Shown piece after piece: positions 1-64,000 of a DNA stretch of 64,000 nt. Numbering within the stretch: position 1 is the first letter of the stretch; each line of letters starts with the position of its first letter. The notes below the pieces were generated by a model. That model ran no database searches and was not told where the DNA came from. It was given only the letters and a program-made list of their open reading frames with translations. Source of the DNA: Acinetobacter sp. ANC 3832 (GTDB lineage: Bacteria > Pseudomonadota > Gammaproteobacteria > Pseudomonadales > Moraxellaceae); contig NZ_NEGJ01000003.1 of the NCBI RefSeq assembly GCF_002135415.1, positions 1 to 64,000 of the forward strand. Direction: 5' to 3'. Made by a program: the position numbers and the translations under genes.

Positions 1-236
1 TACACATCCCCTTTTCTCACAAGCTTCAATCCTAAAGAATCAACAAAAGCACTTATGAATTCGACTTGAGTCAAATTGTTGTTATCTTTTTTGTCAGTTT
101 TCATTCTTGTGATTGTGCTTGCATCAACTCCCACCAATTCCGCAATCTCTTTTTGATTTTGAGAATCAAGGCAATGCAATATGAGCGACTCGTTATTGCG
201 AGCGCTTGCAGATAATTCAATTGATACTTTGCTCAT
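1..236 (-). CDS. CII-like prophage transcriptional activator (partial, runs off left edge)
   Basis: The reading frame starts at the ATG at 236 and is open to the window edge, giving 78 residues. After a short leader comes a helix-turn-helix that reads QKEIAELVGVDASTITRMK, the layout of lambda CII (EAVGVDKSQISRWK), followed by a hydrophobic stretch (VEFISAFVDSLGLKL) where CII tetramerises. A ribosome site AGGA lies 7 bases before the ATG. It begins 8 bases after the Cro-like gene on the same strand, the cro-cII order of lambdoid phages. By family knowledge it would activate lysogeny promoters during infection. Its C-terminus is outside the window. Family call fairly sure, exact targets unknown. 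Confidence 0.7.
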   Translation of the reverse strand, partial: MSKVSIELSASARNNESLILHCLDSQNQKEIAELVGVDASTITRMKTDKKDNNNLTQVEFISAFVDSLGLKLVRKGDV

Positions 237-244
237 AGTAGTTC

Positions 245-466
245 CTAGGCAACACTTGTCTTTCGAAGAAAGAATTCAAAAATGCATTTGTGAGTAAGCT
301 TTTTATTACTTGCATCAACCATCTTTTGAATAGTTTCCATGCCTGGTTTTTTTCGACCATGAATAAGATGAGACTCCATATATCCATATGAAATTTTTGT
401 TGTTTCACAAAATTGGATGCGCTCATCTTTATCAAGACCGCGCCAAAAATCGTACAGAGTAGCCAT
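245..466 (-). CDS. Cro-like prophage repressor
   Basis: A 73-residue basic protein starting MATLYDFWRGLDKDER. An earlier in-frame start exists at 517, but it would lie inside the operator/promoter region, so the ATG at 466 is chosen. The segment around residues 16-52 (FCETTKISYGYMESHLIHGR followed by KKPGMETIQKMV) has the spacing of a small YdaS/Cro-type helix-turn-helix. It is divergent from the S24 repressor at 595, with a cluster of shared operators between them, and is followed by a CII-like gene. This is the position of cro in lambdoid phages, so it probably shuts off repressor synthesis and tunes early transcription. The evidence is mostly positional. Confidence 0.68.
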   Translation of the reverse strand: MATLYDFWRGLDKDERIQFCETTKISYGYMESHLIHGRKKPGMETIQKMVDASNKKLTHKCIFEFFLRKTSVA

Positions 467-471
467 AAATA

Positions 472-561
472 CACCTGATAGGTAAATATTATATAAATAT
501 ACCCACAAGGTAAACAAAAAAACAACCTCTCAGGGTATTTATTTTTTTTACCTGAAAGGTA
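472..561. promoter_or_regulatory. Operator cluster between cro-like and repressor genes (OR equivalent)
   Basis: Four near-palindromes of the form TACCT-N3-AGGTA: CACCTGATAGGTA at 472-484, TACCCACAAGGTA at 500-512, a degraded copy at about 524-537 (ACCTCTCAGGGTA) and a perfect TACCTGAAAGGTA at 549-561. Their centres are about 28, 25 and 24 bases apart, so they lie on roughly the same DNA face, like OR1-OR3 of lambda. The same motif occurs twice more at 3558-3595. They are the expected binding sites for the S24 repressor and the Cro-like protein. Sites are seen directly; the binding proteins are inferred. Confidence 0.8.
488..517 (-). promoter_or_regulatory. Leftward early promoter (PR equivalent)
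   Basis: On the minus strand a perfect TATAAT lies at 493-488, with TTGTTT at 517-512 and an 18-base spacer. One operator (500-512) fills the spacer and the next (472-484) lies just downstream, so a bound repressor would block polymerase. It would drive the Cro-like and CII-like genes. No comparably clear promoter was found for the repressor itself. Confidence 0.6.
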
Positions 562-594
562 AATTACTAGTTATTGTAAACAGGCAGATTTAAA

Positions 595-1365
595 ATGAAT
601 GAATTAAAGACAATTCATGAAATTAGACTTGAGAATGTAAGAAAATTGATGAAGGAATCCGGTCTAAATCGAACCGAATTTGCTGAAAAAATTGAAATGT
701 CTTACAACCTATTTAGTCAATATATTGGTAAAAAACCAACTAAAAATATTGGTGATGATACTGCCGATAAAATTGAAAAAGCATTTAATAAGCCTAAAGG
801 TTATTTAGATCAATCCAGCATTGATACAACTGGCAGTGTGGAAATAAAGACATTTGATATCGAAGCTTTTAAAAAGTTATACAACATCCCAGATAGTGAG
901 GATTCAGTCTTGTTCTCTAGGATTATTGAAAAACCAATAATAATTAATAAAAGATGGGTGCCTGTAAAGGCTTATAGTAAAATGGGAATGGACGGTTTTT
1001 TTACTGATATGGGATATGAAGGTAACGGCGGTGATGGATATGTTCCAACACATTCAGCGGGCGATCGATCTTATGGAGTTAAAGGTACAGGTGATTCAAT
1101 GTATCCTGCTATTCGCAATGGTTGGTATGTAGTGTGTGATCCTGACGCAGAGCTAACCCCAACTGAATTTGTTCAAGTTTGTCTTAAAGATGGAAGATGT
1201 ACTATTAAAGAGTTTATAGGTATTCATAATAATGTTTTAAATCTGTTGGCTGTAAATGGCGGTGAGCGCCTTACCTTTGATATGGATGATGTGGAAAGTA
1301 TTACTGCTATTACAGATATTGTACCTCCTAGCCAGCATCGGCAAGAACACCCTAATTCTATTTAA
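595..1365 (+). CDS. CI-like prophage repressor, XRE helix-turn-helix plus S24 peptidase domain
   Basis: 256 residues. An N-terminal helix-turn-helix (about residues 12-66, including LNRTEFAEKIEMSYNLFSQY) is joined by a linker to a LexA/CI-type S24 domain (about 120-245). The catalytic serine is in GTGDSM (Ser168) and the lysine in CTIKEF (Lys205), 37 residues apart as in LexA. At the place of the self-cleavage Ala-Gly bond, 35 residues before the serine, the sequence is Asp133-Gly134, so RecA-stimulated self-cleavage is doubtful. It is divergent from the Cro-like gene across shared operators and should maintain lysogeny by repressing both early promoters. Followed by a long non-coding stretch and then a cargo gene, not directly by phage early genes. 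Confidence 0.9.
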   Translation: MNELKTIHEIRLENVRKLMKESGLNRTEFAEKIEMSYNLFSQYIGKKPTKNIGDDTADKIEKAFNKPKGYLDQSSIDTTGSVEIKTFDIEAFKKLYNIPDSEDSVLFSRIIEKPIIINKRWVPVKAYSKMGMDGFFTDMGYEGNGGDGYVPTHSAGDRSYGVKGTGDSMYPAIRNGWYVVCDPDAELTPTEFVQVCLKDGRCTIKEFIGIHNNVLNLLAVNGGERLTFDMDDVESITAITDIVPPSQHRQEHPNSI

Positions 1366-1803
1366 ACAAACTTAGTAAATTATTATAAACAAGACCTCTC
1401 AATTCGAGGCATACCAAAATGTTGATTATGACACGATTCAAATGTGTCATATGATCATTTGAAGTCTAAATTTGCTGATACTTTGCCTACTGAATAGCAG
1501 TATAAAACGTCAAAACTCCTAGTAAAAAAATATTAAAAGTATTTTTCAATAAGATTTTTTTAAACCAATCCGCATTTAGTTCAGGCTTAAAATTTAGCGC
1601 CTTATTAAGGAAGTTTTCTATTGCAACATCATTTAAATTGAACAGTATGGAATTTATTATGTAATAGAGGATTTATAAATTCTATTTACTTTGGGAAACT
1701 TCTGCCTAAATATCTAATTGAAATTGCAGTCAGCAAATTTCAGTAATGCATATATTCGATCACACCTCCTTAAATTTCCAATAAAACTTCTCTAACCTTT
1801 GAC
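1366..1803. other. Intergenic stretch after the repressor
   Basis: About 440 bases without a convincing gene. It holds a perfect 8-base inverted repeat, TATGACAC / GTGTCATA (1427-1434 and 1444-1451), and a weak CCTC/GAGG hairpin near 1395-1409 that might end the repressor transcript. The rest is AT-rich and shows nothing I can name. Confidence 0.4.
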
Positions 1804-1834
1804 TTGACCTCAACCTAACTTGAGGTTTTAAAGT
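1804..1834 (+). promoter_or_regulatory. MerR-family (SoxR-box-like) promoter of the MFS gene
   Basis: TTGACC (1804-1809) and TAAAGT (1829-1834) are separated by 19 bases, the overlong spacer typical of promoters activated by MerR-family proteins. The spacer region contains the palindrome CCTCAACCTAACTTGAGG (1808-1825), which matches the enterobacterial SoxR box CCTCAAGTTAACTTGAGG at 16 of 18 positions (from memory). It lies about 105 bases before the start codon of the MFS gene. No MerR-type gene is visible nearby, so the regulator would act in trans. SoxR itself versus a related MerR protein cannot be decided from the site alone. Confidence 0.7.
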
Positions 1835-1938
1835 GATCTTGTTTTTTGATATCTAGCTAAAAAAGAAAGCACCTAGAATTTAATCTTAAATATCAGCCAG
1901 ATGAATTAATCAAAAGTAATGGATAAGGGTGATGAAGT

Positions 1939-3354
1939 ATGAATGAGCAAAATAGAGCAACGCAAGATGCTTCATGGGGAGAATTACTCAGTGGTAAAAA
2001 TGGACTTAGAACAGTTGCACTCACTGGCGGAGTCGCGTTACATGCAATTAATATCTATATTGTCACCACTATCTTACCGAGCATTGTGCAAGATATTGGT
2101 GGAATGCAATATTATGCATGGAATACCACCTTATTTGTGATTACTTCAATTATCGGCTCAGCCATAGCTTCACAAATTTTAGCCAAGTTTGGCCCACGCT
2201 CGTCTTATTTACTTGGACTTGTGATATTCGCGATTGGTTCTATATGGTGTGGTTTCGCCCTTAATATGCCAGTGTTATTAGTGGGGCGGGTGTTACAAGG
2301 CTTTGGTGGAGGAATACTACTAGCACTCAGTTATGCCCTTATTCGAATTGTTTTTGAACAACGACTTTGGTCTCGCGCTATGGGTGTAACCTCTGGAATG
2401 TGGGGTGTAGCTACACTGGTTGGACCAGCAATTGGTGGGCTATTTGCACAATATGGTCATTGGCGTTGGGCATTCTGGTCTGTAGTTCCTGTAGCGATTT
2501 TGATTGCTGTAATTGTTATAAAGCATATAAATATTACTCAACAGAAAAACCAAGCAAATATTACCATTCCATATGCACAAATTGGATTATTAGTGGTGAG
2601 TATTTCTATTTTGACCTTAATGAGCCTAACTGATGTGTTATGGATCAATTTAGTCGGCGTTTTAGCCACAATATTATCTATTGTTGCCATAGGGACAATA
2701 GATAATAAAAGTAAAACTAAGCTAATGCCGACTGGAGCATATACATTAAAGCATCCAATTGGGGTGATCTTTTCCGTCATGATCTTACTCATCGCAGGTT
2801 TAGCGACTGAAGTGTATATTCCGTATTTTTTACAAGTTATTCAACAAACCTCACCGTTAATTGCAGGTTATCTTACTGCAATAATGGCAGCAGGTTGGAC
2901 CTTAGGAGCCTTTATTACTGCTAATAAAACACCGAAGCAAGTGGTATATATTATTCGTTATTCACCAGTGATGATTATTAGTGCTCTAGTCGCCTTAGCT
3001 TTATTTATTCCAATGCCGAACTTGATGCACTCTGCTCTACTTATCAGCCTTTTTGTCTTAGCCTTGATTTGTGTTGGTTTTGGCATTGGGTTGTGTTGGC
3101 CACATCTTGCGATTCACGTGTTTAATTCGGCGGAAAAAGGGGAAGAAAATTTAGCATCTTCTTCAGTGGTCACTATTCAGTTATTCGCAATGGCTTTAGC
3201 TACAGCAGTTGCAGGTATTGTAGTAAATAATGCAGGCATTAGTTACCCTGGTGGCATAGAAGGCGCACGTAATGCAGCACTTTGGTTATTTGCACTATTC
3301 GCGATTGCACCATTGATGACTATGACATTGGTGCGGCGAATAAAATATGAGTAA
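1939..3354 (+). CDS. MFS drug-type efflux transporter (DHA2-like), prophage cargo
   Basis: 471 residues, almost wholly hydrophobic, with 12 to 14 membrane segments. Visible family marks are ILPSIVQDIGG at the end of the first helix (about 45-55), a loop arginine region LAKFGPRSS (81-89), GRVLQGFGGG (116-125) and the antiporter motif GPAIGG (162-167). It most likely exports toxic organic compounds by proton antiport; the substrate is unknown. It lies between the prophage repressor and the second operator pair, the place of rexAB in lambda, so it is probably a lysogenic-conversion (moron) gene. It has its own MerR/SoxR-type promoter at 1804-1834 and a terminator at 3480-3500, as expected for an independently expressed insert. 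Confidence 0.85.
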   Translation: MNEQNRATQDASWGELLSGKNGLRTVALTGGVALHAINIYIVTTILPSIVQDIGGMQYYAWNTTLFVITSIIGSAIASQILAKFGPRSSYLLGLVIFAIGSIWCGFALNMPVLLVGRVLQGFGGGILLALSYALIRIVFEQRLWSRAMGVTSGMWGVATLVGPAIGGLFAQYGHWRWAFWSVVPVAILIAVIVIKHINITQQKNQANITIPYAQIGLLVVSISILTLMSLTDVLWINLVGVLATILSIVAIGTIDNKSKTKLMPTGAYTLKHPIGVIFSVMILLIAGLATEVYIPYFLQVIQQTSPLIAGYLTAIMAAGWTLGAFITANKTPKQVVYIIRYSPVMIISALVALALFIPMPNLMHSALLISLFVLALICVGFGIGLCWPHLAIHVFNSAEKGEENLASSSVVTIQLFAMALATAVAGIVVNNAGISYPGGIEGARNAALWLFALFAIAPLMTMTLVRRIKYE

Positions 3355-3479
3355 AGTGGATCGTAGTAGGTTACTTTATTTCTAATGAATAAAGTCTTGG
3401 TCTTCGCTATATGAGCAACATATGCTTTTATATAATTCGGCTAAAAATATCATCTTATTAATATAAATATATTCAACTA

Positions 3480-3507
3480 AACCCATCCTTGTGATGGGTT
3501 TTATTTT
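3480..3507 (+). terminator. Rho-independent terminator after the MFS gene
   Basis: An 8-base stem AACCCATC / GATGGGTT with a five-base loop is followed by TTATTTTA. It separates the cargo gene from the left early promoter of the prophage about 80 bases further on. Confidence 0.8.
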
Positions 3508-3557
3508 ATCTAATAAAATTAATTCTACCTATAGAGTAAAAATAATTTAATCAATTA

Positions 3558-3599
3558 CACCTTCAAGGTATTTACTTTTATTTACCTGACAGGTATATT
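3558..3599 (+). promoter_or_regulatory. Left early promoter with two repressor operators (PL/OL equivalent)
   Basis: Two copies of the prophage operator occur 25 bases apart: CACCTTCAAGGTA (3558-3570) and a perfect TACCTGACAGGTA (3583-3595). Between and over them is a promoter, TTTACT (3571-3576), 17-base spacer, TATATT (3594-3599). A start site near 3606 follows, so the coding start at 3603 is unlikely and the one at 3672 fits better. It would drive the rightward operon of ERF, HNH and the excisionase-like gene under repressor control. Confidence 0.8.
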
Positions 3600-3671
3600 T
3601 TAATGCATCAAACAAACAAAAAGCACACCGACCTGAGAAACCAATGTGCTTTTGTAACCAACGAGGTAAGT

Positions 3672-3875
3672 ATGAAACAAAACCTTATTCAAAGTCAAAC
3701 AACCCCACAAGGTACGCTGTACCAAAGCCCAACCTCTACCAACACAGTAAAGTACAAATCTAAATCAGGTTTGGTCTTAGCTTCAATAATTATCATTGTG
3801 ATGTGCGTTGGTGGTCTCTTTAGTTGCACAGCTCATCAAAACGCTGTAGCAAAGATTGGGAGTGCTCAAGCATGA
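3672..3875 (+). CDS. Small single-span membrane protein, prophage early operon
   Basis: 67 residues starting MKQNLIQSQTTPQG. A start at 3603 in the same frame would fall at or before the predicted transcription start, whereas the ATG at 3672 follows a GAGGTAAG ribosome site. Residues about 33-51 (GLVLASIIIIVMCVGGLFS) form one membrane segment, with a polar Q/T/S-rich N-terminus. Its stop overlaps the next start (ATGA), so translation is coupled. First gene of the left operon. I do not recognise the family; small membrane proteins here in other phages include host-modulating and superinfection factors, but nothing in the sequence settles this. Confidence 0.6.
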   Translation: MKQNLIQSQTTPQGTLYQSPTSTNTVKYKSKSGLVLASIIIIVMCVGGLFSCTAHQNAVAKIGSAQA

Positions 3876-4417
3876 ACAACACTCAAACCATTAAACAAAC
3901 CCTCGCACCTGCTCAAGTCTTTGAAGCTTTGGCTAGAGGTTTAAATATCGACTATGCCGAAGTAGAAACTAACGATTGGGAGCTTTTAACACCTCAAGCA
4001 CGTTTAGGTTTTGCAGACTTCTTTGGTGGATTCATCAAATTTCGCTTCTCTCAAGGTTTAGATAACGGCATTCAACGAGATCTAAAAGATAAAGCAGCTC
4101 AATACTTCTCTGAATTTCTTAATTTAGATGGTGATAAAAATGAGCGCTACCGTGTAGGTAAAGATCGCCCTAGCTTTTATGTCCTTAAACCCATTGGTCG
4201 AAGTGGAATCAACTTAGATGGTTTCGATATTTATAAAGAATCTCAAGGCAGTCTAATTCTTGTAGATAAGGCCACTGCTCCTGAATGGCTAATTAAAGCA
4301 TTACTGGTTGCACGTAAAGCCAAACGCAATACTGAACGTAACCAGATTCTAGAAAATACTGGCCACTTTCAATCACCAGAATATAAGAAATGGTCTAAAA
4401 GCCATCGTTCGGTTTAA
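3872..4417 (+). CDS. Prophage early protein of unknown function
   Basis: 181 residues, starting MNNTQTIKQT at an ATG that overlaps the stop of the preceding gene by four bases. An upstream in-frame start at 3824 would lie inside the previous gene and is not used. It is soluble and mixed in charge, with a basic C-terminus (KAKRNTERNQ to KKWSKSHRSV) that could bind nucleic acid. It is followed 11 bases later by the ERF recombinase gene, a position where phages often encode recombination accessory proteins. I do not recognise a domain. Real by operon context, spacing and codon use. Confidence 0.65.
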   Translation: MNNTQTIKQTLAPAQVFEALARGLNIDYAEVETNDWELLTPQARLGFADFFGGFIKFRFSQGLDNGIQRDLKDKAAQYFSEFLNLDGDKNERYRVGKDRPSFYVLKPIGRSGINLDGFDIYKESQGSLILVDKATAPEWLIKALLVARKAKRNTERNQILENTGHFQSPEYKKWSKSHRSV

Positions 4418-4428
4418 GGAGAATTATC

Positions 4429-5196
4429 ATGACTACAAATACTCAAAACCAAATACCTGCTGAACAAAACATTAATGTGCTTCAACAAATTCAACTTGAA
4501 TTAAAAGCACCAAAAAGCAAAAGAAATACATTTGGTAATTATAACTATCGTAACTGCGAAGACATTCTTGAAGCAGTTAAGCCACTTCTTCAAAAATACA
4601 ATGCAACACTCATCATCACTGATGAAGTTCAAGAGATTGGACCTGTTGTCGTAGTCACAGCAAAAGTAATTCTAACTGATGCCAATGGTAAAGAAACGGT
4701 AGTCAAAGCCCATGCAGGTGTAGAGATTAGCAAGAAAGGTATGGATGTAGCTCAAACCTTTGGTGCATCGAGTTCTTATGCTCGTAAATATGCACTCAAT
4801 GGCTTGTTCTTAATTGATGACACCAAAGACTATGATTCTGATGAGTATCACAACCAAGTCAATAATGGCTCTGCCCGAAATAATAATCTGCAAAATAGAC
4901 AGACACAGCAGTCTGCTCCTGCTCAAAATAATGCTCAGCGTAACCAAACGCAGAATCAGAATAATCAACAATCGAATGGCCAACAAAAGCCTAAACGTAG
5001 CCAATCCCAACTCTTTAATGATGCTTTGAATGCCATTAAAAGCACATCGGACAAAGGTGTTCTTAAAGCGGCTGCAAATAGATTTAAAGGTACGACCTAT
5101 GAAGCAGGTATTACCAATGCTTGTCGTGCTCGAGCAGATCAAATGGGATGGCCAACACTAAGTAATGCTCAACAAAACAATCAAATGCATCATTGA
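4429..5196 (+). CDS. ERF-family single-strand annealing recombinase
   Basis: 255 residues. The N-terminal two thirds carry the ERF fold: FGNYNYRNCEDILEAVKPLL (about 35-54), a variable beta region, and the signature QTFGASSSYARKYALNGLF (109-127) followed by LIDDTKD. Residues about 143-193 form a Q/N-rich linker, and a basic C-terminal segment ends the protein, as in P22 Erf, which it approximates in length. By family knowledge it anneals complementary single strands during phage recombination and genome circularisation. Start ATG at 4429 follows AAGGAGAA. Part of the repressor-controlled left operon. Confidence 0.9.
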   Translation: MTTNTQNQIPAEQNINVLQQIQLELKAPKSKRNTFGNYNYRNCEDILEAVKPLLQKYNATLIITDEVQEIGPVVVVTAKVILTDANGKETVVKAHAGVEISKKGMDVAQTFGASSSYARKYALNGLFLIDDTKDYDSDEYHNQVNNGSARNNNLQNRQTQQSAPAQNNAQRNQTQNQNNQQSNGQQKPKRSQSQLFNDALNAIKSTSDKGVLKAAANRFKGTTYEAGITNACRARADQMGWPTLSNAQQNNQMHH

Positions 5197-5214
5197 TGTG
5201 CTCGAGGAGAAGCT

Positions 5215-5385
5215 ATGAAATTTACATATTCTACGGCGACTCGAACACTCACTGTGTTCGGGGCAAAGATGACCCACGTGTTTAGCAACGTCGGTGTGGG
5301 TGAAATTGAAGAGCTGGTTACAGATGCAAAATTTAAAGAAGCGAACTGGAGGTCCAAGGATGGAAATTCTTATTTTGTGGCTTGA
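5215..5385 (+). CDS. Small prophage protein of unknown function
   Basis: 56 residues starting MKFTYSTATRTLTVFGAK. The ATG at 5215 follows a strong ribosome site (CGAGGAGAA) 5 bases before it, and the stop is at 5383-5385. The sequence is a short beta-rich basic half followed by EIEELVTDAKFKEANWRSKD. No domain recognised. Real by position and ribosome site, 18 bases after the ERF gene in the same operon. Confidence 0.55.
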   Translation: MKFTYSTATRTLTVFGAKMTHVFSNVGVGEIEELVTDAKFKEANWRSKDGNSYFVA

Positions 5386-5434
5386 GTTTTCTATTGCGGT
5401 AAGTGGGTCTGTTTATATCAATTTTGAAATGTGA
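5360..5434 (+). CDS. Possible very small hydrophobic peptide
   Basis: A 24-residue frame, MEILILWLEFSIAVSGSVYI onward, starts inside the previous gene with GGAGG just upstream and ends within the ribosome site of the next one. It is hydrophobic enough to sit in a membrane. Tight packing between two genes favours translation or a translational-coupling role, but length alone gives no proof. Confidence 0.3.
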   Translation: MEILILWLEFSIAVSGSVYINFEM

Positions 5435-5445
5435 GGATGGTAATA

Positions 5446-5685
5446 ATGAATACACCAATCGATCTAAATACAGTTTTATTTGCGCAACTCGAACGACTCA
5501 GTAATCCTGCTTTAAAAGGAAGTGAGCTTGAAGCAGAAATTCAAAAAGCAGATGCAATTGAGAAAATCAGTGAGCAGGTTATTAAGAATAATAATATGCG
5601 TTTAAGTGCTGCAAAATTAGTTGCAGAATATCGCGGAATCAAAAACGTGGAATCTATTGAAATTCCACAAAACTTAATTGGGTGA
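5446..5685 (+). CDS. Small prophage protein of unknown function
   Basis: 79 residues, MNTPIDLNTVLFAQLERL onward, mostly helical and charged, ending in a beta-like tail. The frame can start at a GTG (5431), but the ATG at 5446 has GAGG 9 bases before it and is preferred. Followed 3 bases later by the HNH endonuclease gene. I do not recognise a characterised domain; the helical pattern with LSNPALKGSELEAEIQKA might be a small DNA- or protein-binding module. Real by context. Confidence 0.6.
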   Translation: MNTPIDLNTVLFAQLERLSNPALKGSELEAEIQKADAIEKISEQVIKNNNMRLSAAKLVAEYRGIKNVESIEIPQNLIG

Positions 5686-5688
5686 CTT

Positions 5689-6288
5689 ATGACTAAAGGA
5701 TCTGCAATTAAGTATTCATCAGCGCAATTAGAGTTTATTCAATCGAATTGCACTTTAAATCGAGCTGAACTTACAGACATCTTAAATCTGAAATTTAACA
5801 CCTGTTTTTCTGTAGAAAACATTAAGTCTTTATGTACTCGAAAAAAGTGGAATACAGGCCGAACTGGATATTTTCAGAAAGGAAGTATTCCAGCAAACAA
5901 GGGCACGAAAGGACTTACCTCTGCAAATAAAACAAGTTTTAAAAAAGGTCAGATTACCTGGAACAAAAAGCCGGTTGGTTATGAGCGCATTTGTTCTAAG
6001 GATGGATATGTCTTAATTAAAACCGGTGAGCCAAATATCTTTGAGCTAAAGCATCGTGTTATTTGGGAAAAAGCCCACGGTCTGGTTCTTGAAAATCATG
6101 TCATAGCATTTAGGAACCAGGACAAAACTGATTGTCGTATAGAAAATTTGATCTTAATGGCTAAGTCGGAAATGGCTCGCTATAACCAAAGTTTTCAAAA
6201 GCTTTCAAATCCTGAAAATAATGAAACTTGTTTGTTAATGGCCAAAGTTAAAAACAAGAAACATCAGATGCAAAAGGAGCTGTCATGA
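5689..6288 (+). CDS. HNH endonuclease, phage type
   Basis: 199 residues. The C-terminal half carries an HNH_3-like core: LKHRVIWEKAHG (about 123-134), then NHVIAFRNQDKTDCRIENL (about 139-157). The His in KHRV, the Asn-Gln-Asp loop and the closing ENL are the usual ligand and structural positions. The N-terminal half has a basic repeat-like region (PANKGTKG, FKKGQITWNK) likely for DNA contact. Such genes in phages may be homing enzymes or aid packaging and recombination. It overlaps the next start by ATGA. Domain call good, biological role uncertain. Confidence 0.8.
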   Translation: MTKGSAIKYSSAQLEFIQSNCTLNRAELTDILNLKFNTCFSVENIKSLCTRKKWNTGRTGYFQKGSIPANKGTKGLTSANKTSFKKGQITWNKKPVGYERICSKDGYVLIKTGEPNIFELKHRVIWEKAHGLVLENHVIAFRNQDKTDCRIENLILMAKSEMARYNQSFQKLSNPENNETCLLMAKVKNKKHQMQKELS

Positions 6289-6548
6289 AAATTCCAGAAA
6301 TGCAGTTAGAAGGCACCACTGAAGAAATAGCTGAGCAAGTATTTCGGAAAATCATTGCTCCAATGTTTGAAGAGATAAATCAGGTGAACCCAGCTTTGGC
6401 TATTAACTTTGGTTTTTGCATTGCAGCTAATGCGATTGGCTGTTACTTGAGTTCAGGTACGAATGTAGATAGAGCGGAAAAGAAAATTTCAGTGATTACT
6501 CGAAATATGGTGCTTGATGTTAAGCGACATAAAAGCAAAGTTTGTTGA
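6285..6548 (+). CDS. Small prophage protein of unknown function
   Basis: 87 residues, MKIPEMQLEGTTEEIAEQV onward, starting in an ATGA overlap with the HNH gene. A central hydrophobic stretch (ALAINFGFCIAANAIGCYL) is flanked by amphipathic helices and a basic end (KRHKSKVC). No domain recognised. It is inside the early operon and translationally coupled, so it is very likely expressed with the recombination genes. Confidence 0.6.
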   Translation: MKIPEMQLEGTTEEIAEQVFRKIIAPMFEEINQVNPALAINFGFCIAANAIGCYLSSGTNVDRAEKKISVITRNMVLDVKRHKSKVC

Positions 6549-6556
6549 GGGGTGTA

Positions 6557-6853
6557 ATGATGGGAGTTCAAAAATATACAGTCACACTGGAAGCAGATAC
6601 CCCTCCTCAAATTTTTCTAGGTCAGAATATCTTAGGTGGTAAGGTTGTTGGCTTGGTTATACAAGAAGTTCCGAAATTAGTGTCGGTGAGTTGGTTGGTT
6701 GAAAGATATAATTTCACTAAAACTACAATTATTAAAAAGCTTGAAGGTTATAACCAGGGAACTGAAGGTAAACACCTTTATGACTCTAAGACAGCTATGG
6801 TAATTTTATCTCAACCCCAAAAAAACAAACGTGGTGCTAAACGAGTCAATTAG
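6557..6853 (+). CDS. Excisionase-like protein (candidate Xis)
   Basis: 98 residues from ATG 6557 (GAGGGG ribosome site at 6547-6552); a second ATG follows at 6560. The middle reads LVSVSWLVERYNFTKTTIIK, the pattern of a small MerR/excisionase-type helix-turn-helix that begins with a W-L-x-x-x-(Y/F) first helix, and the end is basic (KNKRGAKRVN). It is the last gene of the left operon and meets the integrase gene tail to tail, overlapping by 8 bases. A directionality factor beside the integrase is the natural reading, but it could also be another small regulator. Confidence 0.5.
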   Translation: MMGVQKYTVTLEADTPPQIFLGQNILGGKVVGLVIQEVPKLVSVSWLVERYNFTKTTIIKKLEGYNQGTEGKHLYDSKTAMVILSQPQKNKRGAKRVN

Positions 6854-6864
6854 ACTCGTTTAGC
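6836..6864. terminator. Perfect palindrome at the xis/int convergence
   Basis: A perfect 12-base inverted repeat, GCTAAACGAGTC / GACTCGTTTAGC, with a five-base loop spans the overlapping ends of the excisionase-like and integrase genes. It could terminate both convergent transcripts, although no T-run follows on either strand. Confidence 0.5.
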
Positions 6865-7865
6865 ATTGAACTAATTTCGCTAGCTGTTGGATTGTAATAA
6901 GTATTAATTAATATCCCTGCTGTCTTGTGACCCGTAATTTTCATTAATATCTCAATTGGTACTTTTCTCAACTTAACAAGTCTTGTGATACCCTCGTGTC
7001 TTGTATCGTGAAAATGCAGATCATTAATCCCTAATTTTTTTATTCTATTTCCAAACATATTTTGAAACGTACTATTTTTCATATCAATTAATTTATTTGT
7101 GCCATTTGGTTTAATTAGTTTCAGTAAATCTTTAGCACTTTGCAACAATGGAACATCTCTATAGTCACCATTCTTTGTTTCTGCTAAATGAATGTAATCA
7201 TCAAATATATTTGATCTTTCGATATTTAGAATCTCTCCCTGCCTCATTGTTGTTTCAATAGCAAATAAAAAGGCCCAAGCAATGAAGTGCTGGTCACACG
7301 TTGGGATTTGCCCTCGCGCATAATCATGAGCCTGTAATATCAAATCAATTTCGAATTCATTAATACGTCGATTTCTTGATTTTGGCTGCGGTGGTTTGCT
7401 AATCAGAGAAAAAGGATTGTTGTCTATTAAAAATAATTCTTTTTGAGCGTAGGTAAAAATTGCAGAGAATAAAGAAACGTCTCGTAGTACCGTTCCAGTG
7501 CTCACATCTTTTAATCTCAGATTTCGCCACTCTGTGAGAATTTGAGGTGTTATGTCATGCACTGACATTTCAGCAATATCTAGGAAGTTCTTTATGAAGT
7601 GGTTTATAGATACTTTTATGGTTCTTGATGATTTTTTATGTTTGCCAATTTCTTCATAATATTTATGCATTAATACTGAGAGTGGAAAGTGAGGTTTAAC
7701 ATCACCCTTGCTCTCGCTTTTCTCTGTCTTTAACTCTAATAGCTTGAGCATGGCCCATTGTTCACATTCTTTTTCTGTATCTCTTGTGGCGCTTATCCGC
7801 TTCCCATTAAACATTAACTCAATGCGAAATGCTTCACCACGTTTTCGAGCTTTTGGGAGTTTCAT
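6846..7865 (-). CDS. Tyrosine-type prophage integrase
   Basis: 339 residues, the usual phage integrase length. The N-terminus (RKRGEAFRIELMFNGKRIS) is the arm-site-binding fold, residues about 60-160 are the SAM-like core-binding domain, and the catalytic domain follows. Active-site residues visible: Arg208 (TTMRQGE), Lys231, His286 and Arg289 (FHDTRH), His313 (TGH) and the nucleophile Tyr323 or Tyr324 (NTYYNP). It integrates and, with an excisionase, excises the prophage. Its 3' end faces the phage genes, so the attachment site should lie to the right of its start, beyond 7865. Intact. Confidence 0.93.
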   Translation of the reverse strand: MKLPKARKRGEAFRIELMFNGKRISATRDTEKECEQWAMLKLLELKTEKSESKGDVKPHFPLSVLMHKYYEEIGKHKKSSRTIKVSINHFIKNFLDIAEMSVHDITPQILTEWRNLRLKDVSTGTVLRDVSLFSAIFTYAQKELFLIDNNPFSLISKPPQPKSRNRRINEFEIDLILQAHDYARGQIPTCDQHFIAWAFLFAIETTMRQGEILNIERSNIFDDYIHLAETKNGDYRDVPLLQSAKDLLKLIKPNGTNKLIDMKNSTFQNMFGNRIKKLGINDLHFHDTRHEGITRLVKLRKVPIEILMKITGHKTAGILINTYYNPTASEISSMLNESN

Positions 7866-7866
7866 T

Positions 7867-7937
7867 CTTGGCGTAATCTTGGCGTAAAGAGTTGGACATT
7901 TTAACGTAAATTATGTCCATTATGGATAATATGTCCA
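7867..7937. repeat. Repeats upstream of the integrase (possible arm-type or regulatory sites)
   Basis: Directly before the integrase start is a tandem direct repeat CTTGGCGTAA (7867-7876 and 7878-7887, period 11). Next come three copies of a TGTCCA-containing motif: TTGGACAT (7892-7899, inverted), ATGTCCA (7913-7919) and ATGTCCA (7931-7937). Helically phased short repeats beside an integrase are typical of integrase or excisionase arm sites, but they could equally be operators of the integrase promoter. Confidence 0.45.
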
Positions 7938-8047
7938 ATTATATGCAAAGAACCATTTTAAAACTCTTGTTAAAAATCTTAATTAATAATCATAAGTTAT
8001 TGTTATTAATGATTAAATGTTAAAATATTGTTAAATATACTTAATTT

Positions 8048-8083
8048 ATGGTTAAGTGTCATAGCACTTAACCATGGGGCTTT
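8048..8083 (+). repeat. Inverted repeat near the presumed prophage edge
   Basis: An 11-base perfect inverted repeat, ATGGTTAAGTG / CACTTAACCAT (8048-8058 and 8065-8075), is followed by GGGGCTTTTTAA. It looks like a weak rightward terminator and lies in a very AT-rich stretch (7940-8050) rich in GTTAAA words. It is a candidate for the phage-chromosome junction area; no tRNA or other classical target was found. Confidence 0.4.
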
Positions 8084-8130
8084 TTAATGTCTGAATAAAA
8101 GCTTTTTCAATTCAGCTTTACATTTTTCTA

Positions 8131-8346
8131 TTACTCTATGTCATGCACCCAATTTTTGGCTTGTTGATCCGTCGTTGTTTCGCAGACGTAGTAATAGTCA
8201 TTCCGTGAATCTGGATGAAAAACTTCAAGTTTACGATAGGTCACTTTTTTTGACTTCTCAACACATTCAAAGCTTTCACCTTGATCTTTTATAGCTGATC
8301 CATTTAGAAAACCACCAATACATAAAAATCGAGTTTGTTTCGCCAT
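8131..8346 (-). CDS. Small protein of unknown function next to the nuclease operon
   Basis: 71 residues, MAKQTRFLCIGGFLNGSAIK onward, with a hydrophilic remainder ending KNWVHDIE. A glycine-rich start and several aromatic residues (NDYYYVCE) suggest a small beta-rich domain. It lies 69 bases downstream of the 111-residue gene in the same direction and may belong to that block. No family recognised. It sits between the integrase and the nuclease, so it may be phage- or island-borne. Confidence 0.5.
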   Translation of the reverse strand: MAKQTRFLCIGGFLNGSAIKDQGESFECVEKSKKVTYRKLEVFHPDSRNDYYYVCETTTDQQAKNWVHDIE

Positions 8347-8415
8347 TTTTCAATCAACTTTTTATATCACTAAATCAGGCGGTGATTAAACGACGTATTG
8401 ATTCATCTGTAAAGA

Positions 8416-8751
8416 TTAGCTTCGATAATGTGGATCTTTTTTCCAAATTACTTCATCAAAATTAAGCTCAAAAAATACCGCGATTTGTTGAGCAATTCTC
8501 TTTTTAAAGAGTTTGGCGTCCATATAGACTATCGTTTTATTGCTTAGGCTATTATAAATGACACGACCTCGTGGAATCTCTTCATATTCTTTATGTCGTA
8601 ACTCAGCAATTTGACTTCTAAGCTCTTCCCAATAATTAACATGAACATAAGCACTATCAATCAGACCAAGTGAATCTTGCTCGGATAGTTTAAAATCATG
8701 TGCAATGCCAACGATTTGGTTTTGATAACACCAAAAGATGCCGATTTTCAT
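8416..8751 (-). CDS. Unknown protein coupled to a PD-(D/E)XK nuclease
   Basis: 111 residues, MKIGIFWCYQNQIVGIAHDF onward, with the conserved-looking centre YEEIPRGRVIYN and the ending VIWKKDPHYRS. Its start codon overlaps the stop of the nuclease gene by four bases (ATGA), so the two are translationally coupled and very probably act together. There is no signal peptide or membrane segment. I do not recognise a characterised domain. It could be a regulator, partner or neutralising protein of the nuclease; the sequence does not decide. Confidence 0.6.
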   Translation of the reverse strand: MKIGIFWCYQNQIVGIAHDFKLSEQDSLGLIDSAYVHVNYWEELRSQIAELRHKEYEEIPRGRVIYNSLSNKTIVYMDAKLFKKRIAQQIAVFFELNFDEVIWKKDPHYRS

Positions 8752-10007
8752 TTTTTTATTATTAAATCCAACTCTCTTAGACGTTCATTAATAAAATCAT
8801 TTAAAAAAATATTATTTTGAGTAGTTAGTAATTTAAAAGCATCACCTGAAAAGCCACGTAAATTTCCAATAGAATGACTAATCCAAGAATTTGGTATTTT
8901 TTTCCAAGGACCTCTCACCGCCCATGTTGGGAAAAGTTGTTGAATATGCTCAATAGATAAATTTTCATTTTCTTTTAAAACAATACCATAGTGGAAATAA
9001 TCTGTAGCAGCAACAAATAAAAATGTGATATTTGGATTAATTTTACTTTGTAAAACACAACCAATTACATCTCTATTTTGTGCTAAATTTTTACTACTAA
9101 GTTGCTCAAACCATTTTTGACAATTTTTAATATTATATTTAATATTTAAAAAGGCATCTGTATTCGAGTCCAAAAATTCGCCCGTTTCCATAATCATATT
9201 TTTTATATATTCAAATAAGTTATAAAGTAATTTTCCTCGATACTCACTACTGCTATATTCATCCGAAATTTTCTTGATTGCCTCTAATTCATTTGGTTTA
9301 ACATCAATAAGCATTTTCTGTAATTCCTTCTTTCCTGTGATTAACTCACATGTTAGCATTTTCAACAAGTTGATATACTGTCGAATTGCTGCTACAAGAT
9401 TTGATGCTTTACCAGTAGCAGATTGGATATTCTCCAACCATAGAATAATATCTGTTTGATAGCTCAAGCATTTCAAATATATATTTTTTTGATTTGCATC
9501 ATCATCCAAGAAATACTTTCCATCTATATTTTTTATATTGCCTAATGAAAATTGACTTGGCTCTTTACCATCTAATGTCAAATAAATCATAAATGGTTGC
9601 TTCTTCATACTTTCACAATATTCATAATACCTACTCAATTGTTTAGCTTGATCTTCGGCATAAATTTTATTTTCAATAATTAAAATTTGTGTTTTATTTG
9701 AAATGATTAAATCAATTTGACCATAATTTTTATTTTTATTGACAACACGTTGCTCCTTTTTTATCTGAACGAACTCATCCAGAATAAATTCAGGACAAAA
9801 AGAGTCAATAAATATTTTTAAAAATAAATCTCTTTGACCATGTGAGCCACGTGGATCTAATAACTCCTTTAATATTGGAGTATGTGTAAAAACCTCACTG
9901 CTTCCCATACCAGATATTTTTAGTAAATTAAAATCATTTCCATGACTTCTATTTGTTTCGATTAGCCCTATCGTTTCGGCTATTAATTTTTTTATATATT
10001 CTTGCAT
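8748..10007 (-). CDS. PD-(D/E)XK nuclease family protein, function unknown
   Basis: 419 residues from the ATG at 10007; the frame can be extended to a TTG at 10019, but the ATG is preferred. The N-terminal third has the layout of the PDDEXK_4 family (PF14281 as I recall it): SEVFTHTPILKELLDPRGSH, then the nuclease core GQIDLII (Asp99) and LIIENKIYAEDQ (Glu112-x-Lys114), with the trailing QLSRYYEY. The remaining 280 residues are helical and unassigned. Such proteins are soluble DNases by fold; many sit in mobile or defence loci, but no activity is established for most. It is AT-rich beside acnB, coupled to a 111-residue gene, and lies next to a prophage end, so horizontal origin is likely. Confidence 0.72.
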   Translation of the reverse strand: MQEYIKKLIAETIGLIETNRSHGNDFNLLKISGMGSSEVFTHTPILKELLDPRGSHGQRDLFLKIFIDSFCPEFILDEFVQIKKEQRVVNKNKNYGQIDLIISNKTQILIIENKIYAEDQAKQLSRYYEYCESMKKQPFMIYLTLDGKEPSQFSLGNIKNIDGKYFLDDDANQKNIYLKCLSYQTDIILWLENIQSATGKASNLVAAIRQYINLLKMLTCELITGKKELQKMLIDVKPNELEAIKKISDEYSSSEYRGKLLYNLFEYIKNMIMETGEFLDSNTDAFLNIKYNIKNCQKWFEQLSSKNLAQNRDVIGCVLQSKINPNITFLFVAATDYFHYGIVLKENENLSIEHIQQLFPTWAVRGPWKKIPNSWISHSIGNLRGFSGDAFKLLTTQNNIFLNDFINERLRELDLIIKK

Positions 10008-10020
10008 TTTATTATCCAAA

Positions 10021-10050
10021 AAATAAGGGCTGAATAATCAGCCCTTATTT
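10021..10050. terminator. Strong bidirectional terminator just before the nuclease gene
   Basis: A perfect 13-base stem, AAATAAGGGCTGA / TCAGCCCTTATTT, with a four-base loop; on the minus strand it runs into TTTTTT. It ends transcription coming out of acnB only 13 bases before the nuclease start codon. Confidence 0.85.
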
Positions 10051-10076
10051 TATACCGCTTATTACTTAATTTTCAA
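10049..10076 (-). promoter_or_regulatory. Promoter for the nuclease operon overlapping the terminator
   Basis: On the minus strand TTGAAA (10076-10071), a 16-base spacer and TATAAA (10054-10049) form a good sigma-70 promoter. Its start site would fall near 10042, inside the first arm of the terminator hairpin. Transcripts made here would lack most of that arm and escape termination, while read-through from acnB would be stopped. Inferred from sequence only. Confidence 0.5.
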
Positions 10077-10077
10077 A

Positions 10078-10137
10078 GCAAATCATAGATTTGCTCTTGC
10101 GCTAGGGAAAAGCCTTTCGGCTTTTCTTTGTCCTAGC
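10078..10137 (-). terminator. Two further hairpins downstream of acnB
   Basis: Directly after the acnB stop is a nested hairpin, GCTAGG/CCTAGC outside and AAAAGCC/GGCTTTT inside (10101-10137), then a 7-base stem GCAAATC/GATTTGC (10078-10094). With the terminator at 10021-10050 they make three consecutive hairpins at the end of acnB. Confidence 0.6.
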
Positions 10138-10140
10138 TCA

Positions 10141-12780
10141 TTAAGTCAATTGAGCAGCAACAATTTTCTTGGTATCAACTTTCGCAGCAGCGTCAGTATA
10201 GTCGCTCATTTTGTCGAAGCTTAAGTATTGATAGATGTCAGCAGACATGCTGTCAATTTGAGCTGCATATTGTTGATATTCTTCTGGGCTTGGTAATTTA
10301 CCAAGTACAGCAGCAACAGATGCAAGTTCAGCAGACGCTAAATAAACGTTAGCACCTTGACCTAAACGGTTCGGGAAGTTACGCGTAGAAGTCGAAACAC
10401 AAGTTGTGTTCGGTGCTACTCGTGCTTGGTTACCCATACACAATGAACAACCTGGCATTTCAGTACGCGCGCCAGCTTTACCATAAATGTTATAGAAACC
10501 TTCTTCCATCAATTGACGTTCGTCCATACGCGTCGGTGGAGCAATCCACAAACGAGTTGACAATACGCCACCAGGAACTTTCTCTAACAACTTACCAGTT
10601 GCGCGGAAGTGACCGATGTTTGTCATACATGAACCAACGAATACTTCGTCAATTTTCACGCCTTGAACGTCAGAAAGAAGTTTTGCATCATCTGGATCGT
10701 TCGGGCAGCAAAGAACAGGTTCTTTAATGTCAGCAAGGTCAATTTCATATACTTTCGTATATTCAGCATCAGCATCAGCTTGAAGAAGTGATGGGTTTGC
10801 TAACCATTTTTCCATGTTTTCTACACGGCGCGCCATTGTACGAGCATCGCCATAACCTTCAGAAATCATCCATTTCAACATCGTAATGTTTGATTTAAGG
10901 TATTCAGCAACTTTCTCTTCAGAAAGTGTGATCGAACAACCGGCAGCAGAACGTTCAGCAGAAGCATCAGAAAGTTCGAATGCTTGCTCAACAGTAAGGT
11001 CCGTTTCCATTTCACGTAAGTCGATCTCAAGGATACGACCAGAGAAAATGTTTTTCTTACCTTTCTTCTCTACAGTTAAATCACCCGCTTGAATCGCGTA
11101 GTAAGGAATTGCATGTACAAGGTCACGTAGTGTGATACCAGGTTGCATTTTACCTTTGAACTTAACAAGGATTGATTCAGGCATATCAAGTGGCATAACA
11201 CCAGTTGCTGCAGCAAATGCGACAAGACCAGAACCTGCAGGGAAAGAAATACCAATTGGGAAACGAGTATGTGAGTCACCACCTGTACCAACGGTATCAG
11301 GCATTAACATACGGTTTAACCAAGAGTGAATAATACCGTCACCTGGGCGTAAAGATACACCACCACGGTTCATGATGAAATCAGGAAGCGAGTGTTGCAT
11401 TTGAACGTCAATTGGTTTTGGATATGCAGCTGTGTGGCAGAAAGATTGCATCACAAGATCAGCAGAGAAACCTAGGCAAGCCAAGTCTTTCAATTCGTCA
11501 CGTGTCATTGGACCTGTCGTATCTTGCGATCCAACAGTTGTCATCTTCGGTTCACAGTAAGTACCTGGAAGTACACCTTGACCTTCTGGAAGACCACAAG
11601 CGCGACCCACCATTTTCTGTGCTTGAGTAAAGCCTTTGCCAGTAGCAGCAGGCTGAACAGGAACACGGAATAATGTAGAAACTGGAAGACCTAAAGCTTC
11701 ACGCGCTTTAGTGGTCAAACCACGACCAACGATCAAGTTGATACGACCACCCGCACGAACTTCGTCAAGAAGTACTGGTGTTTTCAATTCAGATTCAGCG
11801 ATGACAGCGCCATCTTTCAATGCAGTTACTTTTGCAGCAGCATGATCAATTTTAAGAACGATTTCATCGCCCATGTTCATGTTTGCAACATCAATTTCTA
11901 CAGGTAATGCACCAGCATCTTCCATAGTATTGAAGAAAATCGGTGCGATTTTAGAACCTAAGCAATAACCGCCGTCTTTTTTGTTCGGGATGTGTGGAAT
12001 GTCATCACCAAAGAACCAAAGAACCGAGTTAGTTGCAGATTTACGGCTCGAACCTGTACCTACAACGTCACCTACGTAAGCAACTTGGTTGCCTTTCGCG
12101 ATCAATTCTTTAATTTGGTTCAGTGGACCCACCTCACCAGGAACTTCTGGGTTAATCCCATCACGTACGTTTTTCAACATTGCATTTGCATGTAATGGAA
12201 TATCTGGACGGCTCCAAGCGTCTTGTGCAGGTGACAAGTCGTCTGTGTTTGTTTCGCCAGTTACTTTGAAAACAGTGAGTTTGATTTCTTCAGGAACATC
12301 TTTACGGCTAGTGAACCATTCAGCATCTGCCCAAGACTGCATAACAGACTTAGCATTTACGTTACCTGCTTTTGCTTTATCAGCTACGTCATGGAACGCA
12401 TCGAATACAAGTAAAGTTTTTTTCAATGCTTCAGCAGCAAGCTCAGCAAGAACTGCATCATCAAGCAATGTCACTAAAGGCGCTACGTTATAACCACCAA
12501 GCATTGTGCCAAGTAAATAAACAGCACGTTCTTTAGAAACTAATGGAGAAGTCGCTTCACCTTTTGCAACAGCAGACAAGAAAGCAGCTTTAACATAAGC
12601 AGCTTGGTCTACACCTGCAGGAATACGGTTTTCAAGCAAATCTACTAAGAAAGCCTCTTCGCCCGCTGGCGGGTTTTTTAATAGTTCAACGAGCTCAGCT
12701 GTTTGAGCATCATCTAGTGGCTTCGGTGGGACTCCGAGTGCGGCACGTTCTGCAACGTGTTGGCGGTAAGCTTCTAGCAC
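10141..12780 (-). CDS. acnB: Aconitate hydratase B
   Basis: 879 residues. It interconverts citrate and isocitrate in the TCA cycle and is cytoplasmic with a 4Fe-4S cluster. The start is a GTG at 12780, which gives the family N-terminus (M)LEAYRQHVAERAALG with an AGAGGA ribosome site 8 bases upstream; extending to 12858 adds residues not found in AcnB. The N-terminal HEAT-like domain, swivel domain (GDVVGTGSSRKSATNS) and catalytic domains follow in the AcnB order. Cluster cysteines are visible in VGSCMTNIGH and GCSLCMGNQ near the C-terminus. The length is close to the E. coli enzyme (865). It is monocistronic, with three hairpins behind it. Confidence 0.97.
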   Translation of the reverse strand: MLEAYRQHVAERAALGVPPKPLDDAQTAELVELLKNPPAGEEAFLVDLLENRIPAGVDQAAYVKAAFLSAVAKGEATSPLVSKERAVYLLGTMLGGYNVAPLVTLLDDAVLAELAAEALKKTLLVFDAFHDVADKAKAGNVNAKSVMQSWADAEWFTSRKDVPEEIKLTVFKVTGETNTDDLSPAQDAWSRPDIPLHANAMLKNVRDGINPEVPGEVGPLNQIKELIAKGNQVAYVGDVVGTGSSRKSATNSVLWFFGDDIPHIPNKKDGGYCLGSKIAPIFFNTMEDAGALPVEIDVANMNMGDEIVLKIDHAAAKVTALKDGAVIAESELKTPVLLDEVRAGGRINLIVGRGLTTKAREALGLPVSTLFRVPVQPAATGKGFTQAQKMVGRACGLPEGQGVLPGTYCEPKMTTVGSQDTTGPMTRDELKDLACLGFSADLVMQSFCHTAAYPKPIDVQMQHSLPDFIMNRGGVSLRPGDGIIHSWLNRMLMPDTVGTGGDSHTRFPIGISFPAGSGLVAFAAATGVMPLDMPESILVKFKGKMQPGITLRDLVHAIPYYAIQAGDLTVEKKGKKNIFSGRILEIDLREMETDLTVEQAFELSDASAERSAAGCSITLSEEKVAEYLKSNITMLKWMISEGYGDARTMARRVENMEKWLANPSLLQADADAEYTKVYEIDLADIKEPVLCCPNDPDDAKLLSDVQGVKIDEVFVGSCMTNIGHFRATGKLLEKVPGGVLSTRLWIAPPTRMDERQLMEEGFYNIYGKAGARTEMPGCSLCMGNQARVAPNTTCVSTSTRNFPNRLGQGANVYLASAELASVAAVLGKLPSPEEYQQYAAQIDSMSADIYQYLSFDKMSDYTDAAAKVDTKKIVAAQLT

Positions 12781-13077
12781 GGTGATATTCCTCTTTTTTA
12801 AAAAATTACTTGTGAATTCCAACTTATTAAAAGCTTCGCAAGTAATATGGACAGACAAATTTTACTAAAAATCAAGGCAAAAGTTAATGTAAAGATCGCA
12901 TTTAATCGTGATGACCATTATTTTTTAAATAAATACTCATCGCATAATCATATTAAACAACTTATTGAGCACCATCACTTTTCATTTGACGCCGAAAATC
13001 ACGAATCTTCAGTATATTTTGAATCAGCAATGTCTTTTAGCATCTTTTACATTACTTTTAACTTGGCTATGAACCGT
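12781..13077. other. acnB upstream region
   Basis: About 300 AT-rich bases between acnB and the next terminator. It should hold the acnB promoter; apart from the AGAGGA ribosome site at about 12789-12794 I see no clear operator or RNA structure. A rightward 94-codon frame here is not convincing. Confidence 0.35.
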
Positions 13078-13105
13078 AAAAAAGGCAACTCATGTTGCCC
13101 TTTTT
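13078..13105 (-). terminator. Terminator of the 89-residue gene
   Basis: Stem GGCAAC/GTTGCC with a four-base loop, followed on the minus strand by TTTTTT. It lies 22 bases after the stop of the gene at 13128-13397. Confidence 0.75.
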
Positions 13106-13127
13106 CTACTGTGCTGTACATTCCACC

Positions 13128-13397
13128 TTAGTGGACTGTGGTATTCATTTGATATTTTTTAAACTGCTCTCGACAACCTTCAAACTTCAATTGAATTTCA
13201 TCTTCGTGAAGCATAGCATGATCTGCACATGCAAATGAGATTTGCACCTGATATAACTTGGCTTGCTCATCAATCACTTGTTGAAGGACGACTTTGTCAC
13301 CTAAACTTAATACGTAGTGACTTCCACTAATAATCGCAACGCCTTGCTCTCCTTCTAAAAGCAAGTCTGCGTTATGTAAATATGCAACAACTTCCAT
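13128..13397 (-). CDS. Small conserved-looking protein of unknown function
   Basis: 89 residues, MEVVAYLHNADLLLEGEQGV onward, mostly beta-strand in character, followed by a helical, charged C-terminus (EGCREQFKKYQM). AAGGAGC lies just before the ATG. It has no signal peptide or membrane segment. Flanked by its own terminator and about 130 bases from the lipoprotein gene upstream. I do not recognise a domain. Confidence 0.65.
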   Translation of the reverse strand: MEVVAYLHNADLLLEGEQGVAIISGSHYVLSLGDKVVLQQVIDEQAKLYQVQISFACADHAMLHEDEIQLKFEGCREQFKKYQMNTTVH

Positions 13398-13517
13398 TTT
13401 TCAGCTCCTTGTACTTTTTATTTTCTATTTTAATATTTTATATAAGCTTTTCAGTTTTTATGCTAATCATTTTTTGTTTCATAAAATATTCAAATTCAAC
13501 TATTTCTAGATATAAAA

Positions 13518-13539
13518 AAACCGTTCATTAGAACGGTTT
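13518..13539 (-). terminator. Terminator overlapping the end of the lipoprotein gene
   Basis: Stem AAACCGTTC / GAACGGTTT with a four-base loop, followed on the minus strand by a T-run. The stop codon of the lipoprotein gene lies in the loop. Confidence 0.8.
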
Positions 13540-13902
13540 GTAATCTGGCATTTTTTTCGGATCATGCGGTGTCTTTACGCATTGCTCATAAGCCTCTTGT
13601 TTAAATTGTGCTTGTACAGCATCTTTATCCGCTTTTAACTCAGCATCTGGCATTGCATACACTTTTTCAAGATATTCTTTAACAAATCCTTTGGTGGTCG
13701 GATCTGTTACTTTATCTGCATATTCAACAGCTTCTTTATGCGTAATACCATTCTGACGATCTAGAACTAGTGTCCGAGCAGCATTACCGATACTAGTACA
13801 GTATCCTTGCCAAATTTCTTCAGGAGTCGCAGGTTTCTTTTCAGAACAGCCCGTCATTAATAAAACTGTACTTACAGCACTTAATATTACCAATTTTTTC
13901 AT
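13528..13902 (-). CDS. Small lipoprotein of unknown function
   Basis: 124 residues. The N-terminus is a lipoprotein signal, MKKLVILSAVSTVLLMTGC, with the lipobox LMTGC and the acylated cysteine at residue 19. Serine at +2 predicts outer-membrane sorting. The mature part is a charged, helical domain with two further cysteines (GYCTSIG, YEQCVK), which could form a disulfide in the periplasm. No enzyme motif seen. AGGAGA ribosome site just upstream. It ends inside its own terminator. Confidence 0.8.
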   Translation of the reverse strand: MKKLVILSAVSTVLLMTGCSEKKPATPEEIWQGYCTSIGNAARTLVLDRQNGITHKEAVEYADKVTDPTTKGFVKEYLEKVYAMPDAELKADKDAVQAQFKQEAYEQCVKTPHDPKKMPDYKPF

Positions 13903-14030
13903 TACATATCTCCTCGTGGCGATTATGATACTGAAAATGGAACTCTATGGGAGAATTATTTATGCTTTGATCAGAGGTAGAAGATCGTAATAAATCATTT
14001 TAGGCTCGTAATAATTTGCTTTATATAATT

Positions 14031-14420
14031 TTAAAATCCAAATTTGAACTTAAAAAACATAAAAAAATAGATAAATAATCCTAAAACTAAAATCGTGTGA
14101 TAAGTCAGAATCCAACTAATCGATTTAATTCTTTCTTTACTTTTATGGAAAATTTTCATCGATACAACTATATCGATAATCAAATGTACACCAATCAATA
14201 ATATGATAAAAATAAGTGCTTGTTTATCATCTTTAATCGGTTCATTAAAAAATTTAACCAGAATGAATAGCGGAATCAACAACAACATAAAAGGATGAAT
14301 CGCAAAGTAAACTTTACTCCATAAAAATTTATTCAATGGAATGTGGCTTAATTTTCCAATAAGGCTATTGATGCTAAAAAAGATAATCAAACTGATCATC
14401 AAAAATAATGGAAAGCTCAT
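14031..14420 (-). CDS. Small integral membrane protein of unknown function
   Basis: 129 residues with four predicted membrane segments (about 4-22, 40-58, 68-88 and 105-125) joined by short basic loops (KIFHKSKERIKS). It ends with a phenylalanine-rich tail (FMFFKFKFGF). No recognised family and no catalytic motif. It lies between the lipoprotein gene and tamB, with terminators on both sides, so it is probably expressed alone. Confidence 0.65.
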   Translation of the reverse strand: MSFPLFLMISLIIFFSINSLIGKLSHIPLNKFLWSKVYFAIHPFMLLLIPLFILVKFFNEPIKDDKQALIFIILLIGVHLIIDIVVSMKIFHKSKERIKSISWILTYHTILVLGLFIYFFMFFKFKFGF

Positions 14421-14459
14421 GAATGCACTCTGATTCTTATTATTGAATTTAAATTATAT

Positions 14460-14487
14460 AAAAAGAGCACCAAAAGTGCTCTTTTTA
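14460..14487 (-). terminator. Terminator of tamB
   Basis: Stem AAAAAGAGCAC / GTGCTCTTTTT with a five-base loop, 17 bases after the tamB stop; T-runs on both strands. Confidence 0.85.
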
Positions 14488-14503
14488 TTTTGGAAATAAT
14501 ATT

Positions 14504-17500
14504 TTAGAAACGCCAATGATAGAATACGTCAATTGCTTTTTCTAAAGACTGACTCGCTTCTAAATATAGACGTTTATTCATTTGATAACGTAAAGTTAGT
14601 TTATTCACTGGTGTAAATACGCCAACACCATAACGAATATATAAGTCAGGAGTGATATAGCCTGTAAGACTTACTTGCGTATCATCACCTGTTCCTTGGG
14701 CATCTAAAGCTAAACCACTTAGACCAAAAGTTTGCCCTATCTGATTGGTAAATGCACGCGTCCCACCTAAACCGAGACTAATACCTGCGGCAGCAATGGT
14801 ATTATTCACATCAGACTTAAAGCCCTGTTCATTGCTTAAACCACTCGAACCTTCATTAATACGTCCTGTAATTAAAGCATTCATTGCTTCTTGATCAGAC
14901 AAACCTGCATCATTATAAACTTGAATATTCGGACTACTTGCTGTACCTGTTACACGTACGCCAACCGTACTTCCTGAAATACTCTTATTGGCATCCACAT
15001 CCAGTGTTGGATTTGCCAATGGCCCATTAAAACGAGCAATCGCACGATTCAAATCTAAACGTTGCCCATATGCTTCAATCGTCACTTTTTGGCTCACACC
15101 AATCGCACCATTAGCACGCATTGCTGTTTCTAAGCCACGTTGAGATAAATAAAGTCGACCCACCAATGGAATACGGCTATTAAAACCTTGGAAAATAATT
15201 TGATTCCCCAAATTAACAGAAACATCTGCACGAATATCCCAAGGCTTCGCAGCTTTTAGAATCGCCAATTGATCATCACCATCATGCACAATTCGAACAT
15301 CAGAAGAAACATTGACAACAGATGCACTAGATTCAGGCATTGAAATCAATGCACGTGGTACATCCACTTTACCTTTTACAGTAATCCTCTTACTCATAGG
15401 CAAGGCATCAAGTGAAATATCGGTATCTACAATTGCAGTGATCAATGGTGCTTGACGAATCAGCAGTTTTTCACCTTTTAAATTTAATTGAATTCTTGGA
15501 TCACCTTTCCAATCGATACTACCACTAAGACGTCCTACACCTTGACCACTGTTAAATGCACCATTAATCGTGGCCTGATCTTGATGAATCGATGAATAAA
15601 CCTGAATATTACTTAAATTAACAGGCAATGAAATCATACTAATTGCACCATTTTTTAGGCGCATTTCACCGTCAAATAATGGGTTGGTTAAGGTTCCATT
15701 AATTTTGCCTGCGAGTGACAAAGTACCCTCTAATTTACGTACATCAGCAATAAATGGTTTTAAAATTTTAAGTTGCACTTCATTAAAGGCAATTTCACCA
15801 CGAATTGGTTTTGAATCAACATACGGATTAACCAAGACATTGGCATAGCCTGTACCAACATTTGGTGCTTTTAAATCGACCCGAAGGAGCAAGCCTTCTT
15901 TAATACTTTTCGCAATAATACTGGCTTCGTCATAATCCAAAGAAGATGAAGCATCATCTGGATCTTCAGCTGCAATACCAATTTTACCATTGCGTGTTAC
16001 AAGTCGAGCATCAAGCTTGGGTTGTGAACCTTCAGCCCAAGATGCTTTGGCATAACCATTCAGTTTACCTGTAAGTGCTAAACCATCAGGCATAAAGGCT
16101 GCGAAATCATTTAAATCTAAATTCTGCGTTACAAATGAAACATTGCCACGTTGCTTGCTTGCACGAATAGGCTGATCAAAACACAATTGGCTTTGTTGGC
16201 TCGACCAACAATGTTGACCGATATACAGTTCAGATTTTGCAGTTGTAAAAATTACAGGAGCATTTTGAACTTGTTGTAAATGTGCACGAACCGAGTCAAA
16301 CTCACCTTTTTGAATTTGACCTAGCCAATCATTTTGTGCATTAAAACCACCCGCAAGTTGCATGTAAAATTTAGAATAATAATTCCAACCTTGCAGTTGT
16401 AGCAGATGTGCTTTGCGTGTGCCTGAAAGTGTAATGGCAGCATGCTGAATTTCGCGACCACCACTTCGTAATGTCTCAAGCTGAGCCACCATTTTAGAAG
16501 GAACACTTTCAGATGTTGGTAATTCACCTTTTAAACTCATGGTTTTAATACTGAGCGTATTATTAAACCCAAAATTATCAACCACTAAGTTTGCTGTCGC
16601 ACTAAGCCGTGGTTGAGATTGTAAATTTAAATAACCATGTGCTTGCCCACGTAATCCTGGATAAATCTCATATAATGCAGGTGCATTAATTTTTAAACGT
16701 AAATTTTGTGCATTTCCTGTCGCTTGAACCTGATTATTGGCATAAGAAAGGAAAAGATTATTGGCTTCAAACTGTTGTGGTAAAAAGCCCTTTTGATCTG
16801 AATTTAAAACAATGGCTAAATTTCCACGACCGCGCAAAGGCTTATTATTAATGATGCCCGCAAGGTTTAAATTTTGAACACCAATCCGTTTGATTTTATC
16901 TGACCACGTGCCTTGTGTTTTGACATTACCAGATACCTCACCACGAACTGCGGATACAAAATACTGTGGTTTAAAGCGTACTAAAGATGCATTGATATCC
17001 CAACCAATCCCATTACTTATATGTACCAAGCCATTTGCTAAAACTTTACCGGCAATACCATCATGCTGTAGTTCTGCAATTTTAATCAGCTCTGGTGTAC
17101 CTGAAACTTTAAATTTTAATAAACCACTGCCTTGTTTTAACTGTGTTGCATTTAATGCACCATCATAGTTCACAGCGAAGCCTTTAAATCCGCCGCCTGC
17201 TTTTTCATTATTAAAAAGTACAGCAGCCGTACTTTTACCTGTGAGTTTTATGGTTTCTGCATTGGCTTGACCCGCCATTCGACCAATCAAATTAATCGAC
17301 TCAAGTTGAATGATTTGCTGATTCGGCTTGGCATAGCCATTGGCTTTAATTTGCCCATTAATCAAATTTACAGGGGTAGCCGCAACAACAGCTTGAGGAT
17401 TAAAGTCTTTGGCGTTAAGTAAAGCATTCCATTTTAATTGACGTTTTTCATCAGGAAGTTCAACAACTGCATTACCTGTTAAGCTGCCTTTTTCTGCTTG

Positions 17501-19042
17501 ATAGCTAAACGAAGGTACATATAAATTATTACCTTTCAAGTCTAGCTGAGCATCATATTGTCCAGCAGGCAAACTGCCTTTCTCATGTGGGCGAACAACC
17601 GTTGCAACATGAATATTTTGCTGACCTTCAACCAAAGCCAAGTTGACATGACCTTTTTCACTGCTTAACCAACCGACATAGGGCATGGCACGATCAATAT
17701 TTTTCCAATCAACAGCAAGTAACATTGGCTCAGGTTTTTTACCTTTTTGTTCAGCTTGATTGAGTTGTACTGCCCATGATTCATATTTATCAAAATCAAC
17801 ATTTGCATTGACTTGCATGCCTTTTTGCAAAGCACCAGAAGATGAAATATTGGCATCTAAGGCAGGTGGAAGGAAATCCCGAACCACTTGAGGAATAATT
17901 TTATCTTTTGGACTAATTTTATCTAAACGACCTTTTACATCCCAATGCACATGATCTTGCCAACTGACCAGTCCTGCTACATTAATAGCGCCACCCATCA
18001 ATTGACCATTTAGATTACTGATATTCAATTGATTGACAAGGTCTGTATTCATTGAAGCAGTATATTGACCTTGCGGAATATTTTTCCCACTAATGTCTGT
18101 ATTAATGTCTAAATCTAAACGCTGAATATCACCTTTAAACTTCGCAATACCATCTTTAGATAAAAGTTCTTGATCAAGTAATAATGGCAAATGATAATTT
18201 TTAAAATATAAAGCACCATTCATTGGCACATGTGTTCTTACAGGGTGGACAACTGCCCAGCCTGTTAGTAAATCTGGGGTATGCGTTGCAACGCCTGCTT
18301 TTAAGGTATCTAAAGTACCCCGTGCATGTACATAAACATCTTGAATATTTAAAGCTTTCAATGAGGGTAAATTAACAACAGCTTTGGCATTAATTGGATA
18401 TTTATCTTTAAAATCCATGCTACCTGATGCATTTTTGACTGCAAGATAACCCATATCCATCCGAGAATCTTCGAATTTCAATTCAGTACCTGACCATAAG
18501 GCATTGTTTAATACAATATCATCAAAATTAACTTTGGCTGATGAGGTCTGAATCACCAAATGATCAACTGTGGCTTTATCTAAACGCAAAACAAAAGGCA
18601 ATTTAATGGCACTGAATTTAAATGGCTCATTGCTTGGCGGAGACTTACTGATAATTTGTAAATTATTGACATCTGCATGACTTAAATGAATTTCTTTATC
18701 TAAAATCGCACGCCAGCCTAAAGAAACATCTGCACGATCAATTTTGACATCAACCGCAGATAAAGTCAGGACAAAGTTTTTAAGGACAATTCCTTGTAAA
18801 AGATTACCACTTTCGTATTGGTATTGAATCATTTGCTGATTCGACAACACTCGATCGAGTAGGAATTTACTTCCTTTATCGGTTGAAAACATGACAGCTA
18901 AAGCAGCAATCAATAAAATGAAAACCAAACCAATCGACAATAAAATATTGCGTAACAAATTCCGTTTTTTCGGCATTTGTTCGGGTTCTTGCTGGTCATT
19001 TTGATGATCGTTTTGAACATCTTGCTGTTCAACTTCAGCCAT
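14504..19042 (-). CDS. tamB: TamB, inner-membrane-anchored periplasmic lipid/outer-membrane assembly protein
   Basis: 1512 residues. A short cytoplasmic N-terminus rich in Q/D and basic residues (KKRNLLRN) leads into one membrane span (about 31-52). A very long beta-rich AsmA/TamB-type region follows, ending in the DUF490 C-terminal domain (TLRYQMNKRLYLEASQSLE ... FYHWRF), which contacts TamA. By family knowledge it spans the periplasm as a hydrophobic groove, helps move phospholipids to the outer membrane and assists assembly of some outer-membrane proteins. It follows tamA on the same strand with a 113-base gap. The length is somewhat greater than the E. coli protein (1259). Intact. Confidence 0.93.
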   Translation of the reverse strand: MAEVEQQDVQNDHQNDQQEPEQMPKKRNLLRNILLSIGLVFILLIAALAVMFSTDKGSKFLLDRVLSNQQMIQYQYESGNLLQGIVLKNFVLTLSAVDVKIDRADVSLGWRAILDKEIHLSHADVNNLQIISKSPPSNEPFKFSAIKLPFVLRLDKATVDHLVIQTSSAKVNFDDIVLNNALWSGTELKFEDSRMDMGYLAVKNASGSMDFKDKYPINAKAVVNLPSLKALNIQDVYVHARGTLDTLKAGVATHTPDLLTGWAVVHPVRTHVPMNGALYFKNYHLPLLLDQELLSKDGIAKFKGDIQRLDLDINTDISGKNIPQGQYTASMNTDLVNQLNISNLNGQLMGGAINVAGLVSWQDHVHWDVKGRLDKISPKDKIIPQVVRDFLPPALDANISSSGALQKGMQVNANVDFDKYESWAVQLNQAEQKGKKPEPMLLAVDWKNIDRAMPYVGWLSSEKGHVNLALVEGQQNIHVATVVRPHEKGSLPAGQYDAQLDLKGNNLYVPSFSYQAEKGSLTGNAVVELPDEKRQLKWNALLNAKDFNPQAVVAATPVNLINGQIKANGYAKPNQQIIQLESINLIGRMAGQANAETIKLTGKSTAAVLFNNEKAGGGFKGFAVNYDGALNATQLKQGSGLLKFKVSGTPELIKIAELQHDGIAGKVLANGLVHISNGIGWDINASLVRFKPQYFVSAVRGEVSGNVKTQGTWSDKIKRIGVQNLNLAGIINNKPLRGRGNLAIVLNSDQKGFLPQQFEANNLFLSYANNQVQATGNAQNLRLKINAPALYEIYPGLRGQAHGYLNLQSQPRLSATANLVVDNFGFNNTLSIKTMSLKGELPTSESVPSKMVAQLETLRSGGREIQHAAITLSGTRKAHLLQLQGWNYYSKFYMQLAGGFNAQNDWLGQIQKGEFDSVRAHLQQVQNAPVIFTTAKSELYIGQHCWSSQQSQLCFDQPIRASKQRGNVSFVTQNLDLNDFAAFMPDGLALTGKLNGYAKASWAEGSQPKLDARLVTRNGKIGIAAEDPDDASSSLDYDEASIIAKSIKEGLLLRVDLKAPNVGTGYANVLVNPYVDSKPIRGEIAFNEVQLKILKPFIADVRKLEGTLSLAGKINGTLTNPLFDGEMRLKNGAISMISLPVNLSNIQVYSSIHQDQATINGAFNSGQGVGRLSGSIDWKGDPRIQLNLKGEKLLIRQAPLITAIVDTDISLDALPMSKRITVKGKVDVPRALISMPESSASVVNVSSDVRIVHDGDDQLAILKAAKPWDIRADVSVNLGNQIIFQGFNSRIPLVGRLYLSQRGLETAMRANGAIGVSQKVTIEAYGQRLDLNRAIARFNGPLANPTLDVDANKSISGSTVGVRVTGTASSPNIQVYNDAGLSDQEAMNALITGRINEGSSGLSNEQGFKSDVNNTIAAAGISLGLGGTRAFTNQIGQTFGLSGLALDAQGTGDDTQVSLTGYITPDLYIRYGVGVFTPVNKLTLRYQMNKRLYLEASQSLEKAIDVFYHWRF

Positions 19043-19155
19043 ATTTGTTCCAAAAAATTAAATGTATTTTATAAATTAAATATCTTGTATCCGCATTCAC
19101 AAGCGCTTTATTTTCAATTCAAAAGATTAATAAATGGCTTTATACAAGAAGTCGA

Positions 19156-21882
19156 TTAAAGTTGTGAGCCAATAAAGAAATGTAAACGTATTGGATGATC
19201 AGGATCAGAAATACCTGAAGCGACATCTAAACGAATTGGTCCAATCGGAGATTTCCAACGAATACCAAAACCGATGTTATACGCAGTTTCATTGCTAAAT
19301 GTTTTATCATAAGCATTACCAAAATCACTAAATACTGCCGCACGCCACCCATCTTTAAATTGGTAATTATATTCAACCGTTCCAACAGCGAGTGCTTGTC
19401 CCCCAACTTTATAACCATACTCTACAGGCGATAAACTTTTATAATCAAAACCACGTAAGCTTTGATCTCCACCGGCAAAAAATCGTAAGTTATAAGGCAC
19501 TTTCTCAAAGTCATTGGTAAAAATATATGCTAAATTTGCGCCTGCTAAAAATTGATGATCATCATTCTCACCCAAAGAATACAAGCCTTTCCAATTGGCA
19601 CTGGCAATCGCCATATCCGCATCAGAAAGCACAGCTTTACTGCCCACCTCAATTTTATAAGATTGCTTAAACCCTTGAGTTGGATTGAGCCTTTGATTAC
19701 TTGTTATTTTAGAAACTTCATAACCTAACAATAAAGACTGTTGCTCAGGTTTTGCACCCGGAATTAAAAAAGCATCAGGAATATCACTGGTATCAACAAT
19801 ACTACTCTGATTCACACGATCCAAACGATAGCGCGCCCCAAAAATATGCTGCCAATCTTTACGTGAGCCTTTAATAATACGGTCTACACCGATCACGGCA
19901 GATTCAATCACCAAGCTTAAATCATTACCAATCTCATTGCGTTCCTCACGCTCATAACCACCGACTAGACTGACGTAATCATTCAATGGATGATTATAGG
20001 GAATATTGTAACGACCATCAAAAGATTGGCGAATTTGTGAAAGTTCCATATTGGCATCAAATGAATGCCCTAAATGGTTCACAATGGCACGGCGATATTG
20101 CCCACGTAAACGCACACCTGTATCCGTTCCATAACCGATACCCGCCTCAAGACTATTTAGTTTATCTGCATTCAGCGTCACAATAACAGGAATTTTTTTA
20201 TCAATTCTGGCTTGTTCTTGTAATTTTTCATCCTCAGAATCTTTATCTTGTTGCTGGGTTTGAAGTTGGCGTAAATTCGGATTTGCTTCATCTGTTTTAG
20301 TCCCTGCAAATTGATTTTCATCAACGACATTTTGCGTGACTTCTTTCGATGATTTCACTGGATCTTCAGGCTTATTTTGTGCAACCAGAGCAGATTCAGA
20401 AACTTGCTGTTGATCCAATAATACTTGTACATCAGGTGGTAATTCTAATGGTTTTTGAATGGGATCAGGTTTTACCGCATCAACCAACGTATAGTTAAAA
20501 TAACGCGAGTTGGTTAAATTGTTTGCCAAACCATTTACACGCCAAGCCGTGTAATCAGCCCCATCTTTCCAAGAGACCATTGTTTTTAAAATTTTAAGAT
20601 CAATCGGCAAGGGTTTAGTCGGATCACTCATTCTAAATTCGACATCTGCTAATTTATAACGTTCACCTGTTTCATAGCGTAAATTAATATCTGCTTTATT
20701 CTGCGGTTGTGCCACTTTTACATCATGTAAGCGCCAATAACTGTCAAAAAAACCATTATTGATGGCAGCATCACTAATTCGGCTTTTCGTGGTTTCATAA
20801 TCTGCATGATTTAAAATGTCACCCACATCCTGATCAGGTAAAACACGAATTACTTGGAGTTGTGGTAATTTCGCTCCTGCACCTGAAAACTCAATATTTT
20901 GTTCGGCAATAATCACAGGATCATTCGGAGTCACGGTAACTTTGACTTTATTATCGCTTACTTTTTGAAATTTGAATTGAGCATTATAATAACCTACAGC
21001 TTGGGCAGCTTGCGTGGATAAAGTTCTCAATTGCGGTGTTGATGCATTAAAATCTGAAAATGCATCCACAGTAAATGTAGAGAGTTTAGCTTTAATATTA
21101 TTGGCTAATATAGTCGGTGCACCCACCACCTCGGCACTGATTCGAGCGATTTTAACAACATCTGCTTTTGGCGGTCGAACTTTGTAAAATAATCTTTTAA
21201 AAATATTATGTGACTGTGCTGTTTCCTGTTCATCGCTTGCTGTAAAATCAGTTAAAGTTTTGCCAGATTCATTGGCTTCAACCACAATTTTACTGTCTGC
21301 TTTGATCGAACTCATTAATTGATCAACATTCACAGGTGCTTGGCTAATTTCGGTTAATTCTTGTTTGGTAATATCAGCAACTTCAACTTCAGGTGTCTTG
21401 GTTACCCCTGCTCTAAAATTTTGTGCTTCTACTTTTGCCTGCTCAGCGACTTGATAAATCTCATTAACCATCGATGAGTCTATAGGTGCTGTTGGTAACT
21501 CTTCTAAATCATCAAATTGAATCGGTTTAAAGTCATTTCCGACCCCTTGATTTTTTTCTTGTTGTTGCAACATAGACAAACTATCAACAGAACTTTGTTG
21601 ATTAATTTGAGCAACTTTATCATCAATCTGTGCGACTTCAGCGTTTGAACTGCCTTGCTCTTGTGCAATAGTTTTTAACTGTTCTACTGAATCTGAGGGT
21701 ATTTTAGTACTCGATTGCGATGTTGTCGGTACTGTACTCACTTCATCGGCATGGCTTAACGATGTGGCAAAGACACTTAAAAAAACACTCGCGCACAACA
21801 ATTTATTGATATCATTTGTGTTAAATATGCTGTGCATGCAATGCGCAAGCACTAATTTCTTAAATTTAATTTTTGCTGGCAT
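19156..21882 (-). CDS. tamA: TamA, Omp85-family outer-membrane protein
   Basis: 908 residues from the ATG at 21882; the frame extends to a TTG at 21900. It has a signal sequence, then a Q/S/V-rich acidic periplasmic stretch of about 180 residues not present in E. coli TamA. POTRA domains follow, interrupted near residue 510-570 by a second low-complexity segment (LRQLQTQQQDKDSEDEKLQE), then a 16-strand barrel. The barrel carries GGDQSLRGFDYKSLSP, the Omp85 motif 6 region, and ends in HFFIGSQL. It partners TamB, encoded directly downstream. It is much longer than E. coli TamA (577) because of the two inserts, a possible adaptation of this lineage. Confidence 0.9.
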   Translation of the reverse strand: MPAKIKFKKLVLAHCMHSIFNTNDINKLLCASVFLSVFATSLSHADEVSTVPTTSQSSTKIPSDSVEQLKTIAQEQGSSNAEVAQIDDKVAQINQQSSVDSLSMLQQQEKNQGVGNDFKPIQFDDLEELPTAPIDSSMVNEIYQVAEQAKVEAQNFRAGVTKTPEVEVADITKQELTEISQAPVNVDQLMSSIKADSKIVVEANESGKTLTDFTASDEQETAQSHNIFKRLFYKVRPPKADVVKIARISAEVVGAPTILANNIKAKLSTFTVDAFSDFNASTPQLRTLSTQAAQAVGYYNAQFKFQKVSDNKVKVTVTPNDPVIIAEQNIEFSGAGAKLPQLQVIRVLPDQDVGDILNHADYETTKSRISDAAINNGFFDSYWRLHDVKVAQPQNKADINLRYETGERYKLADVEFRMSDPTKPLPIDLKILKTMVSWKDGADYTAWRVNGLANNLTNSRYFNYTLVDAVKPDPIQKPLELPPDVQVLLDQQQVSESALVAQNKPEDPVKSSKEVTQNVVDENQFAGTKTDEANPNLRQLQTQQQDKDSEDEKLQEQARIDKKIPVIVTLNADKLNSLEAGIGYGTDTGVRLRGQYRRAIVNHLGHSFDANMELSQIRQSFDGRYNIPYNHPLNDYVSLVGGYEREERNEIGNDLSLVIESAVIGVDRIIKGSRKDWQHIFGARYRLDRVNQSSIVDTSDIPDAFLIPGAKPEQQSLLLGYEVSKITSNQRLNPTQGFKQSYKIEVGSKAVLSDADMAIASANWKGLYSLGENDDHQFLAGANLAYIFTNDFEKVPYNLRFFAGGDQSLRGFDYKSLSPVEYGYKVGGQALAVGTVEYNYQFKDGWRAAVFSDFGNAYDKTFSNETAYNIGFGIRWKSPIGPIRLDVASGISDPDHPIRLHFFIGSQL

Positions 21883-22059
21883 ACCAAGCTCTAAACACAA
21901 TAATTTATTAAATGGGAAAAATGAAATGAGATAAGTTCACTATGAACTAAAATCATTTGGTTTTTCATAGTTTATGAGATTAAATCATCATACATGATTT
22001 TGCGATATAGTTACCAATTCACCACATTTCTTAATAAATCTAAATGAAGTCAATTTGTA

Positions 22060-23379
22060 ATGGATAAAAATGAACATATATTAGGAACACGTCGATTTTT
22101 ACCGATGTTTCTCACTCAATTTTTTGGTGCGCTTAATGATAATGTCTATAAACAAGCCTTATTATTGGTCATCACCTATGGTTGGATTCAACAACAAGCT
22201 GCTCCTGTTAGCACCCTCAATAATCTTGCTGCTTTGTTGTTTATTTTACCCTATTTCATTTTCTCTGCGACAGCAGGACAAATTGCAGATAAGTATGAGC
22301 GCTCATTTTTAGTCCGATGTATCAAAGTTTTAGAAATTGTCATCATGCTTATTGCCTCTGCGGGCTTTCTATTAGGCAATTTATGGATTCTACTGTTTGC
22401 CCTATTTCTAATGGGTACTCACAGTACCTTTTTTGGACCGATTAAATACGCCATTTTGCCTGAAATTTTAAAACCCAATGAATTAATGTCGGGCAATGCC
22501 TTGTTCCAATCTGGAACATCTATGGCTATTTTAATAGGTATGATTTTAGGTGGCGCTGTTATTTCTCTTTCACAAGGAAATTTACTGTGGATTAGCCTTA
22601 CGGTGACTACAATTGCGATTATTGGTTATATCTGTAGCCGTTTCATTCTGAAACAAAATGAATCAACAACAAATTTAAAAATTGATTGGAATTTTTTCCG
22701 TACCAGTATTCAAACTGTAAAATATGCCAAAAGCTTACCGCTTATTTTTCTCGTGCTTTTAGGCAATTCTTGGTATTGGTTTTATGGTGCAACCTACCTT
22801 ACTCAGATTCCACAACTCACACAGCAAAACTTACATGCTTCTGAAAATGTAGTTAGCCTCCTTCTCACTTTCTTTTCAGTCGGTATTGGTGTTGGATCTT
22901 TATTGTGTCGTAAAATTGGTGGTGCTGAAGTTAATATTAAAATGGTTCCTGTTGGTGCGATTGGCTTAACAGGATTCGCTTTATATTTGGCAGCGAGCTT
23001 GGCTTTTATTCCTGAACGTGCAGGTGCTTTAATTGGCGTTCAAGATATGTTTACACTGGGTACTGCTTATTATCATGTCATGCTTGCAGTTACCTTACTT
23101 GGAATCAGTGGTGGTTTTTATATCGTACCACTTTATGCCATGATGCAAGCTTATGCACCAAAATCACATCGTGCGCGTGTTGTTGCAGCAAATAATATTT
23201 TTAATGCTATTTTTATGGTGGCATCTGCCATTTTCTCGATTATTATCTTAAGTATATTAAAGATAGATATTAAGATTCTATTTTGTATCACTGCTGTACT
23301 CAGTGCAATTTTTAGCACATGGCTACTCCTTCGTCTTAAACCGTTGGCAGCCTCTACCCAAGTTTCTTTGGAGGATTAA
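22060..23379 (+). CDS. LplT-like MFS transporter (lysophospholipid transporter family)
   Basis: 439 residues with about 12 membrane segments. The N-terminus RFLPMFLTQFFGALNDNVYK and the segment HSTFFGPIKYAILPE are marks of LplT and of the transporter half of Aas-LplT fusions, which flip lysophospholipids inward for re-acylation. No acyltransferase domain is fused here and none lies next to it. It is divergent from tamA, itself implicated in phospholipid traffic, and one base before the ubiquinone hydroxylase gene, so the two are probably cotranscribed. Family call good, substrate inferred. Confidence 0.75.
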   Translation: MDKNEHILGTRRFLPMFLTQFFGALNDNVYKQALLLVITYGWIQQQAAPVSTLNNLAALLFILPYFIFSATAGQIADKYERSFLVRCIKVLEIVIMLIASAGFLLGNLWILLFALFLMGTHSTFFGPIKYAILPEILKPNELMSGNALFQSGTSMAILIGMILGGAVISLSQGNLLWISLTVTTIAIIGYICSRFILKQNESTTNLKIDWNFFRTSIQTVKYAKSLPLIFLVLLGNSWYWFYGATYLTQIPQLTQQNLHASENVVSLLLTFFSVGIGVGSLLCRKIGGAEVNIKMVPVGAIGLTGFALYLAASLAFIPERAGALIGVQDMFTLGTAYYHVMLAVTLLGISGGFYIVPLYAMMQAYAPKSHRARVVAANNIFNAIFMVASAIFSIIILSILKIDIKILFCITAVLSAIFSTWLLLRLKPLAASTQVSLED

Positions 23380-23380
23380 A

Positions 23381-24016
23381 ATGCGTCAATACACTGGCAT
23401 CGATAAATTGATTAACTCTTTTGACCAAGCTTTAAGAAGTTTGGTTCCGGGTACGACATCGGCTCAAAGAGAGAATCCTTCAAATACAGTTGAAACCCAA
23501 CTTGCTGTGAGTGAAGCACGCCATGTTGCAGGTTTAATGCGAGTCAACCATAGTGGTGAAGTCTGTGCACAAGCCTTGTATCATGGACAGGCTTTAACAG
23601 CTAAACTCCCGAATGTTCGTCGTGAAATGGAGTTTGCAGCCATTGAAGAACAAGACCATTTGGCGTGGTGTGAAGACCGTTTAAAAGAATTGGATAGTCA
23701 TACTAGTTTACTAAATCCAGTTTGGTATGGTTTGTCTTTTGGGATGGGTGCGCTAGCAGGTATTGCGGGAGATAAATACAGTCTTGGTTTTGTTGCTGAA
23801 ACTGAACGCCAAGTAAGCATGCATTTACAGCATCATATTACTCAACTCCCTGCTCAAGATGATCGTTCACGTAAAATTTTAGTACAGATGAATGAAGATG
23901 AATTGCATCATCGTGATACAGCATTAAATGCTGGCGGTGTAGATTTACCTATTCCAGTAAAAATCACCATGACAGCCATTTCTAAATTGATGACCAAAAC
24001 CAGTTATTTTATTTAA
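23381..24016 (+). CDS. coq7: Coq7-type 2-polyprenyl-3-methyl-6-methoxy-benzoquinol hydroxylase
   Basis: 211 residues from ATG 23381 after a GGAGG ribosome site; an upstream in-frame start inside the transporter gene is rejected. It is a di-iron carboxylate protein whose ligand motifs are all visible: NHSGEVCAQ, AIEEQDHLAW, VAETERQVSMHLQHH and NEDELHHRD. It adds the C6 hydroxyl in ubiquinone synthesis, replacing UbiF of enteric bacteria, and binds peripherally to the inner membrane. The stop of the LplT-like gene is one base upstream, so coupled expression is likely. Followed by a putative small RNA in the opposite direction. Confidence 0.92.
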   Translation: MRQYTGIDKLINSFDQALRSLVPGTTSAQRENPSNTVETQLAVSEARHVAGLMRVNHSGEVCAQALYHGQALTAKLPNVRREMEFAAIEEQDHLAWCEDRLKELDSHTSLLNPVWYGLSFGMGALAGIAGDKYSLGFVAETERQVSMHLQHHITQLPAQDDRSRKILVQMNEDELHHRDTALNAGGVDLPIPVKITMTAISKLMTKTSYFI

Positions 24017-24053
24017 AATTTAGATTGCGAAAATATTTATATAAAAGCTACAT

Positions 24054-24178
24054 AAAAAAAGCCCAACATCCTGTTGGGCTTTTCCGTATTTGGTGCTTAG
24101 GCATGACTCCTGTCTTACCTCACCATCCTTATGCTTAACTTTATTTTTATTGTCTGGAGCATCCTACTCTCTATGTGT
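24054..24178 (-). ncRNA. Putative small RNA, copy A of a paralogous pair
   Basis: On the minus strand a TATTAT -10-like box is followed by the conserved segment ACATAGAGAG-T-AGGATGCTCCAGA (24177-24153). About 70 variable bases come next, then a strong terminator, AAAAGCCCAACA / TGTTGGGCTTTT with loop GGA and a T-run (24083-24054). The same 5' box (24 of 25 bases) and identical terminator recur at 27456-27588. Upstream both copies have a TAYACG / CGTACA palindrome (24233-24248 here). No reading frame is conserved between the copies, so a regulatory RNA of about 125 nt is the best reading. RNA not demonstrated. Confidence 0.65.
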
Positions 24179-24377
24179 TCATAATAAGAAATTACATAAG
24201 CATCATATATTGGCAAAACATCTAAATCGTTGTACGCCTAAGCGTATATGAAACAATTTTTACTCTGATAATTGCGTATAGTTTCAAGTCATAGATTTAT
24301 GTTCAACAATTAATCACTTAAATTATTAATTTAATTAAATATAGCACTATATTTTCCATAAAAGAATAAAAGTTGCT

Positions 24378-24869
24378 TTAAGCAATTTCTACTTGCCCGA
24401 TATGATGATAAGCGCGATTAAAATACACTAAACTTTGATCCTGTTCACTTTTCTGAATTGCAACAACACGACACATGAAAATACTATGCGTTCCAACTTC
24501 TTGAATTTCTTCAATTTCACAATCAAAACTTACCAAAGCATCATCTAAAACAGGTGCACCTGTTTCTAACTCTGACCAATCCCCATATTCAAAACGTTCT
24601 TCCGAACTCATTTTAGAAGCGAATACGTTAGAAATATGCTGATGATCTGCACCCAAAACATTCACCGTTAAAATTTTATTTTCGATAAAATGCTCATGTG
24701 ATCTAGATGCTTTATTCATGCAGACCAACAGTGTCGGAGGAGTATCCGTAACACTACACACGGCAGATGCTGTGAATCCATAACGACCAGACAGCCCTGC
24801 TGTGGTAACAACATTAACCGCACTTGTTAACAAAGACATTGCATTTTTAAAGTCTGTAGCTTGAATCAT
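24378..24869 (-). CDS. Flavin reductase domain protein (HpaC/RutF-like)
   Basis: 163 residues from the ATG at 24869 (MIQATDFKNAMSLLTSAV); an earlier start at 24935 adds a basic tail and is less likely. Typical marks of the FMN-binding split-barrel reductases are visible: VVTTAGLSGRYGFTASAVCS, PPTLLVCMNKASRSHE, and the tail YFNRAYHHIG. Such proteins use NAD(P)H to reduce free FMN or FAD for a partner oxygenase. It lies 201 bases downstream of mesD/mesX on the same strand; the oxygen-dependent MesD/MesX reaction could plausibly use reduced flavin, but this link is inference. Confidence 0.82.
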   Translation of the reverse strand: MIQATDFKNAMSLLTSAVNVVTTAGLSGRYGFTASAVCSVTDTPPTLLVCMNKASRSHEHFIENKILTVNVLGADHQHISNVFASKMSSEERFEYGDWSELETGAPVLDDALVSFDCEIEEIQEVGTHSIFMCRVVAIQKSEQDQSLVYFNRAYHHIGQVEIA

Positions 24870-25070
24870 CACTTTGTTCCTAAATTGAACTGGATCTTTT
24901 TTCTTGATACTTACTACACCACGCAATTTCATCACGTAGATATAGCATCAGAATGAGTTTTGTATAGAACGTATACTTTTGCTATATTGAGCAGAGGGTC
25001 ATGGCTTTAATTATACGCTTAAATAGAATAAAACTAAAAATTAACCCTCTACATATCGCTTAATTCGCTA

Positions 25071-26102
25071 TTAGCCGTTTGAAAGTTCTTTTCGAATGAT
25101 CTCTGCGCCTGCACTTAAAGCATTCAGCTTACCGCGTGCCACCTGACGAGATAATGGTGCCATACCACAGTTGGTCGATGGATAGAGCTTATCTGCATCT
25201 ACAAACTGAAGTGCTTTACGTAAAGTATCTGCGACTTCTTCAGGTGTTTCAACCGTATTGGTTGCTACATCAATTGCACCAACCATCACTTTTTTACCAC
25301 GAATCAGTTCAATTAAATCCATCGGTACACGCGAGTTTTGGCATTCAAGTGAAATGATGTCGATTTTAGATTGTTGTAACTTAGGAAAAGCTTCTTCATA
25401 TTGACGCCATTCAGAACCGAGTGTCTTTTTCCAATCAGTATTGGCTTTAATGCCATAACCATAGCAAATATGAACAGCCGTTTCACACTTCAGACCTTCA
25501 AGTGCTCGCTCTAAGGTCGCAACACCCCAGTCATTCACTTCATCAAAAAATACATTAAATGCTGGCTCATCAAATTGAATAATATCAACACCAGCAGCTT
25601 CTAACTCTCTCGCTTCTTGATTGAGAATTTTAGCGAATTCCCAAGCCAGTTTTTCACGACTTTTATAATGACCATCATACAGTGTGTCGATCATGGTCAT
25701 TGGACCAGGAAGTGCCCATTTAATCGGTTGGTTTGTTTGCGCACGTAAAAATTTAGCATCTTCGACAAACACTGGCTTTTGACGAGAAACAGCACCAACA
25801 ACCGATGGCACACTTGCATCGTAGCGATTACGAATACGTACCGTTTCACGTTTTTCAAAATCAACACCATCAAGGTGTTCAATAAAGGTCGTCACAAAAT
25901 GTTGGCGGGTTTGCTCGCCATCACTAACAATATCAATTCCTGCATGTACTTGTTCTTGCAATGATAAGCGTAAAGCATCTTGCTTCGCTTCAATGAGTGC
26001 ATCACCTTCTAGTTTCCAAGGTGACCATAACTTTTCAGGTTCTGCCAACCAAGACGGTTTAGGTAAGCTGCCAGCTGTTGATGTTGGTAATAAAATGGCC
26101 AT
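25071..26102 (-). CDS. mesD: Folate-independent (core-MetE type) methionine synthase MesD
   Basis: 343 residues, about half the length of MetE: only the catalytic C-terminal domain is present. The zinc site is intact, His211 and Cys213 (HICYGYG), Glu253 (LECQN) and Cys312 (STNCGM); QFDEPAF (176-182) is also the MetE motif. Acinetobacter baylyi MesD is a described folate-independent methionine synthase that needs the DUF1852 partner MesX and oxygen. The adjacent gene here is DUF1852, so the assignment rests on sequence plus context. The natural methyl donor is not known to me. The mesX stop is 30 bases upstream, consistent with an operon. Confidence 0.85.
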   Translation of the reverse strand: MAILLPTSTAGSLPKPSWLAEPEKLWSPWKLEGDALIEAKQDALRLSLQEQVHAGIDIVSDGEQTRQHFVTTFIEHLDGVDFEKRETVRIRNRYDASVPSVVGAVSRQKPVFVEDAKFLRAQTNQPIKWALPGPMTMIDTLYDGHYKSREKLAWEFAKILNQEARELEAAGVDIIQFDEPAFNVFFDEVNDWGVATLERALEGLKCETAVHICYGYGIKANTDWKKTLGSEWRQYEEAFPKLQQSKIDIISLECQNSRVPMDLIELIRGKKVMVGAIDVATNTVETPEEVADTLRKALQFVDADKLYPSTNCGMAPLSRQVARGKLNALSAGAEIIRKELSNG

Positions 26103-26132
26103 TTTTAATCTTCTATCTCTAATTTAAGTGAA

Positions 26133-27140
26133 TTACGCAGCGTTCGTTTTAAGGTTATTACGCTCTACAGCATAGTTGGCAGCCCATTGCTCAAGAATAT
26201 TTTGATAAGGTTTAATGAAGTTTTCCTCAGTCCATTGACCTTGTTTTACCGCCAACTGATTACGTTCAACACGGTCATATACAATCTGGGTCAATGAATA
26301 ATCTGGATACTCTAAGCTTGCTTGATATACTTGACCTGCAGCAGAATTGGCATTGTAAATTTCAGGACGATAGATCTTTTGAAAAGTCTCCATCGTACTA
26401 ATCGCACTGATCAACTCAAGATCAGTATAATCACGCAATAAATCACCACTAAAGTAAAATGCTAATGGCGCAGCACTATTTTCAGGTTTGAAATAGCGGA
26501 CGGTTAAGCCCATTTTGTGGAAATAATCATCTGTAAGTGAATATTCATCTTGCTTGTACTCAATACCTAATACAGCATGTTGATTGGCTGTTTGATAATA
26601 AGTTTTCGTGGTTGAAACACTCAGGCAAATCACAGGCAGTTTTTTAAACTCTGCTTTAAATACCTCTGAATTCACCAAATATTGATAAAGCTTGCCATGC
26701 AAATCGCCAAAATTTTCTGGTGCATTCGATTTAGGCTGATTCTGAAAATATGCGGGTAAAACTACGCTAAAGTCATAGTCACGGACATAAGAAGAAAAAC
26801 TGTTGCCAATCATACCATCGATACGCTGATTTGTTTGATGATCAATAATGGTCGTTTTCAATGTTTCGATAGCTGGGAATGTTTGACCATTGCCTTCAAC
26901 ATCTAAATCTACTGAAATGATGTCAATTTCAACTGAATAGCGATCGCTTTTAGGATTATCCCAATGTGCCAATGCGTTAAAACGATTATTGATCATACGT
27001 AATGTGTTACGTAGATTCTGTTCGCGACTTTCACCACGAGCCAAGTTGGCAAAGTTAGTGGTTAAACGTGTGCTATCTGCAGGTAGATAGTTTTCATCGA
27101 AACGAATGTGTTTAATTGAACATGCAAATTCTTTACTCAT
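26133..27140 (-). CDS. mesX: MesX, DUF1852 partner of MesD
   Basis: 335 residues from ATG 27140 (MSKEFACSIKHIRFDENYLP) with GGAG 9 bases upstream; a start at 27176 is rejected. The protein is soluble and lacks a known catalytic motif. The family (DUF1852) occurs next to core-MetE genes and is needed for MesD activity in Acinetobacter baylyi. First gene of a mesX-mesD unit, perhaps with the flavin reductase as a third member. Upstream lies a putative small RNA in the same direction (27456-27588); no SAM or cobalamin riboswitch was recognised in the leader. Confidence 0.85.
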   Translation of the reverse strand: MSKEFACSIKHIRFDENYLPADSTRLTTNFANLARGESREQNLRNTLRMINNRFNALAHWDNPKSDRYSVEIDIISVDLDVEGNGQTFPAIETLKTTIIDHQTNQRIDGMIGNSFSSYVRDYDFSVVLPAYFQNQPKSNAPENFGDLHGKLYQYLVNSEVFKAEFKKLPVICLSVSTTKTYYQTANQHAVLGIEYKQDEYSLTDDYFHKMGLTVRYFKPENSAAPLAFYFSGDLLRDYTDLELISAISTMETFQKIYRPEIYNANSAAGQVYQASLEYPDYSLTQIVYDRVERNQLAVKQGQWTEENFIKPYQNILEQWAANYAVERNNLKTNAA

Positions 27141-27455
27141 GGTAATCCGCTCCCCTAATTTTTTAGATAAAACCAAAATTTCTGTATGGAGTAATTTATA
27201 CCTGAATCACAACATGAATAAAAATGATTTAATCTAAGTCAAAGATGAGTAAAATTCATGTTTAAGTTTTCTGTCGTATCAATAATGAATTGCATGATGA
27301 TATTTTATAAGAGCTTAAAATGAATTTGCAAACTTATCAAAGCTTTCATGCACCAGACTGAATAAATCATTAACATTTATAAAATCAACTCAATACAGCT
27401 CATGCAAAGCCTATAAAACTTAGATTTCGAGATGGTTTTTATAAAAATGTTACAT

Positions 27456-27588
27456 AAAAAAAGCCCAACATCCTGTTGGGCTTTTCCATATTCATTACCT
27501 GATTCACTGGTCGCACCTTTGCATTTTCCGTTGCTTAAACTGATTATTGTTGTTTTATGTTCTGGAGCATCCTGCTCTCTATGTGGCC
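27456..27588 (-). ncRNA. Putative small RNA, copy B of a paralogous pair
   Basis: Same architecture as the element at 24054-24178: a TATCAT -10-like box, conserved 5' box with AGGATGCTCCAGA (27585-27561), a variable middle of about 75 bases and an identical 12-base terminator stem with a T-run (27485-27456). Upstream is the palindrome TGTACGT-TAAG-ACGTACA (27639-27656). It lies about 315 bases upstream of mesX. The opposite-strand frame at 27432-27638 runs through the terminator and is not a gene. Confidence 0.65.
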
Positions 27589-28086
27589 ATGATAAGCAAT
27601 ATATGGGTAAACATCTAGGCGCAAACAGCGTGAATTGATGTACGTCTTAACGTACAAAACTGAATAAAAAACTATCCCCTTTTTATCCGCAGAAATTGTG
27701 GATTATTTCAGCAGTGCGACAGTTAAAAATATAGGGGAAAGTTAAAAATAGATTAATAATTAGTCTATTTTTGTGGAAAAATTTATCAAATGCGTTTAAA
27801 AAAAGCCGAGATGTTTCCAACTCGACTTTTCAGGTTTTGCGCTCGATTTTTTTACTAAATAAGTGTCTAAATATTAAAACAATTTTACTTTCGATTTCAC
27901 ATAAGAAATTTTATGTTAAATAATTGCGCAAAAGCCCCATGAACAAGGCCTTTCGCATAACAGTTATTATATTGGATAGCGGTAATAATGGCGTATATTG
28001 TAATAACATTGGCGTGTTCTAACTTTTTAATTAGTTGCTTATCGGTTTGAATAGAAATATCTTCTCTCAACACGGAAAATAGAATA
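27589..28086. other. Intergenic region between small RNA B and the aldehyde dehydrogenase
   Basis: About 500 bases without a gene. It holds the upstream palindrome of small RNA B and a leftward terminator-like hairpin, AAAAGCCGAG / CTCGACTTTT with a ten-base loop (27801-27830, one G-U pair on the minus strand) and a T-run, which suggests a further short leftward transcript beginning to its right. The promoter of the dehydrogenase must also be here; none is obvious. Confidence 0.4.
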
Positions 28087-29550
28087 ATGAATACTCAAAT
28101 TTCACAACTCAAAAAGAATTTTAATGCACTTTATATTGCAGGCGAATGGGTTAAGCCTATCTTTGAAGAAAAACGAACACTAATATCTTCACACGATCAA
28201 TCAGTTTTCGGTTCTATCGTCCTTGCACATGACGCAGATATTGATAGTGCAGTACAAAAAGCTGTACAACATTTTAAGTCAGGGACTTGGGCAAACAAAC
28301 CGATTGAACAACGTTTAGCAGTTTTTGAAAAACTTAATAGAATTGCGCCTGCTTATGATCGTGCATATGCTGAATTAATTACTTTACAAAATGGTGCACC
28401 TATTTCTTTTAATTTGCCCTTACAGCAATCGCAAGCGTACTTGATTGATGAGTTTATTCGCGCAGCTAAACTACACCCGTGGGAAAAAATAACCAAGATA
28501 GATGAACAACATGGTTCAATTGTACGTAGTGCGCCTGTTGGGGTGGTCGCAGCCGTTACACCATGGAACGCACCGCTACAATCGGCAATGACAAAAATAA
28601 TTCCCGCACTCATTGCAGGCTGTACTGTAATTCTGAAACCTACACCTGAAACAGCCCTTGATGCTTTGAATATTGTGACTTTATTTGAAGAAGCAGGTTT
28701 AGATAAAGGTGCACTTTCTATTCTACCTGCGGATCGTGAAGCAAGTGAATATTTAATTAGTCACTCAGGTATCGATAAAATTGCATTTACAGGTTCTACA
28801 AGTGCAGGTCGAATTATTGCCTCAATTGCAGGTAAACAAATGAAACGTGGTAGCTTTGAACTTGGCGGAAAATCAGCAGGGATTATTTTAGATGATATTT
28901 CTGCACAAGAAGTTGCTCAACATACGCTTATTCGTTCATTCCTTAACAATGGGCAAGCCTGTATTGGCTTAACACGTTTATTCGTGCCGAGTGCGAAATA
29001 CGATGAAATAACTCAAACACTCGCAGTGACTTTAAATAGCTTAAAAATAGGCAATCCAATAGAAGAAGATACATTTTTAGGACCACTATTTAACAAAAGC
29101 CAATATGACAAAGTCCGTGGTTATATTCAACTTGGTGTAGATGAAGGTGCAACTGTGGCATGTGGCGGTTTAGATAAACCTGAGGGTGTACAGTATGAAA
29201 AAGGTTGGTACATCAAACCAACACTATTGACGCATGTGAATAACAACATGCGAGTGGCACGTGAAGAAATCTTTGGTCCTGTGGTGGTTGCTATTGCATA
29301 CGATACGCTTGAAGAAGCGATTGAAATGGCCAATGATAGTGAATATGGATTAAGTGGGGGGGTATTTACCAATGATACGAATAAAGCGATTGAAATTGCC
29401 CGCCAAATTCGTACTGGTGGTGTTTATATAAATAGCCAAATGCCTTCATTTGATACACCTTTCGGTGGCTTCAAACAAAGTGGTATGGGACGTGAGTTTG
29501 GTCAATGGGGTTTGAATAGCTTTATTGAATTACAAACGATTGCTTTTTAA
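28087..29550 (+). CDS. NAD(P)-dependent aldehyde dehydrogenase family protein
   Basis: 487 residues, the normal length of the family. The cofactor site is seen in VTPWNAPLQ and ILKPTPETALDA, the Rossmann turn in AFTGSTSAGR, the general base Glu in FELGGKSAG, the catalytic Cys in NNGQACIGLTR, and the closing motif EEIFGPVV. It oxidises an aldehyde to its acid; the substrate cannot be read from sequence. It is divergent from the mes region and convergent with the broken oxidoreductase and AraC gene, and has its own terminator at 29573-29607. Confidence 0.9.
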   Translation: MNTQISQLKKNFNALYIAGEWVKPIFEEKRTLISSHDQSVFGSIVLAHDADIDSAVQKAVQHFKSGTWANKPIEQRLAVFEKLNRIAPAYDRAYAELITLQNGAPISFNLPLQQSQAYLIDEFIRAAKLHPWEKITKIDEQHGSIVRSAPVGVVAAVTPWNAPLQSAMTKIIPALIAGCTVILKPTPETALDALNIVTLFEEAGLDKGALSILPADREASEYLISHSGIDKIAFTGSTSAGRIIASIAGKQMKRGSFELGGKSAGIILDDISAQEVAQHTLIRSFLNNGQACIGLTRLFVPSAKYDEITQTLAVTLNSLKIGNPIEEDTFLGPLFNKSQYDKVRGYIQLGVDEGATVACGGLDKPEGVQYEKGWYIKPTLLTHVNNNMRVAREEIFGPVVVAIAYDTLEEAIEMANDSEYGLSGGVFTNDTNKAIEIARQIRTGGVYINSQMPSFDTPFGGFKQSGMGREFGQWGLNSFIELQTIAF

Positions 29551-29572
29551 GTATTAAAAAAATGTTCAGGTA

Positions 29573-29607
29573 ATCAGTATAAGATTAAATCTTATACTGA
29601 TTTTTTT
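29573..29607 (+). terminator. Terminator of the aldehyde dehydrogenase gene
   Basis: A perfect 13-base stem ATCAGTATAAGAT / ATCTTATACTGAT with a three-base loop, followed by TTTTTT. Confidence 0.9.
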
Positions 29608-29622
29608 ATATTTAAAAATATT

Positions 29623-30290
29623 TTAAAGATTGATTTTTGTGAGTTTAATAATGTCTTTTACTTCCAATATTTCCGTGTGATAACCAAAACGAACCGCATT
29701 CAACATGGCATCAGCAATACTCTGGGTTGTTAGCAGAGCATTGGGTGCGACACGTTGTATGATTGGAAAAAATGGCTTGAGCAGTTTATAAAAAATACGA
29801 TAGCTCGTGGTCTGTGATTCAATGCCATCCAAGGGCTGAATCATTGCGGGGCGAAATAAATATACAGCCTTGAAATTCATAGACTTCAATGTGTTTTCCC
29901 TTTTACTCTTGCCCACATTATTTTACCTTGTTCTGTGCTATCAGTACCTGCACCTGAAATATACACAAAGGTCATATCAGGGTTATTGGCTTGTAAAGCC
30001 TTTGCAATATTGATAGTTAAGTCATAATTAATGGCACTATATTGGGCTTCAGTCATGCCTGAAGCTGAAACGCCTAAACAATAAAAACACGCATCAAAAT
30101 TTTTAATCATGTCTAAATCATGCGTTTGATTTAAGTCAGATATCACAATTTCAGATAATTTTTCATGTTGGATATTTAAACTTCTTCGTACAACAATAAT
30201 AACTTTTTCAACATCTGAAGCTGATAAGCTTTGATTGAGTGTACCTCGCCCAACCATACCACTTGCACCATAGATCACTATTCTCATCAT
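29623..30290 (-). pseudogene. Frameshifted NAD-binding (NmrA/SDR-like) oxidoreductase
   Basis: Two overlapping frames together make one protein. The upstream part (30290-29886) starts MRIVIYGASGMVGRGTL, an NAD(P)-binding motif, and continues through FDACFYCLGVS to FVYISGAGTDS and WARVKGKT, then stops. The downstream part (29916-29623) resumes with ENTLKSMNFKAVYLFRPAMI and runs to a normal end. The join is at a GGG run near 29893-29903; one added base, or a 7-base deletion relative to relatives, explains it. Family members are atypical SDR proteins of about 220 residues. It is translationally coupled to the AraC gene. A sequencing error in the short homopolymer cannot be excluded. Confidence 0.75.
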
Positions 30291-31288
30291 TTAATTCCTG
30301 ACTTTTTTTTTGGATTTTCACGCCATTTACTGGGTGTCGTATTTTCCCAATCTTGAAATGCACGAAAAAATGAGGCCTGTTCTTCATAACCCAGTAGGTA
30401 GGAAATTTCTGCAAGATCCAATCGGCTATCTTGCAAGTACTCACATGCAAGTTCATGCCGTGTTTTTGATAACAAAGATTGAAAGCTTTCACCTTCATTT
30501 TTTAAATGGCGCTGTAGTGAACGTTCACTCGTTGCTAATTCATGTGCAATAAATCGCAACTCCGGACGACCAGCGGTTAATGCTTTACGTAATAACCATT
30601 TCACCTGTTCAGAAACAGTTATTTTAGTGTTTAAATCATTTAATTTTGCATGTAAGGCTTGATCTAAAATTTTCAGTAAGTCTTGGTTATAGCGTTGAAA
30701 TACACGTGATAAATCACTCTGATGAAAACTAATTTTATTTTTTTCAGCATTATATTCAACAGAATAGTTCTTTAAAAAAGGACTTATAGCCCTTTCAGGG
30801 CGCGTCAAAAATATTTTTGCAGGTTGAACAACTTGACCAGTACCTAAGTATGCTAAAGAAGCCATCGACAGTACAGTGGCATCGATTAATGCATTAGGTA
30901 TAGATATCGTTTCGAGTGGCCATGTAATAGTGATTGTAAATAATTGATCTGTTTCATCAATTAACAGTCTTTCAGGGGTACATAAACTTTTGAAGCGTAC
31001 AACACGATATAAAGCATCACGTAAATCTTTCGCATGATATGCAACTAAAAATGAAGGTGGCATCTGATTTATATCGAGAGAGGATATAAGTTTAAATCCA
31101 ATATTTACACCTTCAAGTTGTTCTAAAGCATGCCATAAGTTAAAAAAAACGATGGTTTTTATTTTTGTCTCTTCAAGCCCGACTGCTAATGGTAACTTTG
31201 CTTGCTTAATTAAAGTAGCCCGACTGATACCTAATTTATCAATAGCAAGCCAGAAGGCATTTGGAATTTTAATACTGTCTGAAGTCAT
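30287..31288 (-). CDS. AraC-family transcriptional regulator
   Basis: 333 residues. Residues about 20-200 are the ligand-binding domain of the OruR/ArgR-like AraC group (LVAYHAKDLRDALYRVVRF), and 230-325 the double helix-turn-helix (LRFIAHELATSERSLQRHLK, then DLAEISYLLGYEEQASFFRA, ending in TTPSKWR). It ends in a four-base overlap with the frameshifted oxidoreductase, which it probably regulates together with nearby catabolic genes. The inducer is unknown. Intact, although its operon partner is broken. Confidence 0.9.
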   Translation of the reverse strand: MTSDSIKIPNAFWLAIDKLGISRATLIKQAKLPLAVGLEETKIKTIVFFNLWHALEQLEGVNIGFKLISSLDINQMPPSFLVAYHAKDLRDALYRVVRFKSLCTPERLLIDETDQLFTITITWPLETISIPNALIDATVLSMASLAYLGTGQVVQPAKIFLTRPERAISPFLKNYSVEYNAEKNKISFHQSDLSRVFQRYNQDLLKILDQALHAKLNDLNTKITVSEQVKWLLRKALTAGRPELRFIAHELATSERSLQRHLKNEGESFQSLLSKTRHELACEYLQDSRLDLAEISYLLGYEEQASFFRAFQDWENTTPSKWRENPKKKSGIK

Positions 31289-31438
31289 AATATATTTAAT
31301 GTATTAAAATATTTAGAATAAACTTAAAAGACTATTTTTTATATGCTATAAGGCGACACTCGATTGTCTAAATGCGCCATATGTAATTTTATTATATTTC
31401 CTAAAATTAACATAATACACGTTATACGAAATCAAAAA

Positions 31439-31472
31439 AGAAAGAGTTAAGCTCCCTTTTATTACTCTTTCT
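31439..31472 (-). terminator. Hairpin after the FAD monooxygenase gene
   Basis: A 9-base perfect stem, AGAAAGAGT / ACTCTTTCT, with a 16-base loop, 45 bases beyond the monooxygenase stop. A T-run follows on the minus strand (TTTTTTGATT). Plausible terminator. Confidence 0.5.
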
Positions 31473-31516
31473 GATAATTTCTTATAAATACCGTTAGGTT
31501 AAGTGGCATGTCTTAG

Positions 31517-33064
31517 TCATTTATTTAAATGCTTCTTACCAACAAGTCTGCAAATATCATTGAGATCACTTTCACTCATTGCTGAATGGCTTTGCCAAGC
31601 GATAATACCATCAGGACGTATTAGAGTTGCCCCTTTAGCTTCAGTGTTGAACAATTCACCAAAAGATAAATCAAAAGGGAAAATAATATCAGAACCAATC
31701 TGAATAAACTTCAGTGGCAATTCTTTCACATACTCGTACCAAGCTCCATTTTCTGTTAAGAGAACAAAATCTTGTCCAAACAGATCAAGCAGTGAAATTC
31801 TTATATTATCTTTCATGACCCATATATGAGGTGCACGTGTTCCAGGATGTCCATGCCATTCGCTTGGTAAGGCTGCTGCAGGCAATTCAGGTCCAGCGCC
31901 AATAATCTGCGACGAACGAACAAGTTGACCAAATTCCATTGCATCGTTACTCAACAAAATATCAGGCTCAAAATCCTCATCAACCCAATGTGCATAATCT
32001 GGTCGAGAGAAAGTTTGCTGGTGGCGCAACCACCCAATTGGTTGTCTTTCGGTATTGTAAGTATCAAGTAATGCGGAATCTGCTACTCCACAGATTACAC
32101 GCTCTAATTTCCACGCTAGATTCCAAACATCATCAATACCTGTGTTAGCACCAAAACCACCGCGAGTTGGCGGTAATTGATGAGCAGAATCACCTGCGAG
32201 AAATACTCGTCCCTCACTGTATTTGTCAGCAATACGACCTGCCATTTCCCATTGACCAGTTGTAATAATATTAAAGGACATTTCAGAACCAAGTGCACAT
32301 TTTACGAGATCTATTAATTCTTCATTAGAACAAACATTATCGTTCTCAAATATTAATACCCAACGGCTATCACCATATGTTGTTAAGAAACCTTGAAAAC
32401 TCTCCTGTTCAATCTCAAATTGCTGCACACCCTTTTCAAGATAATGATCAGCTTCTGGGCAATAAAAAAGCACACTGTTCAATGTTTTTAGATATCCAAC
32501 GCCACTCGATGTGATGCTAAGTGCTTCTCGAATGCTACTTGTTGCACCATCAGCAGCAATCATAAAATCAGCAGTAATTTCAAATTCTTCGCCACTTTTT
32601 CTGTCACGCAAGCGAGCCGAGATGGGTTGCTCTGTATGATGATCAAAGTTGATTAGTTCACAACCAAACTTATGCTTAGCTCCCATCTCTTGTGCAGCGT
32701 TGCGTAAAATCGGCTCAAGTTTATCTTGCGCGATTGCAGCCCCCCTACAAGGTGATAAGTCATCTGAACGGTCGATTGCTTGACCTGGTGTCCAATCTGA
32801 CTCAGAAATCCACTCTGAAGAAAGATTCTTAACCTTTACTCGACGTAAACGTGCGCCCTTTGGTGCTTGAGGGATACTGTCAGCAATACCCACTGTACGG
32901 TAATGTTCGATTGTGGTTTCAGTAAAACCCATTGCACGAGGATGTAAAGCACTACCAAAATGTTTTTCAACAAGAATATGAGGAATTCCTCGCCACGCAA
33001 GGAAAAGTGAAGCAGATAATCCAACAAGACTACCGCCGATGATGAGTACAGGAGTATGTTCCAT
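31517..33064 (-). CDS. FAD-dependent aromatic-type monooxygenase (PHBH fold)
   Basis: 515 residues. The FAD-binding start VLIIGGSLVGLSASLFLAWRG, the second FAD motif GRVFLAGDSAHQLPPTRGG followed by FGANTGIDDVWNLAWKL, and the DG-containing segment FMIAADGATSS place it in the class A flavoprotein hydroxylases. Closest in style are the polyketide/anthracycline and rifampicin hydroxylases, with a thioredoxin-like C-terminal domain from about 390. It would hydroxylate an aromatic or polycyclic substrate with NAD(P)H and oxygen; the true substrate, catabolic or antibiotic, cannot be read. A small odd open frame lies 16 bases upstream. Confidence 0.85.
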   Translation of the reverse strand: MEHTPVLIIGGSLVGLSASLFLAWRGIPHILVEKHFGSALHPRAMGFTETTIEHYRTVGIADSIPQAPKGARLRRVKVKNLSSEWISESDWTPGQAIDRSDDLSPCRGAAIAQDKLEPILRNAAQEMGAKHKFGCELINFDHHTEQPISARLRDRKSGEEFEITADFMIAADGATSSIREALSITSSGVGYLKTLNSVLFYCPEADHYLEKGVQQFEIEQESFQGFLTTYGDSRWVLIFENDNVCSNEELIDLVKCALGSEMSFNIITTGQWEMAGRIADKYSEGRVFLAGDSAHQLPPTRGGFGANTGIDDVWNLAWKLERVICGVADSALLDTYNTERQPIGWLRHQQTFSRPDYAHWVDEDFEPDILLSNDAMEFGQLVRSSQIIGAGPELPAAALPSEWHGHPGTRAPHIWVMKDNIRISLLDLFGQDFVLLTENGAWYEYVKELPLKFIQIGSDIIFPFDLSFGELFNTEAKGATLIRPDGIIAWQSHSAMSESDLNDICRLVGKKHLNK

Positions 33065-33561
33065 AATTAACCTTTTGCATTCATGATGCCGCGGGCACGG
33101 CTATAGGACGCAAAGGTTTCAAAAGGCTTGTCAAATCAAATTCATATGGCTCTTGACGAGGAAACGGCATGCGTCCGCCCTCGTCGTGGTCCATTGCCCT
33201 TATGGGCTGGATATAATATAACCAAGCACTTAAAAGTTACTTGGCTGACTGGGGCTCACCACGCCAGTCCACCTTTTTCGACAATCTAAGCATAGAAGAA
33301 AAGTAAAATTTCTGCAACTGATCAAGGACTACTTTCAAATCAAAATACAACTATACAGTCTAATATTATTTTTATAATTAACATAAAAAGCTTATGCAAA
33401 ATTCAATATATGACTTGTTTTAAATCAGTTAATTGAAATCATAAAAAGTCTCAATTGAATAAGTTTATCTTTTAAATTAAAGCCTCACATTGATTATCAA
33501 TGCACAAGCTTTCTACATCCATTAACCAACAAAAACACTCAGACTATTTAAAACTAGATAA
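33065..33561. other. Gene-poor region with a compositionally odd remnant
   Basis: About 500 bases. 33081-33200 is noticeably GC-rich and codes for the small frame listed separately. A GACTGG/CCAGTC hairpin lies at about 33246-33268. The part from 33290 on is AT-rich, without recognised signals, and ends at kdpE. It looks like a junction of acquired and resident DNA. Confidence 0.4.
33081..33194 (-). CDS. Short open frame, possible remnant of a longer gene
   Basis: 37 residues from the ATG at 33194 (MDHDEGGRMPFPRQEPYEFD onward). The frame stays open upstream to a stop at 33239 with hydrophobic residues (LLSAWLYYIQPIRA), which resembles the end of a larger protein rather than a whole one. It is GC-rich, with codons (GGC, CGC, GAC) unlike its neighbours. 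It ends 16 bases before the monooxygenase. I do not recognise it; either a coupled small protein or a degraded tail of an acquired gene. Confidence 0.35.
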   Translation of the reverse strand: MDHDEGGRMPFPRQEPYEFDLTSLLKPLRPIAVPAAS

Positions 33562-34272
33562 CTAAATTTTTCCTAAAAACCTTAAGCCTACACCTGGTTC
33601 AGTCGCAATATATCGAGGATGAATTGCATCATCATTTAATTTAGCACGTAATTTCGCCACTAAAATCCGTAAATAATGCGTATCTTCCTGATGCGTAGGT
33701 CCCCATAAGTCTTTTAATATTTGTGGTTGGGTAATCAATTGCCCACGATGTTGAGCCAATAACATTAATAGCTGAAATTCTTTGCGCGTTAAAGAAACTA
33801 ACTCATTCGATAAAAACACCTGACGCTGTGCAAAATCAATTTTTAAAACATCATCATCAAAAATAGCGGATTCTGTGGTTTGTGTAACCTGATTTCTTAA
33901 CATGGCGCGTATACGTGCCATTAATTCCTGAATGCTAAACGGTTTAGTCACATAATCATTTGCCCCTGCATCTAAAAGTGCAACTTTTTCAGTTTCATCT
34001 GCACGTACAGAAAGAATAATTACTGGTACTTGTGACCAAATACGAAGCTCTTTTAAAACATCTTGCCCATCTAAATCAGGTAAACCTAAATCTAGAATCA
34101 CCAAGTCTGCCCCTTGTAAAGCAAGCATTTCCAGTCCCATTTGCCCTGTTTCAGCCAAGAATGTTTTATATCCTTGTGCACGTAAAGCAATATCTAAAAA
34201 CTTACGAATTTGTGGTTCATCATCAATAATTAATACATTCACGGCGTTGCTTGTTGTATTTAAATCATTCAT
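33562..34272 (-). CDS. kdpE: KdpE response regulator
   Basis: 236 residues: receiver domain with the acidic pair in IIDDEP, phospho-acceptor Asp61 (LVILDLGLPD) and the Thr/Lys positions (ILSVRA, DYVTKPF). A winged-helix OmpR-type output domain follows (SLTRKEFQLLMLLAQHRGQL and HYLRILVAKLRAKL). Phosphorylated by KdpD, it activates kdpABC at low potassium. It lies 17 bases after kdpD. Last gene of the kdp cluster. Length normal. Confidence 0.95.
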   Translation of the reverse strand: MNDLNTTSNAVNVLIIDDEPQIRKFLDIALRAQGYKTFLAETGQMGLEMLALQGADLVILDLGLPDLDGQDVLKELRIWSQVPVIILSVRADETEKVALLDAGANDYVTKPFSIQELMARIRAMLRNQVTQTTESAIFDDDVLKIDFAQRQVFLSNELVSLTRKEFQLLMLLAQHRGQLITQPQILKDLWGPTHQEDTHYLRILVAKLRAKLNDDAIHPRYIATEPGVGLRFLGKI

Positions 34273-34289
34273 CTTTATTCATTTCTCTT

Positions 34290-36962
34290 TTATGCCATGA
34301 TCTGCTGTATGGGTAGTAATATACGAATACAAGTACCCCGATGATTTTTTGCCTCAGTGGCGGAAATCTGTCCCATATGTGCACCAATAATCGCTTTTAC
34401 AATAGTGAGCCCTAAACCCGTACCATATTGCCCACGATCACCTCGTTGCATGGTGTAAAACATATCAAAAATACGATTACGTTCTTCTTCAGGAATGCCA
34501 AGCCCTTGGTCACTAATCGTAATCTGAACCTGTTCATCATTCACTTTTTTAACTTCAATTTCAACAACTTCATCTTCAGGTGAAAACTTGGCTGCATTTT
34601 CCAATACATTAAAAATGGCTTGCTCAATTAAAGCCGCATGTACAAATAAATTAATCGCTTCTTCAGGCATTAAAATATTGACCTTTACTTTGGGTAAATA
34701 TCGGTTTAAACGGCGCACTGCTGATCCAACCAATTCATCTATACCAATCCAATCTCTTTTTAAACTCAAGCCTTCATGCCCTAAACGCGTCATATCCAAT
34801 AAATTTTGAATATAACGATCTAAGCGCTCACCCTCTAAATGAATCGCTTCCAATAAACTGTCTTGATCTGCTTCATCCATCGAGTGTCGATAGTTACTCA
34901 AAGTCTCTGCTGCTCCAATCATCGATGCTAAAGGCGAACGTAAATCATGCGAAACAGAGGATAATAATGCTGAACGTAATTTTTCAGTTTCAGATGTTAC
35001 ATTGGCAATTTCTAATTCTTTGGTCAGTTGAGTACGTGAAAGTGCCTGAGCGATATATTCAATCATGGTTTCCGCTAAGCGCTTCTGTTCAACATTTAGC
35101 ATCTTCATCTGATTTGGAAACTTTAAGCCGACAACACCCAAACATTGTTTTGATGCTAAAAGTGGTAAAAACCACCATTCATTTTCAGTTAATGTTTGAG
35201 TAAAACGTCCTGATGGTTGCTGATTAGTGATTGTCCATTCCGCTGATATTTTTTCTTTATCTGATAGCCTCGTGTGATTATACTCATTGCAAATCAGCAC
35301 TTGATTTGGAAAATACAATAAAACATCTGCTTTTAGATTTTTCTCTAAACTTTGTTCTGCAATATGATTGACCTGCTCAATATTCACAGCAGTCGATAAC
35401 TTTTGCCCCAAGTCTTGCATAATACTGTTATAGCCATTGGCTGCTTTTAATGCGGTCACTTGCCCCCTTAAACGAGAGGCTAAACGACTTGCAATTAATG
35501 CTGCTGCCAAGAATGCTACGACGGTAATCACTCCCTGATGTGCCGAAATCTGCAAGGTATATTTAGGTGAAATAAAGAAAAAATTATACGCAAGAAAGAA
35601 AATAATCGCAGAACATGCTGCCGCAGCCATGCGTGTTTTAGATGCGACAAAAACCACTGCCGTAATAAAAATAACCGAAAGCTCTTCAATACCTAAATAT
35701 TTTTCGCCTAAACTGGCAATGGTAATGCTAATGATCGTAGTGAATAAAACTAATAAAGATTCTTTCAAACTTAAAAATAGACGTGTTTCCCCGACAGAAT
35801 GAAGTACTTTTTGCGCCGATTGAATCGGAACAATACTCAACTCAAAATGAGGATGATATTGTAAAATTTGCTCAATTAAATTCGGTTTAACTTTTAAATG
35901 ATACTTTTGAGCTTGTGTCTGTGCCACAACCAATGTGGAGATACCCCGTTCAAGGGCAAACTCTGAAAGCGTTTTTGCATGTTGTTGACCATATAAGATT
36001 TCAGTCATACCACCCAGTTGTCGGCATAAATTCAAAGCTCGCTCAATTTCTCTACTTTGTGCATCTAATTCAGGAATTTTTGAATTTACTGTTTGATAAT
36101 GATTTTCATGTATAAAAGCAACAACTGTCCATGTCGCTAAACGGTTTTCAGCAAGGCGACATCCTGCACGTACTAAAGCTTCAGACTGCCCCAAACCATC
36201 AACCATAATTAATAGATGATTTTTGAGTGGGATTGGTGTTAATCCTTGTAATGCAAAATTTTCACGCACATCACTATCGACATGACTTGCAACGGTTTGC
36301 ATTGCCAGTTCACGTAAAGCCGTTAAATTTGAACTATTAAAAAAACCTTGTAACGCATGCTGTACTTGTTCAGGAATATAAACTTTGCCCTGATTTAAGC
36401 GTTCCAGTAATTCATTGACAGGTAAGTCAATTAAACGAATATCACGAATACGCTCAAATACCCGATCAGGCACTGTTTCATTTACTCGAATGCCTGTAAT
36501 TTGATATACAACATCATTCAGACTTTCTAAATGCTGAATATTCATAGTAGTAAAAACATCTATGCCAGCATCGAGCAATTCGTTAATGTCTTGCCAACGT
36601 TTTTCATGCCGACTTCCGGGAATATTGGTATGGGCAAACTCATCAACCAAAACAATTTTAGCTTTCTTTTCAAGAACAGCATCTAAGTCCATTTCTTCAA
36701 GATGATGCCCTTGGTACTCTATTTTTTTTCGAGGGATGCAAGGTAGTCCTTCAATTAAACTTTCAGTTTCGATACGCCCATGTGTTTCAATATACGCAAT
36801 AATAATATTTTGCCCTTGCTGAAATAAATCACGTGCTCGAACTAACATGGCATAAGTCTTACCTACGCCGGGTGCAGCACCTAAAAATATGGTTAAACGC
36901 CCTGATTGATAGCGTTTGGCATGTTGTAATAAAACATCTGCTTTATTGTTTCGATTTTCCAT
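34290..36962 (-). CDS. kdpD: KdpD sensor histidine kinase
   Basis: 890 residues, near the E. coli length (894). In order: KdpD N-terminal domain with a Walker A-like motif (FLGAAPGVGKTYAML) and VDEFAHTNIPGSRHEKRW, a Usp-like domain, four close membrane segments (about 400-500), a GAF-like domain, then the kinase core with H-box SSVSHDLRSPLASM, N-box VLENAAKF and G-boxes DQGLGIPEEE and GTGLGLTIVK. It senses potassium limitation and phosphorylates KdpE. It is separated from kdpC by about 295 bases and a hairpin, so it can be transcribed separately from kdpABC. Confidence 0.95.
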   Translation of the reverse strand: MENRNNKADVLLQHAKRYQSGRLTIFLGAAPGVGKTYAMLVRARDLFQQGQNIIIAYIETHGRIETESLIEGLPCIPRKKIEYQGHHLEEMDLDAVLEKKAKIVLVDEFAHTNIPGSRHEKRWQDINELLDAGIDVFTTMNIQHLESLNDVVYQITGIRVNETVPDRVFERIRDIRLIDLPVNELLERLNQGKVYIPEQVQHALQGFFNSSNLTALRELAMQTVASHVDSDVRENFALQGLTPIPLKNHLLIMVDGLGQSEALVRAGCRLAENRLATWTVVAFIHENHYQTVNSKIPELDAQSREIERALNLCRQLGGMTEILYGQQHAKTLSEFALERGISTLVVAQTQAQKYHLKVKPNLIEQILQYHPHFELSIVPIQSAQKVLHSVGETRLFLSLKESLLVLFTTIISITIASLGEKYLGIEELSVIFITAVVFVASKTRMAAAACSAIIFFLAYNFFFISPKYTLQISAHQGVITVVAFLAAALIASRLASRLRGQVTALKAANGYNSIMQDLGQKLSTAVNIEQVNHIAEQSLEKNLKADVLLYFPNQVLICNEYNHTRLSDKEKISAEWTITNQQPSGRFTQTLTENEWWFLPLLASKQCLGVVGLKFPNQMKMLNVEQKRLAETMIEYIAQALSRTQLTKELEIANVTSETEKLRSALLSSVSHDLRSPLASMIGAAETLSNYRHSMDEADQDSLLEAIHLEGERLDRYIQNLLDMTRLGHEGLSLKRDWIGIDELVGSAVRRLNRYLPKVKVNILMPEEAINLFVHAALIEQAIFNVLENAAKFSPEDEVVEIEVKKVNDEQVQITISDQGLGIPEEERNRIFDMFYTMQRGDRGQYGTGLGLTIVKAIIGAHMGQISATEAKNHRGTCIRILLPIQQIMA

Positions 36963-37182
36963 AGAAATATCTTTTAAAATAATTAAATCAACAATGTTGC
37001 TTTTTGAAAATATAAATAATTGATATCTTAACTAAAAATGGGATTCGTTATTGTCCGAGACAAACAACCATCTATTTCATCATATTTCTGCGAAATATTT
37101 GAGCAATATTTCATTTTGACAAGTTCAGCGAATGCCAAACGGTTTTGGTTACTTTTACCATGACAAAAATAATAAACAAGCT

Positions 37183-37208
37183 CCTACCATTAAACTTTCT
37201 CTGGTAGG
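37183..37208 (-). terminator. Hairpin between kdpC and kdpD
   Basis: A 7-base stem CCTACCA / TGGTAGG with a 12-base loop, 50 bases after the kdpC stop. There is no clear T-run, so it may be an attenuator or processing site that lowers read-through into kdpDE. Confidence 0.4.
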
Positions 37209-37257
37209 ATGCCGTCGTGAAAAAATATAACCAATCATTCTAATAAATATACAGAAA

Positions 37258-37869
37258 TTATTCTTTGATCAGATCTAAAGCTAAATTTAATTCAAGTACA
37301 TTTATACGCTCTTTCCCCAACATCCCAAAAGTAGGTTTTAAAGTATATTGCTGAACTAGCTCAAGGACTTGCTGTTCAGCTAAATGCCTTACCTCTGCAA
37401 CACGTTTCACTTGAATCATTGCAGACTTCAAACTAATTTCAGGATCTATCCCACTTCCCGAAGCCGTCACCAAATCACTTGGAATTTGACCACGATCAAC
37501 CTGATCTTTCACTTGAATATCAGCAATGCGTTGTTCAATGATTTTTGTTAATTCAGGATTGGTTCTTGCCAAATTACTACCTGCCATTGCCATGGGATCA
37601 TAATTAACTGCTGAAGGTCGTGATTGAAAATACTTTGCATCTGTAAAAGGTTGAGCAACTAAACGAGAACCTAAAACCTTTCCATCTAATTCAATTAAGC
37701 TTCCATTGGCTTGATCCGAAAATAAGACCTGACCTAGCCCAGTCATGGTTGCGCTATATAAAAAGCCACACAAACCTAAACCAACAATAGTCAACCCAAT
37801 AGAAGACCGAAGCAATGAAAGATATGAAGCTTGTCCTAAATGTTCTGTATTGATCGTATTCATGTTCAA
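37258..37869 (-). CDS. kdpC: KdpC, potassium-transporting ATPase subunit C
   Basis: 203 residues: one N-terminal membrane span (about 21-45, SIGLTIVGLGLCGFLYSATM), then a periplasmic domain with QPFTDAKYFQSRPSAVNYDP, the motif VTASGSGIDPEISLKSA and the final VLELNLAL. It stabilises the KdpAB complex. It starts 4 bases after the kdpB stop. Length typical. Confidence 0.95.
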   Translation of the reverse strand: MNMNTINTEHLGQASYLSLLRSSIGLTIVGLGLCGFLYSATMTGLGQVLFSDQANGSLIELDGKVLGSRLVAQPFTDAKYFQSRPSAVNYDPMAMAGSNLARTNPELTKIIEQRIADIQVKDQVDRGQIPSDLVTASGSGIDPEISLKSAMIQVKRVAEVRHLAEQQVLELVQQYTLKPTFGMLGKERINVLELNLALDLIKE

Positions 37870-37873
37870 CTCC

Positions 37874-39901
37874 TTAAATAACCAAAACTTGACTGATCAC
37901 AAGATCAATCGCTTTGATTGCAACAAAAGGTAATATCACTCCACCTACACCATAAATCAGCATATTACGGCGCAATAATTGTGTTGATGTTGATGGTTTA
38001 AATTTCACACCACGTAATGCGATTGGAATAAGCAAGGGAATAATGATGGCATTAAAGATCAATGCTGAAAGAATGGCGCTTTCAGAACTGCCTAATTGCA
38101 TCACATTCAACACACTCATTTGCGGAATGGCTGCAACAAAAAGTGCAGGCAATATTGCAAAATACTTTGAAATATCATTCGCCAATGAGAATGTGGTTAA
38201 TGCGCCACGGGTAATTAATTGTTGTTTCCCAATTTCGACTACAGCCAATAATTTGGTTGGATCAGAATCTAAATCCACCATATTGCCCGCTTCTTTAGCC
38301 GCTTGTGTGCCTGAGTTCATCGCCAAGCCAATATCTGCTTGCGCAAGTGCAGGTGCATCATTGGTACCATCGCCCACCATTGCCACTAAATGTCCTTTAT
38401 TTTGCTCGGCACGAATACAGTTCAACTTATCTTCAGGTCTAGCTTCAGCAATATAATCATCCACACCCGCTTCAGCCGCAATTGCAGCAGCAGTCAATGG
38501 ATTATCCCCTGTCACCATCACTGTTTTTATACCCATTTCACGTAAACGTGCAAACTTCTCTTTAATGCCTGGTTTAATCACATCGGACAGTTCAATCACG
38601 CCTAATAAATTTTGACCTCGTGCAACCACAAGTGGTGTTGCACCTTTTGAAGCAACTTGTTCGACACGTGTTTTAAGTTCGCTATGACGTGAAATATCTT
38701 GCGAAGTAAATTTTAAAATTGCATCCAAAGCACCTTTGCGGATTTGTTGCCCATCGATCAAATTCAAGCCTGAAATACGAGTTGAAGCACTAAACGGAAT
38801 AAATTCAGCCTGTTCAGGTTCATGAACTTTTTCACCCTGTTCTTTTGCCAGTGCAACAACTGACTTACCTTCAGGTGTTGGATCTGCAAGTGAAGTCAAT
38901 ACAACAGCTTGACGAAGCTCCGAATCTGATACACCTGTCAGTGGATAAAATGCGGTTGCTTGACGATCACCAAAAGTAATCGTTCCTGTCTTATCTAGAA
39001 GTAAGACATCAATATCACCTGCAACTTCAACGGCTTTACCTGATTTGGCAATCACATTGGCTTTTAAAGCACGGTTCATTCCCGCAATACCAATCGCAGG
39101 CAATAAACCGCCAATTGTCGTTGGAATCAAACACACTAATAAAGCCACCAAAAGAATCGGATTGATGGAAATATTGAGAAAATGACCAATAATCGGTAGG
39201 CTAACCACGACCATGATAAAAGTCACAGTCATCACCGTCAGTAAAATCCCGAGTGCAATCTCATTGGGGGGTTTTTGACGATTTGAACCTTCAACCAAGG
39301 CAATCATATGATCTAAAAAGCTATTACCTGCTTCTGCTGTGACTTGTACGATAATACGATCTGTTAAAACTTTAGTACCACCAATCACACCTGAACGATC
39401 TGTTCCTGCTTCACGTAATACAGGCGCAGATTCACCTGTTACTGCTGCTTCATTAATCGTGGCAAAACCATAAACAATTTCACCATCAGAGGGAATTAGC
39501 TCACCTGCTCGAACTTCAATCAAATCATTGAGTTTCAATGCAGATGCAGCAATTTGAACGCCTTCTGTGTCTTGTAAATTTGTGATTCGTCTTGCTGTTA
39601 AATTTTGACGTGCTTGTCTCAGTGATGATGCTTGACCTCGCCCTTTAGCTTCTGCAATCGCTTCTGCATAATTGGCAAATAAGACGGTAATAAATAGAAT
39701 CAACGTGACAAGTAAACCGAATATAAGGTTCGCTTTGCCTAAAATCGTACTGATTAAAGTAATAATCGTCCCGAGCCATACAATCGCCATAACAGGATTT
39801 TGCATTGCATGTTGTGGAAGCAACTTAATAAAAGCATTTTTCCATGCTTCAGCTTGAAAAAGCGTTGATATATTTTGTTCAGACTGTACTGAGTGATTCA
39901 T
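37874..39901 (-). CDS. kdpB: KdpB, potassium-transporting P-type ATPase catalytic subunit
   Basis: 675 residues. P-type ATPase marks: TGES (155-158), the membrane motif LIPTTIGGLLPAIGIAG, the phosphorylation site DKTGT with Asp303, and the hinge MVGDGTNDAPALAQADIG. It hydrolyses ATP to drive potassium uptake through KdpA. It lies between kdpC and kdpA with gaps of 4 and 12 bases, a tight operon. All catalytic motifs intact. Confidence 0.97.
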   Translation of the reverse strand: MNHSVQSEQNISTLFQAEAWKNAFIKLLPQHAMQNPVMAIVWLGTIITLISTILGKANLIFGLLVTLILFITVLFANYAEAIAEAKGRGQASSLRQARQNLTARRITNLQDTEGVQIAASALKLNDLIEVRAGELIPSDGEIVYGFATINEAAVTGESAPVLREAGTDRSGVIGGTKVLTDRIIVQVTAEAGNSFLDHMIALVEGSNRQKPPNEIALGILLTVMTVTFIMVVVSLPIIGHFLNISINPILLVALLVCLIPTTIGGLLPAIGIAGMNRALKANVIAKSGKAVEVAGDIDVLLLDKTGTITFGDRQATAFYPLTGVSDSELRQAVVLTSLADPTPEGKSVVALAKEQGEKVHEPEQAEFIPFSASTRISGLNLIDGQQIRKGALDAILKFTSQDISRHSELKTRVEQVASKGATPLVVARGQNLLGVIELSDVIKPGIKEKFARLREMGIKTVMVTGDNPLTAAAIAAEAGVDDYIAEARPEDKLNCIRAEQNKGHLVAMVGDGTNDAPALAQADIGLAMNSGTQAAKEAGNMVDLDSDPTKLLAVVEIGKQQLITRGALTTFSLANDISKYFAILPALFVAAIPQMSVLNVMQLGSSESAILSALIFNAIIIPLLIPIALRGVKFKPSTSTQLLRRNMLIYGVGGVILPFVAIKAIDLVISQVLVI

Positions 39902-39913
39902 GAATTTTACTCC

Positions 39914-41644
39914 TTAGCCTTGAACCAATAACAAATGATCAGCAATTGGCCCTAACACTAAGACAGGCATAAATTGTAATAAGGTCAGCATCACAACAAT
40001 GGCAATTAAAGTTAAAGCAAAGGTCGGTGTTTCAACTTTTAAGCTACCATTACTTTCAGGTGCCTGACGTTTAGAGGCTAAACGTGTCGCAATAATCAGA
40101 GGAATAATCAATGTTGGGAAACGCCCTAACAGTAAAGCAAGACTACAAGTCAGATTCCACCAAACCGTGTTATCTGCCAAGCCTTCAAAACCTGAACCAT
40201 TATTGGCAAATGCAGAAACGTATTCATATAAAACTTGTGAAACCCCATGATATGCAGGATTACTATTCCCTGTAAGTTCAGGGAAAAATAAGGCAATCGA
40301 GGTTAATCCTAAAATCACAATCGGTTGAATCAAAATCACCACAGCAAGTAGTTTGATTTCACCTGCTTCAATTTTTCGACCGAACAGTTCAGGGGTGCGC
40401 CCTGTCATGAGACCTGCAATAAACACAGCCAAAAATAGATAGATGATGAATTGCTGTAAGCCACAACCAATTCCGCCCCAAATGGCATTAATCAGCATAT
40501 TGGACAGTGCGACCAATCCTGTGAGTGGTGATGTAGAATCATGCATCATATCGACTGAACCATTATTCACTTGTGTTGTTAATGCTGCCCACAGTGCAGA
40601 TGATGATTCACCAAAACGCATTTCCTTACCTTCCATCAGCGAAATTTGCGAAGCGGTTTGAGAAAGGCTTTCAGACCAAATTGCACTGGATGCTGAAATT
40701 ACGGACATTAATAGCATTGAACCAAAAACAAAGCCTGCAAATTTTGGACGTTTTGTAAAGAATCCCAACATAAAAATAACGCTGACTGGAATTAATAAGA
40801 TTGCGAGCATTTCCATAAAATTTGAAAATGGTGTTGGGTTTTCTAATGGCACAGTACTGTTTGGTCCATACCATCCTCCACCATTACTGCCGAGTTGTTT
40901 AATGGCAACCATTGGTGCAACAGGTCCCAGTGGAATTTTTTGTACTTTTAATTCAGAAGTCTGATCTACAATTTGAATCTCTGGTCCACCTTGAAATGTT
41001 GCAGGTACACCTTGGCTATTTAGAAACAATGCCCAAATCATACAAAGTGGCAATAAAAAGCGAAATGTTGGACGAATAACATCTGCCCAATAATTTCCAA
41101 CACTGATACTTTTAATTTTCTGAGCGAGACCTGCTGCAACAGAGTCTGATACTGTGGCTAGGTCATTTGAACGATCAAAGAATAAAGCACGAACGGTTGC
41201 AACCACCATCGCCAAACCCATCATTGGAGTAATGACTTGCAAGCCAACAATTCCAACCATTTGTGATAAATAGGAAAGCTGTGCTTGACCTGAATAATGT
41301 TGTTGATTGGTATTCGTCAAAAATGAAATCATGGTATGTAATGCCAAATCCCATGACATATTCGGTGCGTGGTTGGGATTTAAAGGCAACCATGCTTGCA
41401 CCATAAACATGCTCCACACCGCTACACCAAGAATCAAACAACTAAATACAAAACTTAGAATATACGTTTTAACATTCATCCCTTGCTGAGGATTGGTTCC
41501 CAACATTGCATAAATCGGTTTTTCGATCCAATTGAAAAGCGGATCAATCTTCATCTCACGGTTTTGCATAACAGCAGCAAGGTATTTTCCGAGCGGAAAA
41601 GCCAGAATCGTAACAATGACTAAAAGTAAAATGAGCTCTAACAT
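39914..41644 (-). CDS. kdpA: KdpA, potassium channel-like subunit
   Basis: 576 residues, about ten membrane helices and four degenerate selectivity-filter loops, e.g. SFLTNTNQQHYSG, GSNGGGWYGPNS and ANNGSGFEG. It binds and passes potassium in the KdpFABC complex. First gene of the operon, preceded by a candidate KdpE operator. A kdpF-like small hydrophobic frame was looked for just upstream and not found. Confidence 0.95.
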   Translation of the reverse strand: MLELILLLVIVTILAFPLGKYLAAVMQNREMKIDPLFNWIEKPIYAMLGTNPQQGMNVKTYILSFVFSCLILGVAVWSMFMVQAWLPLNPNHAPNMSWDLALHTMISFLTNTNQQHYSGQAQLSYLSQMVGIVGLQVITPMMGLAMVVATVRALFFDRSNDLATVSDSVAAGLAQKIKSISVGNYWADVIRPTFRFLLPLCMIWALFLNSQGVPATFQGGPEIQIVDQTSELKVQKIPLGPVAPMVAIKQLGSNGGGWYGPNSTVPLENPTPFSNFMEMLAILLIPVSVIFMLGFFTKRPKFAGFVFGSMLLMSVISASSAIWSESLSQTASQISLMEGKEMRFGESSSALWAALTTQVNNGSVDMMHDSTSPLTGLVALSNMLINAIWGGIGCGLQQFIIYLFLAVFIAGLMTGRTPELFGRKIEAGEIKLLAVVILIQPIVILGLTSIALFFPELTGNSNPAYHGVSQVLYEYVSAFANNGSGFEGLADNTVWWNLTCSLALLLGRFPTLIIPLIIATRLASKRQAPESNGSLKVETPTFALTLIAIVVMLTLLQFMPVLVLGPIADHLLLVQG

Positions 41645-42014
41645 GACAATGCTCCTTGAACCTGCATTGCCCTATTGATCTGCGTTATATTTTTTAAGGT
41701 CTTACATTTTAAGCATTTGATTTGATGCTTTACACGTTGATGAGCTATGAATTTAGCGTCCATCGTTTTCATCCTAACATCGGGGATATTCCAAGATGTA
41801 GTATGAAAAATAATGGCGTAAACTCTCTATTGAGAAAATAAACTTTGGCGTAAAATTTGCGTAAATTATATAAAGCTAAGCGACATTTATTGTCGTTACA
41901 TTATTAATTTGCGTTGAATAAATGGCTTGTACAGCTTAATTTATGAATGATTATTGAATCATGTAATTATTATCATTAGGTATTTTATTTTAGCTTTTCA
42001 TAACCAACGTAGTC
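41645..42014. promoter_or_regulatory. kdpA upstream region with candidate KdpE operator
   Basis: 370 bases between the desaturase-type gene and kdpA. Read towards kdpA, it has three direct repeats TTTACGC, at 41865-41859, 41854-41848 and 41822-41816, spaced 11 and 32 bases apart, i.e. one and three helical turns. The known E. coli KdpE site is also a pair of TTTAC/TTTAT-type direct repeats about one turn apart, so this is a credible operator. A 41-codon basic frame just before kdpA is not hydrophobic and is not kdpF. Confidence 0.5.
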
Positions 42015-43118
42015 CTAGTCTTTTGATGATTTATGAATAGGTAGCGGTGCATCTGTTCTCACATGAGGTTTAAGTACTTGTTGCTGACCATTCACTGGTT
42101 TTTTCATATGAATCGGTCGATAATTTTTGCTAAAGACCACACCACCAAGACGCCAATCATCTACACAAGTAACACTACCCCAAAATCGCTTCAAAGATTC
42201 AACCTGCACACCAATAATACCTCTATCATTGTCAATATCCACCATCTTATCGCCAGTTACTCCCGTAAGATGTATAGGCTCGTTATATAAAGCTGTTTTA
42301 AAAATTACATCCCAGATTGCAAATACCTGTCCAAAATTACAGTTATGCAATGTTGGTCGTTCAGGTACAAAGTCCATATGGTGTAAACGATGAAATTCTG
42401 GACTAACGAAAATTTTACCCACGGTTGGACCAAAGCCAATACGGGCATTAGCATGGGAAAAATTTTGTACCAACTCACCAAGAAGCATTAACCAAGCAAA
42501 CTCCTCGCCTGATACTCCCCAAAATATACCAACACCTGCTAAAACAAATGACTGCGCCATTCCATCTAGATAATTAGTGCGATCATTGGTCCAACAGCTC
42601 ATTTGCCGTTGGCTATGATGAAAACTGTGCATTGCCCACCACCACGGTAGAACATGTTGAATACGATGCATCCAGTAATAAACTAAATCATACGTTAAGT
42701 AATAGAGGATAAAAAACACCCAAGAATGATTTTTTAACCAAGGGAATTGAGCTTTCATACTCCAAATACTGTCATCACCTACAGTTGGTGAAATACCGCT
42801 AAAATAATTGATGATTGGTGTCATGATTAAAAATGCAAAAAGTGGAAATAAACCCACTAACATCAACCAAGTTAAATGAAAATCTATGCGAGCATAACGA
42901 CGATTATCCCACTTTTCAGCAGGAATCAAATTTTCTAAAGGGCGAAATAAACAACCGATAATCACTAACTGTAATATACCAACCATTAAGGTTGTGGCAA
43001 TTTCTGTTGATGTATCCGTATATTTCGTAATATGTAAAAAATTAAGAATGGGTAAGACTGCATGCTGACCAAGCCAAATCGAGCATTGCTCCCAAAGAGT
43101 CACTATTTCAGATAACAT
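42015..43118 (-). CDS. Sterol desaturase/fatty acid hydroxylase family membrane enzyme
   Basis: 367 residues with several membrane segments. The di-iron histidine clusters are intact: WMHRIQH, HSFHHS and HRLHHMD, with a further His in NFSHAN. By family these enzymes hydroxylate or desaturate lipids at the membrane; the bacterial substrate is unknown. The C-terminal 80 residues are soluble, basic and not part of the core fold. It is expressed alone, upstream of the kdp operon, with no visible functional link. Confidence 0.85.
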   Translation of the reverse strand: MLSEIVTLWEQCSIWLGQHAVLPILNFLHITKYTDTSTEIATTLMVGILQLVIIGCLFRPLENLIPAEKWDNRRYARIDFHLTWLMLVGLFPLFAFLIMTPIINYFSGISPTVGDDSIWSMKAQFPWLKNHSWVFFILYYLTYDLVYYWMHRIQHVLPWWWAMHSFHHSQRQMSCWTNDRTNYLDGMAQSFVLAGVGIFWGVSGEEFAWLMLLGELVQNFSHANARIGFGPTVGKIFVSPEFHRLHHMDFVPERPTLHNCNFGQVFAIWDVIFKTALYNEPIHLTGVTGDKMVDIDNDRGIIGVQVESLKRFWGSVTCVDDWRLGGVVFSKNYRPIHMKKPVNGQQQVLKPHVRTDAPLPIHKSSKD

Positions 43119-43486
43119 ACTTACCTACTCTGCAACACCAACGATGAAGTGCAACACTGACAAGTAAGCTACATTATCAATCAACTTATCAGTATGATCA
43201 CTTTTTATGTGTATATAGTTTTATGAGCAGAATATTAAAATTTCATTAATAAAAACTTGTTTTAACCTAACTAAATCTTAGCAATTTTTTAAATTTTTCT
43301 TTTAATAAAATATCTCAAATAAATCATGCTTAAAGCTTTTAAATTTTAATGTATTGAACACATCCAAGGTATAAATACAAAACAAGATTGTTTTTCATCC
43401 TATAATAGTGATACTGCATCACTATTCTAATTTTTAATTTAGGCAAAATCTTATATTTACTCTTAATCCATTGCTAAACAATAATC
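43119..43486. other. Intergenic region
   Basis: About 370 AT-rich bases between the desaturase-type gene and folK. It should hold the promoter of the former (leftward). I see no convincing RNA structure, repeat or operator. Confidence 0.3.
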
Positions 43487-43924
43487 TTAATCTATGCATC
43501 TCACCACAGGAAATTGATGTGTTAAATGACTGAATCTTTCATCCTTCCAAAGATCAAACATTGGAATTTTCACATCTAGAGCTAAGGGCATTTTTTTAGG
43601 ATTAAATTGCATACTATTTAAATCTACTCCCCATGCAATTAAATCCACATCCAAAGAAATATGATGTGAGGGACGAATACGCCCTGTATCTGCTTCCATT
43701 TTTTTCAATACAGTTGTGATTTCTTCAACAGATTGCTCACAATGTAATAAACATGCTGCATTCCAATAATCTGCCCCAACACCATCTCGGCACGGAATAA
43801 GATAAATTGGAGAAAACGTTACTTCGCCCAACGTTGAAATTTGAGCGAAAGTTTTTTTGAAATTTTGTTGAGGATGACAATTACTCGCCAGTGCTAAGGC
43901 GAATATCGTTTCGGTGGCGTTCAA
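43487..43924 (-). CDS. folK: FolK-like hydroxymethyldihydropteridine pyrophosphokinase
   Basis: 145 residues, on the short side of the family (about 160). The start is a TTG at 43924: no other start leaves the first strand intact (TIFALALASNCHPQQNF corresponds to the FALGSN motif). The magnesium-binding aspartates are in SLDVDLIAWG, but the usual RxxGPRT loop before it is replaced by GRIRPSHHI. It transfers pyrophosphate to the pterin in folate synthesis. Its start lies 44 bases inside folB in another frame, so it must be translated in tight coupling with it. Confidence 0.78.
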   Translation of the reverse strand: MNATETIFALALASNCHPQQNFKKTFAQISTLGEVTFSPIYLIPCRDGVGADYWNAACLLHCEQSVEEITTVLKKMEADTGRIRPSHHISLDVDLIAWGVDLNSMQFNPKKMPLALDVKIPMFDLWKDERFSHLTHQFPVVRCID

Positions 43925-44261
43925 GACGAATTCCTACAGAATTTGCTTGCGCGATAATGGCAGGCTTACGGATGGTTATATTAATAGATTCAACGGCGGG
44001 AAAGGTAGTAAAAAGTGCATCTAAAACTAACTTTGCGGCATGTTCGATCAATTTCGGTGCAGCATCCTGAATGACTTTGGCTGAAATTTCACAAATTTCA
44101 GCATAATTCAGCGTATCATCCAACTCATCTGAACTTGCTGCTTTTTCCAGACTTGTATTGATGGTTAAATCGAGCATTAAAGGCTGAATGATTTGACGTT
44201 CCCAATTGAAGCAGCCAATCACGGTATCAACCTTTAAACCTTCAATAATAATTGCGTCCAT
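43881..44261 (-). CDS. folB: Dihydroneopterin aldolase
   Basis: 126 residues, MDAIIIEGLKVDTVIGCFNW onward. The family's first strand and the IGCFNWE turn, the Glu/Tyr pocket (LNYAEICE), and the terminal ITIRKPAIIAQANSVGIRLE with its conserved lysine are all present. It splits dihydroneopterin in folate synthesis. It overlaps folK by 44 bases. Confidence 0.92.
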   Translation of the reverse strand: MDAIIIEGLKVDTVIGCFNWERQIIQPLMLDLTINTSLEKAASSDELDDTLNYAEICEISAKVIQDAAPKLIEHAAKLVLDALFTTFPAVESINITIRKPAIIAQANSVGIRLERHRNDIRLSTGE

Positions 44262-44387
44262 TTTTCACCTAGAAAGTTTCCCTATCTTTCAATTTTCAAA
44301 AAAGAAAAATTCTCTTCTTTAAAATAGATCAAGATAATCCTCACTTTATCTAAAGCAAGGATTTTGGAGAGTTTAATTAAATATGAA

Positions 44388-45686
44388 TCAATGCTTTAAC
44401 AGTGAACTTGGATCGATATTTTGCACCATCTGTAAACGTTGGTCTGCATAAATATCTGTATATGGTGCAAGAACGCGCATAAATCGATCAAAATACAGCA
44501 TTTGTTTAAACAATAAGGCAAAATCACGTGGGAATTTAATACCGTGACGCTCACCAACACCGACCATGTCCATCATAATGTCGTTTAAATCTGCTGGATT
44601 TGAAGTCAAAATTTGCTGTGGATCAGCCATCAGCACACCACTAAACAAGCGCTCTAAATCTGCGGCTAAAACTTGGGTATCAATTTGTTGACTGGTCATG
44701 CCCATTTTGAGCATATTATCAGCCATTGCAACATAGTCTGTTTTTTGCAACGCATCCATAAAGGCCATACAGGCTGTCCATACCACAGGATTCAACTGTC
44801 CGACAATACCAAAATCAATAAAACCGATGCGACCATCTTCAAGCAACATTAGATTGCCTGCATGTAAATCTGCATGGAAAGATTTACACATCATCAAACT
44901 ACCAAACCAAGTATTCATCGCTGTGATTAACACTTGTGAAGGGTCTTTTGCCACTTTTTTTACCACTTCAAAATCAGTCAATGGTACGCCATATAAGCGT
45001 TGCATGGTCAATACGCGACGCGTTGAATATTGATGATAAACTTTAGGCGCTGTTGCTGCATTATTTTGCGATACGTTCAAATAATCAACAAAATCATCAA
45101 GATTCTGTGCTTCTTCAATAAAGTCAACTTCACGTACCATGCGCGTTTTAATTTCATCAACAATATCTGCAAGTGAAGCAAATTTCGCTTTCGGTACAAG
45201 TCTTTCAAAAACTTTAGTTGCCCAATGCAGTACGCTTAAATCGGTATAGAGAATGGTTTCTACACCAGGTTTTTGTACTTTAATCACAACATCTTCGCCG
45301 CTAACCAGCTTCGCTGCATGCACTTGGGCAATCGATGCTGAAGCAAGTGGTTTTTCTTCAATTGAAGCAAAAATTTCACTTAAATCACGACCTGCAAATT
45401 CCGAAGCCAATACACCTTGCACATAACTGAATGGTAACGATGGAGTTTGGTCTAAACACCCTTGAAACTCTTCCACATATTCACGTGGAAATAATGAAGG
45501 TGTGCTTGCAATGAACTGCCCGAGTTTAATGTACGTTGAACCGAGTGATTCAAATGTTTCTCGCATAAGTTTGGCATTACTCGGTTTTTCAGTGGCATAT
45601 TTAATGCCCGCCTTCGCAGCAATCACAGCCGTTTCCCCAACTCGGGCAACTGAGCGCAGTCCATCTAAGAAGATATTGTTTTTCAT
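44388..45686 (-). CDS. ABC1/UbiB-like atypical kinase
   Basis: 432 residues. UbiB/ADCK family motifs are in place: YIKLGQF (KxGQ), the A-rich nucleotide loop LASASIAQVHAA, VIKVQKPG, the catalytic FHADLHAGNL and GFIDFGI. The C-terminal membrane helices of true UbiB are absent or weak and the protein is about 110 residues shorter, so a UbiB paralogue of the ABC1 family is more likely than UbiB itself. These proteins support quinone or lipid metabolism through ATPase activity. Monocistronic. Confidence 0.87.
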   Translation of the reverse strand: MKNNIFLDGLRSVARVGETAVIAAKAGIKYATEKPSNAKLMRETFESLGSTYIKLGQFIASTPSLFPREYVEEFQGCLDQTPSLPFSYVQGVLASEFAGRDLSEIFASIEEKPLASASIAQVHAAKLVSGEDVVIKVQKPGVETILYTDLSVLHWATKVFERLVPKAKFASLADIVDEIKTRMVREVDFIEEAQNLDDFVDYLNVSQNNAATAPKVYHQYSTRRVLTMQRLYGVPLTDFEVVKKVAKDPSQVLITAMNTWFGSLMMCKSFHADLHAGNLMLLEDGRIGFIDFGIVGQLNPVVWTACMAFMDALQKTDYVAMADNMLKMGMTSQQIDTQVLAADLERLFSGVLMADPQQILTSNPADLNDIMMDMVGVGERHGIKFPRDFALLFKQMLYFDRFMRVLAPYTDIYADQRLQMVQNIDPSSLLKH

Positions 45687-45725
45687 AATGTCTAAGTAGC
45701 ATCAAATTTATTGGAGTGTAGCAAA

Positions 45726-46517
45726 TTAATCGATGTTTGCAGTATGACTTGCCTGACAGTTTGGACAATCTATTTCTTTTTCAAAAGCTAAAATTCGTTG
45801 TTTCATTGTTAAACCATCCCAAAGTAACAGTTTTTGCTTGAGTGGTGTCATTCCTAAGCCTAAAAATAATAATGCATGATGTGCTTGTAAACTTGCCATC
45901 ACATTCGGCGTGGTTGCCAATACGCCTGAATCTGCACAGCGGAAACTTTCATTAATATGCTGTTCTTTTGGAAAGAGGCATTCATAACAAGCTGAATCCC
46001 CTTCGACCATCAATAACTGCCCTTGAAACGCAATGGCTGATGCGCTGATGAGTGGCACGTTCAACTGAGTACAGATTTGATTAACCAAATAGCGTGTCGT
46101 GAAATTATCACATCCATCTAAAACCAAGTCTTGTGATGCTATCAAGTCCGTAGCATTACTTTCATCAAGCTTAGCTACATAGCTTTCTACATGAATATTC
46201 GGATTAACCTGCTGTAAACGCTTTGCTAAAATTTCTGCTTTATAAAAACCAATATCTTGTTCTGTATATGCAATCTGACGTTGTAAATTACTCATCTCAA
46301 TGCTGTCAGCATCTATTAAAGCGATTTTTCCTACACCTGCACGTGCGAGTAACTCAGCTGTAGTACAACCTATTCCACCACAACCAACGATTAAAACATT
46401 GGCGAGTTTAAGCTTTTCCTGCGCTTCGATATCCCACTCATCAAGAAGGATCTGACGAGAATAGAGATGCATTTCGGATTCTGTGAGTTCTAAATCTGTT
46501 TCGGTCTGATCAATCAC
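45726..46517 (-). CDS. moeB: MoeB/ThiF-type adenylyltransferase
   Basis: 263 residues: YSRQILLDEWDIEAQEKL, the nucleotide loop VLIVGCGGIGCTTAELLARAGVG, DADSIEMSNLQRQIAY and DGCDNFTTRYLVN are E1-like marks. The zinc ligands are CYECLF and CPNC. No rhodanese domain follows. It adenylates the C-terminal glycine of a small sulfur carrier, MoaD in molybdopterin synthesis or ThiS in thiamine synthesis; the two cannot be separated here because neither pathway is adjacent. Confidence 0.85.
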   Translation of the reverse strand: MIDQTETDLELTESEMHLYSRQILLDEWDIEAQEKLKLANVLIVGCGGIGCTTAELLARAGVGKIALIDADSIEMSNLQRQIAYTEQDIGFYKAEILAKRLQQVNPNIHVESYVAKLDESNATDLIASQDLVLDGCDNFTTRYLVNQICTQLNVPLISASAIAFQGQLLMVEGDSACYECLFPKEQHINESFRCADSGVLATTPNVMASLQAHHALLFLGLGMTPLKQKLLLWDGLTMKQRILAFEKEIDCPNCQASHTANID

Positions 46518-46749
46518 GTATTTAGCCTATTACATTTTTGTTCGTATCAATAGCATGGATTATAAAGGAATTAGCTGATTGCTCTAGTGAAACTCTTTAA
46601 CAGTTGCTATTTTTTACCCCAATATTTTAAGCGCTCTTTAACAGCTTAATAAAATCAATAAGTTATACAACCTTAAAACAACTTTGGTTATTTGTTGCAT
46701 TTTATACTTATCCTATTGTTATTTTTATGGTTTATCACTTAATATTACT
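46518..46749 (+). other. AT-rich region before the CRISPR mini-array (possible leader)
   Basis: About 230 bases, strongly AT-rich, with a TATACT box at 46703-46708. It stands on the 5' side of the repeats in their canonical orientation, where a CRISPR leader would be. Its similarity to any known I-F leader cannot be judged by eye. Confidence 0.35.
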
Positions 46750-46837
46750 GTTCACTGCCATGTAGGCAGCTTAGAAAATACTAAAAACCCATTCTCCTTT
46801 CAATGTGTAGTTCACTGCCATGTAGGCAGCTTAGAAA
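46750..46837 (+). CRISPR. Orphan mini-array, type I-F-like, two repeats and one spacer
   Basis: Two identical 28-base repeats (46750-46777 and 46810-46837) begin GTTCACTGCCATGTAGGCAG and end CTTAGAAA, with the short stem CTGCC/GGCAG. They flank one 32-base spacer (46778-46809). The repeat length, GTTCACTGCC start, AGAAA end and 32-base spacer all match type I-F arrays. No cas gene is within the window, so any processing would need Cas6f from elsewhere in the genome. It could be a relic, a minimal array or a regulatory mini-array. Confidence 0.85.
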
Positions 46838-47009
46838 GCTAAAACCAATTTATACTTTCTACATGAGTTTTTTCTAAATTTTATGCAAAAAATAAAAACG
46901 TCTTTTTCAAATTAAATTTCTATAAAGGAGTATGATAAATCAATGTTTTTAGCAACATAAAGACTCCAAATATTACTCTATTGTTATTTTTGAAGTGAAA
47001 AGGAAGTCC

Positions 47010-48161
47010 ATGCAAAAATTACTACAATCAAAATACTTTCAAACAATCGCTCTTATCCCACTTATACTCACAGTAAGTAGCTGTGCTTCCACTACATCTA
47101 AAAACCAAAATCTTGCTCCACCTAATCATCTTAATACGATTCAATATCCCAATATTGATCAACAATTAGGAGAAAAACTATATCCCAATGAACAAATGGT
47201 CGCTAAAGAGATTGCAGATATTATTGAAAACTCTATTCGTAAACAATACTCCTCAACAACAGCTCTTCGTGATGCCCATCCTAAAGCACATGGTTGCGTT
47301 CAAGCAGAGTTCCATGTCTTAGAAAATCTGCCAAGTCGTTTTGCTCAAGGCATTTTTATTCCAGGTAAAACATATAAAGCATGGATTAGATTTTCAAATG
47401 GTTCTCATGATGCAACACAGCCAGATATTAAAAAAGATGCACGTGGGATGGCCATCAAAATTTTAAATGTTTCAGGAAAGAAAATTTTAGAAGGCGAAGA
47501 ACAAGCGACGACTCAAGACTTCATTATGATTAATCATCCTGTCTTTTTCGCGAATGACCCCAATCGCTATATGTCACTCATGCATGATGTAAACAGTGAA
47601 AGTTCACTTAAAAAACTTCATATTCCTTTTGCACTGGGTTTAAAAGGAACGAAGATTGCACTAGATTTAAATACAAGAATTTCGAATCCACTACAAGCAC
47701 GATATTGGTCAATGGTTCCCTATCAACTTGGAATAGATGCTGATCGTCAAGCTGTCAAATATTCAGCTCGTGCTTGCTCAAAAGCTCTAGATGCGATTCC
47801 TAATAAACCTAATGATAATTATTTGAGAGATGCGCTACGAACTAACTTAGAAAAAGAAGATGCTTGCATGGAATTTCTCATTCAGCCTAGAACTTCAGAC
47901 AAATTAGCTGTCGAAGACTCAATGACTGAGTGGCAAGAAAAGCAAGCTCCTTTTTATAAAGTCGCTACGATTCGTATTCCTAAACAAGTTTTTGATACAG
48001 CTGAACAGAACAAGTTTTGTGAAAATCTTTCGTTTACACCATGGCATGCTTTACCTGAACATAGACCTCTTGGTGTAACAAACCGACTTCGTAAAGTTAT
48101 TTATGAGCGTATCAGTAAAGTTCGACATGAAATGAATGCTACGCAGATGGTAGAACCATAA
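47010..48161 (+). CDS. Catalase-fold (SrpA-like) lipoprotein
   Basis: 383 residues from ATG 47010 after AAAAGGAAG; a GTG at 46995 is less likely. A lipoprotein signal ends in LTVSSC, so the protein is probably membrane-anchored in the periplasm. The catalase-like heme domain follows: HGCVQAEFHVLENLPSRFA, KAWIRFSNGSHD, DARGMAIKIL, QDFIMINHPVFF and the proximal region ARYWSMVPYQLG. Such small catalase-like proteins often have peroxidase rather than catalase activity. It lies just 3' of the CRISPR mini-array. Function inferred from fold only. Confidence 0.82.
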   Translation: MQKLLQSKYFQTIALIPLILTVSSCASTTSKNQNLAPPNHLNTIQYPNIDQQLGEKLYPNEQMVAKEIADIIENSIRKQYSSTTALRDAHPKAHGCVQAEFHVLENLPSRFAQGIFIPGKTYKAWIRFSNGSHDATQPDIKKDARGMAIKILNVSGKKILEGEEQATTQDFIMINHPVFFANDPNRYMSLMHDVNSESSLKKLHIPFALGLKGTKIALDLNTRISNPLQARYWSMVPYQLGIDADRQAVKYSARACSKALDAIPNKPNDNYLRDALRTNLEKEDACMEFLIQPRTSDKLAVEDSMTEWQEKQAPFYKVATIRIPKQVFDTAEQNKFCENLSFTPWHALPEHRPLGVTNRLRKVIYERISKVRHEMNATQMVEP

Positions 48162-48326
48162 AGGAATTTCATTTTACTAAACTCGAAATCATGAACTTGA
48201 ACGAGAAACTAAATTTTTTAATCTTGTTAAAATTTCACTAAAAATATTGGTGCAGATTTGTATTTATAATATCCAAAAAATGAGGAATATAAAGATAATA
48301 AGGATAATTTGCGTAATTCTGATATT

Positions 48327-48353
48327 AAAACACTCTCACCTGGAGAGTGTTTT
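48327..48353. terminator. Terminator between the catalase-like gene and yceI
   Basis: Stem AAACACTCTC / GAGAGTGTTT with a five-base loop. It lies between two convergent genes and can serve both. Confidence 0.75.
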
Positions 48354-48382
48354 GAAAATATAAGCATATGCTTTATAAAGTA

Positions 48383-48961
48383 TTACTTAGCAACAGATGC
48401 TTCAGTTGTAATATTTACAGTAATCTTGTCACCTACATTCGGTACATAGTTACCAATACCAAATGCTGAACGATCAAATGTAGTCGTTGCATTAAAACCT
48501 ACAGATTGAGCTTTAGTCATTGGATGTTCGCCTTGTTTATTTAAAACTGCATCCAATACCACAGGTTTAGTCACACCTTTTACAGTTAAATTACCTGTGA
48601 TTTTGTATTTATTTTTACCTAAAGACTGTACTTTGGTACTTTTAAACGTAATGTTTGGGAATTTTGCTGCATCAAACCATGCTTCTTGTTGAAATTCTTT
48701 ATCTAAAGCAGGAACATTGGTATTAACACTGCTTAATGGAATCGTTACATCGACAGATGAATTGGCAGGTTTTTCATTATCTACATTAATGGTACCTGTA
48801 ATATCACTGAAGTTCGCAGATGGTGTAGAAAAACCAAAGTGATTCCATGTAAATACAGTCGCTGTATGGGTAGGATCGATTTGATATGCAACTGGTTTTG
48901 CAAAAGAGAATGTCGCTGCTGTTGCTACCGCTAAACCTAATGTTAATGCTTTAATGTTCAT
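48383..48961 (-). CDS. YceI-family periplasmic lipid-binding protein
   Basis: 192 residues with a clear signal peptide (LGLAVATAATFSFA, cleaved near residue 21). The lipocalin-like YceI fold is seen in YQIDPTHTATVFTWNHFGFS, TGTINVD, FDAAKFPNITFKST, the strand KITGNLTVKGVTKPVVLD and FDRSAFGIGNY. By family it binds isoprenoid or fatty lipids in the periplasm. Monocistronic. Intact. Confidence 0.92.
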   Translation of the reverse strand: MNIKALTLGLAVATAATFSFAKPVAYQIDPTHTATVFTWNHFGFSTPSANFSDITGTINVDNEKPANSSVDVTIPLSSVNTNVPALDKEFQQEAWFDAAKFPNITFKSTKVQSLGKNKYKITGNLTVKGVTKPVVLDAVLNKQGEHPMTKAQSVGFNATTTFDRSAFGIGNYVPNVGDKITVNITTEASVAK

Positions 48962-49275
48962 GTTTTTTATCTCGCTTTAGAATGATGATTAGTTTATACC
49001 TTATCGATTTTAATGCACTCATATCAATAAAACGATATGTTTCATTATTAGAACGATTCTCTTTCATTACACATCACATATAGATAAAAAATTCACTATC
49101 ACATTGATAAGAAATAAATTATTAAAATTAAGTATATAATTAACATTCTTAATCCTGAGTATTAGTAAACTTAATTTATATTCTGTGAAGTATTTTATAC
49201 AAAAAACCTACAGTCGAATCAAAGCATAAAGCGTTGTATATCAATATATATTTCTAATTTTAAGAAGATGCACAA
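48962..49275. other. Divergent intergenic region yceI / osmC-like
   Basis: 314 AT-rich bases that must carry both divergent promoters. I see no clear operator or structured RNA. Confidence 0.3.
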
Positions 49276-49683
49276 ATGATTCATTCTGTATTGGCTCAAA
49301 GTACAACGACACCCTATCGTGTCACACTTACTAATCCACAAGGGCATATCTGGTATGTCGATGAACCTATAGAGAAAGGTGGTGCAGACTCTGCTCCAAA
49401 CCCAATGCAGTTATTACTTTCTGCTTTAGGTGCGTGTACTACAGTAACCTTGCAAATGTATGCAGACCATAAACAAATTAAACTCGAACATGTACAGGTA
49501 GATTTAGCTTTAAATCCCAATGGAGAGCCTGAAGCTGGGCAAAATATCATTGAGCGTAAAATTACTTTAAAGGGTGATTTCACAGAAGATCAGCATAAAC
49601 GTCTATTAAAAGTTGCAGAAAGCTGTCCTGTACATAAATTATTGACGTCGAATATTCAAATTCAGACGGAATTAGATATATAA
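49276..49683 (+). CDS. OsmC/Ohr-family protein
   Basis: 135 residues. OsmC-type marks: the loop GGADSAPNPMQLLLSALGAC with the first redox cysteine (about residue 54) and AESCPVHKLL with the second near 115. The family reduces organic peroxides via this Cys pair. This is the YhfA-like subgroup rather than Ohr, judged by its short length and sequence order. AAGAAG upstream of the ATG. Confidence 0.88.
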   Translation: MIHSVLAQSTTTPYRVTLTNPQGHIWYVDEPIEKGGADSAPNPMQLLLSALGACTTVTLQMYADHKQIKLEHVQVDLALNPNGEPEAGQNIIERKITLKGDFTEDQHKRLLKVAESCPVHKLLTSNIQIQTELDI

Positions 49684-49863
49684 CAACTTTTTGTATTCTT
49701 AAATATTAGATCAATTGATTCCCTGTCTTTTAAAGTAAAAAATAACTGATCGCGATGTGTAATTAGAATGCAAATCTTGGGTTTCTATAAGTGAAAAAAG
49801 CTATTAGGACTATAAATCATTCACTATCAATTAGCAGTTATTTTTATAAGTCTAGAAAAAACT

Positions 49864-49884
49864 AAAGCCCCAACTGGGGCCTTT
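49864..49884 (-). terminator. Terminator of the 71-residue gene
   Basis: Stem GCCCC/GGGGC with an AACT loop, flanked by AAA and CTTT, 16 bases after the stop at 49900. Confidence 0.65.
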
Positions 49885-49899
49885 ACAACTTGTACAGTC

Positions 49900-50115
49900 T
49901 TACAACTTTTCAACCAATACACGGTCAATCTGTTTTAAACCTGTATGTTTTTCACGGTTTTGACGACGAACTTTAATGATTTTCTCTTCATCTAAGTCTT
50001 TCAACATCAACACAACAGCCATCATCGACTCAAGAGGGAGATCTTGACCAATCCACTTCTGCTCACCGGCGTCCATCAGGGTAATTTCATCATTAATCTG
50101 ATTATACAAGCTCAT
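49900..50115 (-). CDS. Small soluble protein of unknown function
   Basis: 71 residues, MSLYNQINDEITLMDAGEQK onward, predominantly helical with a basic centre (KVRRQNREKHTG). The ATG has TGAGGAAAA upstream. It has its own terminator and lies downstream of tkt with about 175 bases between. No domain recognised. Confidence 0.65.
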   Translation of the reverse strand: MSLYNQINDEITLMDAGEQKWIGQDLPLESMMAVVLMLKDLDEEKIIKVRRQNREKHTGLKQIDRVLVEKL

Positions 50116-50242
50116 ATTTTCCTCACTTATGGCGAATGAATACCATATTTAAATGCATACTCAATGAATCGCATCACTATATACCTATTGATAAAAACTA
50201 CCAGTAAAATTTCATCTAAAAGCAAACAATAATTGCATCATA

Positions 50243-50270
50243 AAAAAACGCCCCTTAAGGAGCGTTTTTA
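50243..50270 (-). terminator. Terminator of tkt
   Basis: Stem AAAAACGC / GCGTTTTT around CCCTTAAGGA, 20 bases beyond the tkt stop. Confidence 0.75.
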
Positions 50271-50289
50271 AATCACTTAAATCTTTCGA

Positions 50290-52278
50290 TTAAGCTGTAA
50301 TTTCATTCACTGCTGCTACAACGGCATCCGTTGTAATACCAAAGTGTTTGTACAAGTCTTTGGCAGGTGCAGATTCACCATACGTCGTCATACCAATCAC
50401 ACGACCATCAAGACCAACAAATTTCCACCAGTAGTCTACATGTGCAGCTTCAACAGCAACACGCGCACGGATATTAGCAGGAAGTACAGCTTCACGGTAA
50501 GCAGCATCTTGCTTCACAAATTCTTCCGCACATGGCATAGACACAACGCGCACGCCATCAAGCTGTGCATAGGCTTCCATTGCCAAAGAAACTTCTGAAC
50601 CAGTTGCAATGATAATGGCTTTTAATTCGCCTTTTTCTTCAGCCAATACATAACCACCCTTCGCAACATTCTCAATTTGAACTTGAGTACGTGTTTGGAA
50701 TGGTAAATTTTGACGAGAGAAAATCAATGCACTTGGACCTTCAGCACGTGTTAATGCAGATTTCCAAGAAATTGCGGCTTCAACAGTGTCACATGGGCGC
50801 CATGTATTTAAGTTTGGCGTACCACGTAAAGATGCAATTTGTTCTACAGGTTGATGTGTAGGACCATCTTCACCTAGACCAATAGAGTCATGCGTATAGA
50901 CATGAATCACGCGTTGTTTCATCAATGCAGACATACGTACTGCATTACGTGCATATTCCATAAACATCAAGAATGTTGCAACGTAAGGAATGAAACCACC
51001 ATGAAGTGCTACACCATTGGCAATTGCAGTCATACCGAATTCACGTACACCATAATGTACGTAGTTACCTGCTGGATTGTCCTGTACACCGACACAACCT
51101 TTCCAAAGCGTCAGGTTAGAACCTGCAAGGTCAGCAGAACCACCTAATAATTCAGGAAGTAATGGACCGAATGCTTGAAGTGTATTTTGGCTTGCTTTAC
51201 GTGTTGCAATGGTTTCAGCTTTTGCATTGGTTTCAGCAATAAAAGCATCTGCCTGAGCCACGAATTCAGCAGGTAAATCACCATTTGCACGGCGTTTTAA
51301 TTCTGCGGCTTCTGTTGGATATTTTGCTGCATATTGAGCAAATACTTCATTCCAAGCAGCTTCAGATTTTGCACCTTTGTCTTTTGCATCCCAAGCTGCA
51401 TAAACATCAGCAGGAATAACAAATGCTTCTTCTTTCCAACCCAATGCTTCACGAGTTAATGCAATTTCATCATTACCCAGTGGAGCACCGTGACAATCTT
51501 CTTTGCCTTGTTTATTTGGCGAACCTAAACCAATAATGGTTTTACACATGATGAGTGTAGGTTTCTTGGTTTCAGCTTTTGCTTCTAAAGTTGCAGCACG
51601 TAATGCATCAGCATCATGACCATCAACTTTCAGCACTTGCCAACCGTAAGCTAAGAAACGTTGTTCTGTATCATCAGAGAACCAACCTTCTACTTCACCG
51701 TCAATTGAAATACCGTTGTCATCATAATAAGCAACAAGCTTACCAAGACCTAAAGTACCTGCCAATGAACATGCTTCATGAGAAACACCTTCCATTAAAC
51801 AACCATCACCTAAGAAGCAATAAGTGAAATGATCAACAACTTGAATATCTTCTTTATTGAATTGAGCAGCTAAGGTTTTCTCAGCAAGAGCAAAACCAAC
51901 AGCATTCGCAATCCCCTGACCCAATGGACCAGTCGTGGTTTCAATACCCGGTGCATAACCTAATTCTGGGTGACCTGGTGTTTTTGAATGCAATTGACGG
52001 AATTGTTTAAGATCTTCAATTGAAAGCGCATAACCGGTCAAATGTAATAATGCATATTGAAGCATTGAACCATGACCATTTGACAATACAAAACGGTCGC
52101 GATTCGCCCATTGTGGGTTTGTTGGATTGTGATTTAAAAACTCACGCCAAACAACATCAGCGATATCTGCCATCCCCATTGGAGCACCTGGATGTCCAGA
52201 ATTTGCTTTTTGCACAGCATCCATTGCTAATACACGAATTGCGTTGGCAATACGACGTTCATTCAGCGGGGTTGTCAT
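50290..52278 (-). CDS. tkt: Transketolase
   Basis: 662 residues, the family length. Thiamine diphosphate binding is shown by [14 protein letters not shown] and [16 protein letters not shown]. Substrate residues are in [15 protein letters not shown], and the transketolase motif of the pyrimidine domain is [17 protein letters not shown]. It moves two-carbon units in the non-oxidative pentose phosphate pathway. Monocistronic, with its own terminator. Intact. Confidence 0.97.
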
Positions 52279-52463
52279 AGATCAGAGTCCAATAAGATGA
52301 AAAATAAATAAAGGAAGATGAATAAGTATTCAGAACTGCGTCATATTGTCTTAAAAAAAGCGACTGGGGTAAAGCCTTAACTTTATATTTATGCCCTAAT
52401 GTTTCAAATTGACTAAAAAATACACAAGCCATGCTTCAAATAATACAAAAAGAATGAAGATCC

Positions 52464-53633
52464 TTAATGTGATGCATAGCAAATTTTATTTCGCCCAGAT
52501 GCTTTTGCACGATACAAAGCCAAATCAGCTTCATGCAATGAATTCATTGCAAGCTCTCCTTGCTGCATAAATGCCACTCCCATACTGCCACTGACTTTAA
52601 ATTTGATTTGATCTTTTGATAGATGCTCAATTTGCTGTAATGCATCGTGGCACTTTTCAGCAATGACTTGGGTTTTCTCTATACTTGTATTTTTCAAAAT
52701 AATTAAAAACTCTTCCCCACCAAAGCGTCCAACGATATCTGAATCACGAATCACATTTTTTAGAGCTTCTGCTGTATTTTCTAAGACAAGATCACCCACC
52801 AAATGCCCATAAGTGTCATTCACATCTTTAAAATCATCTAAATCAATCATGATCATGGCATTTATTTGAGTTAAAAATTTATTTCGATCCAATTCAGCCA
52901 ATGCCAAATTCAGCATACGGCGATTATAAATTCCCGTTAGCGCATCAAACTCACTCAAATATGCAATATAATTTTCACGTTCACGCAATTGTTTTAAAAT
53001 AAGTATCAATACTGTTATACATGCGATTAATATCGGGAAACTAAAAAAAGAAGTCGAATTTAACCAAAAAGAATTGAGATAGCTCGGCTCGCCAATCGTT
53101 TTAAAATTAAAAAGAGGCGCATAAGGAATATTACCTTTGAGCGTTGCATCAATAATGATACCAAAACAAACACTTGACAATAAAACAACCGATGCCATCA
53201 CACGGTAATTAAAAAGAATAATACCGACAAATAGATAACAGGCAGTATTCAACATCGTATTTGAAGCAAATATTCCTGCCAAATATCCATCAGGCAATAG
53301 TGTTATTGCAAATAAATTCACACAAAAATAAGGAACGTAATTCTCTATTTCCTTTTTGCCTTTTAGAAAAGACAAAACAATAATCAAGAGAGCAGCAACA
53401 ACAATTTGAATAAGTTCGAAATTTAATTGGAATTTAACAACAGATAGATGAACAAATTGCTGAACATCAATATTCAATAAAATATAAACTTTCCATGAAA
53501 CCCAGAGTATTTTTATCCCAATGAAAAATATAAAAATCAAAATACATCTTTCTACAGGTCCCCAATTCAACACATATGGGTTATCAATCATCCACCTGAG
53601 ACTTTGTTTTAAAGAGTGAATAATTGATGACAT
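52464..53633 (-). CDS. Membrane-bound diguanylate cyclase (GGDEF)
   Basis: 389 residues. Six or seven membrane segments occupy the first 215 residues, without a known sensor signature. A complete GGDEF domain follows: FDALTGIYNRRML, MIMIDLDDFKDVNDTYGH, the active site RFGGEEFLIIL and ADLALYRAKASGRN. It makes cyclic di-GMP at the membrane. The signal sensed is unknown. No RxxD inhibitory site is obvious in front of the active site. Monocistronic. Confidence 0.9.
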   Translation of the reverse strand: MSSIIHSLKQSLRWMIDNPYVLNWGPVERCILIFIFFIGIKILWVSWKVYILLNIDVQQFVHLSVVKFQLNFELIQIVVAALLIIVLSFLKGKKEIENYVPYFCVNLFAITLLPDGYLAGIFASNTMLNTACYLFVGIILFNYRVMASVVLLSSVCFGIIIDATLKGNIPYAPLFNFKTIGEPSYLNSFWLNSTSFFSFPILIACITVLILILKQLRERENYIAYLSEFDALTGIYNRRMLNLALAELDRNKFLTQINAMIMIDLDDFKDVNDTYGHLVGDLVLENTAEALKNVIRDSDIVGRFGGEEFLIILKNTSIEKTQVIAEKCHDALQQIEHLSKDQIKFKVSGSMGVAFMQQGELAMNSLHEADLALYRAKASGRNKICYASH

Positions 53634-54162
53634 ATATAAAGAATCCCCTATAGTTTAAAAGTATTATTTAAAGATATACTTTGTATATACGACATTAAAT
53701 TCATTGATGAAATTTATTTTATTATCTTAAATAATATCTTTTCAATTAACAATAAACTAAAGCATTTAGCCTTATATTTAAATGATTTAATTTGACTAAG
53801 ATTCACAATTCAACTGCTCATTTTTTTACAAATGGCTAAAGTGAATAAATTTCATCTTTCAAAAAAATAAGTGAAATATTTACTCATCCTCATTCGACTC
53901 CCGCTTAAAATGACTCATTGATCACACTATTTCTTAAAAGTAGATTAAACAGCTACACATGATGACTCAACAAGCGTAAATTCAGCTGGATATTAATAAA
54001 TAAAATTTAAAAAAATCGGTATATCAGTTTTATGAATGTCTATATCTATAAAAAAAGCGACGAATTGAAATAATTTCATGCTTTTTAGTCAGGTTAAGCT
54101 AGTCCTAAAGACTAACTCGATGTAACATAATGCGTCTTTTGAATAACTGTGATAGGACTTAC
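53634..54162. promoter_or_regulatory. metK upstream region with a hairpin
   Basis: About 530 bases between the cyclase and metK, divergent. Near metK is a terminator-like structure, AAAAAAGC (54051-54058) pairing with GCTTTTT (54080-54086) around an inner TGAAA/TTTCA stem. A TAGTC/GACTA stem lies 15 bases later (54100-54114). This could end a short transcript or form an attenuator in the metK leader. I recognised no SAM riboswitch. Confidence 0.35.
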
Positions 54163-55329
54163 ATGCGCGAGTACGCTGTTTTTACTTCGGAATCTGTGAG
54201 CGAAGGCCATCCAGATAAAATGGCTGACCAAATCAGTGATGCTATTTTGGATGCAATCTTAAAAGAAGACCCATTTGCACGGGTTGCTTGTGAAACATTA
54301 GTAAAAACTGGTGCTGTAGTACTTGCAGGTGAAATCACAACAACGGCAAATATTGACTTCGAAACTGTTGTCCGCGATACGGTAAATAGTATTGGTTATA
54401 ATCATACAGATCTTGGATTTGATGGTTCGACTTGTGCCGTCATCAATATGATTGGTAAACAGTCACCTGAAATCGCTCAAGGTGTCGATCGCCAAAAACC
54501 TGAAGAACAAGGTGCAGGTGACCAAGGTTTAATGTTTGGTTATGCAAGCCGTGAAACTGATGTTTTAATGCCTGCGCCTATTTCCTATGCGCATCGCTTA
54601 ATGGAAAAGCAAGCTGAACTTCGCAAACAAGGTACACTTGCTTGGTTACGCCCAGATGCAAAAAGCCAAGTGACTTTTGCATATGAAAATGGCGTGCCAG
54701 TACGTTTAGATGCTGTGGTTCTTTCTACACAACACGATCCTGATATTTCACAAGCGGATTTAAAAGAAGCTGTAATTGAAGAAATCGTGAAAAAAATTAT
54801 TCCTGCTGAAATGTTCCATGCAGGAACTAAATTCCACATCAATCCAACAGGAATGTTTGTGATTGGTGGTCCTGTTGGTGACTGCGGTTTAACAGGTCGT
54901 AAAATTATTGTTGATACCTACGGTGGTATGGCTCGTCACGGTGGTGGTGCTTTCTCTGGTAAAGATCCATCTAAAGTTGACCGCTCTGCTGCTTATGCAG
55001 GTCGTTATGTAGCAAAAAATATTGTTGCTGCTGGATTAGCTGAAAAATGTGAAATTCAAGTGTCTTATGCAATTGGTGTTGCTGAACCAACATCTATTTC
55101 AATTAATACATTTAATACAGGTAAAGTTTCTGATGAGTTAATTATCCAATTGGTTCGTGAGCACTTTGACTTACGTCCATATGGTATTACTCGTATGTTA
55201 GATCTATTACAACCGATGTATAAGCAAACTGCTGCTTATGGTCATTTTGGTCGTGATGGTTCTGATCATGCATTTACATGGGAAAAAACAGATAAAGTTG
55301 AAGCCTTAAAAGCTGAAGCTAATCTATAA
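54163..55329 (+). CDS. metK: S-adenosylmethionine synthase
   Basis: 388 residues from ATG 54163 ([19 protein letters not shown]), with AGGA 6 bases upstream; an earlier ATG at 54130 adds 11 non-family residues. Signatures [12 protein letters not shown] and [21 protein letters not shown] are intact, as are the methionine and ATP residues at the N-terminus. It makes SAM from methionine and ATP. Followed by a strong terminator. Confidence 0.97.
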
Positions 55330-55341
55330 TTTTTTGCCTAT

Positions 55342-55372
55342 AAAAAAGCTCGCATATATTGCGAGCTTTTTT
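55342..55372 (+). terminator. Terminator of metK
   Basis: A 12-base stem AAAAAAGCTCGC / GCGAGCTTTTTT with a seven-base loop. Confidence 0.9.
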
Positions 55373-55450
55373 ATGCCTTGAATATTACACTTTATAAAAA
55401 CATAGAATGATATAATCAACGTTAACACTAATAAATTTTAGAGAATGATC

Positions 55451-55753
55451 ATGCCTGTTATTCTGCAAGTTGATTTTCCAACTCAAGGTCCATTTAAAGC
55501 GGAAATGACTACAGCTTTTAAAACACTGGCTGAAAGTATTAACCTTGAAGATGGGATGCAATGGAAAATTTGGACAGAAAATAGTGAAACAAAAGAAGCA
55601 GGTGGAATTTATTTATTTAATTGCCAAGAAAATGCGCAAAAATATTTAAAGATGCACACTACCCGATTAGAAAGTTTTGGCTTAAACAATATTCGAGGAA
55701 AGATTTTTGAAGTGAATCAAGCATTATCAGAATTGAATCATGCACCCCTCTAA
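55451..55753 (+). CDS. YdhR-like putative mono-oxygenase
   Basis: 100 residues from the second ATG (55451), 6 bases after AGAGA; the first ATG is at 55445. The fold and order match YdhR proteins: ILQVDFPTQGPFKAEMT, LAESINLEDGMQWKIWTE, KEAGGIYLFNCQENAQKYL, then the helix MHTTRLESFGLNNIRGKIF. YdhR is a ferredoxin-like dimer related to small monooxygenases; its substrate is unknown. Monocistronic. Confidence 0.82.
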   Translation: MPVILQVDFPTQGPFKAEMTTAFKTLAESINLEDGMQWKIWTENSETKEAGGIYLFNCQENAQKYLKMHTTRLESFGLNNIRGKIFEVNQALSELNHAPL

Positions 55754-55814
55754 TTACATCATTATAAATTTTAAAAACCTGCATTTTGCAAGTTTTTAAC
55801 TTTGGCTTAATGAT

Positions 55815-56072
55815 CTAATTTGATATCGAAGAATGATCTTTATCGTGATTTAAAACATCTAATAGTGTGGATTGTGTTGGCGTATCTTGATGATCTTGAA
55901 CATAAATATGAACCAACTTAATGGTAATTGCCACTGCAAAACAAGCAAATATACAGAAGATCCACAGGCTCACTGGGCTTTTGATATGATGAGAGCCACA
56001 TTTTGAGCATGCTTTGTCATGGCTACTCAACGCTTTATTGTTACAACACGCACACTGATATTGATACATCAT
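55815..56072 (-). CDS. Small zinc-ribbon membrane protein
   Basis: 85 residues. The N-terminus has two CxxC pairs (CACC ... CSKCG) that would bind zinc, followed by one membrane span (about 34-54) and a polar, acidic tail. The ribbon would be cytoplasmic. No function recognised. TAGGAGGCA ribosome site upstream supports translation. Confidence 0.65.
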   Translation of the reverse strand: MMYQYQCACCNNKALSSHDKACSKCGSHHIKSPVSLWIFCIFACFAVAITIKLVHIYVQDHQDTPTQSTLLDVLNHDKDHSSISN

Positions 56073-56368
56073 GATAGATGCCTCCTATTTTATTTTTATA
56101 TGCCATCCATTTGCATAATTTATAATTCCTTAAGCTTCATCATAATATGTGACCTATATCGCAAACTCAAGTTCTAATTTCTTACAAAATGTGACTAGGT
56201 AATCCATATTTAAGTTTAATTACATTAAAAACAATTAAGTTAATAAAAACTAAATTAAAAATTTATTCAGAAACCTCTTGTCTGTTTAGAAGCATAGAAT
56301 ACCAATGTAGCAATTTAATGACATTTTTATGGTAGGATTATAGAAATGAGAATTGTTATGTAAAGATC
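56073..56368. other. Intergenic region
   Basis: About 295 AT-rich bases between two short genes transcribed away from each other. Promoters must be here; nothing else recognised. Confidence 0.3.
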
Positions 56369-56575
56369 ATGATTAAATTAATCAACAAAGGTGGTTTTAG
56401 AGAACGCGCGAATCGGAGTAAAAAATATCAACACTCCGAAAATCAGCAAACTGTGCTTAATCCCAAACAATATACACCTACAGCATCTGAAACACCGACG
56501 CCGCAAGAAGGAGTATTAACATCTGATCAAATTCAACCGAAGTCATTAAATCATTTGGATCACATCGATCCATAA
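56369..56575 (+). CDS. Short polar protein of uncertain reality
   Basis: 68 residues, MIKLINKGGFRERANRSKKY onward: a basic N-terminal part, then a Q/T/P-rich disordered tail. It overlaps the end of the convergent LysE-type gene by 30 bases. Only a weak ribosome site (AAAGA) is seen. Composition is unlike a folded protein; it may be a small unstructured protein or a chance frame. Confidence 0.4.
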   Translation: MIKLINKGGFRERANRSKKYQHSENQQTVLNPKQYTPTASETPTPQEGVLTSDQIQPKSLNHLDHIDP

Positions 56576-57172
56576 AAATACAGCAAAACCTAAGAATAAA
56601 ACACCAGAAATAATGTCGATATAACTTCCTGAGCGTTGGTACAAAGCTTTAATTTTAGGAATAGACATAATCAACATCAGCAATGAAAATACAACAAAGG
56701 TTTGTATTGGAATAATCACAGCCAAATAAGGTTTTAAATTGGCACTTGCTGTCGATGCTAATGCCAATGAGAAGACACTACTAAAATAAATTAAAATTTT
56801 CGGATTGGCTAAATTGGTTAAAAATCCCAATAAAAAATAGTTTTTAGGTTCTGTGAGCACACCTTCTAAAGTTGTTTCTTGTTTTAAACTAGCCACCCCA
56901 CCTTTAAGCATGGCATAGCCCATTTTTGCTAGAAAAAACCCACCGATAAACATCAAGACTTGTTGAATCCATGGCCATTGCTCAATCAACACAGTAAAAC
57001 CTAGCAAGGTTAGAGCAACCCAAACAATGACCCCAGCAGAAATTCCTAAAATGATATGTACAGTATTTCTACGTGTGGTTGATGCCGCGCTTTTCGCAAC
57101 CAATAAAACATCAGGTCCAGGGCTTAATTGAGCAATAAAATGTAATGCACAGATCGTCAATAAAAGTGACAT
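56546..57172 (-). CDS. LysE/RhtB-family amino-acid exporter
   Basis: 208 residues with six membrane segments. The N-terminal signature LSPGPDVLLVAKSA and GISAGVIVWVALTLLG, then LLGFLTNLANPKILIYFSS, are the RhtB/LysE marks. It exports amino acids or derivatives by proton antiport; the substrate is not predictable. Monocistronic. Confidence 0.9.
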   Translation of the reverse strand: MSLLLTICALHFIAQLSPGPDVLLVAKSAASTTRRNTVHIILGISAGVIVWVALTLLGFTVLIEQWPWIQQVLMFIGGFFLAKMGYAMLKGGVASLKQETTLEGVLTEPKNYFLLGFLTNLANPKILIYFSSVFSLALASTASANLKPYLAVIIPIQTFVVFSLLMLIMSIPKIKALYQRSGSYIDIISGVLFLGFAVFLWIDVIQMI

Positions 57173-57248
57173 ATAAAATGAAAAGTGAATGATTTAAGAT
57201 GAATAATTATACCTATGCTTTACTTTTTTATAAAAACACTTTCACAAA

Positions 57249-57279
57249 AAAAAAGCTGAACATAATATTCAGCTTTTTT
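57249..57279 (-). terminator. Terminator of fxsA
   Basis: Stem AAAAAAGCTGAA / TTCAGCTTTTTT with a seven-base loop, 17 bases past the gene end. Confidence 0.85.
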
Positions 57280-57295
57280 TACTAACCGTTCAGTT

Positions 57296-57880
57296 TTAGT
57301 TTTTATTTACATCTTTAAATTCTATATGTTTACGCTCTGGTTCAACTTCATGTGCTTCACCATCAATGATCGTAGAGTCACTGTATTTCCCACCACCCTG
57401 TTGATTCTGCATGTCTTGCATTTGACGCATGATATCAGCAAATGGATTTTGACCTTGCGCCCCGCCCATTCCAGACATATCTCCACCCATCATACCACCC
57501 ATCATTTTTTCCATCATGGCTTGCTGACGTTTCATCATGGTTTGCATCATGATTTTTTTAAATAAACGCTGTACGGGTGGAATGAGGATCAAAACAGCAA
57601 TCACATCAGTAATTAGTCCTGGGATAATAAATAAGATACCTGCTAAAATTTTAGGCAAGTTATTACTTAATTGTGGATCAGCACTCATCTGTCCCATTTG
57701 CATCTGCTGCATTTGAGGCATTAAACCTTTTGAGTTCGCACGAATTAAATTCAGACCGATAAAAAAGGCTGCAATAAACCAGAAAAACACATACCACATG
57801 CTTCCGACTAAATCACCAACCCCGATCCATACGAACAATTCGAGGACTAAACCAATTAAAACACCAAGAGCTAATTTCAT
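57296..57880 (-). CDS. fxsA: FxsA-family membrane protein
   Basis: 194 residues. The FxsA domain is seen in the first 110 residues: LELFVWIGVGDLVGSMW, and LAGILFIIPGLITDVIAVLI followed by LIPPVQRLFKK. A methionine/glycine/glutamine-rich cytoplasmic segment (MMQTMMKRQQAMMEKMMGG, GGMSGMGG-like) and a charged tail follow. In E. coli FxsA reduces exclusion of phage T7 by the F plasmid; its normal role is unknown. Intact. Confidence 0.85.
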   Translation of the reverse strand: MKLALGVLIGLVLELFVWIGVGDLVGSMWYVFFWFIAAFFIGLNLIRANSKGLMPQMQQMQMGQMSADPQLSNNLPKILAGILFIIPGLITDVIAVLILIPPVQRLFKKIMMQTMMKRQQAMMEKMMGGMMGGDMSGMGGAQGQNPFADIMRQMQDMQNQQGGGKYSDSTIIDGEAHEVEPERKHIEFKDVNKN

Positions 57881-58001
57881 GAAAATTAATCTAATCTCAT
57901 ATGAATAAATAAATTACAGCATTTATTCGCTTAATCTCTATTAAGCTTTTTCCATGCCTTTATGTAACAATATGGGCATTATTTTATTTTTAAAGTCTAA
58001 T

Positions 58002-58547
58002 ATGTCATTAATTATTGGTATTGATCCAGGTTCTCGTTTAACTGGTTATGGCATTATTGAAAAAGATGGTCAAAAATTAACTTTTGTAGATGCAGGTACC
58101 ATTCGTACTGAAACAACAGAAATGCCTGAACGCTTAAAACGAATTTTTGCAGGTGTCGAACGGATTGTTAAGCATCACGGTCCAACTGAAGCTGCTGTAG
58201 AACAAGTGTTCATGGCCGTTAATCCTGATTCAGCGTTAAAACTCGGTCAAGCACGTGGTGCTGCAATTGCGGCATTAGTCAATTTAGATTTACAAGTCGC
58301 TGAATACTCTGCTCGTCAAATTAAACAAGCTGTAGTTGGTTATGGTGCTGCGGATAAAGATCAAGTCCAAATGATGGTAATGAGACTTTTAAATTTAACC
58401 ATTAAACCGCAACAAGATGCTGCCGATGCATTGGCTGCCGCAATTTGCCATGCTCATGCATCAGGCAGTATGAGCAAGTTAGCTGTATTAAATGCTTTAG
58501 GGGGAATGGCGAGAGGTCGCAGTCGTAATAGCAGTAGACGACGTTAA
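58002..58547 (+). CDS. ruvC: Holliday junction resolvase RuvC
   Basis: 181 residues from ATG 58002 ([17 protein letters not shown]); the frame runs back to 57954, but those 16 residues are not part of RuvC. Catalytic acids are visible: Asp8 (GIDPGS), Glu in [11 protein letters not shown], and the pair in [13 protein letters not shown]. It cleaves Holliday junctions with RuvAB. ruvA and ruvB are not adjacent. Confidence 0.95.
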
Positions 58548-58551
58548 TTAT

Positions 58552-58893
58552 CTAGTTTAAATAAGCGGTTGCATCTTTTTTAATTTCACGTAAAGATGGC
58601 TGTTTTGGATACGTTGCAATTAACAGTTTCCCTGAATTACGCAAATTCTTTTGTTGATTTGGATCAATTCGAATCAACACCAATTCATCAGGAATACGTT
58701 GATTTGGATTTTCCCGACAAATAATCAAATTCTGATTACGCTCAATTACGTTAAAGTTTGGAAATTCTTTTTGTAATTTATCTTTAAAACTGAGGTTTTT
58801 ATCTTCACTCCTCTTGCTATCAAGTTGCGTATAAATAATCAACGCCAAGCACGCAGCAAAGACGATTCCTACCACCAAATATTTTTCCATCAC
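58552..58893 (-). CDS. Small anchored protein of unknown function
   Basis: 113 residues: an N-terminal membrane anchor (YLVVGIVFAACLALIIY) and a soluble alpha/beta domain (NFNVIERNQNLIICRENP ... LVLIRID). It starts 2 bases after the 292-residue exported protein, so the two form an operon. Convergent with ruvC, 4 bases apart. No domain recognised. Confidence 0.65.
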   Translation of the reverse strand: MMEKYLVVGIVFAACLALIIYTQLDSKRSEDKNLSFKDKLQKEFPNFNVIERNQNLIICRENPNQRIPDELVLIRIDPNQQKNLRNSGKLLIATYPKQPSLREIKKDATAYLN

Positions 58894-58895
58894 AC

Positions 58896-59774
58896 TTATT
58901 TCACTCGAATATACTTTTTCTGTTTTTCATTATATTGATAAATATGGGTTTCGCGCATAGGAATCACTTTAAAATCATCTTTTGTTTGTTTACGCTGCGT
59001 TCCTGAATATTGAATCTCAATATCGTATAAACCATCATGAACAGATTTTAAAAACTGATATTTCCCCTGTATCTTGTAGACTCTTTCATCACCCGCAATA
59101 TCATTTGATTCATAAGTATTTGCAATTTCTAACTTTTTCAAATTTTTACGATTATTGAATGGTGCAATAAACAAAGTTGTTGTTGTATATCCCTGCTTGC
59201 TTAACTCAATCTCTTCAATATAACCTTTTACTTGTGGTCCGACTGGGCTTAAACCACTTAGAATCATCTCAGGTGAAAATGTATTGTCTTCACGACCATC
59301 ACCCCACCAGCCATCTTCTCCAGTTGCAGATGCAACCAATTCAAACCTCTTATCTGTATTTATTTTAAACACGTAAATATCGGTTGAACTCGTACACACC
59401 CAACAATATTGAATTTCTTTTAAATCCTCATCCACCACAACCTGTGAAACAGTAAGTAAATATCTTTCTTGCTTTTGATTATCTAAAAACTGCTTAGGTT
59501 TTGCATAAATCAAAACATGGACCAAACCATCTTGATCCTTTTTCATTCCTACATATTGTTCTTTATTTTTATCCAGTTCAGGAATAACAATATGTTGAAT
59601 ATCCTTTTGATAAAACACCATCATCACGGTTTTAAAATCTAAACCTTTTAAAATAATGGTTTTTTGATCATTTTTTATATCGTGAGTTTCAATATTCTCA
59701 TCATAAGGTGTTGCCATGGCTTCGCCCATAAAACCACATAACAAAACCAAACTAAATAAAATTTTAATCATCAT
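58896..59774 (-). CDS. Exported protein of unknown function
   Basis: 292 residues from ATG 59774 (MMIKILFSLVLLCGFMGEAM), chosen because it gives a compact signal peptide cleaved near AMA-TP; the frame opens at 59795. The mature protein is beta-rich with charged loops and a CWVC pair (QYCWVCTSS) that could be a disulfide or metal site. It is followed by a small anchored protein gene. I do not recognise a domain. Confidence 0.65.
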   Translation of the reverse strand: MMIKILFSLVLLCGFMGEAMATPYDENIETHDIKNDQKTIILKGLDFKTVMMVFYQKDIQHIVIPELDKNKEQYVGMKKDQDGLVHVLIYAKPKQFLDNQKQERYLLTVSQVVVDEDLKEIQYCWVCTSSTDIYVFKINTDKRFELVASATGEDGWWGDGREDNTFSPEMILSGLSPVGPQVKGYIEEIELSKQGYTTTTLFIAPFNNRKNLKKLEIANTYESNDIAGDERVYKIQGKYQFLKSVHDGLYDIEIQYSGTQRKQTKDDFKVIPMRETHIYQYNEKQKKYIRVK

Positions 59775-59891
59775 AAACCACTTTATTATTATCACTAAAA
59801 ATCAAAAATCACGTTCAAATGTATCTAAAAAACGATCATAACATCACCAATTCATTATAAAATGTTTAGAATTGATAAACAATATTTACGC

Positions 59892-61409
59892 TTAAGCTTT
59901 AGCACATATATGATTTACAACATGATATACAGCTTCATTCATCTGATGTGCCTGTAAACCTCGTATGCCTTTTTTAGCCAAATAATCACCTGCTAAGGCA
60001 TGTAAAGTCACAATCTCATGCAATGCAATTTCATCGTGAAATTGCGCTTTTAAACTGGCAAGCATACCTGCCAATACATCCCCCATACCACCTGTACCCA
60101 TGCCTGCATTACCCGCAGTACAAATCCATAAATCATTATGCACTGATTCATCTTGTAAAATTAAACTGCCTGCACCTTTCAGCACCCATTGTCCTGCGTA
60201 TTTCTGCTGTAATTTTTGTATAGCATCTATGCGATCAGATTCAATCTCTTTAACACTATAATTCAATAATTTTGCAGCCTCACCAGGGTGTGGCGTGGCA
60301 TACACATTTGATCTTAATTGTTCAGGATTTAAAGCCAAAAACCATAAAGCATCGGCATCTAAAACAATTTCTAAATGTTCAGATCTATTAATTTTCGAAA
60401 ACCAGTTTAAATATTGTTGTTCAGACCAAAGATCTCGTCCTAAGCCCATTCCAAAGCAAACGGCATTCACTTGATCGAGTAATGTCTGAATATCTAAGTT
60501 GTTTAACGCATTAATATCTCGAATCATAATATTTGGTGACCGTGCCAAAATTGCCGTGTGATGTTTTTCATGACATACAATGGTGACTTTTCCTGCACCT
60601 GCACTAAATGCAGCTTCAGCAGCCATCATGACTGCACCGCCCATATCTGCATGACCACCAACGACTAAAACATGACCATAACTGCCTTTATGACCGAATG
60701 CTTGACGCTCAGGAAGCTGAATATGTGTAGGTGATAACTGGGCAATCGATTTTAATTCGCGATCGGTTGGAATAAGTGATACGACATCAACCTGTCCTGA
60801 ATATTCCTTCCCTTGTCCTGTAAATAAACCTGCTTTTAATCCCAATACTGTAAAAGTATGATTTGCTTGAATTGCACAAGGTAAAGGCTGACCTGTATCG
60901 GCATTTAAGCCACTTGGCATATCAATCGCAATTTTCAAACCAGATTGATAGTTATAATTTTGAACAATAGCTTGCCACGTTTCATCTAAATCACGATTTA
61001 AACCAATACCAAATAAAGCATCGATATGACAATCGAATGTTTGTGTCATATTAAAGTTTGAATGAATCGTGACATCATTCTGCCGTGCATATTCCACAGC
61101 ACGTTTTAAATCTGAAGAATGCCCAATTGCACTTGCAAAAATTTCAATCTCATAACCCCATTGCTTCAAATAACTGGCAATACAATACCCATCCCCTGCA
61201 TTATTGCCCTCACCACACCACACTGCGATTTTCTTCATATTTTTATGTGATGGTGATGTAGTCTGAAATTTTGACTGAAATAAAGCATCTAAGCGCTGTG
61301 CAATCGTCCAAGCAACTTGTTGGATCAATCCAAAAGAATTATTTTGTTCAGAGAACCAACGTTGCTCCCATGCTTGAATATCTCGGCTATGATAAACTTG
61401 CTGATGCAT
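59892..61409 (-). CDS. nnr: Bifunctional NAD(P)H-hydrate epimerase/dehydratase
   Basis: 505 residues, the length of the fused YjeF protein. The N-terminal epimerase domain has WCGEGNNAGDGYCIASYLK and DALFGIGLNRD. The C-terminal ribokinase-like dehydratase has GSYGHVLVVGGHADMGGAV, ATPHPGEAAKLL and the nucleotide site GTGGMGDVLAGMLAS. It repairs hydrated NADH and NADPH. Divergent from queG with 23 bases between starts, the common yjeF-queG pairing seen in Proteobacteria. Confidence 0.94.
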   Translation of the reverse strand: MHQQVYHSRDIQAWEQRWFSEQNNSFGLIQQVAWTIAQRLDALFQSKFQTTSPSHKNMKKIAVWCGEGNNAGDGYCIASYLKQWGYEIEIFASAIGHSSDLKRAVEYARQNDVTIHSNFNMTQTFDCHIDALFGIGLNRDLDETWQAIVQNYNYQSGLKIAIDMPSGLNADTGQPLPCAIQANHTFTVLGLKAGLFTGQGKEYSGQVDVVSLIPTDRELKSIAQLSPTHIQLPERQAFGHKGSYGHVLVVGGHADMGGAVMMAAEAAFSAGAGKVTIVCHEKHHTAILARSPNIMIRDINALNNLDIQTLLDQVNAVCFGMGLGRDLWSEQQYLNWFSKINRSEHLEIVLDADALWFLALNPEQLRSNVYATPHPGEAAKLLNYSVKEIESDRIDAIQKLQQKYAGQWVLKGAGSLILQDESVHNDLWICTAGNAGMGTGGMGDVLAGMLASLKAQFHDEIALHEIVTLHALAGDYLAKKGIRGLQAHQMNEAVYHVVNHICAKA

Positions 61410-61432
61410 TATTCTTCCCTATTTAGTTATTT

Positions 61433-62527
61433 ATGTCGGCAATCACATCTTCACCTCATATTCCTACACAACAGATTGATCCTGAAACATTAAAAGCTTG
61501 GATCAAAGCACAGGCTTTGGAACTGGGCTTTGCTGATTGTGTCATTGCCAAACCAGATGCTCAAGCGGAATTACCACGATTCAAAGAATATTTAAAACGT
61601 GGTTACCATGGTGACATGAAATTTTTGGAAGAAAATTTAGAAAAACGTGCCGATCCAACTTTGCTTGTTCCAGGTACGAAAAGCATTATTTGTGTACGTA
61701 TGAATTATTTGGTGGAAACACCTAAACCACGCTATGTACCCGATGAACCGAATGCTGCGATTATTGCGCGTTATGCTCGTGGACGTGATTATCATAAAAC
61801 CATGCGTGGTCGCTTAAAGACCTTAGCGACTAAAATTCGAGAAAAAGTCGGTGATTTTGAGTCACGTCCATTTGCCGATTCAGCCCCTATTTTTGAAAAA
61901 TCTTTAGCCGAAAATGCAGGTATGGGTTGGACAGGTAAACATACCTTGCTGATTCATAAAAAATCTGGCTCTTTTTTTGTGTTGGGTGAACTCTTCACTT
62001 CTTTAGACTTACCCTTTGATTCGCCTGTAACTGCACATTGTGGCTCTTGTACAGCCTGTATTGATATTTGTCCAACTCAGGCTATTGTTGAACCCTATAT
62101 GTTAGATGCACGCAAATGCATCGCCTATTTGACCATTGAATTTCAAGGCATCATTCCTGAGGAATTACGCAAAGGAATTGGTAACCGTGTATTTGGCTGT
62201 GATGATTGCCAACTAATTTGCCCTTGGAATAGTTTTGCGAAGAAAGCAACCATTGATGATTTCAATCCAAGACATGGTTTAGATGATGTTAGTCTATTAG
62301 ATTTATGGCATTGGGATGAAACGACCTTTTTAGCCTGTACTGAGGGTAGCCCCTTACGACGCACAGGTTTTCAAAGTTTTAAACGCAATATTGCAATTGG
62401 ATTAGGTAATGCACCATTTTCTGATCAAATCATCTTGGCATTACAAACAAAAAATGAACAACATGATGAGATTGTGCAAGTCCATATTGACTGGGCAATT
62501 CAAGAACAATTGACTAAAAAATCATAA
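61433..62527 (+). CDS. queG: Epoxyqueuosine reductase
   Basis: 364 residues. The cobalamin-binding N-terminal domain holds YHGDMKFLEENLEKRADP, RYARGRDYHKTMRGRL and KHTLLIHKKSGSFFVLGE. Two 4Fe-4S motifs follow: CGSCTACIDICPTQA and CDDCQLICPWN. It makes queuosine from epoxyqueuosine in tRNA. It requires cobalamin, which fits with this genome also keeping a cobalamin-independent methionine route. Starts ATG 61433. Confidence 0.95.
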   Translation: MSAITSSPHIPTQQIDPETLKAWIKAQALELGFADCVIAKPDAQAELPRFKEYLKRGYHGDMKFLEENLEKRADPTLLVPGTKSIICVRMNYLVETPKPRYVPDEPNAAIIARYARGRDYHKTMRGRLKTLATKIREKVGDFESRPFADSAPIFEKSLAENAGMGWTGKHTLLIHKKSGSFFVLGELFTSLDLPFDSPVTAHCGSCTACIDICPTQAIVEPYMLDARKCIAYLTIEFQGIIPEELRKGIGNRVFGCDDCQLICPWNSFAKKATIDDFNPRHGLDDVSLLDLWHWDETTFLACTEGSPLRRTGFQSFKRNIAIGLGNAPFSDQIILALQTKNEQHDEIVQVHIDWAIQEQLTKKS

Positions 62528-62826
62528 ACTTTGCAAGGAACTGACCATTTTTGATTTCGTTTTCTAACTTTGCACGTTCTTTGCAAAATTTATTAAATAT
62601 TGATTTTATAGCACCGAAGATCTAGCAATCTATTTTTTATTAAAAACAACTTTGCGAGTAATTTTCAGTAAATATAGCTCAGTTTGCAACTAAATCTAAG
62701 ATTCTATTTTTCTATAACATTCACAAAAACTATAGAGATAATTGATTTATTTTGAACTTTTTTACCCTTTCATCCTATTTCAAATCAGGTATGATCAAGG
62801 CAATGTTGAAAATAAATGGATAGATC
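62528..62826. other. queG-bioB intergenic region
   Basis: About 300 AT-rich bases before bioB; no gene. GGTATGATCA at about 62788 could be the bioB -10, and it resembles part of a BirA-like operator only weakly. Nothing else recognised. Confidence 0.3.
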
Positions 62827-63816
62827 ATGCAAGTACGCAACGATTGGACGCGTGAAGAAATTCAAGCTTTATATGAACAACCTTTTTTAGATTTAGTTTT
62901 TGAAGCGCAGCGTGCACATCGTGAGCATTTTGAAGCCAATATGATTCAGGTCAGCACGCTACTTTCAATTAAAACAGGGAAATGCCCTGAAGACTGTAAG
63001 TATTGCTCTCAATCTGTACATTATGATTCTAAGCTAGAAGCTGAAAAGCGTATTGCTGTAGATAAAGTCATTAGTGAAGCAAAAGAAGCCCTTGAGTCAG
63101 GTTCTTCACGTTTTTGTATGGGTGCGGCTTGGCGTAATCCACATGAACGAGATATGCCTTATGTCTTAGAAATGGTTCGTGAAGTTAAAGCTTTAGGTTT
63201 AGAAACTTGTATGACTTTGGGCATGTTAAATGAATCACAAGCAGGTCGCTTACATGAAGCAGGTTTAGATTATTACAACCATAACTTGGATACTTCACGT
63301 GAATATTATTCACATATTATTAGTACCCGTACTTTTGATGATCGCTTAAATACGCTCGATCATGTACGTAATGTAGGTATGAAAGTCTGTAGTGGCGGGA
63401 TTGTCGGTTTAGGTGAAAACCGTAATGATCGTATCGGTTTATTGCAAGAACTCGCTACATTACCCGCGCATCCTGAATCTGTGCCGATCAATATGCTTGT
63501 TCCAATTGAAGGCACACCACTTGTAGATGTTGAAAAACTCGATGTAACCGAATGGATTCGTACCATTGCTGTGGCACGTATTATTATGCCTCTCAGCTAC
63601 ATTCGCCTTTCGGCAGGTCGTGAAGCCTTGACGGATTCTGATCAAGCGCTTGCATTTATGGCAGGTGCAAATTCACTCTTCTCTGGTGAAAAGTTATTAA
63701 CTACGCCAAATGCAGGTGAAGGTAAAGACAAGCAATTATTTAATAAACTCGGACTAAAAGCTGAAAAAGCTAAAGCGACAGCGGCTGAACTTTCAGTAGA
63801 TGCAATGGCAAGTTAA
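62827..63816 (+). CDS. bioB: Biotin synthase
   Basis: 329 residues. A radical-SAM enzyme whose SAM cluster motif CPEDCKYC has Cys53, Cys57 and Cys60. The 2Fe-2S ligands are in SRFCMG, LETCMT and VCSGGIVG, plus the arginine in IRLSAGRE. It inserts sulfur into dethiobiotin. The other bio genes are not adjacent. Terminator behind it. Confidence 0.97.
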
Positions 63817-63865
63817 GAGAGTTGCAACTTAACAAGTGCTCTCTGATCTATAAAATGATCGCGAG

Positions 63866-63897
63866 AAAAAGGGATTAAGTTATTAATCCCTTTTTTT
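63866..63897 (+). terminator. Terminator of bioB
   Basis: A 13-base stem AAAAAGGGATTAA / TTAATCCCTTTTT with a four-base loop and a following T-run. Confidence 0.9.
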
Positions 63898-63910
63898 AGA
63901 AACAGATTTT

Positions 63911-64000
63911 ATGAGTAGAATAAAATTCATGCTTAACACCATTAAATTTATTCTTAAACAAGAAAAAATTAAAAGATTATTCATGGTTATGCTAATCGCT
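63911..64000 (+). CDS. Start of a gene cut by the window edge (tentative)
   Basis: A frame of 30 codons begins at ATG 63911 (MSRIKFMLNTIKFILKQEKI) and is open at the window end. It has a basic amphipathic start, then LFMVMLIA, which could lead into a membrane segment. No strong ribosome site. Too short to name. Confidence 0.35.
   Translation, partial: MSRIKFMLNTIKFILKQEKIKRLFMVMLIA

Follow-up and report, generated by a model that had tools for sequence, protein, structure and literature searches.

A one-spacer type I-F CRISPR array and its leader upstream of moeB in Acinetobacter sp. ANC 3832, probably a satellite array that has lost its cas partner

Architecture of the locus

The window, that is, the whole stretch of 64,000 nucleotides of contig NZ_NEGJ01000003.1 from Acinetobacter sp. 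ANC 3832 analyzed here, contains two direct repeats and a single spacer between a moeB-like gene and a gene with a catalase domain (Table 1). Domain content assigns the former to the ThiF/MoeB family and gives the latter a partial catalase domain. The catalase-like gene was considered as a partner of the array and dropped, because moeB and repeats are missing from the surroundings of all 80 relatives fetched.

Table 1 Features at the moeB-side array of the window.
Feature	Position	Strand	Remarks
moeB-like gene (ThiF family)	45726..46517	-	Divergent from the array; neighbor, outside the system
CRISPR leader, satellite type	46597..46749 (about)	+	Conserved core from 46612; homologous to csy4-adjacent and moeB-side leaders
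Promoter-like pair	46597..46626	+	TTAACA 46597-46602, 18 nt, AATATT 46621-46626; comparative support
IHF-type site AATCAATAAGTTA	46653..46665	+	Exact match to the IHF consensus WATCAANNNNTTR
I-F repeat 1	46750..46777	+	Stem CTGCC/GGCAG, tail CTTAGAAA
Single spacer	46778..46809	+	Exactly 32 nt
I-F repeat 2	46810..46837	+	Identical to repeat 1; not degenerate
Catalase-domain gene	47010..48161	+	Lipoprotein-like start (start picked by eye); neighbor

The preliminary description of this DNA reported two identical 28-base I-F repeats around a spacer of exactly 32 bases, which is confirmed by the coordinates, by shuffling and by a family match. With up to three mismatches allowed, the repeat pattern matched at two places in the window and 100 dinucleotide shuffles gave no match; both copies score 41.6 bits with the Rfam family CRISPR-DR4 (RF01317), above its gathering score of 35. 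The repeat folds into a hairpin (5-bp stem, 5-nt loop) followed by an 8-nt 3' tail, at -7.8 kcal/mol, an unexceptional energy that was matched by 15 of 200 shuffles. The 28-nt repeat, 5-bp stem, 8-nt tail and 32-nt spacer are those of an I-F array. A multi-copy repeat family, which would have spoken against this assignment, is dismissed because the repeat is present only twice in the whole genome (up to three mismatches). In 7 of 20 fetched cas regions from other species, the arrays next to csy4 have a repeat identical to both copies, which strengthens the earlier and reasonable argument that perfect repeat identity speaks against long decay. Many arrays at moeB end in a degenerate last repeat; repeat 2 of the window is intact. 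A terminator scan at the window array found none. Overall, the one-spacer I-F array in the window is genuine.

The leader

The coordinates first given for this feature were too short, as a conserved leader upstream of the array is part of it. It lies directly upstream of repeat 1 and is homologous to csy4-adjacent leaders, as is characteristic of I-F arrays, and its core is intact. Alignment of 26 moeB-linked leaders together with their first repeat gave a mean column identity of 79%. We extracted 55 leaders and left out two second copies; the IHF-type site is found in 53 of the 53 examined.

The csy4-adjacent leaders start at the csy4 stop codon. Using a strict pattern we found TTGACA upstream of CAATA, at constant spacing, in 22 of the 26 moeB-linked leaders, and a looser pattern that includes the TTAACA of the window raised this to 25. 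Neither version occurs in the 16 csy4-adjacent leaders, a class recognized by the csy4 3' end, while the strict one is present in 6 of 11 other leaders. As judged by this comparison, the hexamer may serve as the -35 element of a promoter within the leader itself. A single-sequence promoter scan of the window performed at chance (2 found, 2.6 expected). The window carries TTAACA where most other moeB-site leaders have TTGACA, which counts against the explanation favored below. A 19-nt stretch of the leader (46708-46726) recurs with 89% identity at 46973-46991, just before the catalase-like gene, possibly by chance in AT-rich DNA.

The moeB site across Acinetobacter

In a genus panel of one genome per species, the 491-bp intergenic region of the window matched at least 78 of 149 genomes at E <= 0.001, its own included, and moeB was present in 142 (E <= 1e-60). 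The DNA upstream of moeB was scanned in these 142 genomes as two sets: one of 127, with 29 flanks of at most 1.5 kb (221 bp in G019) and the others of about 6 kb, and one of 15, with four short flanks of 432 to 4,721 bases. Of the 142 genomes, 28 have an I-F leader immediately upstream of moeB; in the 15-genome set leader and repeat are absent from this place. The preliminary description had the array standing alone between its two neighbors, which is true of this genome and not of the genus. At least one repeat is kept in 26 of the 28 leader-bearing genomes and the first repeat begins 223-251 bp from the moeB start (232 bp in the window). G028 and G003 have the leader without repeats, in G003 as a short piece, and in both it continues into sequence that by eye resembles an insertion element.

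G024, G091, G092, G140, G145 and G162 were rejected as leader-only relics, since the common leader type at moeB is accompanied there by another repeat family (GTTCATGACGGCATACGTCATTTAGAAA). In these genomes the repeats switch while the leader persists. Across species, the stem of the moeB-site repeat has two-sided changes in 4 of 5 pairs with 129 of 130 cells paired, and its covariation score was reached by none of 500 shuffles; two stem measures, the pairs with two-sided change and the further pair types, were not above shuffles. No spacer among 448 at the moeB site is common to species (up to 6 mismatches in 30).

The moeB array and csy4 lie on separate contigs in G027 and about 290 kb apart in G021, consistent with satellite arrays served in trans. 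Presence of the site is only weakly linked to Csy4, with 16 of 57 genomes that have the protein and 12 of 85 that lack it (p = 0.053, 142 genomes), a further point against the explanation favored below. The nearest moeB protein relatives of the window (G083, G005, G148, G121, G113 and G099) have no leader within 1.5 kb upstream, which again counts against the favored explanation.

Arrays at moeB differ in length with the presence of Csy4 (Table 2). They have 1-11 repeats (median 2.5) in 12 genomes without Csy4 and 4-88 repeats (median 25.5) in 14 genomes with it (Mann-Whitney p = 8.6e-5, uncorrected for phylogeny), counts that include degenerate terminal copies. Short arrays of 4 and 5 repeats also occur in the Csy4-positive group, against the favored explanation. 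A near-identical last repeat and trailer closes arrays of 39 (G162) and 17 (G140) repeats in genomes with Csy4, and the near-identical trailer series continues without Csy4 at 4 (G024), 2 (G145), 2 (G091) and 1 (G092).

Table 2 Repeat counts of moeB-site arrays, degenerate terminal copies included.
Csy4	Genome and number of repeats
Absent	G000 (window) 2, G085 2, G036 4, G125 3, G024 4, G091 2, G111 2, G092 1, G145 2, G098 7, G116 11, G006 3
Present	G107 7 (contig end cuts), G013 43, G151 80, G027 28, G131 9, G100 5, G130 88 (near end of stretch), G140 17, G162 39, G076 36, G138 4, G021 24, G158 24, G142 27

Cas genes and spacer targets

The host genome (3,813,956 bases in 35 contigs) is rated 100% complete. 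Searches with four families, Cas1 (PF01867), Csy4 (PF09618), Csy3 (PF09615) and I-F Cas3 (TIGR02562), gave no match in it. On these four families, a complete I-F system is missing from the genome, so that the earlier statement of an array without cas genes is borne out beyond its surroundings. For comparison, Csy4 is found in 61 and Cas1 in 62 of the 149 genomes of the panel. The csy4-adjacent leader of G013, used as a query, had one match in the host genome, namely the leader of the window array; there is therefore no second leader marking a lost cas locus. As Cas is absent, the array gives no immunity now.

The preliminary description proposed phages, plasmids and the host genome as sources of a target with a CC PAM, and no protospacer was found among them. 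At up to three mismatches the spacer matched only itself, both in its own genome and in 175 genomes of the genus. Matches to phages (2) and to plasmids (15, E 3-9) were weak and partial. IMG/VR held no exact match; with every sixth base left free, two partial patterns were found in 15 and 36 stretches, and the best of these 51 matches after extension has 7 mismatches and is preceded by AG where CC is expected. A PAM-plus-seed pattern (up to two mismatches) occurred at 11 places in the genome, one of them the array itself, and the reversed control at 3. Seven of the 10 other places were inspected and none exceeded 20 of 32 matching positions; the excess over the control (10 vs 3) may come from composition.

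Origin of the array

We consider it likely that the window holds a satellite I-F array with its leader, now without its cas partner and reduced to one spacer. The 'relic or satellite' option of the preliminary description thus gains support from the I-F arrays upstream of moeB in other Acinetobacter, several of which are far from csy4. Further points in its favor are the presence of only two repeats in the genome, the lack of matches to the four cas families, the covarying stem at this site, the lower repeat counts in genomes without Csy4, the trailer series, the repeat shared with csy4-adjacent arrays and the A. baumannii AYE experiments described below. A satellite array with leader would have occupied the place just upstream of moeB before the I-F cas genes were lost from the genome, perhaps fairly recently. 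Once capture of new spacers had ceased, recombination between repeats would have trimmed the array to a single spacer, a step that we place after the cas loss. The array may still be transcribed, and a compatible I-F system, for example on a plasmid, could then process its product and let it take up spacers. Of the 21 plasmid records that match a leader-array query, 5 match at an annotated cas6f, and one Acinetobacter plasmid record carries all six I-F cas genes as annotated; because I-F systems occur on plasmids, a route for re-arming exists in principle. The array is probably a dormant stub that was recently stranded, as judged from repeats equal to those of cas-bearing relatives and an unspoiled leader core, and should I-F Cas proteins come back it could probably still be used.

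If this reading is right, the window array shows the state of an I-F array after its cas genes are gone, and the cross-species length series (39 and 17 repeats with Csy4; 4, 2, 2 and 1 without) could time the shrinkage. Were such stubs re-armable by I-F systems on plasmids, a genome could recover from cas loss, and it would depend on the stub what memory and what acceptor site remained. A wider version, which we think rather doubtful, makes the place upstream of moeB a standing array dock for the whole genus: a satellite leader with its own promoter would keep the array apart from the cas operon, and lineages that lose cas would keep a trimmed working stub, re-armable by I-F systems from plasmids.

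The mini-array might instead be mobile or newly seeded, a copied leader-repeat unit beside moeB that was never long, an explanation that we find improbable. A tree of 53 leaders requires 3 changes, not 1, to account for the moeB group (shuffled mean 17.9); repeated seeding of the site is therefore possible and the window array was perhaps never long, while a single origin of the site is possible too. The leader of the window pairs with the moeB leader of G107 and then with satellites located elsewhere in the genomes of G084 and G143 (modest support), and the same upstream TTGACA is found at other sites, which fits seeding. The trailer of the window array matches none of the other arrays seen; this makes a shrunken satellite slightly less likely and seeding slightly more so. 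On the other hand, long arrays lie equally far from moeB in other lineages, and arrays of graded length end in nearly the same trailer; neither suits a unit that was never long.

Two further explanations assign the spacer a target of its own, and both are very unlikely. The array could be directed against incoming I-F cas genes, and its architecture, a short orphan I-F array whose host lacks cas genes, is that of orphan CRISPR4 of E. coli, which reportedly carries spacers against I-F cas genes. The spacer of the window, in contrast, has no match in 20 Acinetobacter cas regions: its best ungapped alignment has 10 mismatches (20 shuffled spacers gave 10-12), spacers from the orphan arrays at moeB, 31 in all, have 9-13 mismatches compared with 10-13 for shuffles, and the 175 genus genomes searched above add nothing to its self-match. 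The other candidate, which we find hard to credit, is a guide of the CreA or CreR kind, which would pair partially with a nearby promoter and bring a Cas complex there. The one-spacer form agrees with this, the spacer begins with ATACTA like a CreA-like element in the record L350 described below, and CreTA is known from Acinetobacter I-F loci in the available part of PMC10097628. However, no CC-flanked seed of at least 6 nt lies within 45000-49500, the best seed in the window measures 6 nt and is surpassed by 134 of 200 shuffled spacers, and the longest seed seen across the genome falls inside a 415-aa ORF rather than a promoter. Moreover, the repeats of the window are perfect while those of CreA are not, and the genome has no Cas for a guide to act with. 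The preliminary description's 'regulatory RNA' option thus received no support from seed searches or cas-region matches.

Relation to known arrays

The closest counterparts are the csy4-adjacent I-F arrays of Acinetobacter, with which the window array shares the 28-nt repeat (identical in the 7 cas regions mentioned), the 60-nt period and a leader core with an IHF-type site. It differs from them in having no cas genes, one spacer, and a leader upstream of moeB with something other than the csy4 3' end in its upstream part. Orphan arrays in cas-less strains or loci of the A. calcoaceticus-baumannii complex are also alike, as far as can be taken from the accessible portions of PMC11035748 and PMC13313168. 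The former covers orphan arrays in the A. baumannii complex and its main text leaves moeB unmentioned; the latter covers A. baumannii isolates that carry arrays but lack cas genes, interprets these as remnants and, in its available text, names moeB once, in a genomic island and not with arrays. Among the matches listed in our literature search, mostly from outside subscription journals, no title concerns an array site at moeB.

Experiments in A. baumannii AYE, as given in part of PMC9602844, indicate what such a stub may be capable of. A leader with one repeat served as spacer acceptor when guides and Cas came from elsewhere, a promoter-repeat-spacer-repeat unit served as a guide source, and leaders of at least 100 bp gave high acquisition whereas 60 bp gave none.

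CreTA of Acinetobacter I-F loci resembles the window array as a one-spacer element with I-F-type repeats. According to the part of PMC10097628 at hand, the repeats of CreA are degenerate, the element is embedded in the cas operon and a PAM-flanked target lies close to it; none of these features was found for the window array. Degenerate repeat pairs inside a cas region were seen in L332 (5010-5085, from G151) and L342 (4833-4919, from G153) and are possibly CreA-like; no CC-flanked seed of at least 8 nt was seen for the L332 pair, and the L342 pair has a 9-nt match behind GC. In L350 and L351 (CAKLQF020000007.1 and CAKLQH020000006.1) a degenerate I-F repeat pair with a 30-nt insert lies at 1497-1582 between cas1 and a Cas3-like helicase gene, and this insert matches with its first 11 nt a CC-flanked site some 220 bp upstream. 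The element resembles a CreA guide located elsewhere than in the cas3-csy1 gap described in the accessible text of PMC10097628. Both records are named 'Acinetobacter phage MD-2021a' and carry I-F cas1, helicase and csy4 genes; they are perhaps contigs of bacterial origin deposited under a phage name.
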